Assembly: GCA_009778965.1 (NCBI GenBank)
Contig: WRFE01000002.1
Location: 1-64,000, forward strand
Direction: 5' to 3'
Origin: Candidatus Endomicrobium labiotermitis
Lineage (GTDB): Bacteria > Elusimicrobiota > Endomicrobiia > Endomicrobiales > Endomicrobiaceae
DNA length: 64,000 bases
Made by a program: the position numbers and the translations under genes. The notes under the pieces were generated by a model. The model saw nothing but the letters and a program-made list of their open reading frames with translations, ran no database searches and was not told where the DNA came from. How positions within the stretch are numbered: the stretch's first letter is position 1; each line of letters begins with the position of its first letter. Shown here one piece after another: positions 1-64,000 of this stretch.

Positions 1-3000
1 AAGTATCGGGAACTATTAATGCCTGAATATTATCACCTATTCCCCGTTTATCGGATTTTTTATTTATATATTCAAAAAGCGCCGCTTCTTTTGTTTTTAC
101 AGATTTTACCGCGTCATGTTTTGTAAATATGTCTTTAAAAGACATGTCAAACATGAGAGTATCGGCATATTCACGCTCATATTTCGCCTGCATTAATCCG
201 CTCTGGTTTTGCATAAAACCATAATGAGCCCCTTGCGAGGACGGCGAAAGCCAGGATTGGCTCTGCAATACATATCCTAAGAATTCAAAGCATTGCAGCA
301 ATACCAATTCTTTGGCATTATCGTCTAAATTTTTAGTTTTACTTTTTATTGAACTCATAAAAAGTAAGATGTCCTTATTTGCTTTAGATAATTTAAAATT
401 AGACGTTCTTATTTCCAAGGCAAGCTTTTCAATCTCGTCAAATGACGGAACGCTGATTTCTTTGGAATATGCTTTAAAAACAGAAGCTTTAGTTTTAAAC
501 GGAAGCATATTATACAAGTAGTGTAAAACAACATTTCCGGAAATAATAAAAGGCGCAAGTAAAACTACGGGAACAGCAAAAATTTGAAACGCAATCAGAG
601 GAAATGCTGAAAACGCGGAAAACACGCCGGCAAGGATCAGCCTTTCTTTCCAATGCTTTTTCCAGTCAAAGCCTTTGTGAGCCATAGAAAATATAATAGC
701 TCTGGTAAATATAAATACGGCAAGTCCGGCAATGCCAAGCCCGCTTAAAGCGCTGATCGTCAAAACAATGCTTCCAGCTATATCAAAAACTTTTGTCATT
801 TTGCTTGTTTTTAACGTATCTTTTATTTCTTGTTCTCTCTTGTTTTTAAGAAATGTCTTAGATAATACTTTAGAAAACAGTTTGCTGTCCGCGATAAAAC
901 TTGTTCCCGGAAGCATATATATCCATTCCCACAAAGGAGAACTTTTCGCGTATTCGCCTCCGAATACAGAGGCCTGGTGTCTCAAGTTTCCAAACATTAT
1001 ATCTAAAGTATTCCAGCTAATCGTAGATTTTTTCGGCTGGGCTTTATCAGGAATAATAATATTTCTAAAGCCATTCTGTTCTAAATATTTTTTTATGCCC
1101 GAAGACACCGTATCATAAAAAGTTATTCCTTTTTTTCTTGCTTTCAATTCACTTTCTAAAATTTTCATAAAATCGTTAAAATCTACGTCTACGCCGTATC
1201 TCTTAGCAATTCCAATAAAATCATCGAATTGTTTTCTGGCGACAGAATGCTCTTCAAAATTAGTAATCTTCTCTTCCGAAATTGTTGATTTTCGGTATTG
1301 ATAAAAATTTGCCAATCTGTCCGAAATCAGGTACGCCGAAATATCGGAGTATAATTCGTGCAGAGCGGCTTTTTCTTTATTTCTGACTTTAAAAAACAAT
1401 ATTCTTCTAAAAGTACTAAAGTTTTTTTCCTTAAGAATAATATGACCGAGTTCATGAGCTATTGTTTCAGGCAAATAATCCTGGACTTTCTCCCGCATAA
1501 AATATTCTTTCCCGAAAGATAAAGAAGCGTTGGCGTTATCATATTTTGCGTCAAACCTTGCGTTTAATATACGCTGATAAATCCTGCGGTTTTCCCCGCC
1601 GTGTATTTCAGGATGCTTTTCTGTCATAATAAGATAAACAGCCGAAATGTAAGACTGTAATATTTTATTTTGAAAATCCGTTCTCAAAATTTCGTTGCCA
1701 AAAGTCTTTTCCCATGAAAAGTTCTTAACTATCTTTTCGGCATCGGCAATAAGCGTCTCTCTGAGATTTTCTGGAACATGCTTATTTCTGCTTTTTAAAA
1801 GCGTATACGCATACAAACGGAGTTCAATATATTCACCGGATTTGATAATCTCCAGTAAGACTCTATCGTCTGACCTGTTATTCTTCATGGAAAGAGCTGA
1901 TATTTTCATATATTTGCGCAGTGCGGGCGATAATTTATTTTTTACATCATCTTCAAGAGAATCATATTTTGCCGCCAATGCATTATTTGTTAAATTTACT
2001 AAATACCCGGACTTGTGCCTCCAAGTCAGCTGCTCGGAAATAAATATCAATTTTTCGGCTATTTTATTAATTTCGTTTTTATTCTCAAGCAATTTAAACG
2101 CTTTCAATGCCGCCTTAAATCTTTTTTGTTCACCTTTAGACAAAGGATCATTATTGTTTTCAGCCACTGTTTCTTCAATATCAGCCAGACATCTTCGTAT
2201 ATCAATTGCCTGATACAAATAATTATTTTTTAAAAACACGGCAATTTTCGCGGCAAAAGTAACATTGAAAAATCTGTGCAATGTCATGCTGAAAAATAAT
2301 GCTGCAACCAGATATGAAAAACCAAATGCCGCAGATATGGCAAGAGGAACAGAGAAAAATAGTGATGAGAAGAATAAAATTCCGACTTTTTTAAAATTTT
2401 TGTTAAAATCATTGTTATGAGCCGCGGTAAAAATAAGACTTCTTGTAACAAAAAATGTTATAAGGACGGTAGCTGACGGAATATTAGAAAACACAGCCGC
2501 AGCAAATAATAAAGATGCCGCAATATCAATAAACTTCATAGCCGGTTTAAATGTTATAGCTTCGTCTATGATTTCTCCGGAAATATTTCTTAAAAACAAT
2601 TTTTTCAAAATCTTTTTAAAAATTGGAGTCTCCATTATAATGCTCGAAAACGGAACCGCATAAACCCATTCCCACAGAACAGCCGATTTTGCGTATTTGC
2701 GTCCAAAAATAGAAGCGTAAGGAATTGCGCTGTTGTCTTTAGGCAGGTTTATCTCAATAAGCTGGCTTCTGGTCGTATTTGCAAAAGATATTTGTATTTC
2801 TATACTGCCGTCGCTATTGCTTTTTACGCCGTTATTTACCGGGCGGTTGTATTCTCCGGAAAGATGCTCCTGAAGCAGAGCTTCGTCAATTTCACATATT
2901 TTATTTACGATTTCGTTTATAAACTGCCCGATATTCAACTTAGAATTTCTTTTTAACTCGTCATGCAAAAGAGTTTCCAAAATCTGGACAAACTGTTCCC

Positions 3001-4525
3001 GGCTTCCGCCCTGCGATATTACCTGCAAGGCCAACGCGAAAGAATCGGTTTTTAAACCGCTCAACAGTCTTTCATTATATATTTCATCGGCAATTTTAAC
3101 ATCTTGCGTAATTTTGGGAGTTATAACGGAATAACTTATTTTCTTTTCGTCAAATTCTTTTATTAACCCCTGTGTGTGAAAACCTCCGCAAACAACTACG
3201 CTTGTTCCGGGCATTTTGCTGTTAAATATATTCTTAGCGAAAATTTTGTCTCTGTCAATATTGGTTTCGTAATAATCTTTTAATAGAGCGTCGTATTTAT
3301 CCAATAAATGTATTTCTTGCGAATCCGTTGTTTGTTTCCAATAATATTTATAGTTTTCAATTCCGAATGCCGTTATGTATTTATAATCTTCCGAACCGAG
3401 TTTTGCCTGATAATAATCGCAAAAGTGTTCAAATAATTCGGAAATAATTACCGTAAACATTTCTTGTTCGCTTGCGCTTGCCTTAACCTGCAATGCTCTT
3501 AAAAGTTTTCTTTCGCTGTTTAAAAGGACTACGGGATTTATATTTGCGGAAGAGTTTTGCGCCTTTATAAAATTATCTAACTCTTTATGTTTTACTAAGT
3601 CTATAAAACCGTCCGCATTAAACTTTACAAGCTCTTTTATCAACTCTTCCGTATTGCCCGCTGAGTTTGTCTTATTTATAAATTCGGCATAAATTCCGTA
3701 AGGAAGTTTATTTTTTAATTCATTTAGAACCTCGGCAAGCTGGTTTTGAACAACTTTTACGTTTGTTTTTCTTAATCCTTTTGATGAATTTACAAAAATT
3801 GATATTTCGGAATAATCTTCGGCATTAACATCAAACCCTTTAATAACGCTTCCGTTTTTAGTTTCTTTTTTAGTATATGACAAAAGTCTTTTATAATAAT
3901 CAACGGAAGATATTTTGCCGTCGCGGTGTCTTTCGGAAAGCGCCGCCAGCCTGATGTTTAAAGCGCCGTAATTTTGTTTTTGTATTTTACCCAGAGCAAG
4001 AGAAAAAGAAGACAATATGTCTGCTATTTCAGATTGGGCCTCTGTAATCATCGAAAGCCTTTTTAAATTTGAGAGATGGACATCTCTGTCTTCTATACCT
4101 TTTAATTTCGCGCCTGCGTTATGCTTATAGGCATAATATTCGGCTCCGGTTAATTTTCCGCTTTCAAGCAGTCTTTCCGCAACGCTGCCTGAAAAACTTT
4201 TGTCTTTTATGGACATAAGCCAGCCCATATCAATATCGCCCTGCGCGCCTTCAAGATAAATATTATTTATTTTTAATTTGTCATCAAGGATTTTTATTAT
4301 GGAGCTTATATTTCTTTGTGTTTGAGGATGGCAGTGCAGATCCTGTATTATTATAATTTTCTTGGAAGAGTTGTAATTTTTATCCGCAGTTATAGCGCCG
4401 AAATCCGAAAATGTTAATGATGTTTTCACTTCGGACGCAGAACTGTCTTTGGGCGGAATACTGCCCAAAACGCTTGTTTCCAATAAAGCTATGGCTAATA
4501 GTATTGAAAGGCCTTTCCTGATCAT
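1..4525 (-). CDS. Very large exported protein, partial (runs off left edge; >1508 aa), TraB/ChaN-like N-terminal region, membrane segments, HExxH metallopeptidase-like motif
   Basis: Minus-strand frame starting ATG at 4525 (MIRKGLSILLAIALLETSVLGSIPPKDSS...). Same frame confirmed at ~4378 (NYNSSKKIIIIQDLHCHPQ), ~3199 (VVVCGGFHTQGLIKEF), ~2704, ~1489 (KVQDYLPETIAHELGHI), ~1000 and 58..2. Not in the ORF track because it has no stop inside the window. Confidence 0.85.
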   Translation of the reverse strand, partial: MIRKGLSILLAIALLETSVLGSIPPKDSSASEVKTSLTFSDFGAITADKNYNSSKKIIIIQDLHCHPQTQRNISSIIKILDDKLKINNIYLEGAQGDIDMGWLMSIKDKSFSGSVAERLLESGKLTGAEYYAYKHNAGAKLKGIEDRDVHLSNLKRLSMITEAQSEIADILSSFSLALGKIQKQNYGALNIRLAALSERHRDGKISSVDYYKRLLSYTKKETKNGSVIKGFDVNAEDYSEISIFVNSSKGLRKTNVKVVQNQLAEVLNELKNKLPYGIYAEFINKTNSAGNTEELIKELVKFNADGFIDLVKHKELDNFIKAQNSSANINPVVLLNSERKLLRALQVKASASEQEMFTVIISELFEHFCDYYQAKLGSEDYKYITAFGIENYKYYWKQTTDSQEIHLLDKYDALLKDYYETNIDRDKIFAKNIFNSKMPGTSVVVCGGFHTQGLIKEFDEKKISYSVITPKITQDVKIADEIYNERLLSGLKTDSFALALQVISQGGSREQFVQILETLLHDELKRNSKLNIGQFINEIVNKICEIDEALLQEHLSGEYNRPVNNGVKSNSDGSIEIQISFANTTRSQLIEINLPKDNSAIPYASIFGRKYAKSAVLWEWVYAVPFSSIIMETPIFKKILKKLFLRNISGEIIDEAITFKPAMKFIDIAASLLFAAAVFSNIPSATVLITFFVTRSLIFTAAHNNDFNKNFKKVGILFFSSLFFSVPLAISAAFGFSYLVAALFFSMTLHRFFNVTFAAKIAVFLKNNYLYQAIDIRRCLADIEETVAENNNDPLSKGEQKRFKAALKAFKLLENKNEINKIAEKLIFISEQLTWRHKSGYLVNLTNNALAAKYDSLEDDVKNKLSPALRKYMKISALSMKNNRSDDRVLLEIIKSGEYIELRLYAYTLLKSRNKHVPENLRETLIADAEKIVKNFSWEKTFGNEILRTDFQNKILQSYISAVYLIMTEKHPEIHGGENRRIYQRILNARFDAKYDNANASLSFGKEYFMREKVQDYLPETIAHELGHIILKEKNFSTFRRILFFKVRNKEKAALHELYSDISAYLISDRLANFYQYRKSTISEEKITNFEEHSVARKQFDDFIGIAKRYGVDVDFNDFMKILESELKARKKGITFYDTVSSGIKKYLEQNGFRNIIIPDKAQPKKSTISWNTLDIMFGNLRHQASVFGGEYAKSSPLWEWIYMLPGTSFIADSKLFSKVLSKTFLKNKREQEIKDTLKTSKMTKVFDIAGSIVLTISALSGLGIAGLAVFIFTRAIIFSMAHKGFDWKKHWKERLILAGVFSAFSAFPLIAFQIFAVPVVLLAPFIISGNVVLHYLYNMLPFKTKASVFKAYSKEISVPSFDEIEKLALEIRTSNFKLSKANKDILLFMSSIKSKTKNLDDNAKELVLLQCFEFLGYVLQSQSWLSPSSQGAHYGFMQNQSGLMQAKYEREYADTLMFDMSFKDIFTKHDAVKSVKTKEAALFEYINKKSDKRGIGDNIQALIVPDT

Positions 4526-4584
4526 GTTTATAGAATAACTCAATTTTGTTTATTTTTCAATAAATATTTGATAATATTTCCATT

Positions 4585-5334
4585 ATGGAAAAACAAGAAC
4601 TTTTCAAAAATTTTAAACAATATGTCCAGCATAATATTTTATCAAATTTTACTGATTTTGAATGTGAAAAATTTGCAATATATTTTGATGCTCTCAAAGA
4701 GTGGAACAACAAATTTAATTTAATCTCATTTAAAACGGATTTTGATTTAATTTACAGGCATTTTTGCGATTCTTTATACAGCGCTAAAGCTATTTTGGGA
4801 ATAAACCCTAATCTTTCAGCTTGCCGCATAGCAGATTTAGGCACAGGTTCCGGTATGCCCGGAATACCCGTAAAAATCGCATTGCCTGATATAAAACTTA
4901 CTCTTGTAGAATCAATAACAAAAAAATGTACTTTTTTGGAAGAAGCAAACAAAAGGCTTGGTTTTAATATTGAAGTATTAAACACACGGGCTGAAGAAAT
5001 AGGACAAAACCCTGCACATAGACAAAAATACGACTTTGTTTTATCGCGCGCTGTAAGCAAATTCTCCCCAAACCTTGAAATTTCTATTCCTTTGCTTAAA
5101 ATAGGAGGACATTTTTTAGTTCATAAAACTAAAAATTCCGTTGAAAGCAAAGAAGAAGGATTGGCTTCGGTAGAAAATGCTTTAAAACATTTGGGCGCAA
5201 AACTTGAAAAGATTATAGAGTACAAACTTCCTGAACAGGAATTAGATTATTGCCTGCTTATTTTTAAAAAATACAAAGACACACCCGCACAGTTTCCCAG
5301 AAAAACCGGAATCCCCGAAAAAAAACCGCTTTAA
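4585..5334 (+). CDS. rsmG: 16S rRNA (guanine527-N7)-methyltransferase RsmG/GidB
   Basis: FxxxLxxWNxxxNLIS..., ADLGTGSGMPGIPVKIALPD, LSRAV motifs of GidB. Confidence 0.93.
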   Translation: MEKQELFKNFKQYVQHNILSNFTDFECEKFAIYFDALKEWNNKFNLISFKTDFDLIYRHFCDSLYSAKAILGINPNLSACRIADLGTGSGMPGIPVKIALPDIKLTLVESITKKCTFLEEANKRLGFNIEVLNTRAEEIGQNPAHRQKYDFVLSRAVSKFSPNLEISIPLLKIGGHFLVHKTKNSVESKEEGLASVENALKHLGAKLEKIIEYKLPEQELDYCLLIFKKYKDTPAQFPRKTGIPEKKPL

Positions 5335-5490
5335 AACGGCAATTAACAATTAACAAAAATGAATATTTAATAATTTCCAAAAAAGAAAAAACTCCGATTT
5401 GATTGCGTAGCCCTCTAAATCCTATATTAGATTTGTCCAAAAGAGCTCATGCTACGTCCAATTCTCCATACATCTTACCTTCCGCCGTTC

Positions 5491-6129
5491 TTAAAACAGA
5501 TACAGTTTTATAAAAAAGTTGTAATTAAATCCCGATATGTCTCTGTAAATTTCCGTGCTGGCAACATTAAAATCGTCATAATTAAATTTTCCGTTAAACA
5601 TATATCCTATTTCAAAACCGACAGCTAAAAATTCTACAGGACTGAATTCCGCGCTGCCAGATATATTCGGCAAAACCTGCCAAGATACATCGGTTTTCTT
5701 TTTCCCGGTGGCAATTTCGGTATATTCAAAAGTGTTAAACGCCGTAAAAACTCCAGCGTAACCCGCAATCGCAAACATTTCATGAAGTTGTACTTTTATA
5801 TACAAATTCTCTGTAGTCGCGAAAATTTTTGAAGTAAGTTCTGCTTCGGGATCTACAAGGTGGTTTTTCCCGAATTGCGAATAGCCGAGCCTTATGCCCA
5901 AACTTATGTTGTCAGCCAAACCGAACATTCCTTCTTTGCCTAAGAAAAGATCTATTCCCCATACGCCTGCTTCCGCTTCGCTTCTGTTGTCCGGTACCGC
6001 TACTGAATTAAAATCAAACTCCGTAGTTCCCAAGATCTGTCCCCATCTTCCGACAATACCAAACTCGGCAAAAGATAACGATACACTAACTACGACAAAC
6101 ATAACCGTAAAAACTAATTTTTTAAACAT
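5491..6129 (-). CDS. Outer-membrane beta-barrel-like exported protein
   Basis: Signal peptide MFKKLVFTVMFVVVSVSLSFA; alternating aromatic beta strands; C-terminal FIKLYLF. Confidence 0.65.
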   Translation of the reverse strand: MFKKLVFTVMFVVVSVSLSFAEFGIVGRWGQILGTTEFDFNSVAVPDNRSEAEAGVWGIDLFLGKEGMFGLADNISLGIRLGYSQFGKNHLVDPEAELTSKIFATTENLYIKVQLHEMFAIAGYAGVFTAFNTFEYTEIATGKKKTDVSWQVLPNISGSAEFSPVEFLAVGFEIGYMFNGKFNYDDFNVASTEIYRDISGFNYNFFIKLYLF

Positions 6130-6419
6130 AGCATCTCCTTTTTTAACAACAATGCTCTACGGGTAATGATAAATAATTAAAATAATAATCAGGACTTTTG
6201 TTTTAATTTTGGAGCGCTCGTCAATTTCCATTTCAAACTCTAGAAGCCTTTTATCGTCTATACTGCTTGCCTGAGATAAAGGTATTTTATGAGCCCCCTG
6301 AAACTATTACATCAAATCTTGCTATACAAAATCAGTAATGCCGCTCTACGAAGAGGAGTGTCGTTTGCTTTGTTGTCATTCCAGAAATTCGTTATTGGAA
6401 ATCCACATTTGTATCGTCG

Positions 6420-8933
6420 TTAAAACTTATATATCGCCTGCAAACTTCCGCTTCCGCCTTGTCTTATTCCGCCGTAACCCTGCAAGCCTATGTCAAGCGT
6501 CAATGCTTCCGAAACGTTTACGCTTATGCCAAGTTCGCCTATTCCTGTTGCGCCTTTCAATTCCGGAGCGTCAATGTCTGCGCCGTATATTCTCGCTTGC
6601 GCTTTACCGTTGAACTCATAATCAAGATATGCGCTTGCGTATGGAGCAAAACCGCTCTTTATTTCACAATTCAAACGCCCGCCTATTCTTGTTCTCATTG
6701 AATTTGCCGCGTCAAACTCTACTTTGTCGCCCTCAATGGCTACGCTGTCCGCTCCCTGACTTGTATAAAACAGTTTGCCCGATACGTCAAGCCCTAACTT
6801 ATCGTTAAGTTTATGCAGCCAGCCTGCGCCTATATGCGCTCCGTAGTATATTGCCGAAGTTTCATAGTTTACATTGCTGTAACCTATAAAGTCCGCGCTG
6901 TTAAAATCCGTCTTTGTTGAGCCTGCGCGCAAAGAGCCTTCGCCATACCAAGCGTCGCTTATGTTATAATGTCCTAAAAAACCAAGCCCATAATAGTTGG
7001 TGCTTCCGTTTCCGTCAACAGACGCTACGGAATTAAAGCTGTTGAAACTGTCATAATTACCCCAGCCGCCTTCAACAAACGCGCCTGCCGTTATTTTTTC
7101 ATTCATCTTTTTTGCAAGTCCTGCCATTACTGAAAAACCGCTTACTTTAACGTTTGAGCCTGTTTTATATTCAGACCAGCCTCCGCCCATTGCGGCAAAT
7201 ATTGTTGTGCTTTCTGCGCTGCCTGCCGCCTGCATTAAGCTGCTTATGCCGTAGTTTGAAATAAAGTCAGACGCCTGATTAAGAAACGCAAGCCCAGCTA
7301 ACTGCCCCTCGCTTAACGCTTTGGGCTGCGGGTTATATATTTCGCTTGTTACTGTGGCAAAAAGGTTTAAGCCATCGCTGTAATCAAGTTCAAATTCAAA
7401 GATTTTTGATACGCCCTCAACGCCCAAAGCAGTGGTATTAACGCCTGTCGCAATAAGCCCGCCTGCCGTTGCGTCTATCAGCGTTACCGTGTCGCCAACA
7501 TTTATGGCAGATACGGAAGACCTTGGAGCGTCAACGCATACGCCGATTTTGCTGTTGGTAATATTTACCGCGTTGTCCACTATAAGCATTGTTCCGCCGT
7601 TGCCCATAGACGCGGGAATATAAAAGTTAAGGTTTTCAAAGTTATATATACCTTTGACTGTCAGTTCCGAGCGTACATTTAGCGTGTTTCCGGTGCGTGC
7701 GTCCATTAAGGGTATCGGAGTGAACATTCCATCGACGACAAATCCGCCGTAGATAAAAGACGCCGTTAAATCAGCATTAGCCCCGCTGCCGAGAGTGACT
7801 GTATTATGAGTAGCCTCGCCGATTCCCGTGGCATTGCCAACAATACTAATCCCGCCGTAAATATTGCCCGCTATCTTACTGTTGGAAATATTCACGGTAT
7901 TATAATTTGCCTCGGTAAGCGCGCCCGCGCCGTTAGAATCCGCATACCCTCCTAATACAAAACCGTTTACCGTGCCGCCGTTAATGATTACGCTGTTAGC
8001 GTTTGCTGTGGCTGAGCCGGCATTGTTGCTGCGTGCGTCCCCGCCGGTGACTGTATAGCTCACAGTGACGCCATTAGCGATGTTCACGCTGTTACTGTTT
8101 GCTTCAGCTGAGCCGGAGAGACTGTGGGCATTCCCGCCGGTGACAAGATGGTCCATCATACTGCCATTGGTGATGTTTACGCTGTTAGCGTTTGCTTTAG
8201 CTGAGCCAGAGGTGCAGGAGGCCTGCCCACCGGAAACATTCCAACCCACCTCGCTTCCATTGGTGATGTCCACGCTGTTCGTATTTGCTTCGGCTGAGCC
8301 AGAGCCATTGGAGGCCTGTCCGCCATAGACATAACTGCCCACAGTGCTGCTGTTAATGCTCACGCTGTTAGTATTTGCTTCTGCTGAGCTGCCGGAGGCG
8401 CTGTAGGCCTGCCCGCCATAGACATAATCACTCCCCGCACTGCTGTCAATTTTCACGCTGTTAGTGTTTGCTTCAGCTAAACCGGAGAGACTGTAGGCAT
8501 CCCCGCCGTAGACATAATTACTCACCGTACTTCCATTAGCGATATTCACGCTGTTATGGTTTGCCTCGGCTGAGTTTGAGTTGCTGTCGGCACGCCCGCC
8601 GTAAGCAGAACGCGCCGAGCTATTGTCAATAATTACGCTGTTATGATTTGCTGCGACTGAGCCGGAGGTGCTGTAGCTGCCACCACCGTAGACAGACCAG
8701 TTCACCACGCTGCCGTTAACGATACGAACCGTGTTGCTGTTTGGGTCTGCCAAAGCGGAAATTCCGTCCCAATAACCGTTTGGTAAGCTTCCGTTGCCGT
8801 AAACACTGTTCGCAATTGGTAACCCATCAATAATGATCGTCTGACCCGCAAAAGCAGGACGGACTTGTCCAGGAAGCCCTGCAAAACTGCATAAAAATGA
8901 TACGGCAACAAATAATGATAAAACTTTTTTCAT
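6420..8933 (-). CDS. Autotransporter-type surface protein: repetitive passenger plus C-terminal beta-barrel
   Basis: Signal peptide; ~9-10 repeats of ~31 aa (NSVNITNGSxVxxxVxGGxAxSxSGSAEAN); autotransporter-like barrel ending IYKF. Confidence 0.85.
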   Translation of the reverse strand: MKKVLSLFVAVSFLCSFAGLPGQVRPAFAGQTIIIDGLPIANSVYGNGSLPNGYWDGISALADPNSNTVRIVNGSVVNWSVYGGGSYSTSGSVAANHNSVIIDNSSARSAYGGRADSNSNSAEANHNSVNIANGSTVSNYVYGGDAYSLSGLAEANTNSVKIDSSAGSDYVYGGQAYSASGSSAEANTNSVSINSSTVGSYVYGGQASNGSGSAEANTNSVDITNGSEVGWNVSGGQASCTSGSAKANANSVNITNGSMMDHLVTGGNAHSLSGSAEANSNSVNIANGVTVSYTVTGGDARSNNAGSATANANSVIINGGTVNGFVLGGYADSNGAGALTEANYNTVNISNSKIAGNIYGGISIVGNATGIGEATHNTVTLGSGANADLTASFIYGGFVVDGMFTPIPLMDARTGNTLNVRSELTVKGIYNFENLNFYIPASMGNGGTMLIVDNAVNITNSKIGVCVDAPRSSVSAINVGDTVTLIDATAGGLIATGVNTTALGVEGVSKIFEFELDYSDGLNLFATVTSEIYNPQPKALSEGQLAGLAFLNQASDFISNYGISSLMQAAGSAESTTIFAAMGGGWSEYKTGSNVKVSGFSVMAGLAKKMNEKITAGAFVEGGWGNYDSFNSFNSVASVDGNGSTNYYGLGFLGHYNISDAWYGEGSLRAGSTKTDFNSADFIGYSNVNYETSAIYYGAHIGAGWLHKLNDKLGLDVSGKLFYTSQGADSVAIEGDKVEFDAANSMRTRIGGRLNCEIKSGFAPYASAYLDYEFNGKAQARIYGADIDAPELKGATGIGELGISVNVSEALTLDIGLQGYGGIRQGGSGSLQAIYKF

Positions 8934-8973
8934 ACATTTTTCTCCTTGCTGAGAGCTTCACAAGTTCTACTTG

Positions 8974-9207
8974 CTAATGCAACAGTTGAAGTAGTTTGTG
9001 AAACCTATCTTTTACCGATAATTTTGCCTGCTCTATTTCTACGGCTTTATGAATTTTCTGTTTTAATAATTTCTGCTGTTGCATGTTTATAAGATAATCG
9101 GCGACTTTTATATTGTTCTTAATTGTCGTATCAGTGATACGAGAATCGCTTTGCCGGGAAAATTTTTCGCAAATTGTTAAGCTATGATGATAAGGCTTAC
9201 TGTGTAT
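8974..9207 (-). pseudogene. Startless ORF fragment (77 aa, ...RITDTTIKNNIKVADYLINMQQQKLLKQKIHKAVEIEQAKLSVKDRFHKLLQLLH*)
   Basis: Coding-like fragment with no start; stop at 8974; family not recognised. Confidence 0.35.
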
Positions 9208-9426
9208 TTAATTAAAATTAATGGATAATATCTGTTGCAACCGCATCAAAAAACAATAATTTAGACATAATCGGCAGAACAGCTTTAAAAGATAATGAAC
9301 TTTAAAGTGCTGTATTTTTAAATAATTAGCAGTTTAGCACAGGAATAAATAATAAACCTGTTTAATTTTTTCTCGTATTTTCCAATTCCGCATACATATT
9401 ATTAATATTTGTATATTGAATTATTA

Positions 9427-9598
9427 AAATCTTATCATCAGAGAATTTGTGGAAGAGGCAATCAATTCATTATCCCGGTATAACAAAATTTTTTTAGATA
9501 GTTCAGCTAATATCTGGAAAGTATATGACTTGAATACGAGGCAGAGATTACAGAATTTAATTACTCCCGGCTTCTCTTTTCAAGAAAAGCTTAATTAA
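9427..9598 (+). pseudogene. C-terminal remnant of a serine recombinase/resolvase-like protein
   Basis: Translation REFVEEAINSLSRYNKIFLDSSANIWKVYDLNTRQRLQNLITPGFSFQEKLN* resembles the C-terminal tail of large serine recombinases (...RQRLQNLIFPEG...); in-frame stop just upstream. Confidence 0.5.
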
Positions 9599-9660
9599 AT
9601 CTTATTTGAGTTAAAAAGAGAAAGGCAGGTAGGCTTCAAGTCCCTTTTTGACAAAAGAAA

Positions 9661-9682
9661 AAACAAACCTGTTGGTTTGTTT
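9661..9682. terminator. Intrinsic terminator-like hairpin
   Basis: AAACAAACC-TGTT-GGTTTGTTT flanked by A and T tracts. Confidence 0.6.
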
Positions 9683-9688
9683 TTAATA

Positions 9689-9760
9689 AGCGGGCGATGG
9701 GACTTGAACCCACGACCTTCTCGTTGGCAACGAGACGTTCTACCACTGAACTACACCCGC
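9689..9760 (-). tRNA. tRNA-Gly(GCC)
   Basis: RC GCGGGTGTAGTTCAGTGGTAGAACGTCTCGTTGCCAACGAGAAGGTCGTGGGTTCAAGTCCCATCGCCCGCT; anticodon loop TTGCCAA. Confidence 0.93.
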
Positions 9761-9930
9761 ATTGTTATAATTACGAATTATTAATGACGAATTACGAATA
9801 AACGACAACAATTATTTTATTTAATAATTTTTTACGAACGATTTTGTATTTTTGCGACGGCGAAGTTTAGGAAAAACCTAAATGAGCCGAAGTATAAGAA
9901 AACAAAAATTCAAAAGCGGAAGTAAAAATA

Positions 9931-10012
9931 TGCTGAGGGCGGGACTTGAACCCGCATCCCGTTAAGGACACGCCCCTCAAACGTGCGCGTATGCCAGTTC
10001 CGCCACCTCAGC
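9931..10012 (-). tRNA. tRNA-Leu(GAG)
   Basis: RC GCTGAGGTGGCGGAACTGGCATACGCGCACGTTTGAGGGGCGTGTCC...GGGTTCAAGTCCCGCCCTCAGCA; anticodon loop TTGAGGG; long variable arm. Confidence 0.9.
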
Positions 10013-10024
10013 GTAAGTATTACC

Positions 10025-10345
10025 TTAATTACCGCCCGGTTCGACCGGACCTGTTATAGGAATATTAGAGAGCCTATCTACCACAGACATCATATTCATA
10101 TTTGTGGAAAGCTTTGTCAACACCAAAGACGTAAAAATAAAAATGCACGCCATGACAATAGTAAGCTTTTTTATAAAAGCCATTCCCGAAGGAGCATTAA
10201 AAATCTCGCCCGATCCGCCGCCTCCGAAAATTCCCGCCATGCCGCCGCTTTTACCGGCTTGAAACAAAATGACGATAATCAGCCCCGCACAAACTGTGTA
10301 ATGTACAAACTGAAGCAAATAGAATACTGTATGTAATGAATTCAT
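10025..10345 (-). CDS. secG: Protein translocase subunit SecG
   Basis: Two TM segments, ILFQAGKSGGMAGIFGGG signature. Confidence 0.88.
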   Translation of the reverse strand: MNSLHTVFYLLQFVHYTVCAGLIIVILFQAGKSGGMAGIFGGGGSGEIFNAPSGMAFIKKLTIVMACIFIFTSLVLTKLSTNMNMMSVVDRLSNIPITGPVEPGGN

Positions 10346-10491
10346 AGTTTTCCGATTATATCACAAAATTTATTTAGTGTCAACTTTTTAACTAAGGAAG
10401 ATGGGAGGATGAGAAGATGAGATGCAGAGCAAAAACAAAGACAAAGTCGTTGCACAGCTTCCCATCCTCTCAACTTCTCATCATCTGATTT

Positions 10492-11739
10492 TTATTTTTC
10501 CGGCAATGCCGCTATTCCGGGGAGTTCTTTGCCTTCTAAAAATTCAAGAGAGGCTCCGCCGCCCGTAGAAATGTGGCTTATTCTTTTATCTACTCCGGCT
10601 TTTTTAACCGCGGAAACAGAATCTCCGCCGCCGACAACAGAAATCGCGCCGTTATCCGTAGCTTCTGCCGCAAGTTTCGCTATTTCAACCGTTCCTTTAG
10701 AAAATGCGTCTATTTCAAAAATTCCTAAAGGTCCGTTCCAAACTATAGTTTTTGCCGATTTAACAACTTCGGCAAATTTCGCTACTGACTTAGGACCTGC
10801 GTCAACGCCCATAAATCCCGCGGGAATAGAAGCGTCATCCGTTACCTTTACAATCCCGTCAGCCGGAACCGCTTTATTCGCGAAATCAACTTTATCGGCA
10901 ATAACATGATCTACCGGAAGCAAAAACTCGACATTTTTTTCTTTGGCTTTCTTTAAAAGTTCCAACGCCAAGTCGAGTTTATCGTCTTCAACCAAAGATG
11001 TCCCGGTGCTTATGCCCTGCGCTTTTAAAAACGTATAAGCCATAGCGCCGCCGATTATAATAGAATTTACTTTACCGAGTAAATTTTCAATAACATTTAT
11101 TTTATCCGAAACTTTCGCGCCGCCGAGAATCGCGACAAAAGGTCTTACCGGATTAGCAAGAGCTTCTCCTAAAAACTTCAATTCTTTTTCAACCAGGAAA
11201 CCTGCGGCCGCATCTTTAACATATTTAACTATACCGGCAGTGGAAGCATGCGCTCTGTGAACTGTTCCGAAAGCATCCTGAACAAAAACTTCGCCCATAG
11301 ACGCAAGTTCTTTCGCGAACGCATCCATAGCGGCTTTATCTTTTTCACCTGCGGCATTTTTGCCTTCTTCTTCAGAGTGAAATCTCAAATTTTCAAGCAA
11401 AAGAATTTCGCCGGCTTTTAAATCCGCAGCTGCTTGTTTAGCTTCGGCGCTTATTGCGTCGCCCGCTACAAATTTAACTGGTTTTCCGAGAAGTTCGCTG
11501 AGTCTGGGAGCAACCGGTTTCAGGCTCATAGAATCAACAACTTTGCCTTTTGGTCTTCCTAAATGTGATAAAAGAATTATAGCTGCGTTTTGTTCCAAAA
11601 GATAATTTATAGTAGGAAGAGTCGCGGCGATTCTTTTGTCATTTGTTATATTCAAATTCGCGTCTAAGGGAACGTTATAGTCCACTCTCACCAAAACTTT
11701 TTTGCCTTTTACGTCAATGTCTTTAAGCGTTTTTTTCAT
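10492..11739 (-). CDS. pgk: Phosphoglycerate kinase (start corrected from ORF-track 11862)
   Basis: [26 protein letters not shown]..., [14 protein letters not shown]; the 41-aa N-terminal extension in the track is translated intergenic repeat. Confidence 0.96.
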
Positions 11740-11769
11740 GTTGTACCCCTTTTTGTTGTTATCATCTGT

Positions 11770-11850
11770 CATCCCTGAATGTCTTAATCGGGGATCCACG
11801 TTAATTTTTAAAATGGATTCCCGACAACGAATTTCGGGAATGACGGATAG
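11770..11850. repeat. Intergenic palindromic element of the 'CATTCCGGG...CCCGGAATCC' type
   Basis: gtcatccctgaatg...ggggatccacgttaatttttaaaatggattcccgacaacgaatttcgggaatgac. Confidence 0.7.
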
Positions 11851-11861
11851 AGGGAAAGACA

Positions 11862-11900
11862 AAACAAAAGCTTCCCTTTTATCCGGGGAAGCTTTTGTTT
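11862..11900. terminator. 15-bp perfect stem terminator between gap and pgk
   Basis: AAACAAAAGCTTCCC-loop-GGGAAGCTTTTGTTT. Confidence 0.8.
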
Positions 11901-11913
11901 GTTTGCTTTATTA

Positions 11914-13029
<1,116 letters not shown>

Positions 13030-13301
13030 TCACGAGCGAAAAAGTAAGCAAAACGCCCGCCGCCGGAGCGCATTCACAGTCAATTTTTTAAAACAATTTC
13101 GCAAACTCGCGCAAAATAAAGACTTTAACGGTTTGCGCTCAAACAGTGCGGAATAGATATTTCAAAAATCGGCTGCTCATAGACTCGCGCTAATGCGGCA
13201 AAAACAAAGCCGGAAATTTAACAAAAAAACGGCAGTAGCAATTTGATTTTGCCGCTGCCATTATTTGTTATTTGTACTTTGTTAATTGTTCTTTGTTATT
13301 C

Positions 13302-14261
13302 TTAAAACCCGCTTGCTTTTATGACTTCTCTTACTTTTTGCGCGGAGTTTTTAAACGCCGCAAGTTCGGCTTCGTCAAAATCAACTTCAAACGCCTGGCG
13401 TATGCCGCCTTTATTTACAACCGCGGGAACGCTTAAATATATACCGCTTTCGCCTTGGTAATTATTAAGCAAAGACGATACGGAAAGAACAGTATTTTCG
13501 TCTTTCAGAATCGCTTCCGAGATTTTTGTAAGGGCAAGCCCTATTCCGTAAGAAGTTTCACCTTTTTTAGCAATAATTTTATAGGCGGAATCTCTGACTT
13601 CTTCAAAAATATCTTTAAGTTTTGCTTCCGGATTTTGCCCGCAATTTTCTTTATTGCATATTTTGCAATAGTCTTTAAATAAAATGTCTCCGACAAACGC
13701 TTTGCTCCACATAGGAAATTCAGTATCTCCGTGCTCTCCCAGAATTGAAGCATGTATGCTTCTTGAATCAATGTTACAATGACTGCCTATCAAATATTTG
13801 AAACGCGCCGAATCAAGAACAGTGCCGGAACCTATAATTTCATTCGCGGGTTTACCTGATATTTTATAAGTAATATATGACAAAATGTCCACTGGGTTTG
13901 ACACAACAAGAATTATAGCGGCAGGCGCATATTTTACTATCTGCGGAACAATACTTTTGAGTATTTCGGCATTGCCTTTTATTAAATCTATTCTTGTTTC
14001 TCCCGGTTTTTGACCTCTTCCCGCGGTAATAACTACCAAATCCGAATCTGCAATATCAGAATAATCACCGACGTAAATATTGACCGGAGAAACATACGGC
14101 GCGCCGTGTGACAAATCCATAGCTTCGCCTTCGGCTTTTTGTCTGTTATAATCAACAAGGACAATTTCTCTTGCGATACCCGCTATTATAATTGAGTAAA
14201 CATAACGCATACCGACATTTCCGCACCCTATAACCGAAACTTTTGGTGATAATTTTGACAT
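13302..14261 (-). CDS. L-lactate dehydrogenase-like (LDH/MDH family; Gln at specificity position)
   Basis: GCGNVGMRYVY, AGRGQKPGETRIDLI, VSNPVDIL, ILGEHGDTEFPMWS. Confidence 0.85.
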   Translation of the reverse strand: MSKLSPKVSVIGCGNVGMRYVYSIIIAGIAREIVLVDYNRQKAEGEAMDLSHGAPYVSPVNIYVGDYSDIADSDLVVITAGRGQKPGETRIDLIKGNAEILKSIVPQIVKYAPAAIILVVSNPVDILSYITYKISGKPANEIIGSGTVLDSARFKYLIGSHCNIDSRSIHASILGEHGDTEFPMWSKAFVGDILFKDYCKICNKENCGQNPEAKLKDIFEEVRDSAYKIIAKKGETSYGIGLALTKISEAILKDENTVLSVSSLLNNYQGESGIYLSVPAVVNKGGIRQAFEVDFDEAELAAFKNSAQKVREVIKASGF

Positions 14262-14361
14262 AACAATCTCCTTTGTTTATGACAACAATTATATCATTTT
14301 CAAATTATATTTTTGTATAATGGATTGCGGATCAAGTCCGCAATGACGGAAAAGAGGAAAA

Positions 14362-14580
14362 ATGCCTATATTTGAATTTTTATGTAATAAATGCGGTAAA
14401 AAATTTGAAACGCTGGTTTTAAGCGGCGATGAAAAAAACGAATGTCATTTTTGCAAAAGCAGCGAAGTCACCAAACAGTTTTCAAGTTTTGCAACTGCTT
14501 CACCTGCGTCAAACTGCGCTAATGCCGACTTTTGCCGACCTAAATCCAAACATAAATGTTCGGGCGGATGCTGTCATTAA
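14362..14580 (+). CDS. FmdB-type zinc-ribbon protein
   Basis: MPIFEFLCNKCGKKFETLV...CHFCKS. Confidence 0.85.
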   Translation: MPIFEFLCNKCGKKFETLVLSGDEKNECHFCKSSEVTKQFSSFATASPASNCANADFCRPKSKHKCSGGCCH

Positions 14581-14667
14581 AGGCAGTGTGGAGTTTGAAG
14601 AGTGGAGAGTGAAGTTAACTGCAGAAAATCGGATTAAATCTAACTTTTTTCTGAAAACAATACTAAA

Positions 14668-16200
14668 ATGAATAACATTTCTACAACAAATACCAACGAT
14701 AATACAAAAATAAAGAAATTTTTAATTCCCATTTTAATTCTTGCAGCCGTTACCGCGGCTGTATATTTCGGTAATTATTATAACCATTACGGCTATTACT
14801 ACGATTATAAAGAAATTGTTTCAAACGAATATGTAAATCCTTCGGTGACAGACGTTAAAACGCTGTTTACAAAATTAGAATCTTTTCATTTTTACGTGCC
14901 GCTTAAACACCTTGCCAATTACGTTTTAAATCATTTTTCCTTTTTAAACCCGCACATTTCACACTTATTCAGCGATTTTTTACATATATTTAATGTTATT
15001 TTGTGTTATCTGCTTATTATAAAACTGTCAAAATCTTACAGAGTCGCTTTTTTGACCGCCTTGATGTTTGCCGTTTCTCCGGTAGGCTCCAACGCGGTTA
15101 ATGAAATTGCAGCAAGAGGGCATTTGTTTACGGCTTTTTTTGGAATGCTGTCATTTTATATGTATATATTGTCCGATACCAAAGGGTTAAAGAAAAATCA
15201 GGATTTATTTTTTGTAGCGCTAGCGGTTGTTTTCTATATTATAGGTCTGTTTTTCTGGACTACTATAATAGTGTTGCCTTTACTGTTTGTCATATATGAA
15301 TTTATAAAAGATCAGCGGCTTACAGCTAAAAGAATATCTTTAAGAATTTCGCCTTTCCTTTCAAAAGCTTTCGGGATTCTTTTAATAACCGTTTATGCTT
15401 CGTATTTAAGCAACAAACTTCAAGCAGGTATAGCTTTTGACAACAGCCTTGTATTCTCATTAAACCTTTTCGGCTGGGAATCTTTTTATAAAATTCCTAC
15501 TCTGATAGCCAACTATATAACCTATTGTTTCGTTCCGCCGTCTTTTGACATAATTTTTGCTCCGCCTCTTCCGGATTTATTTCAGGCGCCGCTAAAATAT
15601 ATTTTGGCTTTCGCGGTTTTAGCCTTATATTCATATGCCTGCGTATATATCTATAAAAAAGACAAATCTTTAATTCCCGGGGTCGCGATATTTGCGGTAT
15701 TTTTGCTTCCGGGGCTGATTTTTATGCATAAAGCCGAACCCGTATCTTTAAGATATATGTATCCGGCTTCAATGGGCATATTTTTTATGGTATTTGTCTT
15801 ATTAGAAAATCTGGTTTGGAACAGAAGCAATGTTTCTAAAGCTTTAAAAATAACCTGCGTTTGTATTTTAGCCGGCTGGTTTGTTTTTGCCGCTACAAAT
15901 ACATATTTACGCAAATATGACTGGAAAAACCCTGAAACCGTTACAAACGCTATGATAAAAAGCGGTAACATTGCAGAAGTTTGGGGCTGGTTTCTTAAAA
16001 CCCATTGGGAAACAGACAATAATTTAAACAAAGAATATCTTTTAAAAGCCAAAGAGGCGCTTGAGAAAAACAAAAACTGTTACAATTTTCAATGCGATTT
16101 GATAGACCAAAATATTACTGAAAGAAGTGAATATATTGACGCCCTCAACAACGATTACGAATTACAAATGACGAATGACGAATCAAAGACAAAAAAATAA
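14668..16200 (+). CDS. Polytopic membrane protein, PMT/GT39-like
   Basis: ~10 TM segments; SPVGSNAVNEIAARGHLFTAFFGMLSFY similar to TMTC/GT39-type membrane proteins. Confidence 0.6.
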   Translation: MNNISTTNTNDNTKIKKFLIPILILAAVTAAVYFGNYYNHYGYYYDYKEIVSNEYVNPSVTDVKTLFTKLESFHFYVPLKHLANYVLNHFSFLNPHISHLFSDFLHIFNVILCYLLIIKLSKSYRVAFLTALMFAVSPVGSNAVNEIAARGHLFTAFFGMLSFYMYILSDTKGLKKNQDLFFVALAVVFYIIGLFFWTTIIVLPLLFVIYEFIKDQRLTAKRISLRISPFLSKAFGILLITVYASYLSNKLQAGIAFDNSLVFSLNLFGWESFYKIPTLIANYITYCFVPPSFDIIFAPPLPDLFQAPLKYILAFAVLALYSYACVYIYKKDKSLIPGVAIFAVFLLPGLIFMHKAEPVSLRYMYPASMGIFFMVFVLLENLVWNRSNVSKALKITCVCILAGWFVFAATNTYLRKYDWKNPETVTNAMIKSGNIAEVWGWFLKTHWETDNNLNKEYLLKAKEALEKNKNCYNFQCDLIDQNITERSEYIDALNNDYELQMTNDESKTKK

Positions 16201-16336
16201 TTCCCATCCGCCGAAAAATGCTATAATAACGACAATTAACAAATAACAGTTAACAATTAATAATTTATATATTTTTGTCTTAAGTCGTTTCCGTTAATTG
16301 TAATTTATTAATTGATAATTATTAATTGGGGTTTTT

Positions 16337-19300
16337 ATGCCGGAATTTATACATTTACACAATCATACTGAATATTCGCTTCTTGACGGGGCTTGCAGAA
16401 TTACCAACGATAAAGGCAAACCCGGCGAGCTTTTTGACCTTATCGCCAAAGAACATAAAATGTCCGCGCTTGCCATTACGGATCACGGCAATATGTATGG
16501 CGCGATGGAGTTTTACTGGGCAGCCAGGGAAAGCGGCATAAAACCCATAATAGGCTGCGAAGTTTATGTAGCCCCGAAATCCCGCTTTGACAGAGAAATC
16601 GACAAAAGTTCCGATGAAGGAAGATATAACCATCTGACTCTTCTTGCCAAAAATTTTAAGGGCTACCAAAACCTTATGCGCATAGTAAGCATAGGCTTTA
16701 CAGAGGGGTTTTATTACAAGCCCAGAGTAGATAAAGAAATTCTGCAAAAATACAGCGAGGGAATAATAGCGATGTCAGGCTGTTTAGCAGGCGAAGTGGC
16801 TTCGCTTTTGCTTAGAGGAAACAAGGAAAAGGCGGCAGAAACAGCTGTTTTTTACCGCGATACATTCGGCAAAGACAATTTTTATCTTGAAATAATGGAT
16901 AACGGCTTGCCTGACCAGCAAAAAATAATACCGGATCTGCTTGAACTTTCAAAAACTACCGGAATTCCTCTTGTTGCCACAAACGACTGCCACTATTTAA
17001 GAAAAGAAGATGCCGAAGTTCAGGATATTTTGCTCTGCATAGGCACGCAAAAAACTCTTAAAGATGAAAACAGGCTGCGTTTTGACGCAGACACTTTTTA
17101 TTTCCGTTCGCCCGATGAAATGGCAAAATTATTTTCGTATGCTCCGGACGCCTTAAAAAACACGCTTGCTATCGCTGAAAAAATAAATTTAGAAATCAAT
17201 ACTGACAAACTTCTTTTGCCGAGCTTTCCTGTTCCGGCTGAATATAAAACCGATTTCGCGTATATGGAAAAACTTTGCAGGGACGGCTTAAACCGCCGTT
17301 ACAAAAACATTTCCCAAACACACGAAGAAAGGCTTAAAACAGAACTTTCCGTAATCAATAAAATGGGTTTCGCTTCTTACTTTTTGATAGTTTCCGACTT
17401 TATGCAATACGCAAGAAACAGCAATATTCCCGTAGGTCCGGGCAGAGGTTCTGCCGCGGGCTCAATTGTGGCTTACTCTTTAGGAATTACAGATATTTGC
17501 CCTTTAAAATACAATCTGCTTTTTGAACGATTTTTAAATCCTGACAGGCGCTCAATGCCTGATATAGACGTTGACTTTGCCGACTTCGGACGCGAAGAAG
17601 TTATGAATTATGTCCGTAAAAAATACGGCGAAGAAAAATGCGCCCAGATTATAACTTTCGGCTCTATGCAGGCGCGGGCGGCTATAAAAGACGCGGCAAG
17701 AGTAATGGACTTTACACCGGGAGATTCCCAAAACATTGCAAAACTTGTACCGACGGGCTCAACTATTGAGGACGCTTTAAAAACAAGCGCCGACCTCAGA
17801 AAACTTGTAGACGGCGATGAAAGAATAGAAAAACTTATATCTGCCGCGAGAAAAATCGAAGGATTAAAAAGAAATACGGGCGTTCACGCTGCAGGAATGA
17901 TTATTGCCAACGAAGAAATAATAAATTATTCCCCGCTTGCCATAACCGCGAAAGATAAAGCTGTTACCACAACGCAGTACGATCAAGAAGTTTTACCGCG
18001 CCTGGGTCTTTTAAAAATGGACTTTTTGGGGCTTCGCAACTTAACCCTAATAGACGATTGCGTTAAAATGATAAAGAGAAAAGAACCGGCTTTTAATATA
18101 GACGATATCTCCCTTGAAGATAAAAAAACTTACGAACTTTTTTGCAACGCGCAGACTATGGGTATATTTCAGCTTGAAAGTAAAGGAATGCGCGACCTTA
18201 TAAGAAAACTAAGACCGTCTATCATCGATGATGTTGTCGCGCTGGTAGCTTTATACCGCCCGGGTCCTATGGAAGCGGGAATGCTTGATTTATTCGTAAA
18301 CCGCAAATACGGAAGAATAAAAACAGCTTATGACCATCCTCTGCAGGAGCCTATTTTAAAAGATACTTACGGCGTTATTCTGTATCAGGAACAGGTTATG
18401 AGAATGTCCTTAGATTTGGCGGGTTTTACTCCGGGAGAAGCCGACGATTTACGTAAGGCCATGGGCAAAAAACTCCCGGAAATCATGGAAAAAATGCGCG
18501 GAAAATTTATGAACGGCGCCGCGGCAAAAAAAGTTGATAAAGCAATTGCCGAAAAGATATTTAACGACATTGTAAAGTTCGCGGGTTACGGTTTTAACAA
18601 ATCGCATTCCGCGGCTTACGGAATAGTAGCGTACAGAACGGCTTTTTTAAAAGCCAATTATCCTCTTGAATATTTTACCGCTCTTTTAAATTCGGAAATC
18701 GGGCGTTCCGCGATAAAAGAAGACGAAGACAGCAGACTGGTAATGTATCTTGAAGACGCGGAAACTTTCGGAATCAAAATACTTCCGCCGGACGTTCAGT
18801 ATTCGGACAGCAAGTTTAAAGCAGAAAATGGAAATATACGTTTCGGAATGCTTGCGGTAAAAGGCGTCGGCGAAGGCGTAACCCTGGCAATAGAAGCGGC
18901 AAGAAATGACGGCGGCAAATTTAAAGACTGGGACGATTTTTTGCAGAAAATAGATTTAAAATCCGTAAATAAAAAAGCTCTTGAAAATCTGGCGAAAGCC
19001 GGAGTTTTTGACTCTTTCGGAAAAAATAAATTAGAAATAAGAGCCGATATAATCGCAAGCGTAGACAAATCCGTTGACGCGGCGGCAAAAATTAAAGCCG
19101 AAAAAGAATCGGCGCAGGGATTTTTGTTCGGAGAAGACACAGATATCGGAAAAACAAACACTTTAAAAAAAGCCGAAAAACCTTTAGAACAGCTTGAAGC
19201 GCTTAATTTTGAAAAAGAAGTTTTGGGATTCTATATTTCTGGACATCCGCTTACGCCTCGAAAAAGAGAACTTATAGCTTATTCTAATTACAGACTCGAT

Positions 19301-19855
19301 AATCTTCCAAAACCAAAACCGGATGTGGATTTTAAAAACGCGCAAATCATCAGAGTAGCGGGCATGATGACAGCAATAAAAAAAACGCTTTCAAAAAAAG
19401 ATAAACCTATGGCGCTATTTAAACTTGAAGACTTACACGGCAGCGTTGACGTCGCATTGTATCCTCAAAAGTACGACTTGTTTGAGAAATATCTGATTCC
19501 CAACAGCGTTGTTGTTATAAAAGGACTGCTTATGGGCACGGATGCGCTCCCCAAAATTTCAGCCGAAGAAATAATGACGATAGACGAAGCAAAAACCAAG
19601 TTTCAGCCGAATTGCGGTAAAGTTCATATAAAACTTTCAACCACAAGATATGATGACGCTTTGAGCGAGGAATTAAAAAAAGTTTTTGCCACGCACAGAG
19701 GTAAAGCTAAAGTATTTTTAGATTTGGAAGACCCCGCTCACGGAAATTTCAGCATAGAAACGGAATATACGACAGACTGTTCAGACAATTTTGTAAACGA
19801 CATAGAAAAAACCGTAGGAACAAAAAATATAGTAGACCTGCACTACACGAATTAA
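16337..19855 (+). CDS. dnaE: DNA polymerase III alpha subunit
   Basis: PHP domain HLHNHTEYSLLDG; GPGRGSAAGSIVAY; MPDIDVDFADFGREEV; FNKSHSAAYG. Confidence 0.97.
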   Translation: MPEFIHLHNHTEYSLLDGACRITNDKGKPGELFDLIAKEHKMSALAITDHGNMYGAMEFYWAARESGIKPIIGCEVYVAPKSRFDREIDKSSDEGRYNHLTLLAKNFKGYQNLMRIVSIGFTEGFYYKPRVDKEILQKYSEGIIAMSGCLAGEVASLLLRGNKEKAAETAVFYRDTFGKDNFYLEIMDNGLPDQQKIIPDLLELSKTTGIPLVATNDCHYLRKEDAEVQDILLCIGTQKTLKDENRLRFDADTFYFRSPDEMAKLFSYAPDALKNTLAIAEKINLEINTDKLLLPSFPVPAEYKTDFAYMEKLCRDGLNRRYKNISQTHEERLKTELSVINKMGFASYFLIVSDFMQYARNSNIPVGPGRGSAAGSIVAYSLGITDICPLKYNLLFERFLNPDRRSMPDIDVDFADFGREEVMNYVRKKYGEEKCAQIITFGSMQARAAIKDAARVMDFTPGDSQNIAKLVPTGSTIEDALKTSADLRKLVDGDERIEKLISAARKIEGLKRNTGVHAAGMIIANEEIINYSPLAITAKDKAVTTTQYDQEVLPRLGLLKMDFLGLRNLTLIDDCVKMIKRKEPAFNIDDISLEDKKTYELFCNAQTMGIFQLESKGMRDLIRKLRPSIIDDVVALVALYRPGPMEAGMLDLFVNRKYGRIKTAYDHPLQEPILKDTYGVILYQEQVMRMSLDLAGFTPGEADDLRKAMGKKLPEIMEKMRGKFMNGAAAKKVDKAIAEKIFNDIVKFAGYGFNKSHSAAYGIVAYRTAFLKANYPLEYFTALLNSEIGRSAIKEDEDSRLVMYLEDAETFGIKILPPDVQYSDSKFKAENGNIRFGMLAVKGVGEGVTLAIEAARNDGGKFKDWDDFLQKIDLKSVNKKALENLAKAGVFDSFGKNKLEIRADIIASVDKSVDAAAKIKAEKESAQGFLFGEDTDIGKTNTLKKAEKPLEQLEALNFEKEVLGFYISGHPLTPRKRELIAYSNYRLDNLPKPKPDVDFKNAQIIRVAGMMTAIKKTLSKKDKPMALFKLEDLHGSVDVALYPQKYDLFEKYLIPNSVVVIKGLLMGTDALPKISAEEIMTIDEAKTKFQPNCGKVHIKLSTTRYDDALSEELKKVFATHRGKAKVFLDLEDPAHGNFSIETEYTTDCSDNFVNDIEKTVGTKNIVDLHYTN

Positions 19856-19978
19856 AGACAGAGTGAAGTTTGGAGTGTGAAGAGTGGAGTTAACGACAAT
19901 AGGCGTTGTCATTCCGGGCTTGATCCGGAATCCACGTTAGCCCGTAATAAATTACTATATAAAGCACTGGAGATTAAA

Positions 19979-21253
19979 ATGTTAGACATCAAATTCATCA
20001 GGGAAAACCTCAAAGCCGTTGAAACGGCAATGAAAAACAGAAATCAAAACATAAGTTTCGACTGTCTGCTCGCGTGGGATTCCGAAAGACGCGTCGCAAT
20101 CGGTGAAATTGAACAATTAAGACTTAAAAGAAATCAAAAATCCGAAGAAGTCGGCAAGCTTAAAAGAGAAAAACAGGAACCTTCTCCGGATCTTCTTGCC
20201 GAAGTCAACGAAATAAGGGACACCATACAGGAACTTGAAAAAGGGCTTTTAATGATTGAAAACCAGATGGAAGATTTTTTACTCCGAATCCCCAATGTTC
20301 CCGATGAAAGCGTGCCTGTAGGAAAAGATGAAAAAGACAATAAAATTGTCCGCTTTATAGGCGACCCGATAAGACATTCTTTTAAAGCAAAAGCTCACTG
20401 GGAAATCGGCGAAAAACTCGGAATTTTGGACTTTGCGACCGCGTCAAAAATTTCAGGTTCGCGTTTTACCGTAATAAAAAATGAAGGATGCGCTTTGGAA
20501 AGAGCAATTATAAATTTTTTCATTGATACGCACAAAGAAAGGGGCTACAGCGAAATAATGACTCCGTATTTGGTCAACAGACTTTCAATGCAGGGCACGG
20601 GACAGCTTCCGAAATTCGAGGAAGATGCGTTCAAATGTTCCGAAGACGATTTGTATCTCATACCTACGGCTGAAGTTTCCGTAACAAACATTTACAGAGG
20701 CGATGTTTTAGAAGACACGGAGCTTCCGAAAAAATATGTTTCATATTCAGCCTGTTTCAGACGCGAAGCCGGCTCTTACGGAAAAGATACAAAAGGTCTT
20801 ATAAGAAACCATCAGTTTAACAAAGTTGAAATTGTTAAATTTGCCAAACCGGAAAACTCTATGAGCGAACTTGAAGCTCTGGTTTTAGACGCGGGCAATG
20901 TTTTGGAAAAACTCGGTCTTCCTTACAGAGTTTCGCTTCTTTGCACGGGCGATATGGGATTCGGATCGGCTAAAACTTATGATTTGGAAGTCTGGCTTGC
21001 CGCGGATAACGGCTACAGAGAAATTTCGTCATGCACAAATTTCAACGATTTTCAGGCAAGACGCATGGATATAAAAGTAAAAAACTCGCAGACTAAAAAA
21101 AGAGAGTTTTTGCACACGCTTAACGGTTCGGGCGTGGCTGTAGGCAGAACTTTTGCCGCTATACTCGAAAACTTCCAGCAGGAAGACGGCTCGGTTGTAA
21201 TTCCCGAAGTGTTAAGAAAATATACCGGTTTTGACATAATAAAACCGAAATAG
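19979..21253 (+). CDS. serS: Serine--tRNA ligase (start corrected from 19877)
   Basis: [15 protein letters not shown]...; class II aaRS motifs; upstream 34 aa derive from an intergenic repeat. Confidence 0.96.
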
Positions 21254-21282
21254 TACAATAATTTTCCTTTCAATAACTACAT

Positions 21283-21356
21283 GCGCCCATAGCTCAATTG
21301 GATAGAGCGTTTGACTACGAATCAAAAGGTTAGAGGTTCAACTCCTCTTGGGCGCG
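21283..21356 (+). tRNA. tRNA-Arg(ACG)
   Basis: GCGCCCATAGCTCAATTGGATAGAGCGTTTGACTACGAATCAAAAGGTTAGAGGTTCAACTCCTCTTGGGCGCG; anticodon loop CTACGAA. Confidence 0.94.
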
Positions 21357-21591
21357 TTTTCGCTTTAACATTTTTCATTATGCTTTGTTGCAGCACTTGT
21401 CGTTTGCCTTTATGCAAACTTCCTCGTGTTGCCGCCTTGCCTAATAAAAAATCTTTTCGCAAAGAATAGTTTTACTCATAATTAATTAGTCCTGTTTTAG
21501 TCCCATAAAACAACAATATCTTTAACCTTTGGCGACAATACGTTGTCGCATATGTTTTATATAATATGGAAAAATACAAAGGAAGTTTTTA

Positions 21592-22785
21592 ATGAACAAC
21601 ATTGATTTAGATGTCGCAAGCGTTTTATCAAAATTACAAACGCCAAAAAAAGAAATTACAGGGATTGCGACAGGATTTAAAGAATTTGACGAAATAACAG
21701 GCGGTATAAACGCAGGAGAAATAATGCTGGTGTCCGCTCTTGGGTCTATGGGTAAAACTGCTTTTGTTTTAAGCGTCGCCAAAAATGTCGCGATAGACAA
21801 TAAAAAAAGCGTTCTATTTTTTTCAACGGAAAATTCAAAAGATACCATCACTGTCCGCCTCTTATCTTTACTATCGCAAATTCCGTTGAAATTGTTTAGC
21901 AAAAAACACTCCGGCGATGATAAATTTCAGCTTATTAAAACGGCAGGACAAAAACTTTCGCAAGCGCCTATATATATTGATAATTCGTCGTTTACCTTAA
22001 CCGACATAGTGTCAGAATCAAAACAATTAGCCGACAAATTAAAAAATACCGATAAGCCTGTATCTTTAATAATTATAGATGATTCCGCAATCTTGAAAAC
22101 TTCAAACAAAAAAACAGAAACAGCGATGAAAGAATTAAAAAATCTGAATATACCGATTATAGCAACAACCCGTTGGAAGGGAGTCAAAAATTATAAAGGA
22201 CAAACTCCGACATATGCATATTTAAGATATTTAAGCGCCTCGGAACGCAACACCGATATAATAACTTTCATTCACAGAAATTCTTATTTTACAACAGACT
22301 ATGATTTTCAATATTCCGCAGACTTGATAACAGTAAAAAACACTCGCGGGCTTTGCAAAACAATACCATTATCTTTTGAACGCGACTTTGGCGAGTTTAA
22401 AGACAGAGAGCCAAACCCAAAAGTCGGAATTTTCTTTATTCTTGGAAATGGCGTTATTGACGCTAAACCCCAGAGCCTTAAAGAATTAAAGTCTAACGGG
22501 TATTCTATTGACAGCGATTTTAGCCATAGCGATGTTTTTGACGATGCAATTTCTAAATTATATCCGCAATATGTTGATTACTTAGAAATTCCGAGAGGCA
22601 GAGTGGTTTATCTTGTAAAAAACAAACAATTTGTAGTTTATCTTGATGAAAGCAAAGACACGCCGTCTATACGCAAAGGAATTATTAATGTATTTGATTT
22701 GCCGGAAAATACAAAATTTGAATACGACGAGCATTACACGACTGATATAAAAAAATTACAAAAGTTGTTTAAAAAAAGGATATAG
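21592..22785 (+). CDS. Stand-alone DnaB C-terminal/RecA-fold ATPase with additional C-terminal domain
   Basis: GIATGFKEFDEITGGINAGEIMLVSALGSMGKTAFVLSVA (Walker A), LIIIDD (Walker B); C-terminal YLEIPRGRVVYLVKNKQFVVYLDE...DEHYTTD. Confidence 0.75.
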   Translation: MNNIDLDVASVLSKLQTPKKEITGIATGFKEFDEITGGINAGEIMLVSALGSMGKTAFVLSVAKNVAIDNKKSVLFFSTENSKDTITVRLLSLLSQIPLKLFSKKHSGDDKFQLIKTAGQKLSQAPIYIDNSSFTLTDIVSESKQLADKLKNTDKPVSLIIIDDSAILKTSNKKTETAMKELKNLNIPIIATTRWKGVKNYKGQTPTYAYLRYLSASERNTDIITFIHRNSYFTTDYDFQYSADLITVKNTRGLCKTIPLSFERDFGEFKDREPNPKVGIFFILGNGVIDAKPQSLKELKSNGYSIDSDFSHSDVFDDAISKLYPQYVDYLEIPRGRVVYLVKNKQFVVYLDESKDTPSIRKGIINVFDLPENTKFEYDEHYTTDIKKLQKLFKKRI

Positions 22786-22811
22786 TAACATAATGAAAAT
22801 GGAGAAATTTT

Positions 22812-23456
22812 ATGAGTACAGTTTATGTTTACGTTCTTGATACTTTAGCCGACTGGGAGTTGGGATACGTTATTTCGGAGCTAAATTCCGGTCGATTTTT
22901 CAAAAAGGGTAAGCAACGTATACCGATCAAAACGGTTAGTTATTCTAAAGAGCCGATTAATACAATGGGCGGTATTACAATAATACCCGATTGTTTGATT
23001 GATGATATTGTTATTAATGAAACAAGCATATTGCTATTACCGGGCGCAAATACATGGAACGATCAAAGGCATGGCGCTATCATCGAAAAAGCAAGCGAAT
23101 TTCTTTCTTTAGGCGCTACGGTGTGCGCAATCTGCGGGGCTACCGCTGCTCTTGCCAACTTTGGCCTATTGGATAAGCGTCCGCATACCAGTAATGGACC
23201 GGGATTTCTTGAAATGGTTTCTCCTGGTTATAAAGGGCAAAGTTTTTATATAGATAAGCCGTCGGTAGCTGATAACAACCTTATCACTGCAAGTTCCACC
23301 GGAGCTTTGTTGTGGGCGAAACAAATTATTGAACATTTAGATGTTTTTCAATCAAACACACTGGAATCTTGGTATGAATATTTTAGTACCGGCGAGCCTA
23401 AACATTTCTTCGCCCTCATGCAAACTTTGCCGTCTAGCAATGAAAACAATATCTAA
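22812..23456 (+). CDS. DJ-1/PfpI family protein
   Basis: YVYVLDTLADWELGYV, LLLPGANTW, TVCAICGATAALANFGLLDKRPHTSN. Confidence 0.85.
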   Translation: MSTVYVYVLDTLADWELGYVISELNSGRFFKKGKQRIPIKTVSYSKEPINTMGGITIIPDCLIDDIVINETSILLLPGANTWNDQRHGAIIEKASEFLSLGATVCAICGATAALANFGLLDKRPHTSNGPGFLEMVSPGYKGQSFYIDKPSVADNNLITASSTGALLWAKQIIEHLDVFQSNTLESWYEYFSTGEPKHFFALMQTLPSSNENNI

Positions 23457-23469
23457 AAACAAATAAACA

Positions 23470-23497
23470 GTGGTCAACTTCTCTATCTCCTGACCAC
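23470..23497. promoter_or_regulatory. Inverted repeat GTGGTCA-N14-TGACCAC
   Basis: Perfect 7-bp arms just upstream of the 23517 ORF, followed by an A-rich run. Confidence 0.5.
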
Positions 23498-23516
23498 AAA
23501 AAAGAGAGAAAAGCCG

Positions 23517-24443
23517 ATGAGTAAAAAAAACAAGGGCGAGCCGACTGGCTTTATAAGAAAATTCGACACAACGAAGAAGAAGAATGGAGGCGGGCTGAGC
23601 GATACAGATGCCGCTATTTACGCAGAGCTGGAAAAAGAGATTCGTAACGGAATCGTCTTTCCGGCGGTACGCAAAGGAGAGCTACACTTTTACTACGGTG
23701 GCGGCTGCCTTTATAATTGGAAAGGAAACAAACTCAAAAGAGATGAGAAATATGACAAAAATCCCGACTACCAACCCAAAAACGCAAAAGATCTAAAATC
23801 CTACCCCTACAAGTTGGCCAAAGAGCAAAACAAAATAAGATTCGCCGATGAGGAGCGACAACTACTAGACCGCCTAACCTGCCACACTTTCGTCAAGAAC
23901 CGAAAGACCGATGTAGTAGTGCTTGACATAGAAGTCTGCCTGAACGGGAAAAAAAACGGAAGAAAGAAGTGTGACATGGTTCTACTGAACACAAAAACGG
24001 ACGAAATCATGTTCGTAGAAGGCAAATTTTATTCGAATAAGGAAGTATTTTGCAAGAAAGGCATGCCGTCAGTTGGGAAACAAGTCATTTGTTACAAGGA
24101 AGCCATAAACGAACAACGTCCAAGAATTATAGAACAATACCAAAGACACATCGACATAATCAACGAATTATTCGACACGCATTTCAGCAGAGAAATCACC
24201 ATTTTAGACAACCCTGGACTGCTCGTCTACCTAACCCCAGACCCGGAGAACCGAACAAAGAACGAACGTGCCAGCATGGAAACCCTGAATAAGCATCTAT
24301 CTGGAAAGAAAGAGCTTGGAGAAACTGAAACAAGGAACACCGCTTGGTTCAATGTGGGTGAAGAGCCGCCGGAAGACGAACTCGAAAGACCAACAATAGA
24401 CAATGTCTGGGCAGCCCTGACGGAAAAGATCGATGAAAATTAA
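23517..24443 (+). CDS. Putative PD-(D/E)XK nuclease-like protein
   Basis: CDMVLLNTKTDEIMFVEGKFYSN (D-x(n)-ExK) followed by VGKQVICYKEAI (QxxxY-like). Confidence 0.55.
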   Translation: MSKKNKGEPTGFIRKFDTTKKKNGGGLSDTDAAIYAELEKEIRNGIVFPAVRKGELHFYYGGGCLYNWKGNKLKRDEKYDKNPDYQPKNAKDLKSYPYKLAKEQNKIRFADEERQLLDRLTCHTFVKNRKTDVVVLDIEVCLNGKKNGRKKCDMVLLNTKTDEIMFVEGKFYSNKEVFCKKGMPSVGKQVICYKEAINEQRPRIIEQYQRHIDIINELFDTHFSREITILDNPGLLVYLTPDPENRTKNERASMETLNKHLSGKKELGETETRNTAWFNVGEEPPEDELERPTIDNVWAALTEKIDEN

Positions 24444-25662
24444 GATACATAGAGGAACCCACCAAATCGGCGGATGCATAACCGAGATAAAAACGGCGAA
24501 AGCGCGAATTATAATCGACATAGGGTCGGAACTGCCGACCGCTGAAAAGAAGAAAGACACGGGAATAGCAATAGAAGGCGTAACCACAGGCAAGCCCGAC
24601 TGCGACGGCATTTTCGTTACGCACTACCACGGTGACCATATCGGTATGTTCGAGAAAGTTTTGCCAGAAGTGCCAATTTACATGGGCGAAATAGCAAAGC
24701 AGATTTTCGCCGTAGTCCAGCAAGCAATCAAAACGAAACTAAAAAAAGGAAACCCTGAACTCATCGAAACTTTTAAGACATTTACGCCGGGAAAAAAGCT
24801 GAAAATCAAAGACATCACAATAACACCGCTGATGGTCGACCACTCTGCCTTTGATGCCTATGCGCTGTTGATAGAAGCCGAAGGGAAAAGAATACTGCAC
24901 ACAGGCGACTTTCGCATGCACGGAGCAAGAGGCAAAAAGATGCCGCTCGTCTTCGCAAAATACGCCGGCAACCTTGATGTACTGATAACCGAAGGCACTA
25001 TGCTTGGAAGACCCGGCGAGAAAGTAATGACCGAACATGAGATGGGCAAAATTGCTGAAAAACTAATGCGAGAAAACAAAAATACCTTAGTGCTTTGCAG
25101 TTCAACAAACATAGACTCAATAGCGGCATTCTACAATGCGGCGATAGCCAACCGAAAGCCGTTCATCGTTTATGATTTTCAAGACGACATACTGAAGATA
25201 ATGAACGCTACCTCCAAATCATCGTACTACGATTTCACAAGGCAAACGGTCTACAAATACAACCCAAAGAACAAAAAACTACACGACTACATGAACAGCC
25301 GTGGCTTCTGCATGATGATAAGAGCAAACAACAGAGCGAATTCCGTACCGCAACAGGTAATGAAAGCATTCCCGGACAACCTGCTGATTTACTCCCTATG
25401 GGCGGGTTACCTAGAAAAACACCGCCCTGCATACGATGAATACAAGGCAGAATTCATAGACAATGCAATAAAGACCGGAAGCAAGTTCGCGGAACTGCAT
25501 ACAAGCGGACACGCCACAGCCGAAGACATAAAGAAGCTCTGCGAAATAACCAAGCCTAAGATAGTTATTCCGATCCATGTCGAAGAACCGCAAGCCTTTA
25601 CGCGGCTGGGAATAAAAGGCAATATAAAGGTACTGAATGATGGCGAATTTTTTGACTGCTGA
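24433..25662 (+). CDS. Metallo-beta-lactamase fold, beta-CASP/RNase J-like hydrolase
   Basis: THYHGDHIG (HxHxDH), VDHSAFDAYALLIEAEGKRILHTGDFRMHG, HTSGHATAEDIKKLCEITKPKIVIPIH. Confidence 0.85.
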   Translation: MKIKIHRGTHQIGGCITEIKTAKARIIIDIGSELPTAEKKKDTGIAIEGVTTGKPDCDGIFVTHYHGDHIGMFEKVLPEVPIYMGEIAKQIFAVVQQAIKTKLKKGNPELIETFKTFTPGKKLKIKDITITPLMVDHSAFDAYALLIEAEGKRILHTGDFRMHGARGKKMPLVFAKYAGNLDVLITEGTMLGRPGEKVMTEHEMGKIAEKLMRENKNTLVLCSSTNIDSIAAFYNAAIANRKPFIVYDFQDDILKIMNATSKSSYYDFTRQTVYKYNPKNKKLHDYMNSRGFCMMIRANNRANSVPQQVMKAFPDNLLIYSLWAGYLEKHRPAYDEYKAEFIDNAIKTGSKFAELHTSGHATAEDIKKLCEITKPKIVIPIHVEEPQAFTRLGIKGNIKVLNDGEFFDC

Positions 25663-25695
25663 TAGAAAAAAGAGATGCTTTGATATGGCGCTAGA

Positions 25696-26193
25696 CTAGG
25701 CTTTTTTAGTAAATCCAAAATACTTGTGCTTTAATTTTACTTCACTGTAGACGTTTATTGCAGATATTACTGTGTTTGCCGTTTTAAAAAGTTCCGACAG
25801 CTCGTTAATTTTTTCAATGTTTGCTTTAAGTAAAAATAAACCCTTATTGGAAAGAAGATAAAAGAATATTTCATTTAATTTGGGCACGGAAACTTCTTTG
25901 ACCGGTTCTGCCTTTTGTAAGTATTCTTGCGCTTCTGTAACAAATTTTATTGCGGCGTTTTTAATTTCAGCCTTGCTTGCGCCGTTTACAAAACCTCCGC
26001 CAAAACTGTAATACAAACTAGCATCTCCGGTAATATAACTTATGAGGGTTGCCGTGCCTTCTTCATAGCCTATATCCATAACAACGCCAAAAACAGAAAT
26101 GTCTTTTTCAGACAGATTTTTAATTCCTATTTCTTTCGGATTTGTCAAAATGGCGGCAGTTCTCATTACAGACCAAAGTTTATCTTCAGACAT
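25696..26193 (-). CDS. Hypothetical protein
   Basis: 165-aa ORF with plausible coding composition; no family recognised. Confidence 0.6.
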   Translation of the reverse strand: MSEDKLWSVMRTAAILTNPKEIGIKNLSEKDISVFGVVMDIGYEEGTATLISYITGDASLYYSFGGGFVNGASKAEIKNAAIKFVTEAQEYLQKAEPVKEVSVPKLNEIFFYLLSNKGLFLLKANIEKINELSELFKTANTVISAINVYSEVKLKHKYFGFTKKA

Positions 26194-26264
26194 AAAATAC
26201 CCCCGTTACAACTCAAAATGATATACTTTTATGGTCATTTTATATAATTTTAATATATCTGTTA

Positions 26265-26280
26265 TGGTGCAAATGCACCA
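26265..26280. promoter_or_regulatory. Palindrome TGGTGCA-AA-TGCACCA, candidate operator
   Basis: Perfect 7+2+7 dyad in the divergent intergenic region upstream of the Crp/Fnr gene. Confidence 0.55.
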
Positions 26281-26338
26281 CAATATTTATCTAAACATTT
26301 TTTAAAATATAAATTAACGAATACGCTAAAAGGATTTT

Positions 26339-27031
26339 ATGCGAATTGGAAATAATTATAAAAAAACTATTGCTAAAAACTTGCTTTTCCAAAATATGTC
26401 AGAATCAGAAATAGGGCAGTTGATGCCTTATTTATATATTAAAAAACACGAATATGCAAAAGACTCGTTTATAGAATGCGACAATGAAAAATTTTCGTAT
26501 ACTGCCTTTCTTCCCAAAAAACTTTATATTCTTATAGAAGGTCAGATTCACTTAATTATTGAAGATGCCTGCGGTACCAGACTAATGGCGCAGCAGTATG
26601 AAGCGGGAGATATCTTAGCGGGAACGCTTTTTGACGTACCTGCAAAAATATTTGCCGGATATCAGGTAATAAAAAAAGCTATTGTAGCATCGTTATCTTT
26701 TGATTTAATAATCAATACGCAGCGCTTGCCAAATGAAACACACATCAAAATGCTGAAAAATTTATGCTTGTTTTTTGCGGATGACCGAATAAAACTGTAC
26801 AAACGGCTTGAATGCTTAAGCAGAACCTGTATAAGGGAAAGAATAAAATTTTACCTTTTAGATCAAAAGCACAAGACCGGTAAAAATAAATTTGAGCTGC
26901 CTATAACTAAAAATGATATGGCAAATTATTTGTCTGTAAACAGAAGCGCAATGACAAGGGAACTTGCAGCAATGAAAAAAGAAAAACTTATAAATTTTAA
27001 AGGCAGAAAATTTACTTTGTTTTTTGAATAG
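26339..27031 (+). CDS. Crp/Fnr family transcriptional regulator
   Basis: cNMP-binding-like N-terminus; HTH ITKNDMANYLSVNRSAMTRELAAMKKEKLI. Confidence 0.85.
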   Translation: MRIGNNYKKTIAKNLLFQNMSESEIGQLMPYLYIKKHEYAKDSFIECDNEKFSYTAFLPKKLYILIEGQIHLIIEDACGTRLMAQQYEAGDILAGTLFDVPAKIFAGYQVIKKAIVASLSFDLIINTQRLPNETHIKMLKNLCLFFADDRIKLYKRLECLSRTCIRERIKFYLLDQKHKTGKNKFELPITKNDMANYLSVNRSAMTRELAAMKKEKLINFKGRKFTLFFE

Positions 27032-27040
27032 GAAAGCTTT

Positions 27041-27337
27041 ATGATAAACAAAATTACTGCGACTAAAGCCTTTAAAGTTTTGTCAAAAGATGATGCAATT
27101 CTTGTTGACGTGAGAAGACCGGAAGAATTGGAAGACTGTAAAATTGATATTGCCATAAATATCCCGGTTGACACACTGCCTGCGCACATCAAGGAATTGC
27201 CTAAAGACAAACTGATAATCACAACATGCGCAAGCGGTCATCGCGCTCAAACGGCACAGGAGTTTTTGTCTGATTCCGGGTTTGATGCTAAATGCGTAGA
27301 AGGATCCATAACTGAACTTGCCAAACTTTTTAAATAA
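27041..27337 (+). CDS. Rhodanese-like domain protein
   Basis: AILVDVRRPEEL...IITTCASGHRAQTAQEFL. Confidence 0.88.
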   Translation: MINKITATKAFKVLSKDDAILVDVRRPEELEDCKIDIAINIPVDTLPAHIKELPKDKLIITTCASGHRAQTAQEFLSDSGFDAKCVEGSITELAKLFK

Positions 27338-27377
27338 AAACAACCGTTAAATCAGTCTGGTAATAAATGGAGGCTTT

Positions 27378-27995
27378 ATGACAAGTTTTCCCGTAAGAAA
27401 CCCGAAAGAAGATTGGCTTATCACACCGCAAAATGCCGCACTTGTAATCATTGATTACCAGCCCACGCAAGTTCAGTCTATTAATTCGATGGATCGTTCT
27501 CAGCTTGTTAAAAACATTACAGTTGTGGCTGAAATCGCAAAAGCGTTTAAGCTGCCTGTAGTGCTGTCTACCGTAAACGTTCAAAGCGGAAAAAACAAAG
27601 AAACCATACACGATTTAAAAGCAGCTTTGGGAGATATACCTTCCTATGACAGAACGTCTATAAACGCGTGGGAAGACAAAGAATTTTATGAAGCGGTAAA
27701 AGCAACCGGACGCAAAAAGCTTATAATGACGGCATTGTGGACTGAAGCTTGTCTTACTTTTCCTACAATTGACGCGTTAAAAGAAGGTTATGAGGTTTTT
27801 CCGGTGGTTGACGCTATAGGAGGAACATCAAAGCCGGCGCACGAAACTGCCTTGAGACGAGCGGAACAGGCAGGTGCGCAATTAATAAGCATAGCCCAGC
27901 TTGCCTGCGAACTGCAGCGCGACTGGAACCGCGCGGACACTGTCCCTGATTTTTTAAAAATAATGTTTGAAGCAGGCATATTTTTAAAATTATAA
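27378..27995 (+). CDS. Isochorismatase-family hydrolase (YcaC-like)
   Basis: AALVIIDYQPTQV, TALWTEACLTFPTIDALKEGYEVFPVVDA. Confidence 0.87.
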   Translation: MTSFPVRNPKEDWLITPQNAALVIIDYQPTQVQSINSMDRSQLVKNITVVAEIAKAFKLPVVLSTVNVQSGKNKETIHDLKAALGDIPSYDRTSINAWEDKEFYEAVKATGRKKLIMTALWTEACLTFPTIDALKEGYEVFPVVDAIGGTSKPAHETALRRAEQAGAQLISIAQLACELQRDWNRADTVPDFLKIMFEAGIFLKL

Positions 27996-28011
27996 ACAAA
28001 GGAGGCTGTAA

Positions 28012-28743
28012 ATGTTAAGATTTATAGATCACAAAAAAATGGGACGCGGCGAGCATTCATGGCTTACGTCTATTCATCACTTTTCTTTTGCTAATTATTA
28101 CAATCCCGACAATATCCAATTCGGCGTTTTGCGTGTAGTAAATGACGATTCAGTAACTCCCGACATGGGGTTTGACACTCACCCGCACAAAGACATGGAA
28201 ATAATTACTTATGTGGTTGACGGAGAAATTACCCACGCTGACAGTATGGGCAACAAAGGCACGCTTAAGCGCGGCGAAGTTCAGTATATGAGCGCGGGAA
28301 CAGGCGTATTTCACAGCGAACACAATTTCGGAGAAAAACAGCTTCGTTTTTTACAGATTTGGATTTTACCTGACGCGCCAAATCATAAACCAAACTACGG
28401 AGATTACCGCTTTAAGTGGGAAGACCGTCAAAACAAATGGCTGCCTATAGCGTCTTATACAAAAAATAAGAAGAGTGACGCGCCAATAAAGATACATGCC
28501 GATGTTAACGTTTACGCAACATACATTACAAAAGGCAATGACATTACTTTGAAAATAGGCAAAAACCGTCAGGCTTATCTGGTGTTAATTGAAGGTGACG
28601 CGGATGTTAATTTAACCAAGTTAAATGCGCAGGACGCGCTTGAAATTGTTGAAGAAGATATAACAATAAAAACTAAAAGTTTCGCGCATGTTATCGTTTT
28701 TGAAATGGCAGAGTCCAAAAACGCGCAATTTCAAGGAGAGTAA
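28012..28743 (+). CDS. Pirin-family (bicupin) protein
   Basis: FGVLRVVNDDSVTPDMGFDTHPHKDMEIITYVVDGEITHADSMGNKG. Confidence 0.93.
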   Translation: MLRFIDHKKMGRGEHSWLTSIHHFSFANYYNPDNIQFGVLRVVNDDSVTPDMGFDTHPHKDMEIITYVVDGEITHADSMGNKGTLKRGEVQYMSAGTGVFHSEHNFGEKQLRFLQIWILPDAPNHKPNYGDYRFKWEDRQNKWLPIASYTKNKKSDAPIKIHADVNVYATYITKGNDITLKIGKNRQAYLVLIEGDADVNLTKLNAQDALEIVEEDITIKTKSFAHVIVFEMAESKNAQFQGE

Positions 28744-28745
28744 AT

Positions 28746-29444
28746 ATGAAAAAGATTAAAATTACAAAAAACGGACCGTATGTTGTATCAGGTGATGTTT
28801 CTTTATATTTAAAACAACTGGCAGAAGAAGACGGGCTTAATGTTTTAAAAACAGTAAAAAAATTTGACACCCCTGAAACAGGTTATACTTTGTGCAGATG
28901 CGGAAACAGCGCTAATCCTCCTTTTTGCGACGGTACGCACCAAAAAACCGGCTTTGACGGTACCGAAACAGCAGGACACAGCAAATACAAAGACAGAATA
29001 GAAGTTATGAACGGCGAAGGCATGGAATTACTTGATGATAACAGATGCGCCTTTGCCAGACTTTGTCATAAGCACCTTGGAAACGCGTGGGAGTTAACTG
29101 AAAATTCAGCAAATCCTGAAGCAAAGAAAGAGGCTGTAGAAGCCGCATCGGCATGTCCTGCCGGCAGGCTTACGGCAGTGCTTAACGGATTGCCTGTAGA
29201 ACCAACGCTTGAAGACAGCATAAGCATAGTTGAAGACTTGCCAAAAAGAGTCAGCGCAGGTATATTTGTTACGGGAAATATTGTTATTGAAGACGCGGAC
29301 GGAAAAATATACGAAGCCCGCAACCGGCAGGCGTTATGCAGATGCGGAGAGTCAGAACTAAAGCCTTTCTGCGACGCAAGCCACGTAAATGCTCATTATA
29401 ATGACGGTATAAAAAAGAAAAGCGGCAAAAAAACTAGTATCTAG
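28746..29444 (+). CDS. CDGSH iron-sulfur protein with divergent 4Fe-4S mono-cluster domain
   Basis: CRCGNSANPPFCDGTH and CRCGESELKPFCDASH; central RCAFARLCH...ACPAGRL. Confidence 0.9.
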   Translation: MKKIKITKNGPYVVSGDVSLYLKQLAEEDGLNVLKTVKKFDTPETGYTLCRCGNSANPPFCDGTHQKTGFDGTETAGHSKYKDRIEVMNGEGMELLDDNRCAFARLCHKHLGNAWELTENSANPEAKKEAVEAASACPAGRLTAVLNGLPVEPTLEDSISIVEDLPKRVSAGIFVTGNIVIEDADGKIYEARNRQALCRCGESELKPFCDASHVNAHYNDGIKKKSGKKTSI

Positions 29445-29460
29445 CTGTACTTATTGGTAA

Positions 29461-29514
29461 TTAATCCCGTTTTAGCGCCATATTTTATTTATGGGACTAA
29501 AACGGGATTTTTTT
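29461..29514. terminator. Long-stem terminator
   Basis: AATCCCGTTTTAGCGCCATA...TATGGGACTAAAACGGGATT then poly-T. Confidence 0.75.
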
Positions 29515-29770
29515 ATTTATTTTTATACTGCCAGTGCAGGACAAGCGCAGGTATCAAAAAGAACAATACTATCATAGCTTCCATCATACCAAACACAATC
29601 AATAATGCCTGTCCGATACTACCTTCCGTGCCAAACATAAAAGAACTGCACGCCGATATGAAATTAGGAAATAATACGCAAAACAGAATTCCCGCAAAAT
29701 ATACTATGAATCCAAGCAGCGTCATTTTATAAAACGCGTTTCTGACTTCTATTATCTTTTCTCTTTCCAT
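29513..29770 (-). CDS. Small membrane protein
   Basis: 85 aa, two hydrophobic segments. Confidence 0.6.
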   Translation of the reverse strand: MEREKIIEVRNAFYKMTLLGFIVYFAGILFCVLFPNFISACSSFMFGTEGSIGQALLIVFGMMEAMIVLFFLIPALVLHWQYKNK

Positions 29771-29979
29771 AAAGCCTCTCCTTTTTACTAAACAGTATGC
29801 AAATTATAATAAATGCATACGGTGTAAGACAACTGCCATTGCAAATACTCTTTATTAAAAAGCAGATAGAAAAATGGACAACCTTTTTGACTTTACCTAT
29901 GAATTGTAGTTTAATGTGGTTTGCTGCAGGTTGGCTAAAAAAATATTACTTCAAATCTGATAAATCAACGGATCAAATT

Positions 29980-30282
29980 ATGACAAAAGAACAGGAAAAG
30001 ACACAACAGCAGCCTTCCAAGCCGCCTATGGAATACAATAAACTTACTGACAGGAAAGTGACAGCCAGGCTCAAATATCTGGTGAAACGCTTAGATACCG
30101 TGTATAACTCTTGGTGGAGAAACCTGCTGCAGGGCATAATACGCGGAATAGGGATCGTTTTGGGAATGACTTTGGCTATAGCTGTTATTGTAAAGATTTT
30201 GAGTATGATAGTGACGCTGAATATTCCTTATATAACCGACTGGATAAGTGACATTATCAGAATTATTCAGCAGAAAGTATAG
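29980..30282 (+). CDS. Small membrane protein (DUF5665-like)
   Basis: MTKEQEKTQQQ...; WWRNLLQGIIRGIGIVLGMTLAIAVIVKIL; likely start internal to the track ORF. Confidence 0.6.
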   Translation: MTKEQEKTQQQPSKPPMEYNKLTDRKVTARLKYLVKRLDTVYNSWWRNLLQGIIRGIGIVLGMTLAIAVIVKILSMIVTLNIPYITDWISDIIRIIQQKV

Positions 30283-30349
30283 CTGTAAAAAGTTGCAGAA
30301 AAATACTTGATAAATTTGTGACAAAGCTATTTAACAAAGGAACAATAAA

Positions 30350-31078
30350 ATGAAAAAAATAGTAGTAATAACCATCTGTAGTATTGCAGCTGTGCTGGCA
30401 TTGGCGTTTGGCGGAATGATGTTGAAAATGAAATCGGAAATGTCGGGATTTACCCCCATGGCAACAGGAAAAATTGTCAACGATATTTTTGTAGTAAAAG
30501 ATGACTATGCTAACATGTTCGTTATACAAGACGGCGGGCAATACATAGTTATTGACTGCGCGACAAACGCCGCGACGGTAGCGGAACAAATGAAAAATTT
30601 GGGGATTAACCCAGACGCGGTAATAGCGGTACTTCTAACGCATACCGACGGAGACCATGCAGGAGCATTGAAGCTGTTTGACAAAGCCAAAGTTTATATC
30701 TCAAAAGAAGAAGAGCAGATGATAAACGGCAAAAAATCGAGATTTCTATGGTTTGGCAATTCGATTCCCCGTACAGACTATATTCTCTTAAATGACCGCG
30801 AAACAGTCCAAATAGGCAATTTGAAAATTGAAAGCATTCTTGTTCCCGGGCATACCACCGGAATGACGGCTTATTTAGTCAATGACAAATACTTATTCAC
30901 AGGTGACATTGTAAGCCTGAAAGACGGCAAAATAGCGCCAATTCCCGAATTCTTTGATATGGATAAAATTCAGGCGGCGGAAACCAGAGATATTATCCGC
31001 CATATACCTAACGCCGAATACATATTCACAGCGCATTGGGGATATACTGACGATTACAAAACAGCAGTAACGTTTTAA
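30350..31078 (+). CDS. Membrane-anchored/exported MBL-fold hydrolase
   Basis: N-terminal TM; LLTHTDGDHAGALKLF; VPGHTTGMTAYLV; FTGD. Confidence 0.85.
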   Translation: MKKIVVITICSIAAVLALAFGGMMLKMKSEMSGFTPMATGKIVNDIFVVKDDYANMFVIQDGGQYIVIDCATNAATVAEQMKNLGINPDAVIAVLLTHTDGDHAGALKLFDKAKVYISKEEEQMINGKKSRFLWFGNSIPRTDYILLNDRETVQIGNLKIESILVPGHTTGMTAYLVNDKYLFTGDIVSLKDGKIAPIPEFFDMDKIQAAETRDIIRHIPNAEYIFTAHWGYTDDYKTAVTF

Positions 31079-31096
31079 AAATATAGGAAAAATGCC

Positions 31097-32308
31097 ATGA
31101 ATAAAGAAAATTCTCTTTTAGAAAAGAATGTCTTCCGCAAAAAAAACGAACGGTTTTACGGCGTCAATCTCGGCGCCTGGCTTATGATGGAAGGATATAT
31201 GACCGGCGGAAGAAATATATCCGAGCATGTTTTCAAAAAAGAATTTTCAAAAGTTAACGGTAAAAAAGCGTTAAAAGAATTTGAAAAGGCCTATCGTGAC
31301 AATTTTATTACAGAGCTTGATTTTAAGAACATATCAAAATTTGGCGCAAATACGATAAGACTGCCTTTTAATTACAGTCTTATAGAAACTGCTCCTTACA
31401 AATACAGTGAAGAAGGTATAGGGTATTTAAAAAAAGCATTGGACTTGTCTAAAAAGTACGGACTTAAAGTTATACTTGATTTGCACGCTGCTCCGGGCGC
31501 TCAAAATGCCGACTGGCATAGCGACAGCACCGGTATAGCAAAATTTTGGGACAGCGACTATAACAAAGACAGAGCTTGTAAACTGTGGGCTGTTCTTGCA
31601 AAACGGTTTAGAAAGCACGAAGCGCTTTTAGGTTATGATGTTTTAAACGAACCTGTCGTTTTAGAAAAAAAGAAGAAATTTCAGATATTAGACTATTATA
31701 AAAAAGTAATTAAAGCCATAAGAGATGTTGATGAGCAACATATAATCTGGCTTGAAGGCAACCTCTGGTCGCAAGATATAGATTTTTTAGCGCCTCTCAT
31801 AAAGCCCGGCATAGAAATAAGCATGCATTCCTATGCTCCGTTAGATTATGTATATAATTATACGCCGACTCTAAAATTCCCTTGCAATTCAAACGGCGAA
31901 TTTTGGACAAAAGACAAAATAAAAAAACATTTAAAGAAATATTTTGATTTTGCAAAAAAATATAATACAAACATATTTTGCGGAGAATTCGGAATCAACT
32001 GGCGCGGCGGTCATTACGGAGAAAAAGAATGGTTAGACGCTATGCTGGGTTCTTTTAAAAGTTTTGGTTTTGACTATACTTTATGGTCTTACAAAGAATA
32101 TGCAGGATATCTTTTTCCGTCAGGTTTATATTGGTGCGTAAAAAATACAAACTATATAAAGAGAGAAGGACCTGTATATGGTTTCGAAACTTATATAAAC
32201 GGCTGGAAGAAAGATAAAAAAGAAATTATAGATTTGTGGCGTACCGACAAAAGTTTTATAATTAATAAAGATTATGCAAAAATAGTGTCAGGATACTTTA
32301 AAAAATAG
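31097..32308 (+). CDS. Glycoside hydrolase family 5-like
   Basis: GVNLGAWLMMEGY, NTIRLPFNY, GYDVLNEPV, HSYAPLDY, FCGEFGINWRG, ALWSYK-like end. Confidence 0.85.
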   Translation: MNKENSLLEKNVFRKKNERFYGVNLGAWLMMEGYMTGGRNISEHVFKKEFSKVNGKKALKEFEKAYRDNFITELDFKNISKFGANTIRLPFNYSLIETAPYKYSEEGIGYLKKALDLSKKYGLKVILDLHAAPGAQNADWHSDSTGIAKFWDSDYNKDRACKLWAVLAKRFRKHEALLGYDVLNEPVVLEKKKKFQILDYYKKVIKAIRDVDEQHIIWLEGNLWSQDIDFLAPLIKPGIEISMHSYAPLDYVYNYTPTLKFPCNSNGEFWTKDKIKKHLKKYFDFAKKYNTNIFCGEFGINWRGGHYGEKEWLDAMLGSFKSFGFDYTLWSYKEYAGYLFPSGLYWCVKNTNYIKREGPVYGFETYINGWKKDKKEIIDLWRTDKSFIINKDYAKIVSGYFKK

Positions 32309-32354
32309 AATTTATGATATAATAACCGTATAAAAATTATAAAAGGAGCCGGAA

Positions 32355-32588
32355 ATGGAAAAGAGCTTAAAAGAAAGAGTTGAACAAGCATTGGAAACAG
32401 TAAGACCCCATTTACAGGCAGACGGCGGAAACGTAGAACTTGTTGACGTAAGCGATGACGGAATAGTATTTGTTAAACTTACAGGCGCATGCGGAACATG
32501 CCCGATGGCGACAATGACTTTGCAGTATGGCGTAACAAACGCCGTTAAACAGGCTGTTCCTGAAATAAAAGAAGTAAAATCAGTATAA
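32355..32588 (+). CDS. NifU C-terminal domain (Nfu-type) Fe-S scaffold protein
   Basis: [13 protein letters not shown]...[13 protein letters not shown]. Confidence 0.93.
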
Positions 32589-32591
32589 TTT

Positions 32592-33077
32592 ATGCTGATT
32601 GGCGTTATTTCTGATACGCATAATGATATTTCTTCAATAAAAGAAGCGGTAAAATTTTTTAATCTCCGCGGCGCAAATCTGGTTTTGCACTGCGGAGATA
32701 TTTTTTCGGCTTCGGCGGCGAAAGAATTTGCAGCATTAAAATGCGGTTTTAAAGCGGTCTTCGGAAACAGCGATTTTGAACACTCCGCGCTTGAAAACGT
32801 AATATCAAATTTCGGAATTATACAAAATGCGCCGTTTGAATTTACTTTAAAAGAAAAGAAATTTGTTATGTCGCATCGTATTTTTACGACTGCGGCAGGA
32901 AAATACGATTATATTATATACGGACATACCCACATACCGCGTATAGAAAAAATACGAGAAACCGTATTCCTTAATCCCGGGGAAGCCTGCGGATGGCGTT
33001 ACGGCAGAAGAACCGTCGCGTTAATAAATTTGGAAACAAATCATTGCGAAATTTTTGATTTGGATTTGGAGAATTGA
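32592..33077 (+). CDS. YfcE/MJ0936-type phosphodiesterase
   Basis: GVISDTHND, VLHCGDIF, FGNSD, YGHTHIP, NPGE. Confidence 0.92.
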   Translation: MLIGVISDTHNDISSIKEAVKFFNLRGANLVLHCGDIFSASAAKEFAALKCGFKAVFGNSDFEHSALENVISNFGIIQNAPFEFTLKEKKFVMSHRIFTTAAGKYDYIIYGHTHIPRIEKIRETVFLNPGEACGWRYGRRTVALINLETNHCEIFDLDLEN

Positions 33078-33940
33078 TTATGGAACACAAACATCACAAA
33101 CTTATAATTAAATACCAGAGTGAAGAAGAAGCCGCAAGCATAGTTTGCGCAATTATAGCTGCCAAAATCAAAAACGCCCTTGATAAAGAAACTTTGCTTA
33201 AAATATCCGCGCAAAAAAAAGAGCACGCGGAAATATGGAAACGTTACAGCGGAAAAAATATTCCCGCTAACCGTTTTAGAATAATGTGGCATATTATTCT
33301 GAATTACATTACGGGATACACCTTTTTAATAAAATTTTTTAATAAAAGCAGATACGCGGATTATGAAATTTTGGCGCAGGATATCCCCGAACTTGCCGAA
33401 ATTATTGAAAATGAAAAAATGCATGAACGCGCACTTGCGGAAATGCTCGATGAAGAACGTCTGAAATATACCGGGGCGGTTGTGCTTGGTCTTAACGACG
33501 CGCTTATCGAATTTACGGGAATTCTCGCAGGTCTTACCTTTGCTTTGGCTAATACAAAAGTTATATCTCTTACGGGAATTATTACCGGAACAGCGGCTAC
33601 CTTGTCTATGGCGGGGTCAGAATATCTTGCCGAACGCGCCGAAGCAAATCCGAAAGCTTTACAAGCAAGCATATATACGGGTTTTGCTTATCTTATTACC
33701 GTAGCTTTGCTGCTGCTTCCTTACATACTGTTTCCGAAACATATGTATGTCGCGGCATTCGTCATAATGATGACGACAGCCATTCTCATAATTTTCTTTT
33801 TTACCTATTATATTTCCATAGCAAAAACCCTTTCGTTTAAAAAGCAGTTTTCCGAAATGGCTTGTATAAGTATAGGCGTTGCGATAGCCGCTTTTATTAT
33901 AGGGATTGCGGCAAAAAAATTACTGGGAATTGACATTTAA
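33074..33940 (+). CDS. VIT1/CCC1-family transporter with N-terminal ferritin-like region
   Basis: AVVLGLNDALIEFTGILAGLTFAL; SMAGSEYLAERAE; N-terminal E/H-rich helices. Confidence 0.88.
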   Translation: MIMEHKHHKLIIKYQSEEEAASIVCAIIAAKIKNALDKETLLKISAQKKEHAEIWKRYSGKNIPANRFRIMWHIILNYITGYTFLIKFFNKSRYADYEILAQDIPELAEIIENEKMHERALAEMLDEERLKYTGAVVLGLNDALIEFTGILAGLTFALANTKVISLTGIITGTAATLSMAGSEYLAERAEANPKALQASIYTGFAYLITVALLLLPYILFPKHMYVAAFVIMMTTAILIIFFFTYYISIAKTLSFKKQFSEMACISIGVAIAAFIIGIAAKKLLGIDI

Positions 33941-33994
33941 CAACCTTTCGCATATTTTACATAACTCTAAAAAAGTGGTACTATCTACGGCAAT

Positions 33995-35263
33995 ATGGGA
34001 ACAAGCATTGTAGCTTCTATCTTTTTCATATCTTTAGTATTAATACTCGGGCAGGTTTTTTCAGCTACTTTTCAAAAAACCAGAATACCGGACGCTCTGC
34101 CTTTGATGGTAATAGGTCTTATCGTCGGTCCTGTTCTCCACCTTGTCCATCTGGATCATTTCGGAAGACTGGACAGAGTTTTTACCGAACTTGTCCTTAT
34201 TATTATAATGTTCCGTTCCGGAGCGGCTCTGCGCTTTTCGGCTCTGCGCGAAGCTATCGGACAAGGACTTTGGTTTACCGTAGCGGCAATCGCGGCGGTA
34301 ATTCTTTTAACTTTTTGGATTTCGGTAGTATTCCTGGGTTTAAATCCTGTTTACGCGATACTTCTTGGAAATATAATAGCTGATAATTCTCTTGTAGTAG
34401 TAGCGCCCCTGCTGTCTAAACTCAATATTTCCCAAAAAATGAAAACAATTTTGGTAATTGAAGGAAGCGTCAGCAGCATAATAAACGTTGTGCTTGTTTT
34501 GGCGCTTTTAAGTATGTCCCAACAGGCAAGTTTCAGCACTTCGGCTGTTTTCGGCAAAATGGCTTATTCGTTTCTGATTGCTTCGGTAATAGGCATTCTG
34601 GCAGGTTTTTTCTGGTCTGTCATCTTAAACAAAATAAGACAGCTTGAAAACGCCAATTCTTTGTCGTTTGCGTTTATTCTTTTGGTTTACGCTGTTTGCG
34701 GATTGTTTAAATCCGAAGGAGCTATCGGAGTTTTGATGTTCGGTCTTACAATAGGAAATATGAGAGTGCTGCACAAACTTTGGGGAAAAGTTTTTAGGAT
34801 AGAAGCATTGTCTTTCAGACTTGAAGAAAAAAGCTTTTTTTTAGAAGTGGAATATATATTAAAAACGCTGTTTTTTGTTTACATGGGAATTTCCATGCGT
34901 TTTTCAAGCGTCGGCTATATTATTTTGGGATTGGTCTTTATGATTGTTAAAATCGGCTCAAGAATTCCGATTGCAAACTATACTTTGTCAAAAAATATAG
35001 ACAGAACCGACACAAGCGTCGCTCTTGCGATGTGTCCCAACGGACTTGTTACGGCAGTGCTTGCCGCCACAGCGGCTCAAACATTGCCTGAGCCGAACGG
35101 CATCAGAGATTCTATCTATTCTCTGATATTTTTCTCTTTTATTTTCTGTGCTGTTTTATCATTTCTTATTGAAAAAGGTTATTTTGAAAAAGCTTCGGAC
35201 AAGCTTTTTGCAAGGCATAAGAAAAGAGAAGAAAAGCCTGCTGTTGATACGGTAATTTCGTAA
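33995..35263 (+). CDS. Cation:proton antiporter
   Basis: Na+/H+ exchanger-type membrane protein; GLIVGPVLHL, GNIIADNSLVVVAPLL. Confidence 0.85.
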   Translation: MGTSIVASIFFISLVLILGQVFSATFQKTRIPDALPLMVIGLIVGPVLHLVHLDHFGRLDRVFTELVLIIIMFRSGAALRFSALREAIGQGLWFTVAAIAAVILLTFWISVVFLGLNPVYAILLGNIIADNSLVVVAPLLSKLNISQKMKTILVIEGSVSSIINVVLVLALLSMSQQASFSTSAVFGKMAYSFLIASVIGILAGFFWSVILNKIRQLENANSLSFAFILLVYAVCGLFKSEGAIGVLMFGLTIGNMRVLHKLWGKVFRIEALSFRLEEKSFFLEVEYILKTLFFVYMGISMRFSSVGYIILGLVFMIVKIGSRIPIANYTLSKNIDRTDTSVALAMCPNGLVTAVLAATAAQTLPEPNGIRDSIYSLIFFSFIFCAVLSFLIEKGYFEKASDKLFARHKKREEKPAVDTVIS

Positions 35264-35278
35264 ACAAAATATCAAATA

Positions 35279-35307
35279 ATAACCGCCGGTAAAAAAGGCG
35301 GCTATTA
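35279..35307. terminator. Terminator-like hairpin
   Basis: AATAACCGCCGGTAAAAAAGGCGGCTATTATTTT. Confidence 0.55.
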
Positions 35308-35330
35308 TTTTGCCAAAAAAGAGAGGTCTT

Positions 35331-36566
35331 ATGAAGAAACAAGGTTTACTTGCCGTAATTGCGGCAATCGCAATTCAGCTAACGCTGGGAATCGCTTACA
35401 TTTGGAGCGTGTTCCAGACAGGCATAGCCGATACTATTTTTAACGGCAACAGCGCTTCCGCGGCGCTTACGTTTTCAATTTTGCTTGCAGCTTTATCAAT
35501 AGGAAGTATTATCGGCGGCACCCTGGCGGTCAAGTATACTACGCGTTCTGTTGTTTTTATCGGAGGAATTATTCTTAGCGCGGGGTTTTTCTTCGCGTCT
35601 TTTGTAACAGCCGGCTTCCCGCAAATGTTGTGGATAACTTACGGTCTTATGGGCGGTATCGGTATGGGTTTTACATATTCTACCACTATTGCCTGCGCGC
35701 AAAAATGGTATCCGCATAAAAAAGGTCTGGTTACGGGAATAATTGTATCCGCACTCGGTCTTGGCGGCGTTATATTTACCCCTATTGTAGAAAGACTTAT
35801 CACAATTTTTGGCGGCGTTGGCTCCGGAGAACCTAAATCTTTCATGGTTTTAAGTTTTGTTTTCCTTATTGTATGCTCAATCGGGAGTATTTTCCTAAAG
35901 AATCCCCCTGAAGGCTGGATGGCAGACAGCATTGCTTCAAAGTCCGCAGCAGCAAAACCGGTTAAAATCTATATGCCTAAAGAAATGCTCAAAACCCCGC
36001 AATTTTATTTATTAACCGTCACATTTATGCTTGCCTGTATGGGAGGACTTATGATGATGGGTTTTGCCAAACCTATCGCGGTAGCAAAAGGACTAGGAAC
36101 AACCGCCACAATCGGAGTTCTTGCTATCACAATGTTCAATTCTTTAGGCCGCCTGCTTTGGGGTATAATTTCAGATAAATTAGGAAGAATTAATACAATA
36201 TTCATACTTCTTGCCGGAACAGCGGTACTTTCACTTTTGGTCAATTCCGCAAACGGTTATCTGATTTACGTTTTAATCGCGTTTATCGGATTTTTCTACG
36301 GCGGATTTTTAAGCAACTTCCCGTCATTGACTGCCGATCTTTTCGGAGCAAAGCACATGGCGACAAACTACGGTATAGTACTTCTTGGTTTTGGCGGCGG
36401 AGCAATTATTTCATCTATAATTGCTGGTCACTATAGAGATATTGCCAGAGATGCTGGCGATATCAGCCTTATGTTTCCGGCATTCGTAATTGCGTCATGC
36501 TGCGCTGCGGCAGGGATTATTATGATGTTTGTTTTGAAAAGAATGATTAAGAAAAACAGCAACTAA
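35331..36566 (+). CDS. MFS transporter, OFA (oxalate/formate antiporter)-like
   Basis: LGIAYIWSVFQ, GLMGGIGMGFTYSTTIACAQKWYPHKKGLVTGIIV; ORF track starts at 35310 but ATG at 35331 more plausible. Confidence 0.85.
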   Translation: MKKQGLLAVIAAIAIQLTLGIAYIWSVFQTGIADTIFNGNSASAALTFSILLAALSIGSIIGGTLAVKYTTRSVVFIGGIILSAGFFFASFVTAGFPQMLWITYGLMGGIGMGFTYSTTIACAQKWYPHKKGLVTGIIVSALGLGGVIFTPIVERLITIFGGVGSGEPKSFMVLSFVFLIVCSIGSIFLKNPPEGWMADSIASKSAAAKPVKIYMPKEMLKTPQFYLLTVTFMLACMGGLMMMGFAKPIAVAKGLGTTATIGVLAITMFNSLGRLLWGIISDKLGRINTIFILLAGTAVLSLLVNSANGYLIYVLIAFIGFFYGGFLSNFPSLTADLFGAKHMATNYGIVLLGFGGGAIISSIIAGHYRDIARDAGDISLMFPAFVIASCCAAAGIIMMFVLKRMIKKNSN

Positions 36567-36584
36567 GAAACGGAACATACAAAA

Positions 36585-36620
36585 AATAAACTCCCGGCAA
36601 TAAATTGCCGGGAGTTTATT
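36585..36620. terminator. Bidirectional terminator, 16-bp perfect stem
   Basis: AATAAACTCCCGGCAA-TAAA-TTGCCGGGAGTTTATT between convergent genes. Confidence 0.9.
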
Positions 36621-36624
36621 TTGA

Positions 36625-37068
36625 CTACAAATTTTTCTTCAAATAAATCATATCAACAAGCTGCATTCCTTCTTCAAACATAGGATGATTGTAATTATCG
36701 GTAAAAAAATTCTTTATACGATGCGATTCTTCAAAATCGAGATTTTTGTAAAAAGATAATATACTTGGAACTTCTCCTGTCCCGACAAAAATTGTATTAT
36801 ATTTGCCTTGATAGTAATCAAAGATGAATTTTATCAGTGTTCGTCCGTATCCCTGTCCTTGATATTTTTTATATGTTGCTATATTCTTTAATTCACAAGT
36901 GTTTTTATCTATCGGCGCTACAACACAAATACTTTTCAAATCACCGTCATATAATGCAAACAAGTCTCCGCTTTCCAGATACTTGTCAATCATATTTTCC
37001 TGTTCATCGGCTAACAATAATAAATCCAGAAATTGTTTTTTATTGTTTGTAATTTTTTCTATTTTCAT
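36625..37068 (-). CDS. GNAT-family N-acetyltransferase
   Basis: [25 protein letters not shown]. Confidence 0.88.
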
Positions 37069-37179
37069 ATGGTTATTTACGATTAAATCTTATGATGTTC
37101 GGTTGCGAAAACCGTATGTGAGTGAGGATTTTTCAAAGCTGCAGCCCAAAATTTTCAGCCGCTATAATACCTGCATTTT

Positions 37180-37638
37180 TTATATTCGTGTTACCCAGAG
37201 GACAGGTTCGTTGTTGTCAAAATAATAAATTCTTCCGTTTATATTTTTTATGTGTTCTTTTTCGTCTGCAATAAAAAATTCATTAAAAAAATCCGCAAAC
37301 TGCTCAACGGCAAGTTTAGGCATATACGAAATAGCAAAAGAAACATTTGTTGAGCCGTCTTTTTGTATCTTCATATCCTGAAGTTTTACGCCCAAATCGC
37401 TCATAATTACTACACGGATACCGTCAGAATCTTCAACGGCTATGGCTTTAAAATGCAAATCATACATATACGAACCGTAAAACATCGACGTTTTACTTTT
37501 CGATATGTCGGTTTTAGACGACTCGTTCACACTGTAATTCGCTTTGCCGCCGGATTTGACGCATGCTGAAAATGAAAGACAAAGCAGCGCGGTTAAAAGT
37601 AAAATCTTTACCGCCGCGCCGCTTTTATGTTTATTCAA
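37180..37638 (-). CDS. Putative lipoprotein
   Basis: Lipobox LSFSAC. Confidence 0.55.
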   Translation of the reverse strand: MNKHKSGAAVKILLLTALLCLSFSACVKSGGKANYSVNESSKTDISKSKTSMFYGSYMYDLHFKAIAVEDSDGIRVVIMSDLGVKLQDMKIQKDGSTNVSFAISYMPKLAVEQFADFFNEFFIADEKEHIKNINGRIYYFDNNEPVLWVTRI

Positions 37639-37645
37639 GATTATT

Positions 37646-38050
37646 TTATCCCTTTATATTCCTCAAAATACTACTGTTAAGATACTGCGCAATTTTAGCG
37701 TTGAACGTAGCGTTTATAATCTCGTTTTCCTCTTCATCGTCAAAATCTAAATTGCTTTCTCTGTATTCTATGGTATACCCCTGATTTGTATAGACTATTT
37801 TAGCGGTTACAACACATTTTGGAGTATCAACCGTCGCAAATATTACATTGTGACCGTCAAGTTTTACAATGTCCCACTCTTTTCCCGCGCATGCTTTGTT
37901 AATCGCGTTTTCAATGACATTCGCGCTTGAAACAGACACTTTTTCCCTTATAGTCGCCGGCTTTTTTACAGCCGCGTAAAGACCTGCGGTACAAAACACC
38001 ATAACTAGCAATAAAACCAAAATTTTCTTCATTTCCCCTCCGTTTTTCAT
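37646..38050 (-). CDS. Exported protein, one copy of an ~95-aa 'IEYRESN' domain
   Basis: Signal peptide; REKVSVSSANVIENAI...DGHNVIFAT...YTIEYRESNL. Confidence 0.65.
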   Translation of the reverse strand: MKNGGEMKKILVLLLVMVFCTAGLYAAVKKPATIREKVSVSSANVIENAINKACAGKEWDIVKLDGHNVIFATVDTPKCVVTAKIVYTNQGYTIEYRESNLDFDDEEENEIINATFNAKIAQYLNSSILRNIKG

Positions 38051-38078
38051 ATACTCGTTTTGCTTCAGGCTTTTAACT

Positions 38079-38786
38079 TTATTTTCCCAGATTTTTCAAA
38101 ATACGTTTATTTAAATCCGCTACTCTTGTTTCATATATTACGTCAATAATCGATTTACTGTTCACTTCAGCCAAATTAAAATTACTTTCTCTGTATTCTA
38201 TAGTGTAATCCTTGTCTGTATAAGCTATATTGAGAACCAAAGCTGACCTTTCATCATCAAGAAAAGCAAGAATTACATTTTTGTCTTTAACTTTTCTGGT
38301 TGCCCAATTATCCTCCTTGCATGATTTATAAATCGCTTTTTCTATGGCATCCGCGCTTGAAGCAGACACTTCTTCTTTTATAGGAGCCGGCGTTGCTACG
38401 GCGTCATTTCTTATATTTTTCAAAATCGCGTTGTTTAACTCCGTAATTTTATTGGTATATACCTTTCTGATAATTTGGTTATCTTCCTCATCTTCTTCAT
38501 CCAGATTGCTTTCCCTGTATTCTATAATGTAATTCGTGTCAGTATAAGTTATTCTGACGGTTAAAATACATTCATCCGTTTCAGTTGTTACAAATATTAC
38601 ATTGTGACCATCCAGCTTTACCGCTTTCAAATTATGAATAGAACATGCCTTTCTAATTGCATTTTCAATAGTTTTCGCGCTTGGAACAGATACTCTTTCC
38701 CTTATATCGCCGGGTTTTTTAAAAGCTGCAAAAAGTCCTCCGGCGCAAAACGCCAAAATAAATAATGAAATTAACAGTTTTTTCAT
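38079..38786 (-). CDS. Exported protein, two copies of the same ~95-aa domain
   Basis: Signal peptide; two repeats each with IEYRESN. Confidence 0.65.
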   Translation of the reverse strand: MKKLLISLFILAFCAGGLFAAFKKPGDIRERVSVPSAKTIENAIRKACSIHNLKAVKLDGHNVIFVTTETDECILTVRITYTDTNYIIEYRESNLDEEDEEDNQIIRKVYTNKITELNNAILKNIRNDAVATPAPIKEEVSASSADAIEKAIYKSCKEDNWATRKVKDKNVILAFLDDERSALVLNIAYTDKDYTIEYRESNFNLAEVNSKSIIDVIYETRVADLNKRILKNLGK

Positions 38787-39037
38787 ATTTCCTCCTATTT
38801 CTATATTGTCAGTTTTTTAGATAAACCGCTTAATAAAAACGTATCCGCATACAGATTTATTTCAATATATGCCTTTATTGTATATAAAAACTGCTGTTTT
38901 AATCAATAACGATTTGAAAAAAATATGAAAAATCACAGATTTTTCACAAAGCTTTATCTATCATTAAGACACAAATAGCCATATAATAGTTACAAAACTC
39001 TTTCGCAGAATGACATCTATTCTGTAATTCCATAGTA

Positions 39038-40480
39038 CTATTGATAGTGTTTTTTGCCGGGTCTTACGGTAATAACCTGACCTATACGCAGGTATTTTTG
39101 TTTGGAAAGTTCTGGATTGTCTTTGTATATTTCTTTTGCCGTGGTTTTATATTTTGCCGCTATTTTATCAACAAAATCACCCTTAACAACTTTATATTTG
39201 ACAACTCCGGGCGAAGGATTCAGGTCTTTCACATTAGATATGTTTTCAAGAAATTTTGCTTTACTGCCATAGGGAATTTTAAGCTCAAAACCCGGATACC
39301 CCTGAGGCGTACACCACGCTTTTAAAGCCGGATTCAGCTTTTTTATTTCTTCAAGCGTGGTTCCTGCGCATTCTGCGGCAATTTTTAAATCTATAACTTT
39401 ATCGGTCTTTACGACATCGTAAAGCACAGGCTTTGCATACTTTAGCTCATCCGGCTCAAATCCGTAATATTCCAGATTGTTTGCTATTGTTACGGCGGCG
39501 ATAAACTGAGGAATATATTTTTGCGTTTCTTTCGGAATAGCGTTTCTGCCGGTCATTTCGCTGATGTTTGAAGCATTGGAAAACTTCATGTCTCGTATAA
39601 GTCCGAACTCGCCTCTGTTGTAGCCGGCAAGAACAAGATGCCAATCGTTAAGCATAACATAAAGGTCTTTCAAATATAAGGCCGCGGCTTTTGTGGCTTT
39701 TTCAGGATCAAGCCTTTCGTCTATCCAGTAATTTATTTTAAGACCCAGCGCTCTTCCCCTGTGAGGCATAATCTGCCAAATACCTGCCGCTCCGGCTGTT
39801 GAAATAACTTTATTATTAAAATGACTTTCGACTATGGGCAAATACTGAAGCTCTTCGGGCAGGTTAAAACTTTGAAGCGTTTTTAATATCATATCCTTAT
39901 ACGCGCCGCTTCGCTCCAATGACGCTTTTACCGATTTTTTATAGCTTGTCGAATATATTTGTATATATCTTTCAACAAGAGAATTGTCTTCGCATTCCAT
40001 CGGAATTGAAAGTTTTTCAGATTTTAAGACAGGCGCGGGAGTATCAATGGAATGAATTCTTTTTAATTTTGTAATCAGGCTTTCCAAATCGTTAAACATA
40101 AAAAAATAAAGACCCGGATCTACCGAAGCGCTTTCAAGTTTGTTTATAAAAAGCGAAAAATATCTTTTAGCGTCCGCGGATTTGCCTTCTTTAAAAGATT
40201 CTACAATTTTTCTATAGAGAGCTTCCGCTTCCAAAATAGCGCCTTTCGCTTCATTGTCGTTTGGAGCTCCGGAAACCGCCTTTTCTATAAAACTTAAGAG
40301 AGGATTGGTTTCTTCATCTTCTTCCGAAACAAAATCTTCTTCCGGAGGCAAAATAATTTTCTTCTCCGTTATATCGCTTATAACGGGCTCTTTAATTTTC
40401 GGCTGACTTTTTTTCGCGGCGGAATAACCCGGCTGGAAAGAAAGCAAAAAAATGATAAAAACTGCCAGTATTTTTTTCAT
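39038..40480 (-). CDS. Lytic murein transglycosylase (MltD-like) with LysM
   Basis: LPIVESHFNNKVISTAGAAGIWQIMPHRGRALGLKI; LAGYNRGE; C-terminal LysM YKVVKGDFVDKIAAKY; start corrected to 40480. Confidence 0.92.
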   Translation of the reverse strand: MKKILAVFIIFLLSFQPGYSAAKKSQPKIKEPVISDITEKKIILPPEEDFVSEEDEETNPLLSFIEKAVSGAPNDNEAKGAILEAEALYRKIVESFKEGKSADAKRYFSLFINKLESASVDPGLYFFMFNDLESLITKLKRIHSIDTPAPVLKSEKLSIPMECEDNSLVERYIQIYSTSYKKSVKASLERSGAYKDMILKTLQSFNLPEELQYLPIVESHFNNKVISTAGAAGIWQIMPHRGRALGLKINYWIDERLDPEKATKAAALYLKDLYVMLNDWHLVLAGYNRGEFGLIRDMKFSNASNISEMTGRNAIPKETQKYIPQFIAAVTIANNLEYYGFEPDELKYAKPVLYDVVKTDKVIDLKIAAECAGTTLEEIKKLNPALKAWCTPQGYPGFELKIPYGSKAKFLENISNVKDLNPSPGVVKYKVVKGDFVDKIAAKYKTTAKEIYKDNPELSKQKYLRIGQVITVRPGKKHYQ

Positions 40481-40485
40481 ATTTA

Positions 40486-41211
40486 TTAATGTGTGTGAAC
40501 CAAATGCTGCGCCGCAAGCATTAACGCCGCTCCGGCAAAAATCATTAAAGGAGCAAATCTTGTTTTGCATTTATGGGTTTCCGGAATTAAGTCAGAAGCG
40601 GCAATAAAGATAAAAGAACCCGCTGCCGCTGCAAGAAGAGCTCCCAATACTTTCGGAGATATATTATTAAATAAAAATATTCCTAAAATTGTGCCTACCG
40701 GAGTAAGCAAAGATACCAGCAAAGAGAAGTATACTATTTTCTTTTTTGACGCCCCGGAGTGAAGCAAAATACCGGATATCATTATTCCGTCCGGAAACCT
40801 GTGAAGCAAAACCGCCAAGGTTGTAAGTATCCCTAATCCTTCGCCGGCGGCAAAACCCGCCGCTATAATTAAACCGTCTATAAGCGAATGAAAAGAAAGC
40901 CCGGACGCGGCAGCTATCCCGATTTTTGTATGCGTGTGGCAATCATCGTTATGGCACGGATGAAACAAAACCACGAATTGTAAAAAAAACATTATAAGAA
41001 AACCCGCTAAAACGTATAAAGACGCGGCAGAATTCGTATCCATGCTTTCAGGTATAAGATGGACAAAAGCTATGGTAAGCATTACGCCGGCCGAAAAATT
41101 TATTATCAAAAACGAATGTTTTTTAGCTTTTTCGTGAAACCGTAAAACCAAAACAGCTCCGAGCATTGCCGCGACTGCCGCCATCAACGAATAGATTATT
41201 GCCATCAACAT
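40486..41211 (-). CDS. ZIP-family metal transporter
   Basis: HLIPES, GLSFHSLIDGLIIAAGFAAGEGLG, HRFPDGIMI. Confidence 0.9.
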   Translation of the reverse strand: MLMAIIYSLMAAVAAMLGAVLVLRFHEKAKKHSFLIINFSAGVMLTIAFVHLIPESMDTNSAASLYVLAGFLIMFFLQFVVLFHPCHNDDCHTHTKIGIAAASGLSFHSLIDGLIIAAGFAAGEGLGILTTLAVLLHRFPDGIMISGILLHSGASKKKIVYFSLLVSLLTPVGTILGIFLFNNISPKVLGALLAAAAGSFIFIAASDLIPETHKCKTRFAPLMIFAGAALMLAAQHLVHTH

Positions 41212-41235
41212 TTTTTCTTTTTCCTTTCAGACGTG

Positions 41236-41284
41236 TTAAAAAACGGCTGTTCGCAAAACACTATTACGAATAACCGTTTTTCAC
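41236..41284. terminator. Terminator-like imperfect hairpin
   Basis: AAAAACGGCTGTTCG...CGAATAACCGTTTTT. Confidence 0.5.
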
Positions 41285-41297
41285 TTAGGTTTTTATA

Positions 41298-41951
41298 TTA
41301 TAAAAGCAGCGTTATCCCTACACCTACGCCCTGAACGCCCTTTTTAAAATCATTTATTACATCTTCCGTACCGGCAGTACCCGATTCAAAAGGATTGTTT
41401 ATGCCCGGCATGGCAAGATACGTATATTTGGCGTTAACTAAAAGCCAATCAACAATTTTTACGTTTATACCGCATTGAAACTGCCAAGAAAATCCGTTTG
41501 TGTCTTTTTCCTTTTGAAGATCCGCGACGCTCCATTTTAAATTAGGAGACCCCAGACCTATGCCAATACCCAAAAAAGGCGTAAGCAAACTTTTTTGAGC
41601 GTTCCAAAAGTCGTATATTAAGTTTGCAAATATTGCGGTGGATTTATATTTTATGTCCAAATTGGCATGATCCGTTTCAAAACTGTTCTCGCTGATTATT
41701 ATATACTGCCCTTCAATTCTGACCTTAGAGCCAAGCCTGTAGCCCATTGAAAAATCATAGCGCGCGCCGTCAAACATTGAATCACTTTCCGGGCTTTTAT
41801 TAAAAAAACTATCGGCAAAAGAACCTAATGCAAAATGCGAAAAAGCCTGCGACAGGCTTGCGCTTATATATACAGTGCTGTTATCTGTTTTTGCAAAAGC
41901 AGTATTTGCTAAAACTGCAAGACAAAATGCCGTTAATATTAGTTTTTTCAT
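41298..41951 (-). CDS. Outer-membrane beta-barrel protein
   Basis: Signal peptide; alternating beta pattern; PFLGIGIGLGSP. Confidence 0.65.
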   Translation of the reverse strand: MKKLILTAFCLAVLANTAFAKTDNSTVYISASLSQAFSHFALGSFADSFFNKSPESDSMFDGARYDFSMGYRLGSKVRIEGQYIIISENSFETDHANLDIKYKSTAIFANLIYDFWNAQKSLLTPFLGIGIGLGSPNLKWSVADLQKEKDTNGFSWQFQCGINVKIVDWLLVNAKYTYLAMPGINNPFESGTAGTEDVINDFKKGVQGVGVGITLLL

Positions 41952-41979
41952 GGCTCCTCCTTTTTCGGAAGAATAGTTT

Positions 41980-43266
41980 TCAATTCTCTATCTTAATTTT
42001 TACTGTTTTAGACTTAACTATGGATTTTGTAGCGTCAATCTGTTTCAATGCTTTTTCTAAGTTTTCGCGCAGAGTTTCATGCGTTATAATTATTATCTGC
42101 ACATAATCTCCGCCGCTTATGTCAGGCTGGGCAAGACTTGCTATTGATACTTTATATTTACCAAGTATCCCTGAAATTTTAGATAATACTCCCGGCTTAT
42201 CAACAACAGTAAACCTTAAATAATAAGGAGCTTTACTTTTGCCTGCCGGAGCTATTTTAATTTTCTTTTTACGGTCATAAACCACATCCGGAACTATCCC
42301 CGCGGTATTAGTCACTATAAATTTTGACAAATTAATAATGTCTGATACTACCGCGCTTGCAGCAGGGCTCTGTCCCGCGCCTTTACCGTAAAACAAAACG
42401 TCGCTTGAATCTTTTCCGCGTATTTCAACCGCATTGTATTCGTTTTCAACCGTTCCCAGCGCGTGATCCTCTTTTACAAGACATGGCTGAACGGACAAAT
42501 CTATGCCGTTTTTGGTCTGGCGCGCGGAACCTATAAGCTTAACATAGTAACCGAATTTCTTAGTCATTAAAATATCGTCAACATTCAAATCCGCTATACC
42601 TTTTACGGCTATATCTTTAACTTTTATCCAGCCGCCCCAGGCAAGAGATGCAAGTATCGCAAGCTTGTTCGCGGTATCGATTCCTTTAACGTCAAAACTC
42701 GGATCGGCTTCGGCAAAACCCGCTTTTTGCGCGCTTTTCAAGGCTTCGTCGTAAGAAACTTTATTTTTTGTCATTTCGCTTAAAATAAAATTTGTCGTGC
42801 CGTTTAATATACCTTTTATTTCAAGAATTTCTTCCGACGCCAGACCTTCGCTTAAACCCTGTACAACGGGAATAACGCCGCCTACCGACGCTTCGTAATA
42901 TACGGACTTACGGCAGCTTTGCGCCGTAGTAAAAATCTGGTCCCAGTACTTTGCCAAAACCGCTTTATTTGCGGTAACTACGTTTTTGCCGGCTTTTAGA
43001 GCTTCTAAAATAATTGTTCTCGCGGGCTCGTAGCCTCCTATAAGCTCTACTACCAAATCTATTTCCGGATCTTTTATTATGCTTCTGAAGCTTTTAACGT
43101 AAAGTTCCGGCTTGTCTATAGGATATAAATCGCAAATAGATTTAACTTTTATCAATTTGCCGACTTTTCTTAAAACTATTTTTTTATTCTCTTCCAAAAT
43201 CTTAACTACGCCTTTTCCGACAGTGCCGTAGCCAATTAAACCTACATTTATATATTTTTTTTCCAT
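41980..43266 (-). CDS. hom: Homoserine dehydrogenase
   Basis: GLIGYGTVGKGVVKIL, VTANKAVLA, GILNGTTNFILSEM; ACT domain. Confidence 0.95.
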   Translation of the reverse strand: MEKKYINVGLIGYGTVGKGVVKILEENKKIVLRKVGKLIKVKSICDLYPIDKPELYVKSFRSIIKDPEIDLVVELIGGYEPARTIILEALKAGKNVVTANKAVLAKYWDQIFTTAQSCRKSVYYEASVGGVIPVVQGLSEGLASEEILEIKGILNGTTNFILSEMTKNKVSYDEALKSAQKAGFAEADPSFDVKGIDTANKLAILASLAWGGWIKVKDIAVKGIADLNVDDILMTKKFGYYVKLIGSARQTKNGIDLSVQPCLVKEDHALGTVENEYNAVEIRGKDSSDVLFYGKGAGQSPAASAVVSDIINLSKFIVTNTAGIVPDVVYDRKKKIKIAPAGKSKAPYYLRFTVVDKPGVLSKISGILGKYKVSIASLAQPDISGGDYVQIIIITHETLRENLEKALKQIDATKSIVKSKTVKIKIEN

Positions 43267-43268
43267 AA

Positions 43269-44471
43269 TTATTTACTTCCTTTAGCATTTTTCGTAAATT
43301 TGTTTATTCTTAAAAGCGCGTCGTGAAAACGTTTGTCATGAGTTACCAAAGACATTCTTATATATCCTTCGCCGTGCTTTCCGAATCCCACGCCGGGAGA
43401 AACCGCCACGCCCGTTTCTTTTAATAAATCTTCCGCGACTTTGAGCGACCCTTGTTTTTTAAGACAGTCGGGAAGTCCCGCCCATATATACATTGTCCCT
43501 TTTGTTTCAGGCGCATGCCAGCCGATTTTTTTTAGTCCCGCGGTCATCATTTTCATTCTTCTTTCATAAGTCGCGGATATTGCTCTAACGCAATCCTGCG
43601 AACCGTTTAACGCGGCTACGCCCGCAAGCTGCATAAACGTAGGAGCGCCGTAGTCCAGAAAAGATTTGAATTTTTCCAAAGGATACAAAAGCTTTTTCGC
43701 TCCGCAAACCCAGCCGAGTCTCCAGCCCGCCATATTAAATGTTTTTGAAAAAGAATGAAATTCCAGAGCAACGTCTTTCGCGCCCGCAAACTCAAAAATC
43801 GAAGGAGCGCAGTAATCTCCGAAAGTAAGTTCAGAATAAGCGTTGTCCGAAACCAAAAGAATATTGTATTTTTTACAAAACTTTATAGCTTCTTTCCAAA
43901 AATTGTTATCTTCTACAACAGCGGCAGTCGGATTATTGGGATAATTTAAAAACATTATTTTTGCTTTTTGCGCTATTTTTTCAGGAATTTTTGTAAAATC
44001 CGGCAAAAATTTATTTTTTTCAAGCAAAGGCATAAAATGAATTTTCGCTCCTGCCAAAACCACGCCGTTAAAATGCACGGGATACGCAGGATCGCACACC
44101 AAAACGTAATCGTTCGGATTTAAATACGCCATGCATAAATGGGCAACGCCCTCTTTTGAACCTATAAGCGAAAGAATTTCATTTGCAGGGTCAAGCTCAA
44201 CGCCGAAACGTCTTGCCATCCATTCGGCTATAACTTTTCTGAACTTCGGCATCCCTTTAGCCTGCGGATACCTGTGCGTATTTTTATGATGTTTTACCGT
44301 ATCGCAAAGCCTGTCAACAATGTGAACAGGCGTCGGCAAGTCCGGATTTCCCATGCCCAAATCTATAACATCGAGATTTTTCGCATAAGCTTCGTTTTTT
44401 AAATTGTTAATTTTCGTAAAAAGATATGGAGGCAGCTTTTCCAGTTTTTTTGACGGTTCTATATTTATCAT
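43269..44471 (-). CDS. Class I/II aminotransferase (LL-DAP/alanine/aspartate-type)
   Basis: DLGMGNPDLPTP, LNYPNNPT, SFSKTFNMAGWRLGW. Confidence 0.9.
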   Translation of the reverse strand: MINIEPSKKLEKLPPYLFTKINNLKNEAYAKNLDVIDLGMGNPDLPTPVHIVDRLCDTVKHHKNTHRYPQAKGMPKFRKVIAEWMARRFGVELDPANEILSLIGSKEGVAHLCMAYLNPNDYVLVCDPAYPVHFNGVVLAGAKIHFMPLLEKNKFLPDFTKIPEKIAQKAKIMFLNYPNNPTAAVVEDNNFWKEAIKFCKKYNILLVSDNAYSELTFGDYCAPSIFEFAGAKDVALEFHSFSKTFNMAGWRLGWVCGAKKLLYPLEKFKSFLDYGAPTFMQLAGVAALNGSQDCVRAISATYERRMKMMTAGLKKIGWHAPETKGTMYIWAGLPDCLKKQGSLKVAEDLLKETGVAVSPGVGFGKHGEGYIRMSLVTHDKRFHDALLRINKFTKNAKGSK

Positions 44472-44565
44472 ATTAGATGTTGAGAAGGTGGGAGGGTGGG
44501 AAGATGGGCAAAGACTTTCTTAGCCGTTACTCATCCTCTCATCCTCTCATCATCTATTCCTCTGT

Positions 44566-44838
44566 TTATTGAATTATTTTTCTTAAAGTCGTAGTAGGCT
44601 TAAACGATACCTTTTTTCCGGGCGGAACAGGAATAACTTCGCTCGTTTTCGGGTTTCTGCCCATTCTGGCTTTGCGGTCTTTAGCTCGGAAAGAGCCCAG
44701 ACCTGACAAAGAAATGACATCACCTTTTTTTAAGCCGTCTTGAATAACTTTTACTAAAGCTTTTATAGCTTTATTTGAGTCTCCCTGAGTAAGCCCCGAT
44801 ACATCGGAGACAAGTTTAACAACATCAGGTTTTTTCAT
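44566..44838 (-). CDS. HU-family DNA-binding protein
   Basis: GLGSFRAKDRKARMGRNPKTSEVIPVPPGKKVSFKP. Confidence 0.95.
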   Translation of the reverse strand: MKKPDVVKLVSDVSGLTQGDSNKAIKALVKVIQDGLKKGDVISLSGLGSFRAKDRKARMGRNPKTSEVIPVPPGKKVSFKPTTTLRKIIQ

Positions 44839-45250
44839 CGGATAATACCTCCGCGCATAATAAACACTGCATTAAATTTTCAAAAACTCATTTATTTTAT
44901 AATAAAATTTGATAAAAAAGTCAATAATTTTTGAAGATTTCACAAAATTTTAACAATGACTTTATTTTACAATGTTTTTTTTGTTTTGTTTGCTTTGGCG
45001 CTGAATTGCATTCGTTCGTATTTTTTAAGCAATTTCAAAACTCGCTTAAAATAACAACTTTAAAGGATTACACTCAAACAGTTGAAATTGAATAATCTTA
45101 AAAAATACTCACTCATATACGCAATAATGCGCCTGTCGCAAACAAAATCGGATATTTAAAGGCAACTTCTTAGCTGCATTAATGATTTTCTTTTTAAATG
45201 GAGATTTTGTATAATTACAATCTGTAAAAATCCAAAAACAAGGAGTTTTT

Positions 45251-46609
45251 ATGAGTTCAAAAAAAATCATATTAGATGAAAAAGATTTGCCGAAACAATG
45301 GTATAACATTCAGGCGGATTTGCCTGAACCTCTCGAGCCTCCTTATAATACCCGCGCGGGAAGACCCGCAACACCTGAAGATTTGGAAGCCATTTTCCCG
45401 AAAGAAATAATTAAGCAGGAAATGAGTTCTGAAAGATATATAGACATACCTGAACCTGTCCGTGAAGCGTATAAAATATGGAGACCGTCGCCGCTTGTAA
45501 GAGCAACCAACCTCGAAAAATTTTTAGATACGCCCGCAAAAATTTATTTTAAAAATGAAGGCGTAAGCCCGTCAGGAAGCCACAAATCCAATTCGGCAAT
45601 AGCCCAGGCTTTTTATAACAAGGAAGAGGGCGTTAAAAGAATTGCCACCGAAACCGGCGCAGGACAATGGGGGTCGGCTTTGGCGATGGCATGCCAAAAG
45701 TTCGGCATAGAATGCGTTGTATATATGGTAAAAGTTTCTTTTGAACAAAAACCATACAGAAAATCTTTAATGCAGGTTTACGGAGCACAGGTTTTCTCAA
45801 GCCCTTCAAGCCAAACAGAAACCGGCAGAAAAGTTTTAACCGAAGATCCTGATAACCAAGGTTCTTTAGGTTTGGCAATTTCCGAAGCTATTGAAGATGT
45901 TTTGAATAATAAAAATTCCAAATATTCGTTAGGCAGCGTTTTAAACCATGTGGCTATGCATCAGACTATTATAGGGCTTGAGGCTAAAAAGCAGCTTGAA
46001 ATTGCAGGAGATTACCCTGATATAGTAATAGCTTGTCTTGGCGGCGGCTCAAATTTCTCCGGAACCGCGTTTCCTTTCATAATGGATAAACTTCAGGGTA
46101 AACAACCGAATTTAAAAGCAATAGCGGCTGAACCATCAGCATGCCCGAAACTTTCAAAAGGCGTTTTGGCTTACGATTACGGCGACAGTTCCGGTTTTAC
46201 GCCGGCTCTTAAAATGTATACCTTAGGACATACTTTTATGCCGGGAGGAATACATGCCGGAGGACTTAGATATCACGGAGCTTCTCCTTTGGTATCGGCT
46301 CTTGTAAAGCATAATTTAGTAGACCCTGTAACAGTAAAACAGCGCGAAGCTTTTGAAGCGGCAGTAACTTTTGCAAGAACTGAAGGAATTTTGCCTGCGC
46401 CGGAATCTGCGCACGCCATAAGAGTTGCAATACAAGAAGCTCTGAAAGCAAAAGAAGAAGGAAAATCTAAAACGATATTATTTAATTTATCCGGAAACGG
46501 TTATTTTGATTTGTCTGCTTACGACAACTATCTTTCGGGCAGCATGGTTGATTACGAATACCCGAGCGAAAAAGTATGCGAAGCGCTGACGCATTTACCT
46601 AAAATTTAA
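45251..46609 (+). CDS. trpB: Tryptophan synthase beta chain, TrpB2 type
   Basis: [45 protein letters not shown]. Confidence 0.93.
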
Positions 46610-46611
46610 AA

Positions 46612-46740
46612 AGACAGAGTGGAGTTTGAAGATTGAAGAGTGAAGATATTGTGTTTCGGCAGAGCCGAAACTTTCAATAGATTTTCGCATAGCGAAAATT
46701 CATTATCTCAACTCTACACTCTTAACTCTTCACTTTTTAA
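46612..46740. repeat. Intergenic palindromic element with two nested hairpins
   Basis: Outer arms (agtgGAGTTTGAAGattGAAGAGTGAAG / CAACTCTACACTCTTAACTCTTCACTTTTT); inner tttcggcagagccgaaa and ttttcgcatagcgaaaa. Confidence 0.7.
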
Positions 46741-46750
46741 GGAGCAGTTT

Positions 46751-47785
46751 GTGAGTAAAACAGGAATAATTTGCACTATGGGACCTGCTACGCAGTCTTT
46801 GCAGGTGTTAAGAAAAATGGCAAACGCGGGGATGACTGTCGCAAGACTTAATTTTTCACACGGCACCCATCAAGAATATGAAAAAGTTTTCAATACAATA
46901 AAAACTTTAAACAAAAAATACAAAAAAAATGTCAAAATTTTGGCTGATCTTGAAGGACCCAGGATAAGAGTCGGCGTAATTAAAGATGATAAAGTTCAAT
47001 TGAAAAAGAAGCAAAAGCTTATTCTTACAAATAAAGAAGTTTTGGGAACGAATAAGAAAATTTTTATAGACTATTCCGGCTCTTTGACAGACATAAAAAG
47101 AGGCATGGATATTTTTATTGATGACGGCAACCTGAAACTTAAGGTTTTGTCTTCAAAAAAAGACACTCTTATAACAGAAGTATGCATGGACTACGTTTTA
47201 AAAACGCACAAAGGCGTAAATATTCCTCAAGCTACGCTAAAATTTCCCCCAATGGAAGAAAAAGACCGACAGGATATGCTTTTCGCGTTAAAACACAATG
47301 TGGATTTTATAGCTAACTCTTTTGTCAGAAACGCAGATTGCATGAGACCGCTTAAAGACATTTTAAAATCGGCAAACAATACAAAATGCAAATTGATCGC
47401 CAAAATTGAAGACAGATCCGGAATACACAATCTTTTGCCTATCATTGACGTATGCGACGGAATAATGGTGGCAAGAGGCGATATGGGAATATCAATTCCG
47501 TTATGGACCGTTCCTGTTGTACAAAAATACATAATAAAAAAGTGCAGATCTCGTAAAAAATTTGTAATAACCGCTACGCAAATGCTTGAAAGCATGGTTG
47601 AAAACCCAATCCCCACAAGAGCCGAAGTTTCCGACGTTGCTAATGCCATAATAGACGGCAGCGATTATGTAATGCTTTCGGCTGAAACCGCAGTAGGAGC
47701 ATATCCCGACAAAGCGGTAGAAATGATGGGAAATATCATTAAGTTTACCGAAAAAAACAGTTACAGATTAACCGAAATGAAATAA
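46751..47785 (+). CDS. pyk: Pyruvate kinase, short form (345 aa, GTG start)
   Basis: KTGIICTMGPATQSLQVLRKMANAGMTVARLNFSHG, LADLEGPRIRVG, IMVARGDMGI, ATQMLESM; ends directly after ETAVGAYPDKAV. Confidence 0.9.
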   Translation: MSKTGIICTMGPATQSLQVLRKMANAGMTVARLNFSHGTHQEYEKVFNTIKTLNKKYKKNVKILADLEGPRIRVGVIKDDKVQLKKKQKLILTNKEVLGTNKKIFIDYSGSLTDIKRGMDIFIDDGNLKLKVLSSKKDTLITEVCMDYVLKTHKGVNIPQATLKFPPMEEKDRQDMLFALKHNVDFIANSFVRNADCMRPLKDILKSANNTKCKLIAKIEDRSGIHNLLPIIDVCDGIMVARGDMGISIPLWTVPVVQKYIIKKCRSRKKFVITATQMLESMVENPIPTRAEVSDVANAIIDGSDYVMLSAETAVGAYPDKAVEMMGNIIKFTEKNSYRLTEMK

Positions 47786-47805
47786 TTTCAGTGAGCGAGG
47801 TTTTT

Positions 47806-48216
47806 ATGACATTAGATTTATCGTCATTAAAAAAGGCCGTAACTAGGCTAAAAGAAGTTTTAATAGAATTAGAAAAAGACAATGCAAACAAATTTATCAA
47901 AGATGCTGCCATTCAAAGGTTTGAATATACGTATGAACTTTCCTATAAAATGTTACGCCGTTTTTTAGAAATTGACGAGCATGACAAACAGGAAATAAAA
48001 GAAATGGGGTTTGCTAATATTATAAGAACGGCTAGTCAACGCGGTTTGTTATTAAACGATCTTGAGAAATGGCTGGCATACAGAGAAAAACGTAATATAA
48101 CAAGCCACGTTTATGATGAAAATAAAGCAGACGATGTTATCAGCGTGATCCCCGATTTTTTAAAAGAAGCGGAATTCTTGCTGAAAAAATTATCTGAGAG
48201 ATCTAATAATATATGA
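47806..48216 (+). CDS. HEPN-type nucleotidyltransferase substrate-binding protein (HI0074-like)
   Basis: RFEYTYELSYKMLRRFL; REKRNITSHVY (RN-xxx-H). Confidence 0.88.
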   Translation: MTLDLSSLKKAVTRLKEVLIELEKDNANKFIKDAAIQRFEYTYELSYKMLRRFLEIDEHDKQEIKEMGFANIIRTASQRGLLLNDLEKWLAYREKRNITSHVYDENKADDVISVIPDFLKEAEFLLKKLSERSNNI

Positions 48217-48515
48217 GCTTGGCAATAGAAGACCGCCATTTAAAAATAATAAACGATATTTTAAATGAACATTTAAAACCTGCAAATGCGGTCGTTTATG
48301 TTTTCGGCTCAAGGACAAACGGAAAATCCGGCAAATATTCCGATTTGGATTTGGCGGTAGATTATTCGGGACAAAAACTGCCTTTTGAAATATATACGAA
48401 CTTAGTTAATTTATTTGAAAACTCCGCTTTGCCTTACAAAGTTGATATCGTTGATTTAAACGACATATCGGAACAATTTAAAAACAATATAAAAGATACT
48501 CTTATTAAATTATAA
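48213..48515 (+). CDS. Minimal nucleotidyltransferase (MNT, HI0073-like)
   Basis: VFGSRTNGKSGKYSDLDLAVDY; overlaps the HEPN ORF by 4 nt. Confidence 0.92.
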   Translation: MSLAIEDRHLKIINDILNEHLKPANAVVYVFGSRTNGKSGKYSDLDLAVDYSGQKLPFEIYTNLVNLFENSALPYKVDIVDLNDISEQFKNNIKDTLIKL

Positions 48516-48529
48516 GGATTTTCAATCTA

Positions 48530-49930
48530 ATGAAATTGTGGAACAAAATTATAGACGGCGGTAAGATTGTATATCGTTTTTTAGGCATAGAAGTCTATAA
48601 AACGCTTAAATCCTCAAGCAATGAGTCTCATTTTTTATTAAAAATAGAATTTCTTAAAAAGAAAATTTCGCCCGAAAAAACAGAATATTACATTTTAGGC
48701 ATTCCCCTATACGCAAAAAAAGACGATTCTTTTCATAAAATTCACTCTCAGGAATTTTTAAACTATATTTTAAACCAGCAGCTTGATAAAAGCAAATTTG
48801 TCCCTATAACCGATAAGCCCTATAAAAGACATGAAGACGACGTCAAATTGATAGCTTATTATTTGCCGCAGTATTATCATTTTCCTATAAATGACGAATG
48901 GCACGGCAAAGGCTTTACCGAATGGACTAATGTAACTAAAGCGCAGCCTCAATTTGTCGGCCACGAGCAGCCAAAGCTCCCCATAGATGTCGGGTTTTAC
49001 AATTTAGAAACTACAACGGCTATGAAACGCCAGATTGAATTGGCTAAAATGTACGGGATTTACGGCTGGTGTTTTTATTACTACTGGTTTTCCGGCGAAA
49101 GAGTAATGGAAAAACCGGTTCTTAATTTTCTTAACGATAAATCTTTAGATATGCCTTTTTGTCTGTTTTGGGCTAATGAAAACTGGACCCGTAACTGGGG
49201 AGAAAAAGACTCTAATTTAAAAACAAAACTTTATGACGCTAATATACAAGACGGCGACTCGGAAAAATTTATGCGGGACGCGCTGCCGTTAATGAAAGAC
49301 AGCCGTTATATAAAAATCAACAATAAGCCTGTATTAATTATCTACAAAATACACTCCGACAACAAAGAACAATTAAAACAGTTTATTGCGCAAATCCGCG
49401 CCATAGCGCGTAAAAACGGCTTTAACGATTTGTATTTGATGAATGTCAGAGATTACAAAAGCAGCACGGATTCCGTATCTGACTGCGGTTTTGACGCGCT
49501 TGTAGAATTTCCGCCCGTAGGAATTACGCGGTTTGAATTAAAAACAGCGGACGTTAAAATTATGAATCCTTTGTTTTGTTCTAAAGTGTGGGATATGCGC
49601 CGTCTTTTAACCGAAGATTTTTATATAGACAATATAGATTTTCCGATTTTTAGAGGATGTTTCCCGTCGTGGGATAACGCCTCGCGCAAAGGATATTCCG
49701 GAGGTTCCCACGCTAACGTTTATCAGACAACTCCGGATTTATATAAAAAATGGCTAAAAAATTTGATATTATGGACAAAAGAACATAAAAACAAAGAAGA
49801 ACAATTTGTTTTTATAAACGCATGGAACGAGTGGGCTGAAGGAGCGCACCTTGAACCTGACCACAGATACGGATACGCGTATTTGCAGGCAACAAAAGAA
49901 GCTGTAACAGAAAACGGAGACGGAAAATGA
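48530..49930 (+). CDS. WbsX/GH99-like polysaccharide biosynthesis protein
   Basis: YYLPQYYHFPINDEWHGKGFTEWTNVTKAQP; FCLFWANENWTRNW; INAWNEWAEGAHLEPD. Confidence 0.9.
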   Translation: MKLWNKIIDGGKIVYRFLGIEVYKTLKSSSNESHFLLKIEFLKKKISPEKTEYYILGIPLYAKKDDSFHKIHSQEFLNYILNQQLDKSKFVPITDKPYKRHEDDVKLIAYYLPQYYHFPINDEWHGKGFTEWTNVTKAQPQFVGHEQPKLPIDVGFYNLETTTAMKRQIELAKMYGIYGWCFYYYWFSGERVMEKPVLNFLNDKSLDMPFCLFWANENWTRNWGEKDSNLKTKLYDANIQDGDSEKFMRDALPLMKDSRYIKINNKPVLIIYKIHSDNKEQLKQFIAQIRAIARKNGFNDLYLMNVRDYKSSTDSVSDCGFDALVEFPPVGITRFELKTADVKIMNPLFCSKVWDMRRLLTEDFYIDNIDFPIFRGCFPSWDNASRKGYSGGSHANVYQTTPDLYKKWLKNLILWTKEHKNKEEQFVFINAWNEWAEGAHLEPDHRYGYAYLQATKEAVTENGDGK

Positions 49931-52188
49931 GTTTTTGGAAGAAAACCGGCGACAACAGTAAAAAAACATATTTGCTTTGCGGAATAGAAATTTTTAAGAA
50001 AAGAAAAGAGTCCGATAAAAAGGCTTACTACTTTCTCGGAATAAAATATTGGGAAAAGAAATTTTCGTTTGAAAAAACAGTATATTTTTTATTTGGAATA
50101 GAAATTTTCAAGAAAATAAAAGAGCCTTATAATAAAAAATACTATATTTTCGGCATAAAATACAGGCAAGAAACAAAAATATTGTTTATCAAAATTATGC
50201 CGGAAGGATACCGCGCTCAAAACGGGAAAAATATACTTTTGGTAAACCATTCAATGACTCATACCGGTGCTCCGATAGCTCTTTTGCGTGTTGGCGAAAT
50301 TTTAAAGGAAAACGGCTTTAATCCGTATTTCTTATCTCCGGAAAAAGGCGACCTTGAAGAAAAAGTACTTGCAACCGGAATACCTGTAATTTATTGCCGC
50401 GACATTTATGCTTCTGGTCAGAGCGTTGACTTAAAGACAGATTTTAGCGCGGCGTTATGCAATACCGCATGTTCTCTGTTCCCGTATGATAATATTTGCC
50501 GTACTATGCCTACAATGTTATGGCTTCACGAATTGGTAAGCGAGGATTTACCGGAAAAAGAGTCTGATATTCTTAATCAGGCTACAAATGTTTATGCAGG
50601 CGGACCTTTGGTAAATAAATTTTTGGAGTTTTACGGTCAAAACGGAAAAGTCTTATTGTATCCGGCGCAAGATAAATGTATCACACCCGATTTTAACCGA
50701 AATGAGTCGGAAACAGTTAAATTTTCAGTTATGGGAAGTATATGCAAAAGAAAAAACCAGGAACTTTTTATATCCGCTATAAAACTTATCCCGCCTGATA
50801 TACGCAAAAAAGCCCGTTTTGATATTGTAGCGAACATGACAGATGATGTTCCTCTTCTTAACAAATTAAAACAGAATTCAAAAAATATAAATGAACTTTC
50901 TTTTATTCCGCTTATAACCGATGAAACTAAGTACAGGCAGTATTTGGATTCAGTCGACGCGGTTGTATGCTCTTCTACTGAAGATCCGTTGCCTATTGTA
51001 ATAACAGACGCAATGATGCATGGTAAAATTCCGATTGTAAGCAGCATGACAGGGCATAAAGAAATGATCGAAAATGGAATTGACGGATATGTGTTTGAAA
51101 ACGGACATCCTCAAGAACTTGCCAAAATAATGCAAGAGTTAATAGAACATCCTGCTTCTATGACGGCGGTTAAACAAGCTGCACGTGACGTTTTCTTGAA
51201 AAACTTTAATGAAGCTGCGGTAAAAAAACAAATAATCTCTATTATAAATACCCTTACCTGCAGAATCGAATCGGACAAAAATTTAAAACCGTTGGTATCA
51301 GTTATAGTTCCGAATTATAATCACGCAAAATATCTGCGTAAACGCCTAGATTCAATTTACTCTCAAACATATAAAAATATAGAGGTACTCCTTTTAGACG
51401 ATTTTTCAACCGATGAAAGCCGCGAAATACTTACTCGATATGAGTCAAAGTATCACAGTAATACAAAAATTTATTTTAATGAAAAAAATTCCGGAGGCGT
51501 TTTTTATCAGTGGAAAAAGGGATTAAGCCTTGCCAAAGGCGACTTGGTATGGATAGCCGAAAGCGACGATTATTGCAGTGATAACTTTCTTGAGGAAGCA
51601 GTTAAGTTTTTTCAGTATGAAAGCGTAAAATTATTTTTTGCAAGGACAATTTTCGTTAACGGTAAAAATGAATCATTTTGTGACACGGAAAGATATTTGC
51701 GGGATTTTAAAAGATCTTGGATTAATTCTGAATTTATTGAAACAGGCGATAATCTAGTTAGACAGGGATTTGGCTTTATGAACATAGTTCCCAACGTCAG
51801 CGGAGCGGTATTCAGAAACACAGGTTTCAAAAATATATTAGATGACAAAAACTGGTATTCCCTTAAACTCTGCGGAGACTGGATGTTTTATTTAAATCTT
51901 ATAAAAGAAGGAAAAGTTGCATATTCTTCATTTGCGACTAATTATTACAGACAGCTTGATGAAGGCACCTGCAAAAAAGTTGCTATTACAGAAAATTTTT
52001 ATACGGAACATGAGCAGATAGCGGTTTTTGTGGCTAAAAACTATAATGTCAGAGCGGAAATTTTTATTAGACAAAATAAAGCCTTAGAGCATCATACAAA
52101 ACATTTTAAAAACATTTTTGCAATGAATAATTTGAGCAAATATTATGATTTAAAAAAAATTCTTAATATTTTGGAGAAAAACGGATGA
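49927..52188 (+). CDS. Bifunctional glycosyltransferase GT4-GT2 with N-terminal FGIxxFKK repeats
   Basis: GT4-like first half (TEDPLPIVITDAMMHGKIPIVSS); GT2 second half (SVIVPNYNHAKYLRKRLDSIYSQTYKNIEVLLLDD). Confidence 0.85.
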   Translation: MSFWKKTGDNSKKTYLLCGIEIFKKRKESDKKAYYFLGIKYWEKKFSFEKTVYFLFGIEIFKKIKEPYNKKYYIFGIKYRQETKILFIKIMPEGYRAQNGKNILLVNHSMTHTGAPIALLRVGEILKENGFNPYFLSPEKGDLEEKVLATGIPVIYCRDIYASGQSVDLKTDFSAALCNTACSLFPYDNICRTMPTMLWLHELVSEDLPEKESDILNQATNVYAGGPLVNKFLEFYGQNGKVLLYPAQDKCITPDFNRNESETVKFSVMGSICKRKNQELFISAIKLIPPDIRKKARFDIVANMTDDVPLLNKLKQNSKNINELSFIPLITDETKYRQYLDSVDAVVCSSTEDPLPIVITDAMMHGKIPIVSSMTGHKEMIENGIDGYVFENGHPQELAKIMQELIEHPASMTAVKQAARDVFLKNFNEAAVKKQIISIINTLTCRIESDKNLKPLVSVIVPNYNHAKYLRKRLDSIYSQTYKNIEVLLLDDFSTDESREILTRYESKYHSNTKIYFNEKNSGGVFYQWKKGLSLAKGDLVWIAESDDYCSDNFLEEAVKFFQYESVKLFFARTIFVNGKNESFCDTERYLRDFKRSWINSEFIETGDNLVRQGFGFMNIVPNVSGAVFRNTGFKNILDDKNWYSLKLCGDWMFYLNLIKEGKVAYSSFATNYYRQLDEGTCKKVAITENFYTEHEQIAVFVAKNYNVRAEIFIRQNKALEHHTKHFKNIFAMNNLSKYYDLKKILNILEKNG

Positions 52189-54332
52189 ATGTGTTTTCAA
52201 AATCCGATAACGGAGCAGGCAAGGTTGTTTATAAATTGCTTGGCATAGAATTTTTTAAGAAAAAGAAAAATATTTATGAAAAATCATATTACATTTTCGG
52301 AATAAAATATTGGAAAAAGAACATCTCGAAAAGAAATACAGCATACTCTCCGCTGGTATCAGTTATAATTCCGTGTTACAATCACGAAAAATATCTAAAA
52401 ACAAGACTGGAATCTGTCTATAATCAAACATATAAAAATATAGAAGTAATCCTTTTAGATGATGCGTCTTCTGACAATAGCAGAGAAATATTACAGAAAT
52501 ATGCTTTGAAACACTCTAATACAAAAGTTTTTTTTAATGATACTAATTCCGGAGGAGTTTTTATCCAATGGGGAAGAGGCTTATCTTTAGCCAAAGGTGA
52601 ACTGGTATGGATTGCCGAAAGCGACGATTATTGCAGCAACAATTTTCTTGAAGAAACGGTAGGATTTTTTGTTGACGAAAGCGTATCGTTATCTTTTGCA
52701 AGAACGGTATTTGTAAATGAAAAAGGCAACAAAATATGGGATATAGAAAGTTATCTTAGTGATATAACGTCAAAACAATGGATAAATTCTCGTTTTGTGG
52801 AAACTGCCCATAAAATTGTTAATGAAGGATTCGGATTTAAGAATTTAGTGCCAAATGTAAGCAGCGCTATCTTTAGGAATACAGGATTTAAAAATATATT
52901 AAATGATAAAAACTGGTTTGCCTTTAAACTTTGCGGCGACTGGTTGTTTTATTTGTTTATAATCAGAGGCGGAAGAATTGCTTATTCGTCATTTGCGACT
53001 AATTATTACAGATATCACGAATCAAATTTAAGCATTGCAATACGCGCTACGCCGTCTTACTATACAGAACATGAAAAAATAGCCGAATATGTGGCTGAAA
53101 ATTATAAAGTTGACAAAGAAATTTTTATCAAACAAGCGGAAATGCTAAAAAAGCATGCCTTGGAACATAATAATAAATTTGCCATAGACGCATTTGAAAA
53201 ACTATATAATCTACATCATATTTATAGCCGTATGTCTTTGAGAAAACCCAATTTGCTTATGGCCTCGTATGGATTTGCCTCAGGCGGCGGCGAAGTTCTA
53301 CCTATTTTTATCGCAAACCGCTTAAAAGATACGGGCGTAGCCGTAACTTTTTTTGATCATCAGGGTTTGCCGGAAAACACCGAAATAAAAGCTATGCTTG
53401 ATAAATCTATTCCTATACTAAAAAAGATGTTTTTAAACGGTAATGACGAGCTTAATGATTTTGCTTTTGACATAATTCAAACTCAGTACGCCCATGTTGA
53501 AACTTTTTTTTCTACGCGTAAAGGCAGCGCCAAGCATATAGCTGTGCTGCACGGAATGTACGAGGCGATGGAAAATGAAGTGTTTGAAACAAAGTGGGTA
53601 GATTTACCTATGTTGACAAAAAATATTGACCGCTGGCTTTACACTACAGGTAAAAATTTAGACGCTTTCAAGAAATATAATTGTTATGACGAAAGCCGTT
53701 TTTTCAAAATTAATAACGGGCTGCCGGAAAGCGTAGAAAGCAAAAATGTCGTAAGACAGGATTTATCCATACCTGAAGATGCCTTTGTATTATGTCTTGT
53801 AAGCCGCGCCATAGAAGATAAAGGCTGGAACGAAGCTATAGAAGCGGTAAATCTCGCAAATAAATCTATGGAAAATAAAGTTCATTTAATTTTAATAGGC
53901 GATGGACCTGTTTATGAAACTCTTAAAAAAGAAACTTTGATTCCCAAATATATCCACATATTAGGATTTAAGAAAAACATAAGAGATTATTTTAAACTAT
54001 CTGACATGTCAATTCTCCCGTCACGCTTTAAAGGCGAAAGTTTTCCGCTTGTTATAATAGATTCATTGCTGACGGATAAACCCGTTATAGCTTCTGATAT
54101 TGGCGAAATAAGAAATATGCTTTCAAGTGAAAATGAAGAATTGGCAGGACAAGTATTTAAATTGAACGATTGGAAGATACCGGTGGAAGAACTTTCTTCA
54201 ATAATAAAAGATTTTGCAAATAATAAATATAAGTATAATGCGGCTATAAGCGTTGTGACAAAAATAAAAGACCGCTTTTCTATAGCCAATGTTGCCGCAG
54301 AATACTTAAAACACTATAATGATTTGACATAA
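52185..54332 (+). CDS. Bifunctional glycosyltransferase GT2-GT4 with N-terminal FGIxxFKK module
   Basis: GT2 first (SVIIPCYNHEKYLKTRLESVYNQTYKNIEV); GT4 second (PSRFKGESFPLVIIDSLLTDKPVIASDIGEI). Confidence 0.87.
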   Translation: MNVFSKSDNGAGKVVYKLLGIEFFKKKKNIYEKSYYIFGIKYWKKNISKRNTAYSPLVSVIIPCYNHEKYLKTRLESVYNQTYKNIEVILLDDASSDNSREILQKYALKHSNTKVFFNDTNSGGVFIQWGRGLSLAKGELVWIAESDDYCSNNFLEETVGFFVDESVSLSFARTVFVNEKGNKIWDIESYLSDITSKQWINSRFVETAHKIVNEGFGFKNLVPNVSSAIFRNTGFKNILNDKNWFAFKLCGDWLFYLFIIRGGRIAYSSFATNYYRYHESNLSIAIRATPSYYTEHEKIAEYVAENYKVDKEIFIKQAEMLKKHALEHNNKFAIDAFEKLYNLHHIYSRMSLRKPNLLMASYGFASGGGEVLPIFIANRLKDTGVAVTFFDHQGLPENTEIKAMLDKSIPILKKMFLNGNDELNDFAFDIIQTQYAHVETFFSTRKGSAKHIAVLHGMYEAMENEVFETKWVDLPMLTKNIDRWLYTTGKNLDAFKKYNCYDESRFFKINNGLPESVESKNVVRQDLSIPEDAFVLCLVSRAIEDKGWNEAIEAVNLANKSMENKVHLILIGDGPVYETLKKETLIPKYIHILGFKKNIRDYFKLSDMSILPSRFKGESFPLVIIDSLLTDKPVIASDIGEIRNMLSSENEELAGQVFKLNDWKIPVEELSSIIKDFANNKYKYNAAISVVTKIKDRFSIANVAAEYLKHYNDLT

Positions 54333-54398
54333 AAAGACCGCTTTTCTATAGCCAATGTTGCCGCAGAATACTTAAAACACTATAATGATTTGACATAA
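54266..54398. repeat. Tandem duplication of a 66-bp unit
   Basis: aaaagaccgcttttctatagccaatgttgccgcagaatacttaaaacactataatgatttgacat occurs twice in tandem, offset 66 bp. Confidence 0.97.
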
Positions 54399-54413
54399 CT
54401 TATATGGACAAAT

Positions 54414-55259
54414 ATGAACAACACTAAATGCGTCATAATAGGCAACGACAGTTATTTATTCCATGGTTTTAGCGATAAACTCGTAGACGTTGATTTTTAT
54501 TATTTGACGTTTAACGATTGGCGTACGGATAAAAATCTAGAGATTTTGCAAAAGGCGGACGCAGTTATTAATTTTGCAATTTCTCCGGATTTTTCGACCA
54601 GAGATATGAACTCTGACGAAATTATTGATATACAAATAGCCAGAATATTAAAAGACGCTAACAGCCGTTTTTTATTTATAAGTTCACGTAAAGTTTACGG
54701 CACTAATAAAGAATGCAGAACATATAAAGAAGATGACGCTTTAACGGGTTTTGATTTTTATTCTAAAAATAAGATTAAAACCGAAAAAGAGCTGACTGAT
54801 ATTTTAGGCGAAAAACTTTGCGTTTTTAGAGTGTCTAATATCATAGGAGAGCCGGTTTTGCGTAAAAATTATAAAACTTTTATAGGATGGATTACAGAAA
54901 GCATTGTAAATAACGGATTTTTAAAAATTACCCAGTCAAAAGACGCGCAAAAAGATTTTATAACAAAAGATTTTCTTCACAAGGCAATTGCATTTTTTAT
55001 AGGAAACAAAATATCAGGTATATTTAATGTTTCCGCGGGGTTTCCCGTAAAAATCGGAGAACTTCTTGCCGATATGGCAGGAAAAGAAAAAATTATTTTT
55101 GACGATGCGGCATCATGCTCAAATTCTGAACAATTTGTTTTAGACAACAGTAAATTAACATATTTAACCGGATTAACATTTTCTCCTCAAGCTTTGAAAC
55201 AAGGATGTTTGAAATTTAATGAGTTGCTTAGCAAAATATGCCAAAGGCGGAATATATGA
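54414..55259 (+). CDS. NAD-dependent epimerase/dehydratase-like (SDR) protein
   Basis: FLFISSRKVYGTNKECRTYKEDDAL...YSKNKIKTEKEL. Confidence 0.75.
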   Translation: MNNTKCVIIGNDSYLFHGFSDKLVDVDFYYLTFNDWRTDKNLEILQKADAVINFAISPDFSTRDMNSDEIIDIQIARILKDANSRFLFISSRKVYGTNKECRTYKEDDALTGFDFYSKNKIKTEKELTDILGEKLCVFRVSNIIGEPVLRKNYKTFIGWITESIVNNGFLKITQSKDAQKDFITKDFLHKAIAFFIGNKISGIFNVSAGFPVKIGELLADMAGKEKIIFDDAASCSNSEQFVLDNSKLTYLTGLTFSPQALKQGCLKFNELLSKICQRRNI

Positions 55260-57004
55260 AACTATGGAAAAAAACAAAAGAAGTCGGCAAGACAGTATAT
55301 TTAGTTTGCGGGATAGAGATATTCAAGAAAAAAACAGAAAATAATATAAAAAAATATTATTTATTTGGTATTCGCATATTTAAAAAGCTCCCTTCATCTG
55401 TTGATTTGTTAAATCAGTTAAATAACAGCACTATTCAAATCTCCGATATATTAAGAACTAATAATACTTTATTAAATGCTGCTAATAATATTTACAATGA
55501 CTTAACTGCCGCCAGAGCCGAGCTTGATAGATTACAATACAAAATGCAAAATTCTATCGGACACGCTTTAACCGCAAACAGCCTGCACCGCCGCGTTTTC
55601 CCAAAGTATCAAAATATTAATTACGGAAAGGATGTCGTGCTTGTAGCAACAGGACCCAGCTTAAACGAATATATCCCTATAAAAGATGCCGTCCATATAG
55701 GAGTAAACAGGGCATTTCGATTTGAAAAAGTTAAGTTTGATTACTTATTCGCTCAGGATTATTCCGGTCCTACGAAAGATTGGATAAAGGATTTTATTGA
55801 ATACGATAACGCATATACAAAGAAATTTTTGGGTATATTGCCATATACAGGAACAGAAATTGACAAGTATATTATTCCCGGAAGTATTTGCATTGGCACA
55901 AATATTGAACGTTATTACGTAAACGACTGCAATACTGAAAGATTTACTTACGACATATCTCAAGAGGCTTTCGGAGATTCGTATTCAGTTGCTTTTCCAG
56001 TAATGCAGTTTATATTATGGACAAACCCGAAACGTATTTATTTGGTAGGCTGCGACACAAGCTCTTCCGGACATTTTGATAAAGGCGCAAACAGCTTGTT
56101 TATAAACAGAGTACTTAACGGGTGGGACAGATTAAAAAAGTTTGCCGATGTTTATTACCCGGACACTGAAATTATTTCAATTAACCCCATAGGGCTTAAA
56201 GGATTGTTTAAGGATATTTACACCAGAACTGATGAGCAAAACGCTTCGCTTTTGCTTGAACATTATACAGAACTTTTCAAATCCGAAGATTACCGAACAA
56301 GTTTTTTAGCAAAACACAGAGATGAAAGAATGGACGCATATAGAAACGATATTTTTCCAGGTGACCGCATCTCCTTTCATTTAGACAGATATTTTTTCGC
56401 TTCTCAATTTATCAATAACAAAATAATAATAGATGTCGCAAGCGGTACTGGTTACGGCGCAAATTTTATGGCATCTTTGAGCTCTCCCGTCAAAATATAC
56501 GGCGTGGAAATTGACGTTGAAGCTATAGCTTACGCAAAATCAAAATATCAAAGAGATAATGTTGAATTTAATCAGGGTTCAATAATAAATATTCCTTTTC
56601 CGGACAATTTTTGCGACGTGTTAACGTCTTTCGAAACTATAGAACATGCAGAAAATGAAAACAAGCAATTGCAGGAAGTTCAAAGGGTTTTAAAGCCCGG
56701 CGGATATTATATTCTCTCTACCCCGAACAGATGGGGGCTTACTTCTCATCATGTCAAAGACTATGATTATGACAGCGTTCGGGAACTTGTAAGTAAATAT
56801 TTTACCATTGAGGCAATATTTAATCAAAACTCCGGGAGTTCCGGAAGAGTTGAAAATCACGAACAACCGAGAAAAATCGTCCCGACAACTCAAGAAAATC
56901 ATCATTTGGCGGAGTGTTTTATAATTGTCGCAAAAAATACAAAAGACGGCTCTAATGCGAACTTAAATGATAAAAAGATATTCTCTACCTCTACATTTTC
57001 ATAA
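55256..57004 (+). CDS. DUF115-like plus SAM methyltransferase fusion with N-terminal FGIxxFKK module
   Basis: VVLVATGPSLNEYI...HIGVNRAF; IDVASGTGYGANFMASL...VLKPGGYYILSTPNRW; start corrected to 55256. Confidence 0.8.
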   Translation: MKLWKKTKEVGKTVYLVCGIEIFKKKTENNIKKYYLFGIRIFKKLPSSVDLLNQLNNSTIQISDILRTNNTLLNAANNIYNDLTAARAELDRLQYKMQNSIGHALTANSLHRRVFPKYQNINYGKDVVLVATGPSLNEYIPIKDAVHIGVNRAFRFEKVKFDYLFAQDYSGPTKDWIKDFIEYDNAYTKKFLGILPYTGTEIDKYIIPGSICIGTNIERYYVNDCNTERFTYDISQEAFGDSYSVAFPVMQFILWTNPKRIYLVGCDTSSSGHFDKGANSLFINRVLNGWDRLKKFADVYYPDTEIISINPIGLKGLFKDIYTRTDEQNASLLLEHYTELFKSEDYRTSFLAKHRDERMDAYRNDIFPGDRISFHLDRYFFASQFINNKIIIDVASGTGYGANFMASLSSPVKIYGVEIDVEAIAYAKSKYQRDNVEFNQGSIINIPFPDNFCDVLTSFETIEHAENENKQLQEVQRVLKPGGYYILSTPNRWGLTSHHVKDYDYDSVRELVSKYFTIEAIFNQNSGSSGRVENHEQPRKIVPTTQENHHLAECFIIVAKNTKDGSNANLNDKKIFSTSTFS

Positions 57005-57147
57005 AAGAATAACTAGTTTCCGCCAGATAATTTTGTATATTGAATCTTATAGATTGATAGTATTTATAAATTTAAACGCGAATTACATAAAGACTACATA
57101 AACGTTTAAAAAAATGTTTTATCTAAAATACTTATTCGGGAGGCTCA

Positions 57148-58398
57148 ATGAAAAGGCGTGAGTTTATAGTTAATTCTTTATTAACTGTAGCCGGAACTGC
57201 CGTACTTGGCGCATGCGGCGCCAATGACACAAACAAACAGAAAAAATCCGGACAGACAAACAGAGTAGTAACAAGAAAATTCCAGCATCTCGACATACCT
57301 TTGCTTTCCTTCGGCTGTATGCGCCTTCCAACAATAAACGGACAAATCGACATGGAGCATTTTGAAAAAATGGCGGATTATGCTATGCGCCACGGCGTAA
57401 ATTATTTTGACACCGCTTTTATGTATCACGGCGGCGAATCCGAAAACGCCTTGGGAAGAGTATTGAGCAGCTACAAAAGAGACAGCTTTTTTTTGGCGAC
57501 CAAAAATCCCCTGCGCGCGCTCACCTCAAAAGCGGATGTCAGAAGAATTTTTGAAGAACAGTTAAGAAAATGCCGGGTCGATTATTTTGACTTTTATCTT
57601 GCCCACAATATTTCCGTATTAACCATATATAACTTCCGTAGTTTTGGCGTATATGAAGAGCTCGTGAAATTAAAACAGGAAGGTTTGATAAAACATTTGG
57701 GGTTTTCTTATCACGGCGGAGCCGAACTCCTTGAAGAAGTAGCCAACGAATATCCTTGGGAATTCTGCCAGATACAATTGAATTATCTTGACTGGACTGC
57801 AATGAATGTCAGAAAAAACTATAGAATTTTAACAAAAGCAAAAATTCCGGTACTGCCTATGACTCCTTTAAGAGGCGGCGCTTTAACCAGACTTACCGGC
57901 TCCGCGGCGGCAGTGCTTGCTAATGAAGCTCCTAATGATACACAGGCTTCTTTCGGTCTTCGCTGGGTGGCCGGAAGAGAAAACAATTTTACAGTTTTAA
58001 GCGGAATGAGCAGTCTGCAGCAAATGGAAGAAAACGTAGAAACTTTTGTAAATTTCCGTCCTTTCACAAAACAAGAAGACGAAATTGCTGAAAGAATATC
58101 CGTGATACTTCAAAAAAAGGGCGAAATAAACTGCACTACATGTAATTACTGCGTTGACTGCCCCAGAGGTATAGCGATACCGTTTATTTTTGACGCGTAT
58201 AATGAATACAGGGCAACAGGCGACGCGGAAGCGTTTTTAAAAAGATATGATTCCTTAAGAGCACGACAAAAAGCGGACAGATGTATAAAATGCAACTTTT
58301 GCAATGAGCAGTGCCCGCAGCTACTGAATATTCCTCCGCTTTTAGAAAAGGTCGAAGAAACTTTAAAAAATCTAAGAGCTCAACAGGCGGTGAAATAA
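57148..58398 (+). CDS. Tat-signal aldo/keto reductase with C-terminal Fe-S cluster
   Basis: MKRREFIVNSLLTVAGTAVLGACG; FGCMRLPT; CTTCNYCVDCPRGI; CIKCNFCNEQCPQ. Confidence 0.9.
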   Translation: MKRREFIVNSLLTVAGTAVLGACGANDTNKQKKSGQTNRVVTRKFQHLDIPLLSFGCMRLPTINGQIDMEHFEKMADYAMRHGVNYFDTAFMYHGGESENALGRVLSSYKRDSFFLATKNPLRALTSKADVRRIFEEQLRKCRVDYFDFYLAHNISVLTIYNFRSFGVYEELVKLKQEGLIKHLGFSYHGGAELLEEVANEYPWEFCQIQLNYLDWTAMNVRKNYRILTKAKIPVLPMTPLRGGALTRLTGSAAAVLANEAPNDTQASFGLRWVAGRENNFTVLSGMSSLQQMEENVETFVNFRPFTKQEDEIAERISVILQKKGEINCTTCNYCVDCPRGIAIPFIFDAYNEYRATGDAEAFLKRYDSLRARQKADRCIKCNFCNEQCPQLLNIPPLLEKVEETLKNLRAQQAVK

Positions 58399-58399
58399 C

Positions 58400-59674
58400 A
58401 TGGCTAAGAAAAATATTTTTTATCGCTTGAGAATAAGTATCGCTGTTTTAGTTGGAATATTATCTGTCGCGGCATTTCTGGGACTGTTTTATTCAGTCAA
58501 AATATTTGATTTGCAGTTTGCCGCTTTAATACAAAGAGTATTTATAGACTTTTCAATAATAGCGCTTGTTTTACTTTTGTTTATTCTCATAACAACCGTT
58601 ATTTTCGGAAGACTTTACTGCTCCACTTTGTGCCCTTTGGGGCTTTTGCAGGAATTTGCCGGTTTATTTAAAAAAGGCGTTTCCGGAAAACAAAAAAATC
58701 TGCCTGCCAAATACATAATCGCGGCAGTAGTTTTCGGAACATTGGCCGGCGGAACAGCGTATATATTGCGTCTTACGGAGCCTTATACATATTTCGGTTC
58801 TGCTTTTACTCTGGCGTTTTTAGGAATTATAGCCGTAATAGCCATATTAATTGTTGTCTTTTTTAAAGACAGATTTTTCTGTACAAATATTTGTCCGGTA
58901 GGTACGGTTTTAGGTTTAATTTCCAAATGTTCGGTTAACAAAATATACATTGAAAAAGAAACCTGCATTTTGTGCGGCAAATGCGAAAAAATATGCCCCG
59001 CAGGCTGTATAGATTATAAAGAAAAAGATATAACAAACGAAACCTGTATAAAATGTTTAAACTGTCTTAATATCTGTCCGAAACAGTCAATAAAATACGG
59101 TTTTGATAATAAAAAAATAGTGGAATTCAGCCCGCAAAGACGCCAGTTTATGCTGGTAGCTTCATCCATTGCGGTTTTCGCAGTAGCGGCAAAAGTCGGA
59201 AAAGTAATAAAGAAAGCCTTATATGAAAAGTTTTCGGATGTGATTCTTCCGCCCGGAGCATTATATGAAGAACGTTTCTTAAACAAATGTCTTAACTGCA
59301 ATCTCTGCGTTAAAGTATGCCCTACGCGCATAATAAAAAAAGCCGATAAAAACTTCTGCGCGGTAAGCATTGATTACAGCAAAAATTTTTGTAAGTTTGA
59401 CTGTGTTAAATGTACTGAAGTTTGTCCTGCCGGCGCGTTAAAAAGAATATCGCTTGAAGAAAAACAAAGATTAAGAATAGCGATGATAGCGCCGCCTCAG
59501 GAATATTTTGAAGGCTTTGACAAATGTATGGAAGCATGCCCGACAGATGCGCTGGTTCTTACTGACGGCAACCCCGGATTTTTACCTTTAAGATGTATTG
59601 GATGCGGAGCGTGCGTTGCCATATCTAATGGTCATATTACAATTTACGGAACTGCAAGACAGGTAAGAACATAA
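58400..59674 (+). CDS. NapH/NapG-like membrane polyferredoxin fusion
   Basis: N-terminal TM with CSTLCPLGLLQE and CTNICPVG; multiple CxxCxxCxxxCP; internal SPQRRQFMLVASSIAVFAVAA. Confidence 0.85.
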   Translation: MAKKNIFYRLRISIAVLVGILSVAAFLGLFYSVKIFDLQFAALIQRVFIDFSIIALVLLLFILITTVIFGRLYCSTLCPLGLLQEFAGLFKKGVSGKQKNLPAKYIIAAVVFGTLAGGTAYILRLTEPYTYFGSAFTLAFLGIIAVIAILIVVFFKDRFFCTNICPVGTVLGLISKCSVNKIYIEKETCILCGKCEKICPAGCIDYKEKDITNETCIKCLNCLNICPKQSIKYGFDNKKIVEFSPQRRQFMLVASSIAVFAVAAKVGKVIKKALYEKFSDVILPPGALYEERFLNKCLNCNLCVKVCPTRIIKKADKNFCAVSIDYSKNFCKFDCVKCTEVCPAGALKRISLEEKQRLRIAMIAPPQEYFEGFDKCMEACPTDALVLTDGNPGFLPLRCIGCGACVAISNGHITIYGTARQVRT

Positions 59675-59772
59675 AAGCTAGTCATCATTGCGGCCTCCGA
59701 GCCGCAATCTGACTTTTAAGGATGAGATTGCGGATCAAGCCCGCAATGACACCGACAGGAAAGGAGAGAATT

Positions 59773-60003
59773 ATGTCTTTAGGAATGGGCGAAATTCTTT
59801 TAATAGTTATAGCTGTTGTAGTTTTATTCGGCGGCAAAAAAATACCGGAGCTTGCAAAGGCATTGGCAAAAGCTTCTTATGAATTTAAAAAAGCAAAAGA
59901 TGCAATTGCAAACGAGGCAAATGAACTTAAAAAAGCGTCTGAAATTGAAGTTAAAGAACTTGAAAAAAGCGTAACGAGCGACTCTGCTGATAAGAAAGAA
60001 TAA
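59773..60003 (+). CDS. tatA: Twin-arginine translocase TatA
   Basis: MSLGMGEILLIVIAVVVLFGGKKIPELAKALAKASYEFKKA; start corrected from 59722. Confidence 0.92.
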   Translation: MSLGMGEILLIVIAVVVLFGGKKIPELAKALAKASYEFKKAKDAIANEANELKKASEIEVKELEKSVTSDSADKKE

Positions 60004-60127
60004 CATTTATCATCGCTTGTCATGTTGAGCGAAGCAACGTAGTTGCGTAGTCGAAACATCTGCCTTTTAACTGCAGACCCTTCGGCTTCGCTCAGGGTGA
60101 CAAATCAGAAACAAAACTGGATTTTAT

Positions 60128-60862
60128 ATGACAGACAAAGACGAAAGTTTAACACATCATTTGAACGATTTAAGAAAAATGCTTATACGGAGTTTTATCT
60201 GTATAGGCATTTTACTTCCGTTTTGCTTTTGGCTTTCGCCGAAAGTGATGGATTTTTTTATAAAAACATTAATAGGCGATTTAAATATCTCTTTAAACTA
60301 CTTTTCCCCGATGGAAGTATTTATTCTTCAAATGAAAATCGCTTTTTTTATGAGTTTGGTTCTTTCTTTCCCCTACATAGCTAAAAATATCTGGGATTTT
60401 GTCTTGCCGGCTTTATACAGCAAAGAAAAAAGGTTTATAAAATCAATAGTTTTTTCTTCCTCTTTTCTTTTTTGCTTCGGAGTAGGATTTTGCTTCTTTA
60501 TCATTATACCGCTTATAATTAAATTCGGGCTTAGCTTCTCTTCCCCTCATTTACATGCCGTTTTAGGTATATCCAACATAATCACTCTTTCTTTAACGCT
60601 TTCTTTTGTTTTCGGTATGATGTTTCAATTTCCGTTAGTTACTTTTGCTTTGATTAAATCAGGACTTGTTTCTTATCAGGCTATAGCTTCAAAACGTTCT
60701 TATGTTTTTATAGGGGTTTTGATTCTTTCGGCGCTTGTTACGCCGCCTGATGTGTTAAGCTTAATTCTGCTTGCGGTGCCTACATATATATTATTTGAAC
60801 TGGGTTTGTTTTTTTCGCCAAAAACAAAGAAAGAGAAGCCTGCGGAAATTTCTGAGGATTAA
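60128..60862 (+). CDS. tatC: Twin-arginine translocase TatC
   Basis: LTHHLNDLRKMLIRSFICIGI; FSPMEVFILQMKIAFFMSLVLSFPYI; VLILSALVTPPDVLS. Confidence 0.95.
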   Translation: MTDKDESLTHHLNDLRKMLIRSFICIGILLPFCFWLSPKVMDFFIKTLIGDLNISLNYFSPMEVFILQMKIAFFMSLVLSFPYIAKNIWDFVLPALYSKEKRFIKSIVFSSSFLFCFGVGFCFFIIIPLIIKFGLSFSSPHLHAVLGISNIITLSLTLSFVFGMMFQFPLVTFALIKSGLVSYQAIASKRSYVFIGVLILSALVTPPDVLSLILLAVPTYILFELGLFFSPKTKKEKPAEISED

Positions 60863-61018
60863 AGCTGACAAAAACAACAAGAGGTTTGTCATTCCGGGCT
60901 TGACCCGGAATCCATTTTTTTAACAAACTAACATAGATACCGTTTTTCAACGGTATGACAACTAAGGCAGTTTTCTTCACTCAGCCCAATGAGTCAAATG
61001 CCTCAACTATACAAAAAC

Positions 61019-61513
61019 TTAATTAAATTTTTCTTTCAAAACTTTATATGCTTCTTCAGGATCGTCAATACCGGCAACAGATTTTTCAATAGGACACTTA
61101 TCGTCCCCGCTTCTGTTAATAATATAATCAACAATGGCATCTGCCGAGTATTCAATATTATATTTTTCTAAAACAGGAATTGCTTCTTTTGAAAGCACCC
61201 CAGTGTAAAGCCTTGCCGCTCCTCCGTAAGCCAGTATAAGGGCGGAAGCTTTTCCGGTAACCTTATCAAATACATAGCTGTCCTTGAAACTCCCGTAAGC
61301 GTCAATATGCTTAAATAACGGCTTTATGCCGTTATCATCGTAAGTAAGCGCTCTGCCGTCATTATAAGCTACAACCAACGCGTGGCCTTTGGCAAGATCT
61401 TTAATATCGGCTAAAGATATCTTGCTTTCACTTTTACCGCCGGAACAGCCGAAACCCGCAAACATTGCAACAATAAACAAAGCTAAAATTTTTAAAAAAG
61501 ATTGTTTTTTCAT
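61019..61513 (-). CDS. Lipoprotein with DUF1893-like domain
   Basis: Lipobox AGFGC; GKASALILAYGGAARLYTGVLSKEAIPVLEKYNIEYSADAIVDYIINRSGDDKCPIEKSV. Confidence 0.65.
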   Translation of the reverse strand: MKKQSFLKILALFIVAMFAGFGCSGGKSESKISLADIKDLAKGHALVVAYNDGRALTYDDNGIKPLFKHIDAYGSFKDSYVFDKVTGKASALILAYGGAARLYTGVLSKEAIPVLEKYNIEYSADAIVDYIINRSGDDKCPIEKSVAGIDDPEEAYKVLKEKFN

Positions 61514-61539
61514 TTTTTACTCCGTATAAAATTTCAGGC

Positions 61540-62112
61540 TTATAAAAGCTCTAAACGTTTTATTATTTTGCACGGATTACCAAACGCGACAGTATTTGAC
61601 GGTATGCTTTTTGTAACAACCGAACCCGCGCCGATTACGACGTTGCTGCCTATAGTAACGCCGGGCAATATTGTAACATTGCCTCCTATCCAAACATCAT
61701 CGCCTATTGTAACAGGCGAAGCTAAATCCACAATTTTGCCTTTCACTACGCGTTCTTTAGCGTTTAAAGGATGATATGCTGTATATATATGTACATTCGG
61801 CGCAAACAATACGCGCGAACCTATGGTAATTTTGGCGCAGTCTAAAAAAACGCAATTGCAGTTTAAATATACGTTATCGCCAAAAAATATATTTTCGCCG
61901 TAATCGCAATAAAAAGGCGGTTCAATGTAAGCGCCTTTACCCGCAAAACCTAACAAGCTTTTAAGTATTTTGTCCCTCAACGCCGCATCTGTTGTAAAGC
62001 TGGCATTATACTTTGCAATAAGGTCTTTAGCTTTATGAAACAGATTTCTAAGCTCAGGATCTGAAGCGTCGTAAGCAGCGCCGCTCAACATTTTTTCTTT
62101 TTCCGTAGGCAT
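61540..62112 (-). CDS. Maltose/galactoside O-acetyltransferase-like (LbH) protein
   Basis: MPTEKEKMLSGAAYDASDPEL; hexapeptide repeats; PVTIGDDVWIGGNVTILPGVTIG. Confidence 0.92.
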   Translation of the reverse strand: MPTEKEKMLSGAAYDASDPELRNLFHKAKDLIAKYNASFTTDAALRDKILKSLLGFAGKGAYIEPPFYCDYGENIFFGDNVYLNCNCVFLDCAKITIGSRVLFAPNVHIYTAYHPLNAKERVVKGKIVDLASPVTIGDDVWIGGNVTILPGVTIGSNVVIGAGSVVTKSIPSNTVAFGNPCKIIKRLELL

Positions 62113-62266
62113 TTTTTTAGTTGTCCTTAAACTTTATTGAACTCTTTTGTCATTCTGAATGTAGCAAAGCAGAATGAAAAATCAATAGCATTTTAACGGC
62201 TGGATGTTTCGCTTCGCTCAAACATGACAAGCAAAGACAAACGACAATATATCAAACAATGGTTTG

Positions 62267-64000
62267 TTACTTATTCCAAAGGTCTTTGTACGTAAAATAT
62301 GCCTTGCGAAGCTGTCTTTTAAACGTACTGTCTTTTCCATCCCCGATAGAAACTATGCCGAACCACTCTTCATAAGCATTGCCGTCAAGGAAAGGCCCCT
62401 GCATTTGAGGATGCGTATCATGCACAGACGGGTCAGAGTTTCCTTCAGCTTTCCACCATTCGTCACTCCATTCAAAAATAACGCCGCCGAGAGCATTTCC
62501 TATGCCGCCTTCAACTCCCGCCAAATTATTTGAAATGTCTGTCCAGTTGCCTTTATGATATGATGCCTGCCCTTGCTCTATTCTGGCAGTACTCCAGCCT
62601 TTTGCGTATGCCGAACATCCGTATTCCAATACAAGAGCGGGTTTTCCGTAAACATGCGCAACATCCTGCCAGATATTTCCGAAACCCTGTTCGCCTCTGT
62701 AAGAATTAAAACCGAATATATCTATATCCGGCGCCTTTTTAGCGCAAATATCTAAAAACAAAGTATCTCCGTTGTTTATTGCCACCGGTCTTTTTTGAGG
62801 ATCTAGTACTTTTATAAGTTTTGCCGCTTCGTTTGCGAACGCATAAAAAGCTTCAGGCTTTTTATCAGCATTTGCCGCGCCGCCGTAATTATTTTCGTTG
62901 CCAAGCGTCCACATCAAAATGTAAGGTTCGTCTTTATATTCCTCTACCATCTGTCTGACGCTTTCAAGCATATTTTTCTTATGCAACGGATTTTCATAAT
63001 CCGTTCCTTCATCCCACGTTGCTCCGGAACCGACAGCGTACATCCCCAAAAAATCCGTCATAATATACATAAAACCGTGTTTCTCATAACCTTCTTTTAA
63101 CAGCGCTTTATTAAGCCCGCCGTGATGAAACAATCTTAAAGTATTCGCTCCCATTGCCTGCAAAAGATTAAAATCGCCTACCGGCTTTTCATATTCTTCC
63201 CGAATATTATTTCTGTTTGTATCTACCCACGCTTCAAAAGGACCGTCTATAATTCCGTTTTTGTTGTAATCATCCCATGTCCAATCTCTGTTGTTGTTAA
63301 GCGTTCCTTTTACCGGGGAAAGACCGACTTTATTGGGCGAATAAGTTACTCCCTTTACAGTAAAAGGCTTTCCGTCCACAAGCAAAACAAAGTGATTGTT
63401 ATTATACTGAACAAGTTTTACTTTGCCTTCGCCTTGAATTTTTTTAACGCCTACTTTTGAAAGATCAATATGTTTTTGCTCAAAATCTGCCGCAGTAGCG
63501 GGTACTAACATACCGGGATTTATGGTAAAAATGTCGTTTCGGACATCATTGTCAAAACCGTTGTCTATTTGTATTTTCGCGCCTATAAGCTTAACGCCTA
63601 TTTCGGGATAGCGTTCCGTAAGATACTTAATTCTTGATATGCAGACAGGTCCTATATACCACGGCGTTTTCCACTGTGTCCAGCCGATCGCTTTAGGAAA
63701 AAAAACCAAAGCCGCATAATAGGCTTTTACGGCATGCTCGTAATTTTCGGCTCTGTCTAAAGCAAGGGCGGTAAAATAAAGTTTTACGCCCGGATCTTCT
63801 CTTACGGTTGACCACTTAAAAAAGTTAGCCTGATAATCTTCGGAATTTACAAAATCCCATTGGCTTTTTTTAAAATTTCTTTTCTTTGAAACCTTTTTAA
63901 AAGCGGGATTATTAAGAACGCTTTGAGAGTTTGGAAAAATACCTTCGCCGCTTGCTGCTCTTAATCCGTCGGAATCTTTTACGACATATTTATAATCTTT
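62267..64000 (-). CDS. Glycoside hydrolase (GH2-like TIM barrel), partial; runs off right edge
   Basis: MGANTLRLFHHGG, LMWTLGNENNYGG, PALVLEYGCSAY; reading frame stays open through 64000 (KDYKYVVKDSDGLRAASGEG...LALDRAENYEHAVKAYYAALVFFPK), so the track start at 63709 (TTG) is internal. Confidence 0.85.
   Translation of the reverse strand, partial: KDYKYVVKDSDGLRAASGEGIFPNSQSVLNNPAFKKVSKKRNFKKSQWDFVNSEDYQANFFKWSTVREDPGVKLYFTALALDRAENYEHAVKAYYAALVFFPKAIGWTQWKTPWYIGPVCISRIKYLTERYPEIGVKLIGAKIQIDNGFDNDVRNDIFTINPGMLVPATAADFEQKHIDLSKVGVKKIQGEGKVKLVQYNNNHFVLLVDGKPFTVKGVTYSPNKVGLSPVKGTLNNNRDWTWDDYNKNGIIDGPFEAWVDTNRNNIREEYEKPVGDFNLLQAMGANTLRLFHHGGLNKALLKEGYEKHGFMYIMTDFLGMYAVGSGATWDEGTDYENPLHKKNMLESVRQMVEEYKDEPYILMWTLGNENNYGGAANADKKPEAFYAFANEAAKLIKVLDPQKRPVAINNGDTLFLDICAKKAPDIDIFGFNSYRGEQGFGNIWQDVAHVYGKPALVLEYGCSAYAKGWSTARIEQGQASYHKGNWTDISNNLAGVEGGIGNALGGVIFEWSDEWWKAEGNSDPSVHDTHPQMQGPFLDGNAYEEWFGIVSIGDGKDSTFKRQLRKAYFTYKDLWNK

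Follow-up and report, generated by a model that had tools for sequence, protein, structure and literature searches.

A survey of huge proteins (>5,000 aa) ranks Elusimicrobiota high among bacterial phyla for their abundance and reports no COG assignment for these proteins (PMC11573180). Omnitrophota, likewise uncultured and often host-associated bacteria, have also been described as carrying giant ORFs in which transmembrane segments occur and known domains are few; these ORFs are said to be poorly conserved (Seymour et al. 2023, PMC10066038). Here we report that a protein encoded at the edge of a contig from a termite-gut bacterium, a Candidatus Endomicrobium species, is, judged from its sequence, one of a phylum-wide family of giant modular proteins in Elusimicrobiota. 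Compared by description, this family resembles the Omnitrophota giants in the traits above and differs in being united by a constant N-terminal head and a C-terminal tail. The survey of huge proteins names no family; the head-and-tail family, found in the same phylum, may help to explain these proteins and could account for many of them. In the literature searched (bioRxiv preprints and most subscription journals being outside its scope) we found no description of such a family, and a 2024 Endomicrobia genome paper does not mention ‘giant’, ‘large proteins’ or ‘surface protein’.

The closest described relatives of the head belong to the TIKI superfamily (ChaN PF04187, TraB PF01963, erythromycin esterase PF05139 and RRSP). 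Its active site is of the 2His/2Glu type, with a Glu-x-His motif and, in RRSP and Bcr135, a Glu 28 residues past that His (His/Glu positions 3902/3930 and 85/113, respectively; PMC6254334).

A truncated gene and its family

The window, that is, the whole 64,000-nucleotide stretch analysed, covers bases 1-64000 of contig C2 (WRFE01000002.1). On its minus strand a single frame is open from 2 to 4543 (1,514 codons, 3′ open), as the sequence-only reading had stated for the first 4.5 kb, and the motifs quoted there (IIIIQDLHCHPQTQRN, IYLEGAQGDID, VVVCGGFHTQGL and PETIAHELGHI) are all found in the translation. The ATG at 4525 agrees with the starts of orthologues, leaving 1,508 codons of the 5′ part of a giant exported-protein gene in the window (2-4525, minus strand). 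Window base 1 is also contig base 1; therefore the ORF is truncated by the assembly and its 3′ end is lost at the contig start. The gene is nonetheless real, because three syntenic orthologues (2,469-2,475 aa) are each open throughout, and dN/dS is low. The orthologues come from Candidatus Endomicrobium embiratermitis and Candidatus Endomicrobium macrotermitis, whose heads are 67% and 63% identical to that of the window protein, and from a third genome. Comparison of two of them gave a dN of 0.27 and a dS of 1.33, a ratio of about 0.2 overall and of no more than about 0.3 in each 300-aa block. Purifying selection acts along the full length of the orthologue gene and, together with the orthologues themselves, rules out an assembly artefact or a chance ORF.

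A second contig of this assembly probably carries the missing 3′ part. Searching the genome with the orthologue C-terminus returned a match on contig C22, which terminates within a minus-strand frame of 2,328 aa whose first residues resume the orthologue register about 3 aa past the end of the window fragment. The divergent neighbour of the giant, an rsmG homologue (4585-5334, plus strand), anchors the synteny: the order rsmG, giant, small exported protein, EFR1/flavodoxin-like gene, mnmG is identical in E. embiratermitis, as is the covered part of it in the other two orthologous loci (flanking genes are named from sequence similarity as read). Since synteny and homologous register join C2 to C22, we infer a full protein of about 3,840 aa, of which the window holds the 5′ 40%. 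Relative to its orthologues, the reconstructed protein would contain a C-terminal stretch of ~1,170 aa twice, as a tandem duplication, together with an extra zincin-like module, and it would end in SIYKILSAA.

The ~490-aa N-terminal head occurs in at least 14 copies in this 1.89 Mb genome, and the family amounts to no less than about 35,700 aa, about 5.7% of the genome. With such a share of a small genome, the family must matter to the lifestyle of these gut bacteria. Among 151 Elusimicrobiota genomes sampled, 45 contain the head inside large open frames, the longest being 12,656 aa. Classes of Elusimicrobiota other than Endomicrobia have the family too, two of their genomes giving 28 and 36 matches. 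The head was not found in a closed-looking genome of the same genus (1.6 Mb, one contig), which we take to be E. proavitum. A definable head and tail turn huge proteins into a family open to counting, dating and testing.

The head domain

The head spans about residues 45-500 (3044-4411, minus strand, as are all features below). Ten positions are invariant across 80 aligned members: Q67, D68, H70, E98, N428, R431, G453, G454, H456 and P476 (window numbering is alignment numbering plus 38). The first catalytic-type motif is QDLHCH (4328-4345; D68, H70 and H72), in which Q, D, L and the first H are invariant. E98 follows 28 residues past H70 (4250-4252), N428-x-x-R431 lies at 3251-3262 with R431 25 residues N-terminal to the His of GGFH, and GGFH itself (3176-3187) carries the second catalytic-type His, H456. 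The head therefore has the His-Glu pair and the second His of the 2His/2Glu site, at the spacing seen in RRSP and Bcr135. It departs from that site in lacking the first Glu of ExH, in place of which all 80 members have an Asp (QDLH), a conservative swap.

Structure prediction points the same way. The AF2 model of the head (pLDDT 90.6, pTM 0.85) places strands at 11-17, 23-30, 56-59, 63-65, 109-112, 408-415 and 432-438 among helices, with a large helical insertion interrupting the strands, and so appears to have the central sheet flanked by helices that is typical of TIKI-type domains. In a Foldseek search of the PDB with this model, EreC took ranks 1 and 2 (E 0.029 and 0.23; probability 0.91 and 0.47; TM about 0.25), a modest match that is suggestive and alone not significant. 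Stronger support comes from a sequence bridge to ChaN. Giants of other Elusimicrobiota (L134, L138, L145 and L146) match Pfam ChaN with a best E of 4.6e-7, L134 scoring above the cut-off (30.5 vs 27.7) and the other three below it. Profile alignment of these giants with the Endomicrobia head by hhalign gave a probability of 100% and an E of 7.6e-39, by which their heads are plainly homologous to it.

Direct searches returned less. The head of the window protein was not recognised in Pfam and NCBIfam searches, sequence searches of Pfam, NCBIfam and PDB with the head gave nothing consistent, its direct hhalign comparison with classical ChaN was not significant, and a viral structure library yielded no match. 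PF01963 (TraB) and PF05139 (Ere) had no match in the window's own genome, and no ordinary ChaN, TraB or Ere gene from which the head could have derived was found there. Weak DUF1722 matches were seen in 8 of 20 cases.

Because of the EreC match, the ChaN bridge and the DxH/E/R/GGxH layout with its spacing of 28, we regard the head as likely to belong to the TIKI superfamily, as a divergent member with a single conservative exception. The TraB/ChaN/erythromycin-esterase fold suggested in the sequence-only reading is thus borne out at the level of the superfamily. Beyond the Asp, the head differs from known members in its helical insertion, in its fusion to giant bodies and in the lack of a direct Pfam match for the Endomicrobia domain. 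Its invariant active site offers a concrete biochemical handle.

Modules behind the head and the constant ends

Four modules follow the head in the window. The first is a CPBP-like membrane module (about residues 609-770; 2234-2719) identified by a module HMM and paralogue alignment, with a degenerate first motif (WE--WVYAVPF). Next comes a helical linker module seen in the orthologue group only (about residues 783-902; 1838-2197), then a zincin-like module (about residues 907-1167; 1043-1825; AF2 pLDDT 74, pTM 0.80), and last a second CPBP-like module found with the module HMM (about residues 1190-1356; 476-976), its first motif also degenerate, which is 68% identical to a copy on C22. Hydrophobic stretches near residues 720, 1260 and 1305 fit the membrane segments proposed earlier. 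In paralogues the hydrophobic modules resemble CPBP (CAAX/Abi) intramembrane proteases, with an intact APxWEExxFR...FxxxH...HxxxN series. Unlike these proteases, the window protein and its orthologues have lost EExxxR (replaced by WE--WVY in both window copies and in the orthologues) while retaining the later motifs, and the modules have no Pfam match.

The zincin-like module holds HELGH (H1030-H1034; 1442-1456) and, in HELYSD, E1063 (1355-1357), a putative third zinc ligand of the gluzincin type; HExxH is kept and the Glu invariant in six relatives. Foldseek against the PDB gave no significant match for this module and no zincin near the top, and a SprT-like match in an orthologue was weak (E 0.18). 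Support for the earlier zincin proposal is therefore at the level of motifs, HExxH plus the downstream Glu. The pairing of such a motif with this head had been called unusual, which it is not in this clade: HExxH lies within 500 aa past the head in 27/85 members, against 0.4 expected from shuffles. Similarly, EExx[FYL]R falls in the same interval in 12/85 members (0.47 expected), in the CPBP context APxWEExxFR.

The ends of the giants are constant. The window protein begins, as had been proposed, with a signal-peptide-like segment (MIRKGLSILLAIALLETSVLG, approximate cleavage site; 4463-4525), and 98/99 family members have such a segment, a hydrophobic h-region after K/R, before the head, usually about 64 aa ahead of the QDLH motif. 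At the other end, 30 of the 35 Endomicrobia members that are complete at the 3′ end share a tail of about six residues (hL.AA; hydrophobic-L/I/M-x-A-A). Among background ORFs it occurs in 4/429, and three of those four are 5′-open fragments that may be family members. Outside Endomicrobia, family members have different tails. A role of the tail as a general sorting signal was rejected, since in the loci retrieved no closed ORF outside the family is a convincing carrier of it.

Middles differ widely among paralogues within one genome. One family protein holds PGM/PMM, adenylate kinase and PFK, and another holds NDK and GNAT; further embedded enzymes are an SF1 helicase, a calcineurin-like phosphatase with LMW-PTP, an ABC1 kinase and an M48 peptidase. 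Their motifs are mostly intact and some are degraded, as in the PGM and ADK of L011. Recent copying from the genome's own genes does not seem to be their origin: the PGM embedded in L013 is only 36% identical to its best match there. The ATP-using enzymes (NDK, ADK, PFK and helicase) make little sense outside the cytoplasm, an observation that counts against a secreted reading.

Possible roles of the giants

The reading that we consider probable is that these are Sec-exported, membrane-associated modular giants with a TIKI-hydrolase head, a variable middle and, in Endomicrobia, a tail, the window protein being one of at least 14 paralogues. Each giant would consist of a family-specific signal peptide; the constant head of ~490 aa, a diverged hydrolase of the TIKI superfamily whose DxH/E/R/GGxH layout is intact; a variable middle, often opening with a CPBP membrane module or an HExxH zinc protease module and sometimes comprising whole enzymes; and, in Endomicrobia, the C-terminal hL.AA tail. 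The signal peptide suggests export through Sec and the hydrophobic modules suggest membrane attachment, and the polypeptide would act in the envelope or extracellularly. The invariance of all catalytic-type positions makes it most likely that the head is an active hydrolase of peptides or esters, as are RRSP and the Ere enzymes. Candidate targets would be the giant itself, proteins of neighbours, or host or gut material. The giant may also be cleaved into fragments, whether by proteases of its own or by those of partners.

The frequency with which protease modules follow the head makes self-processing attractive. In its fuller form, the TIKI head, the HExxH/CPBP modules or both would cut the chain after export and free a variable cargo, with the tail directing sorting or a C-terminal protease. 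Constant ends around variable middles, the strong enrichment of protease motifs directly past the head and the invariant head active site all fit such a polyprotein. However, the window's orthologue group has a dead CPBP motif, protease modules are not recognised in several members, and any cleavage sites and products are hypothetical; we regard this as possible, if somewhat doubtful. Wider still would be a dedicated export-and-processing format in which a constant signal peptide, TIKI head and tail serve dozens of giant polyproteins, their middles of captured proteases and metabolic enzymes being cut after export, and this we hold to be rather unlikely. We likewise give a low chance to a giant cell-surface coat or adhesion protein, in which the head would be binding or structural and catalysis irrelevant. 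Precedent exists in the Omnitrophota ORFs, whose few annotated domains and transmembrane segments led to a proposed role in cell contact (PMC10066038), and family members do carry hydrophobic segments. Against it stand the catalytic-type residues invariant in 80 members and the domain searches of the family, which found enzymes and no adhesin domains, a further difference from the Omnitrophota giants.

The whole enzymes in the middles, with motifs largely intact, and the many paralogues with unrelated middles could also suit effector-like proteins that act on eukaryotic hosts or microbial neighbours, with the middle as payload and the constant ends, head and tail, serving its delivery. The family is moreover absent or represented by few members in most of the small genomes (0.6-1.4 Mb) of genus g8, presumably flagellate endosymbionts. 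Yet the payload would sit mid-protein instead of at the C-terminus, and only genes of housekeeping type or for small exported proteins are seen next to the giants, with no delivery system linked. Polymorphic or giant delivered toxins have a C-terminal toxin module and an immunity gene; here the C-terminus is constant, and the orthologous loci, as read, suggest no small immunity-like gene directly downstream. Such a delivery role is improbable in our view. Least probable of all is that the middles grow by in-frame domain capture and duplication and then decay, leaving only the ends functional. The degenerate CPBP motif, the degraded PGM and ADK of L011 and the ~1,170-aa tandem duplication that sets the window gene apart from its orthologues would be expected of such a graveyard. 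Decay as the sole explanation of the bodies is rejected because several active-site motifs of the embedded enzymes are intact, and no block of the middle exceeds a dN/dS of about 0.3.

Enzyme domains within giant frames

Contig WRFE01000002.1 holds another member of the giant protein family immediately past the window end (locus L016, contig positions 64001-79491; frame 398-14068 of the locus, minus strand; 4,557 aa). An SF1 helicase (AAA_11/AAA_12 match, E 8e-42) and a weakly matching GT2 domain lie within this giant, which is apparently an exported protein with both inside. Metabolic enzymes are embedded in the giants of loci L011 and L013. In the former (frame 3-6923, minus strand) a single protein carries, in order, phosphoglucomutase-like, adenylate-kinase-like and phosphofructokinase-like regions; active-site motifs are altered in the first two, and the third retains the PFK GGDGT motif. 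The signal-peptide-bearing L013 giant (frame 3424-12147, minus strand) contains all of PGM/PMM domains I-IV, with the motifs TASHNP, DPDGDR and RLSGTEP unaltered.

Heads, signal peptides and tails

Genomes G063 and G077, both from other Elusimicrobiota classes, yielded 28 and 36 matches to the family's head domain, respectively, in frames of up to 10,906 aa; the tails of these giants differ from the Endomicrobia tail. Across the family a CF pair recurs in the signal-peptide h-region (pattern TxxCFhhS), and 71/99 members have an h-region Cys, lying outside any lipobox.

Adjacent giants and a further exported protein

In locus L069 two giant frames adjoin on the plus strand (218-7447 and 7451-11800), and a module related to the zincin-like one in the window occurs in each; the C-terminal end of the first lacks the usual AA tail. 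Within the window, an 837-aa exported protein (6420-8933, minus strand) carries EANTNSVxI...GG-type repeats and terminates in YKF; its C-terminus looks like an autotransporter barrel.
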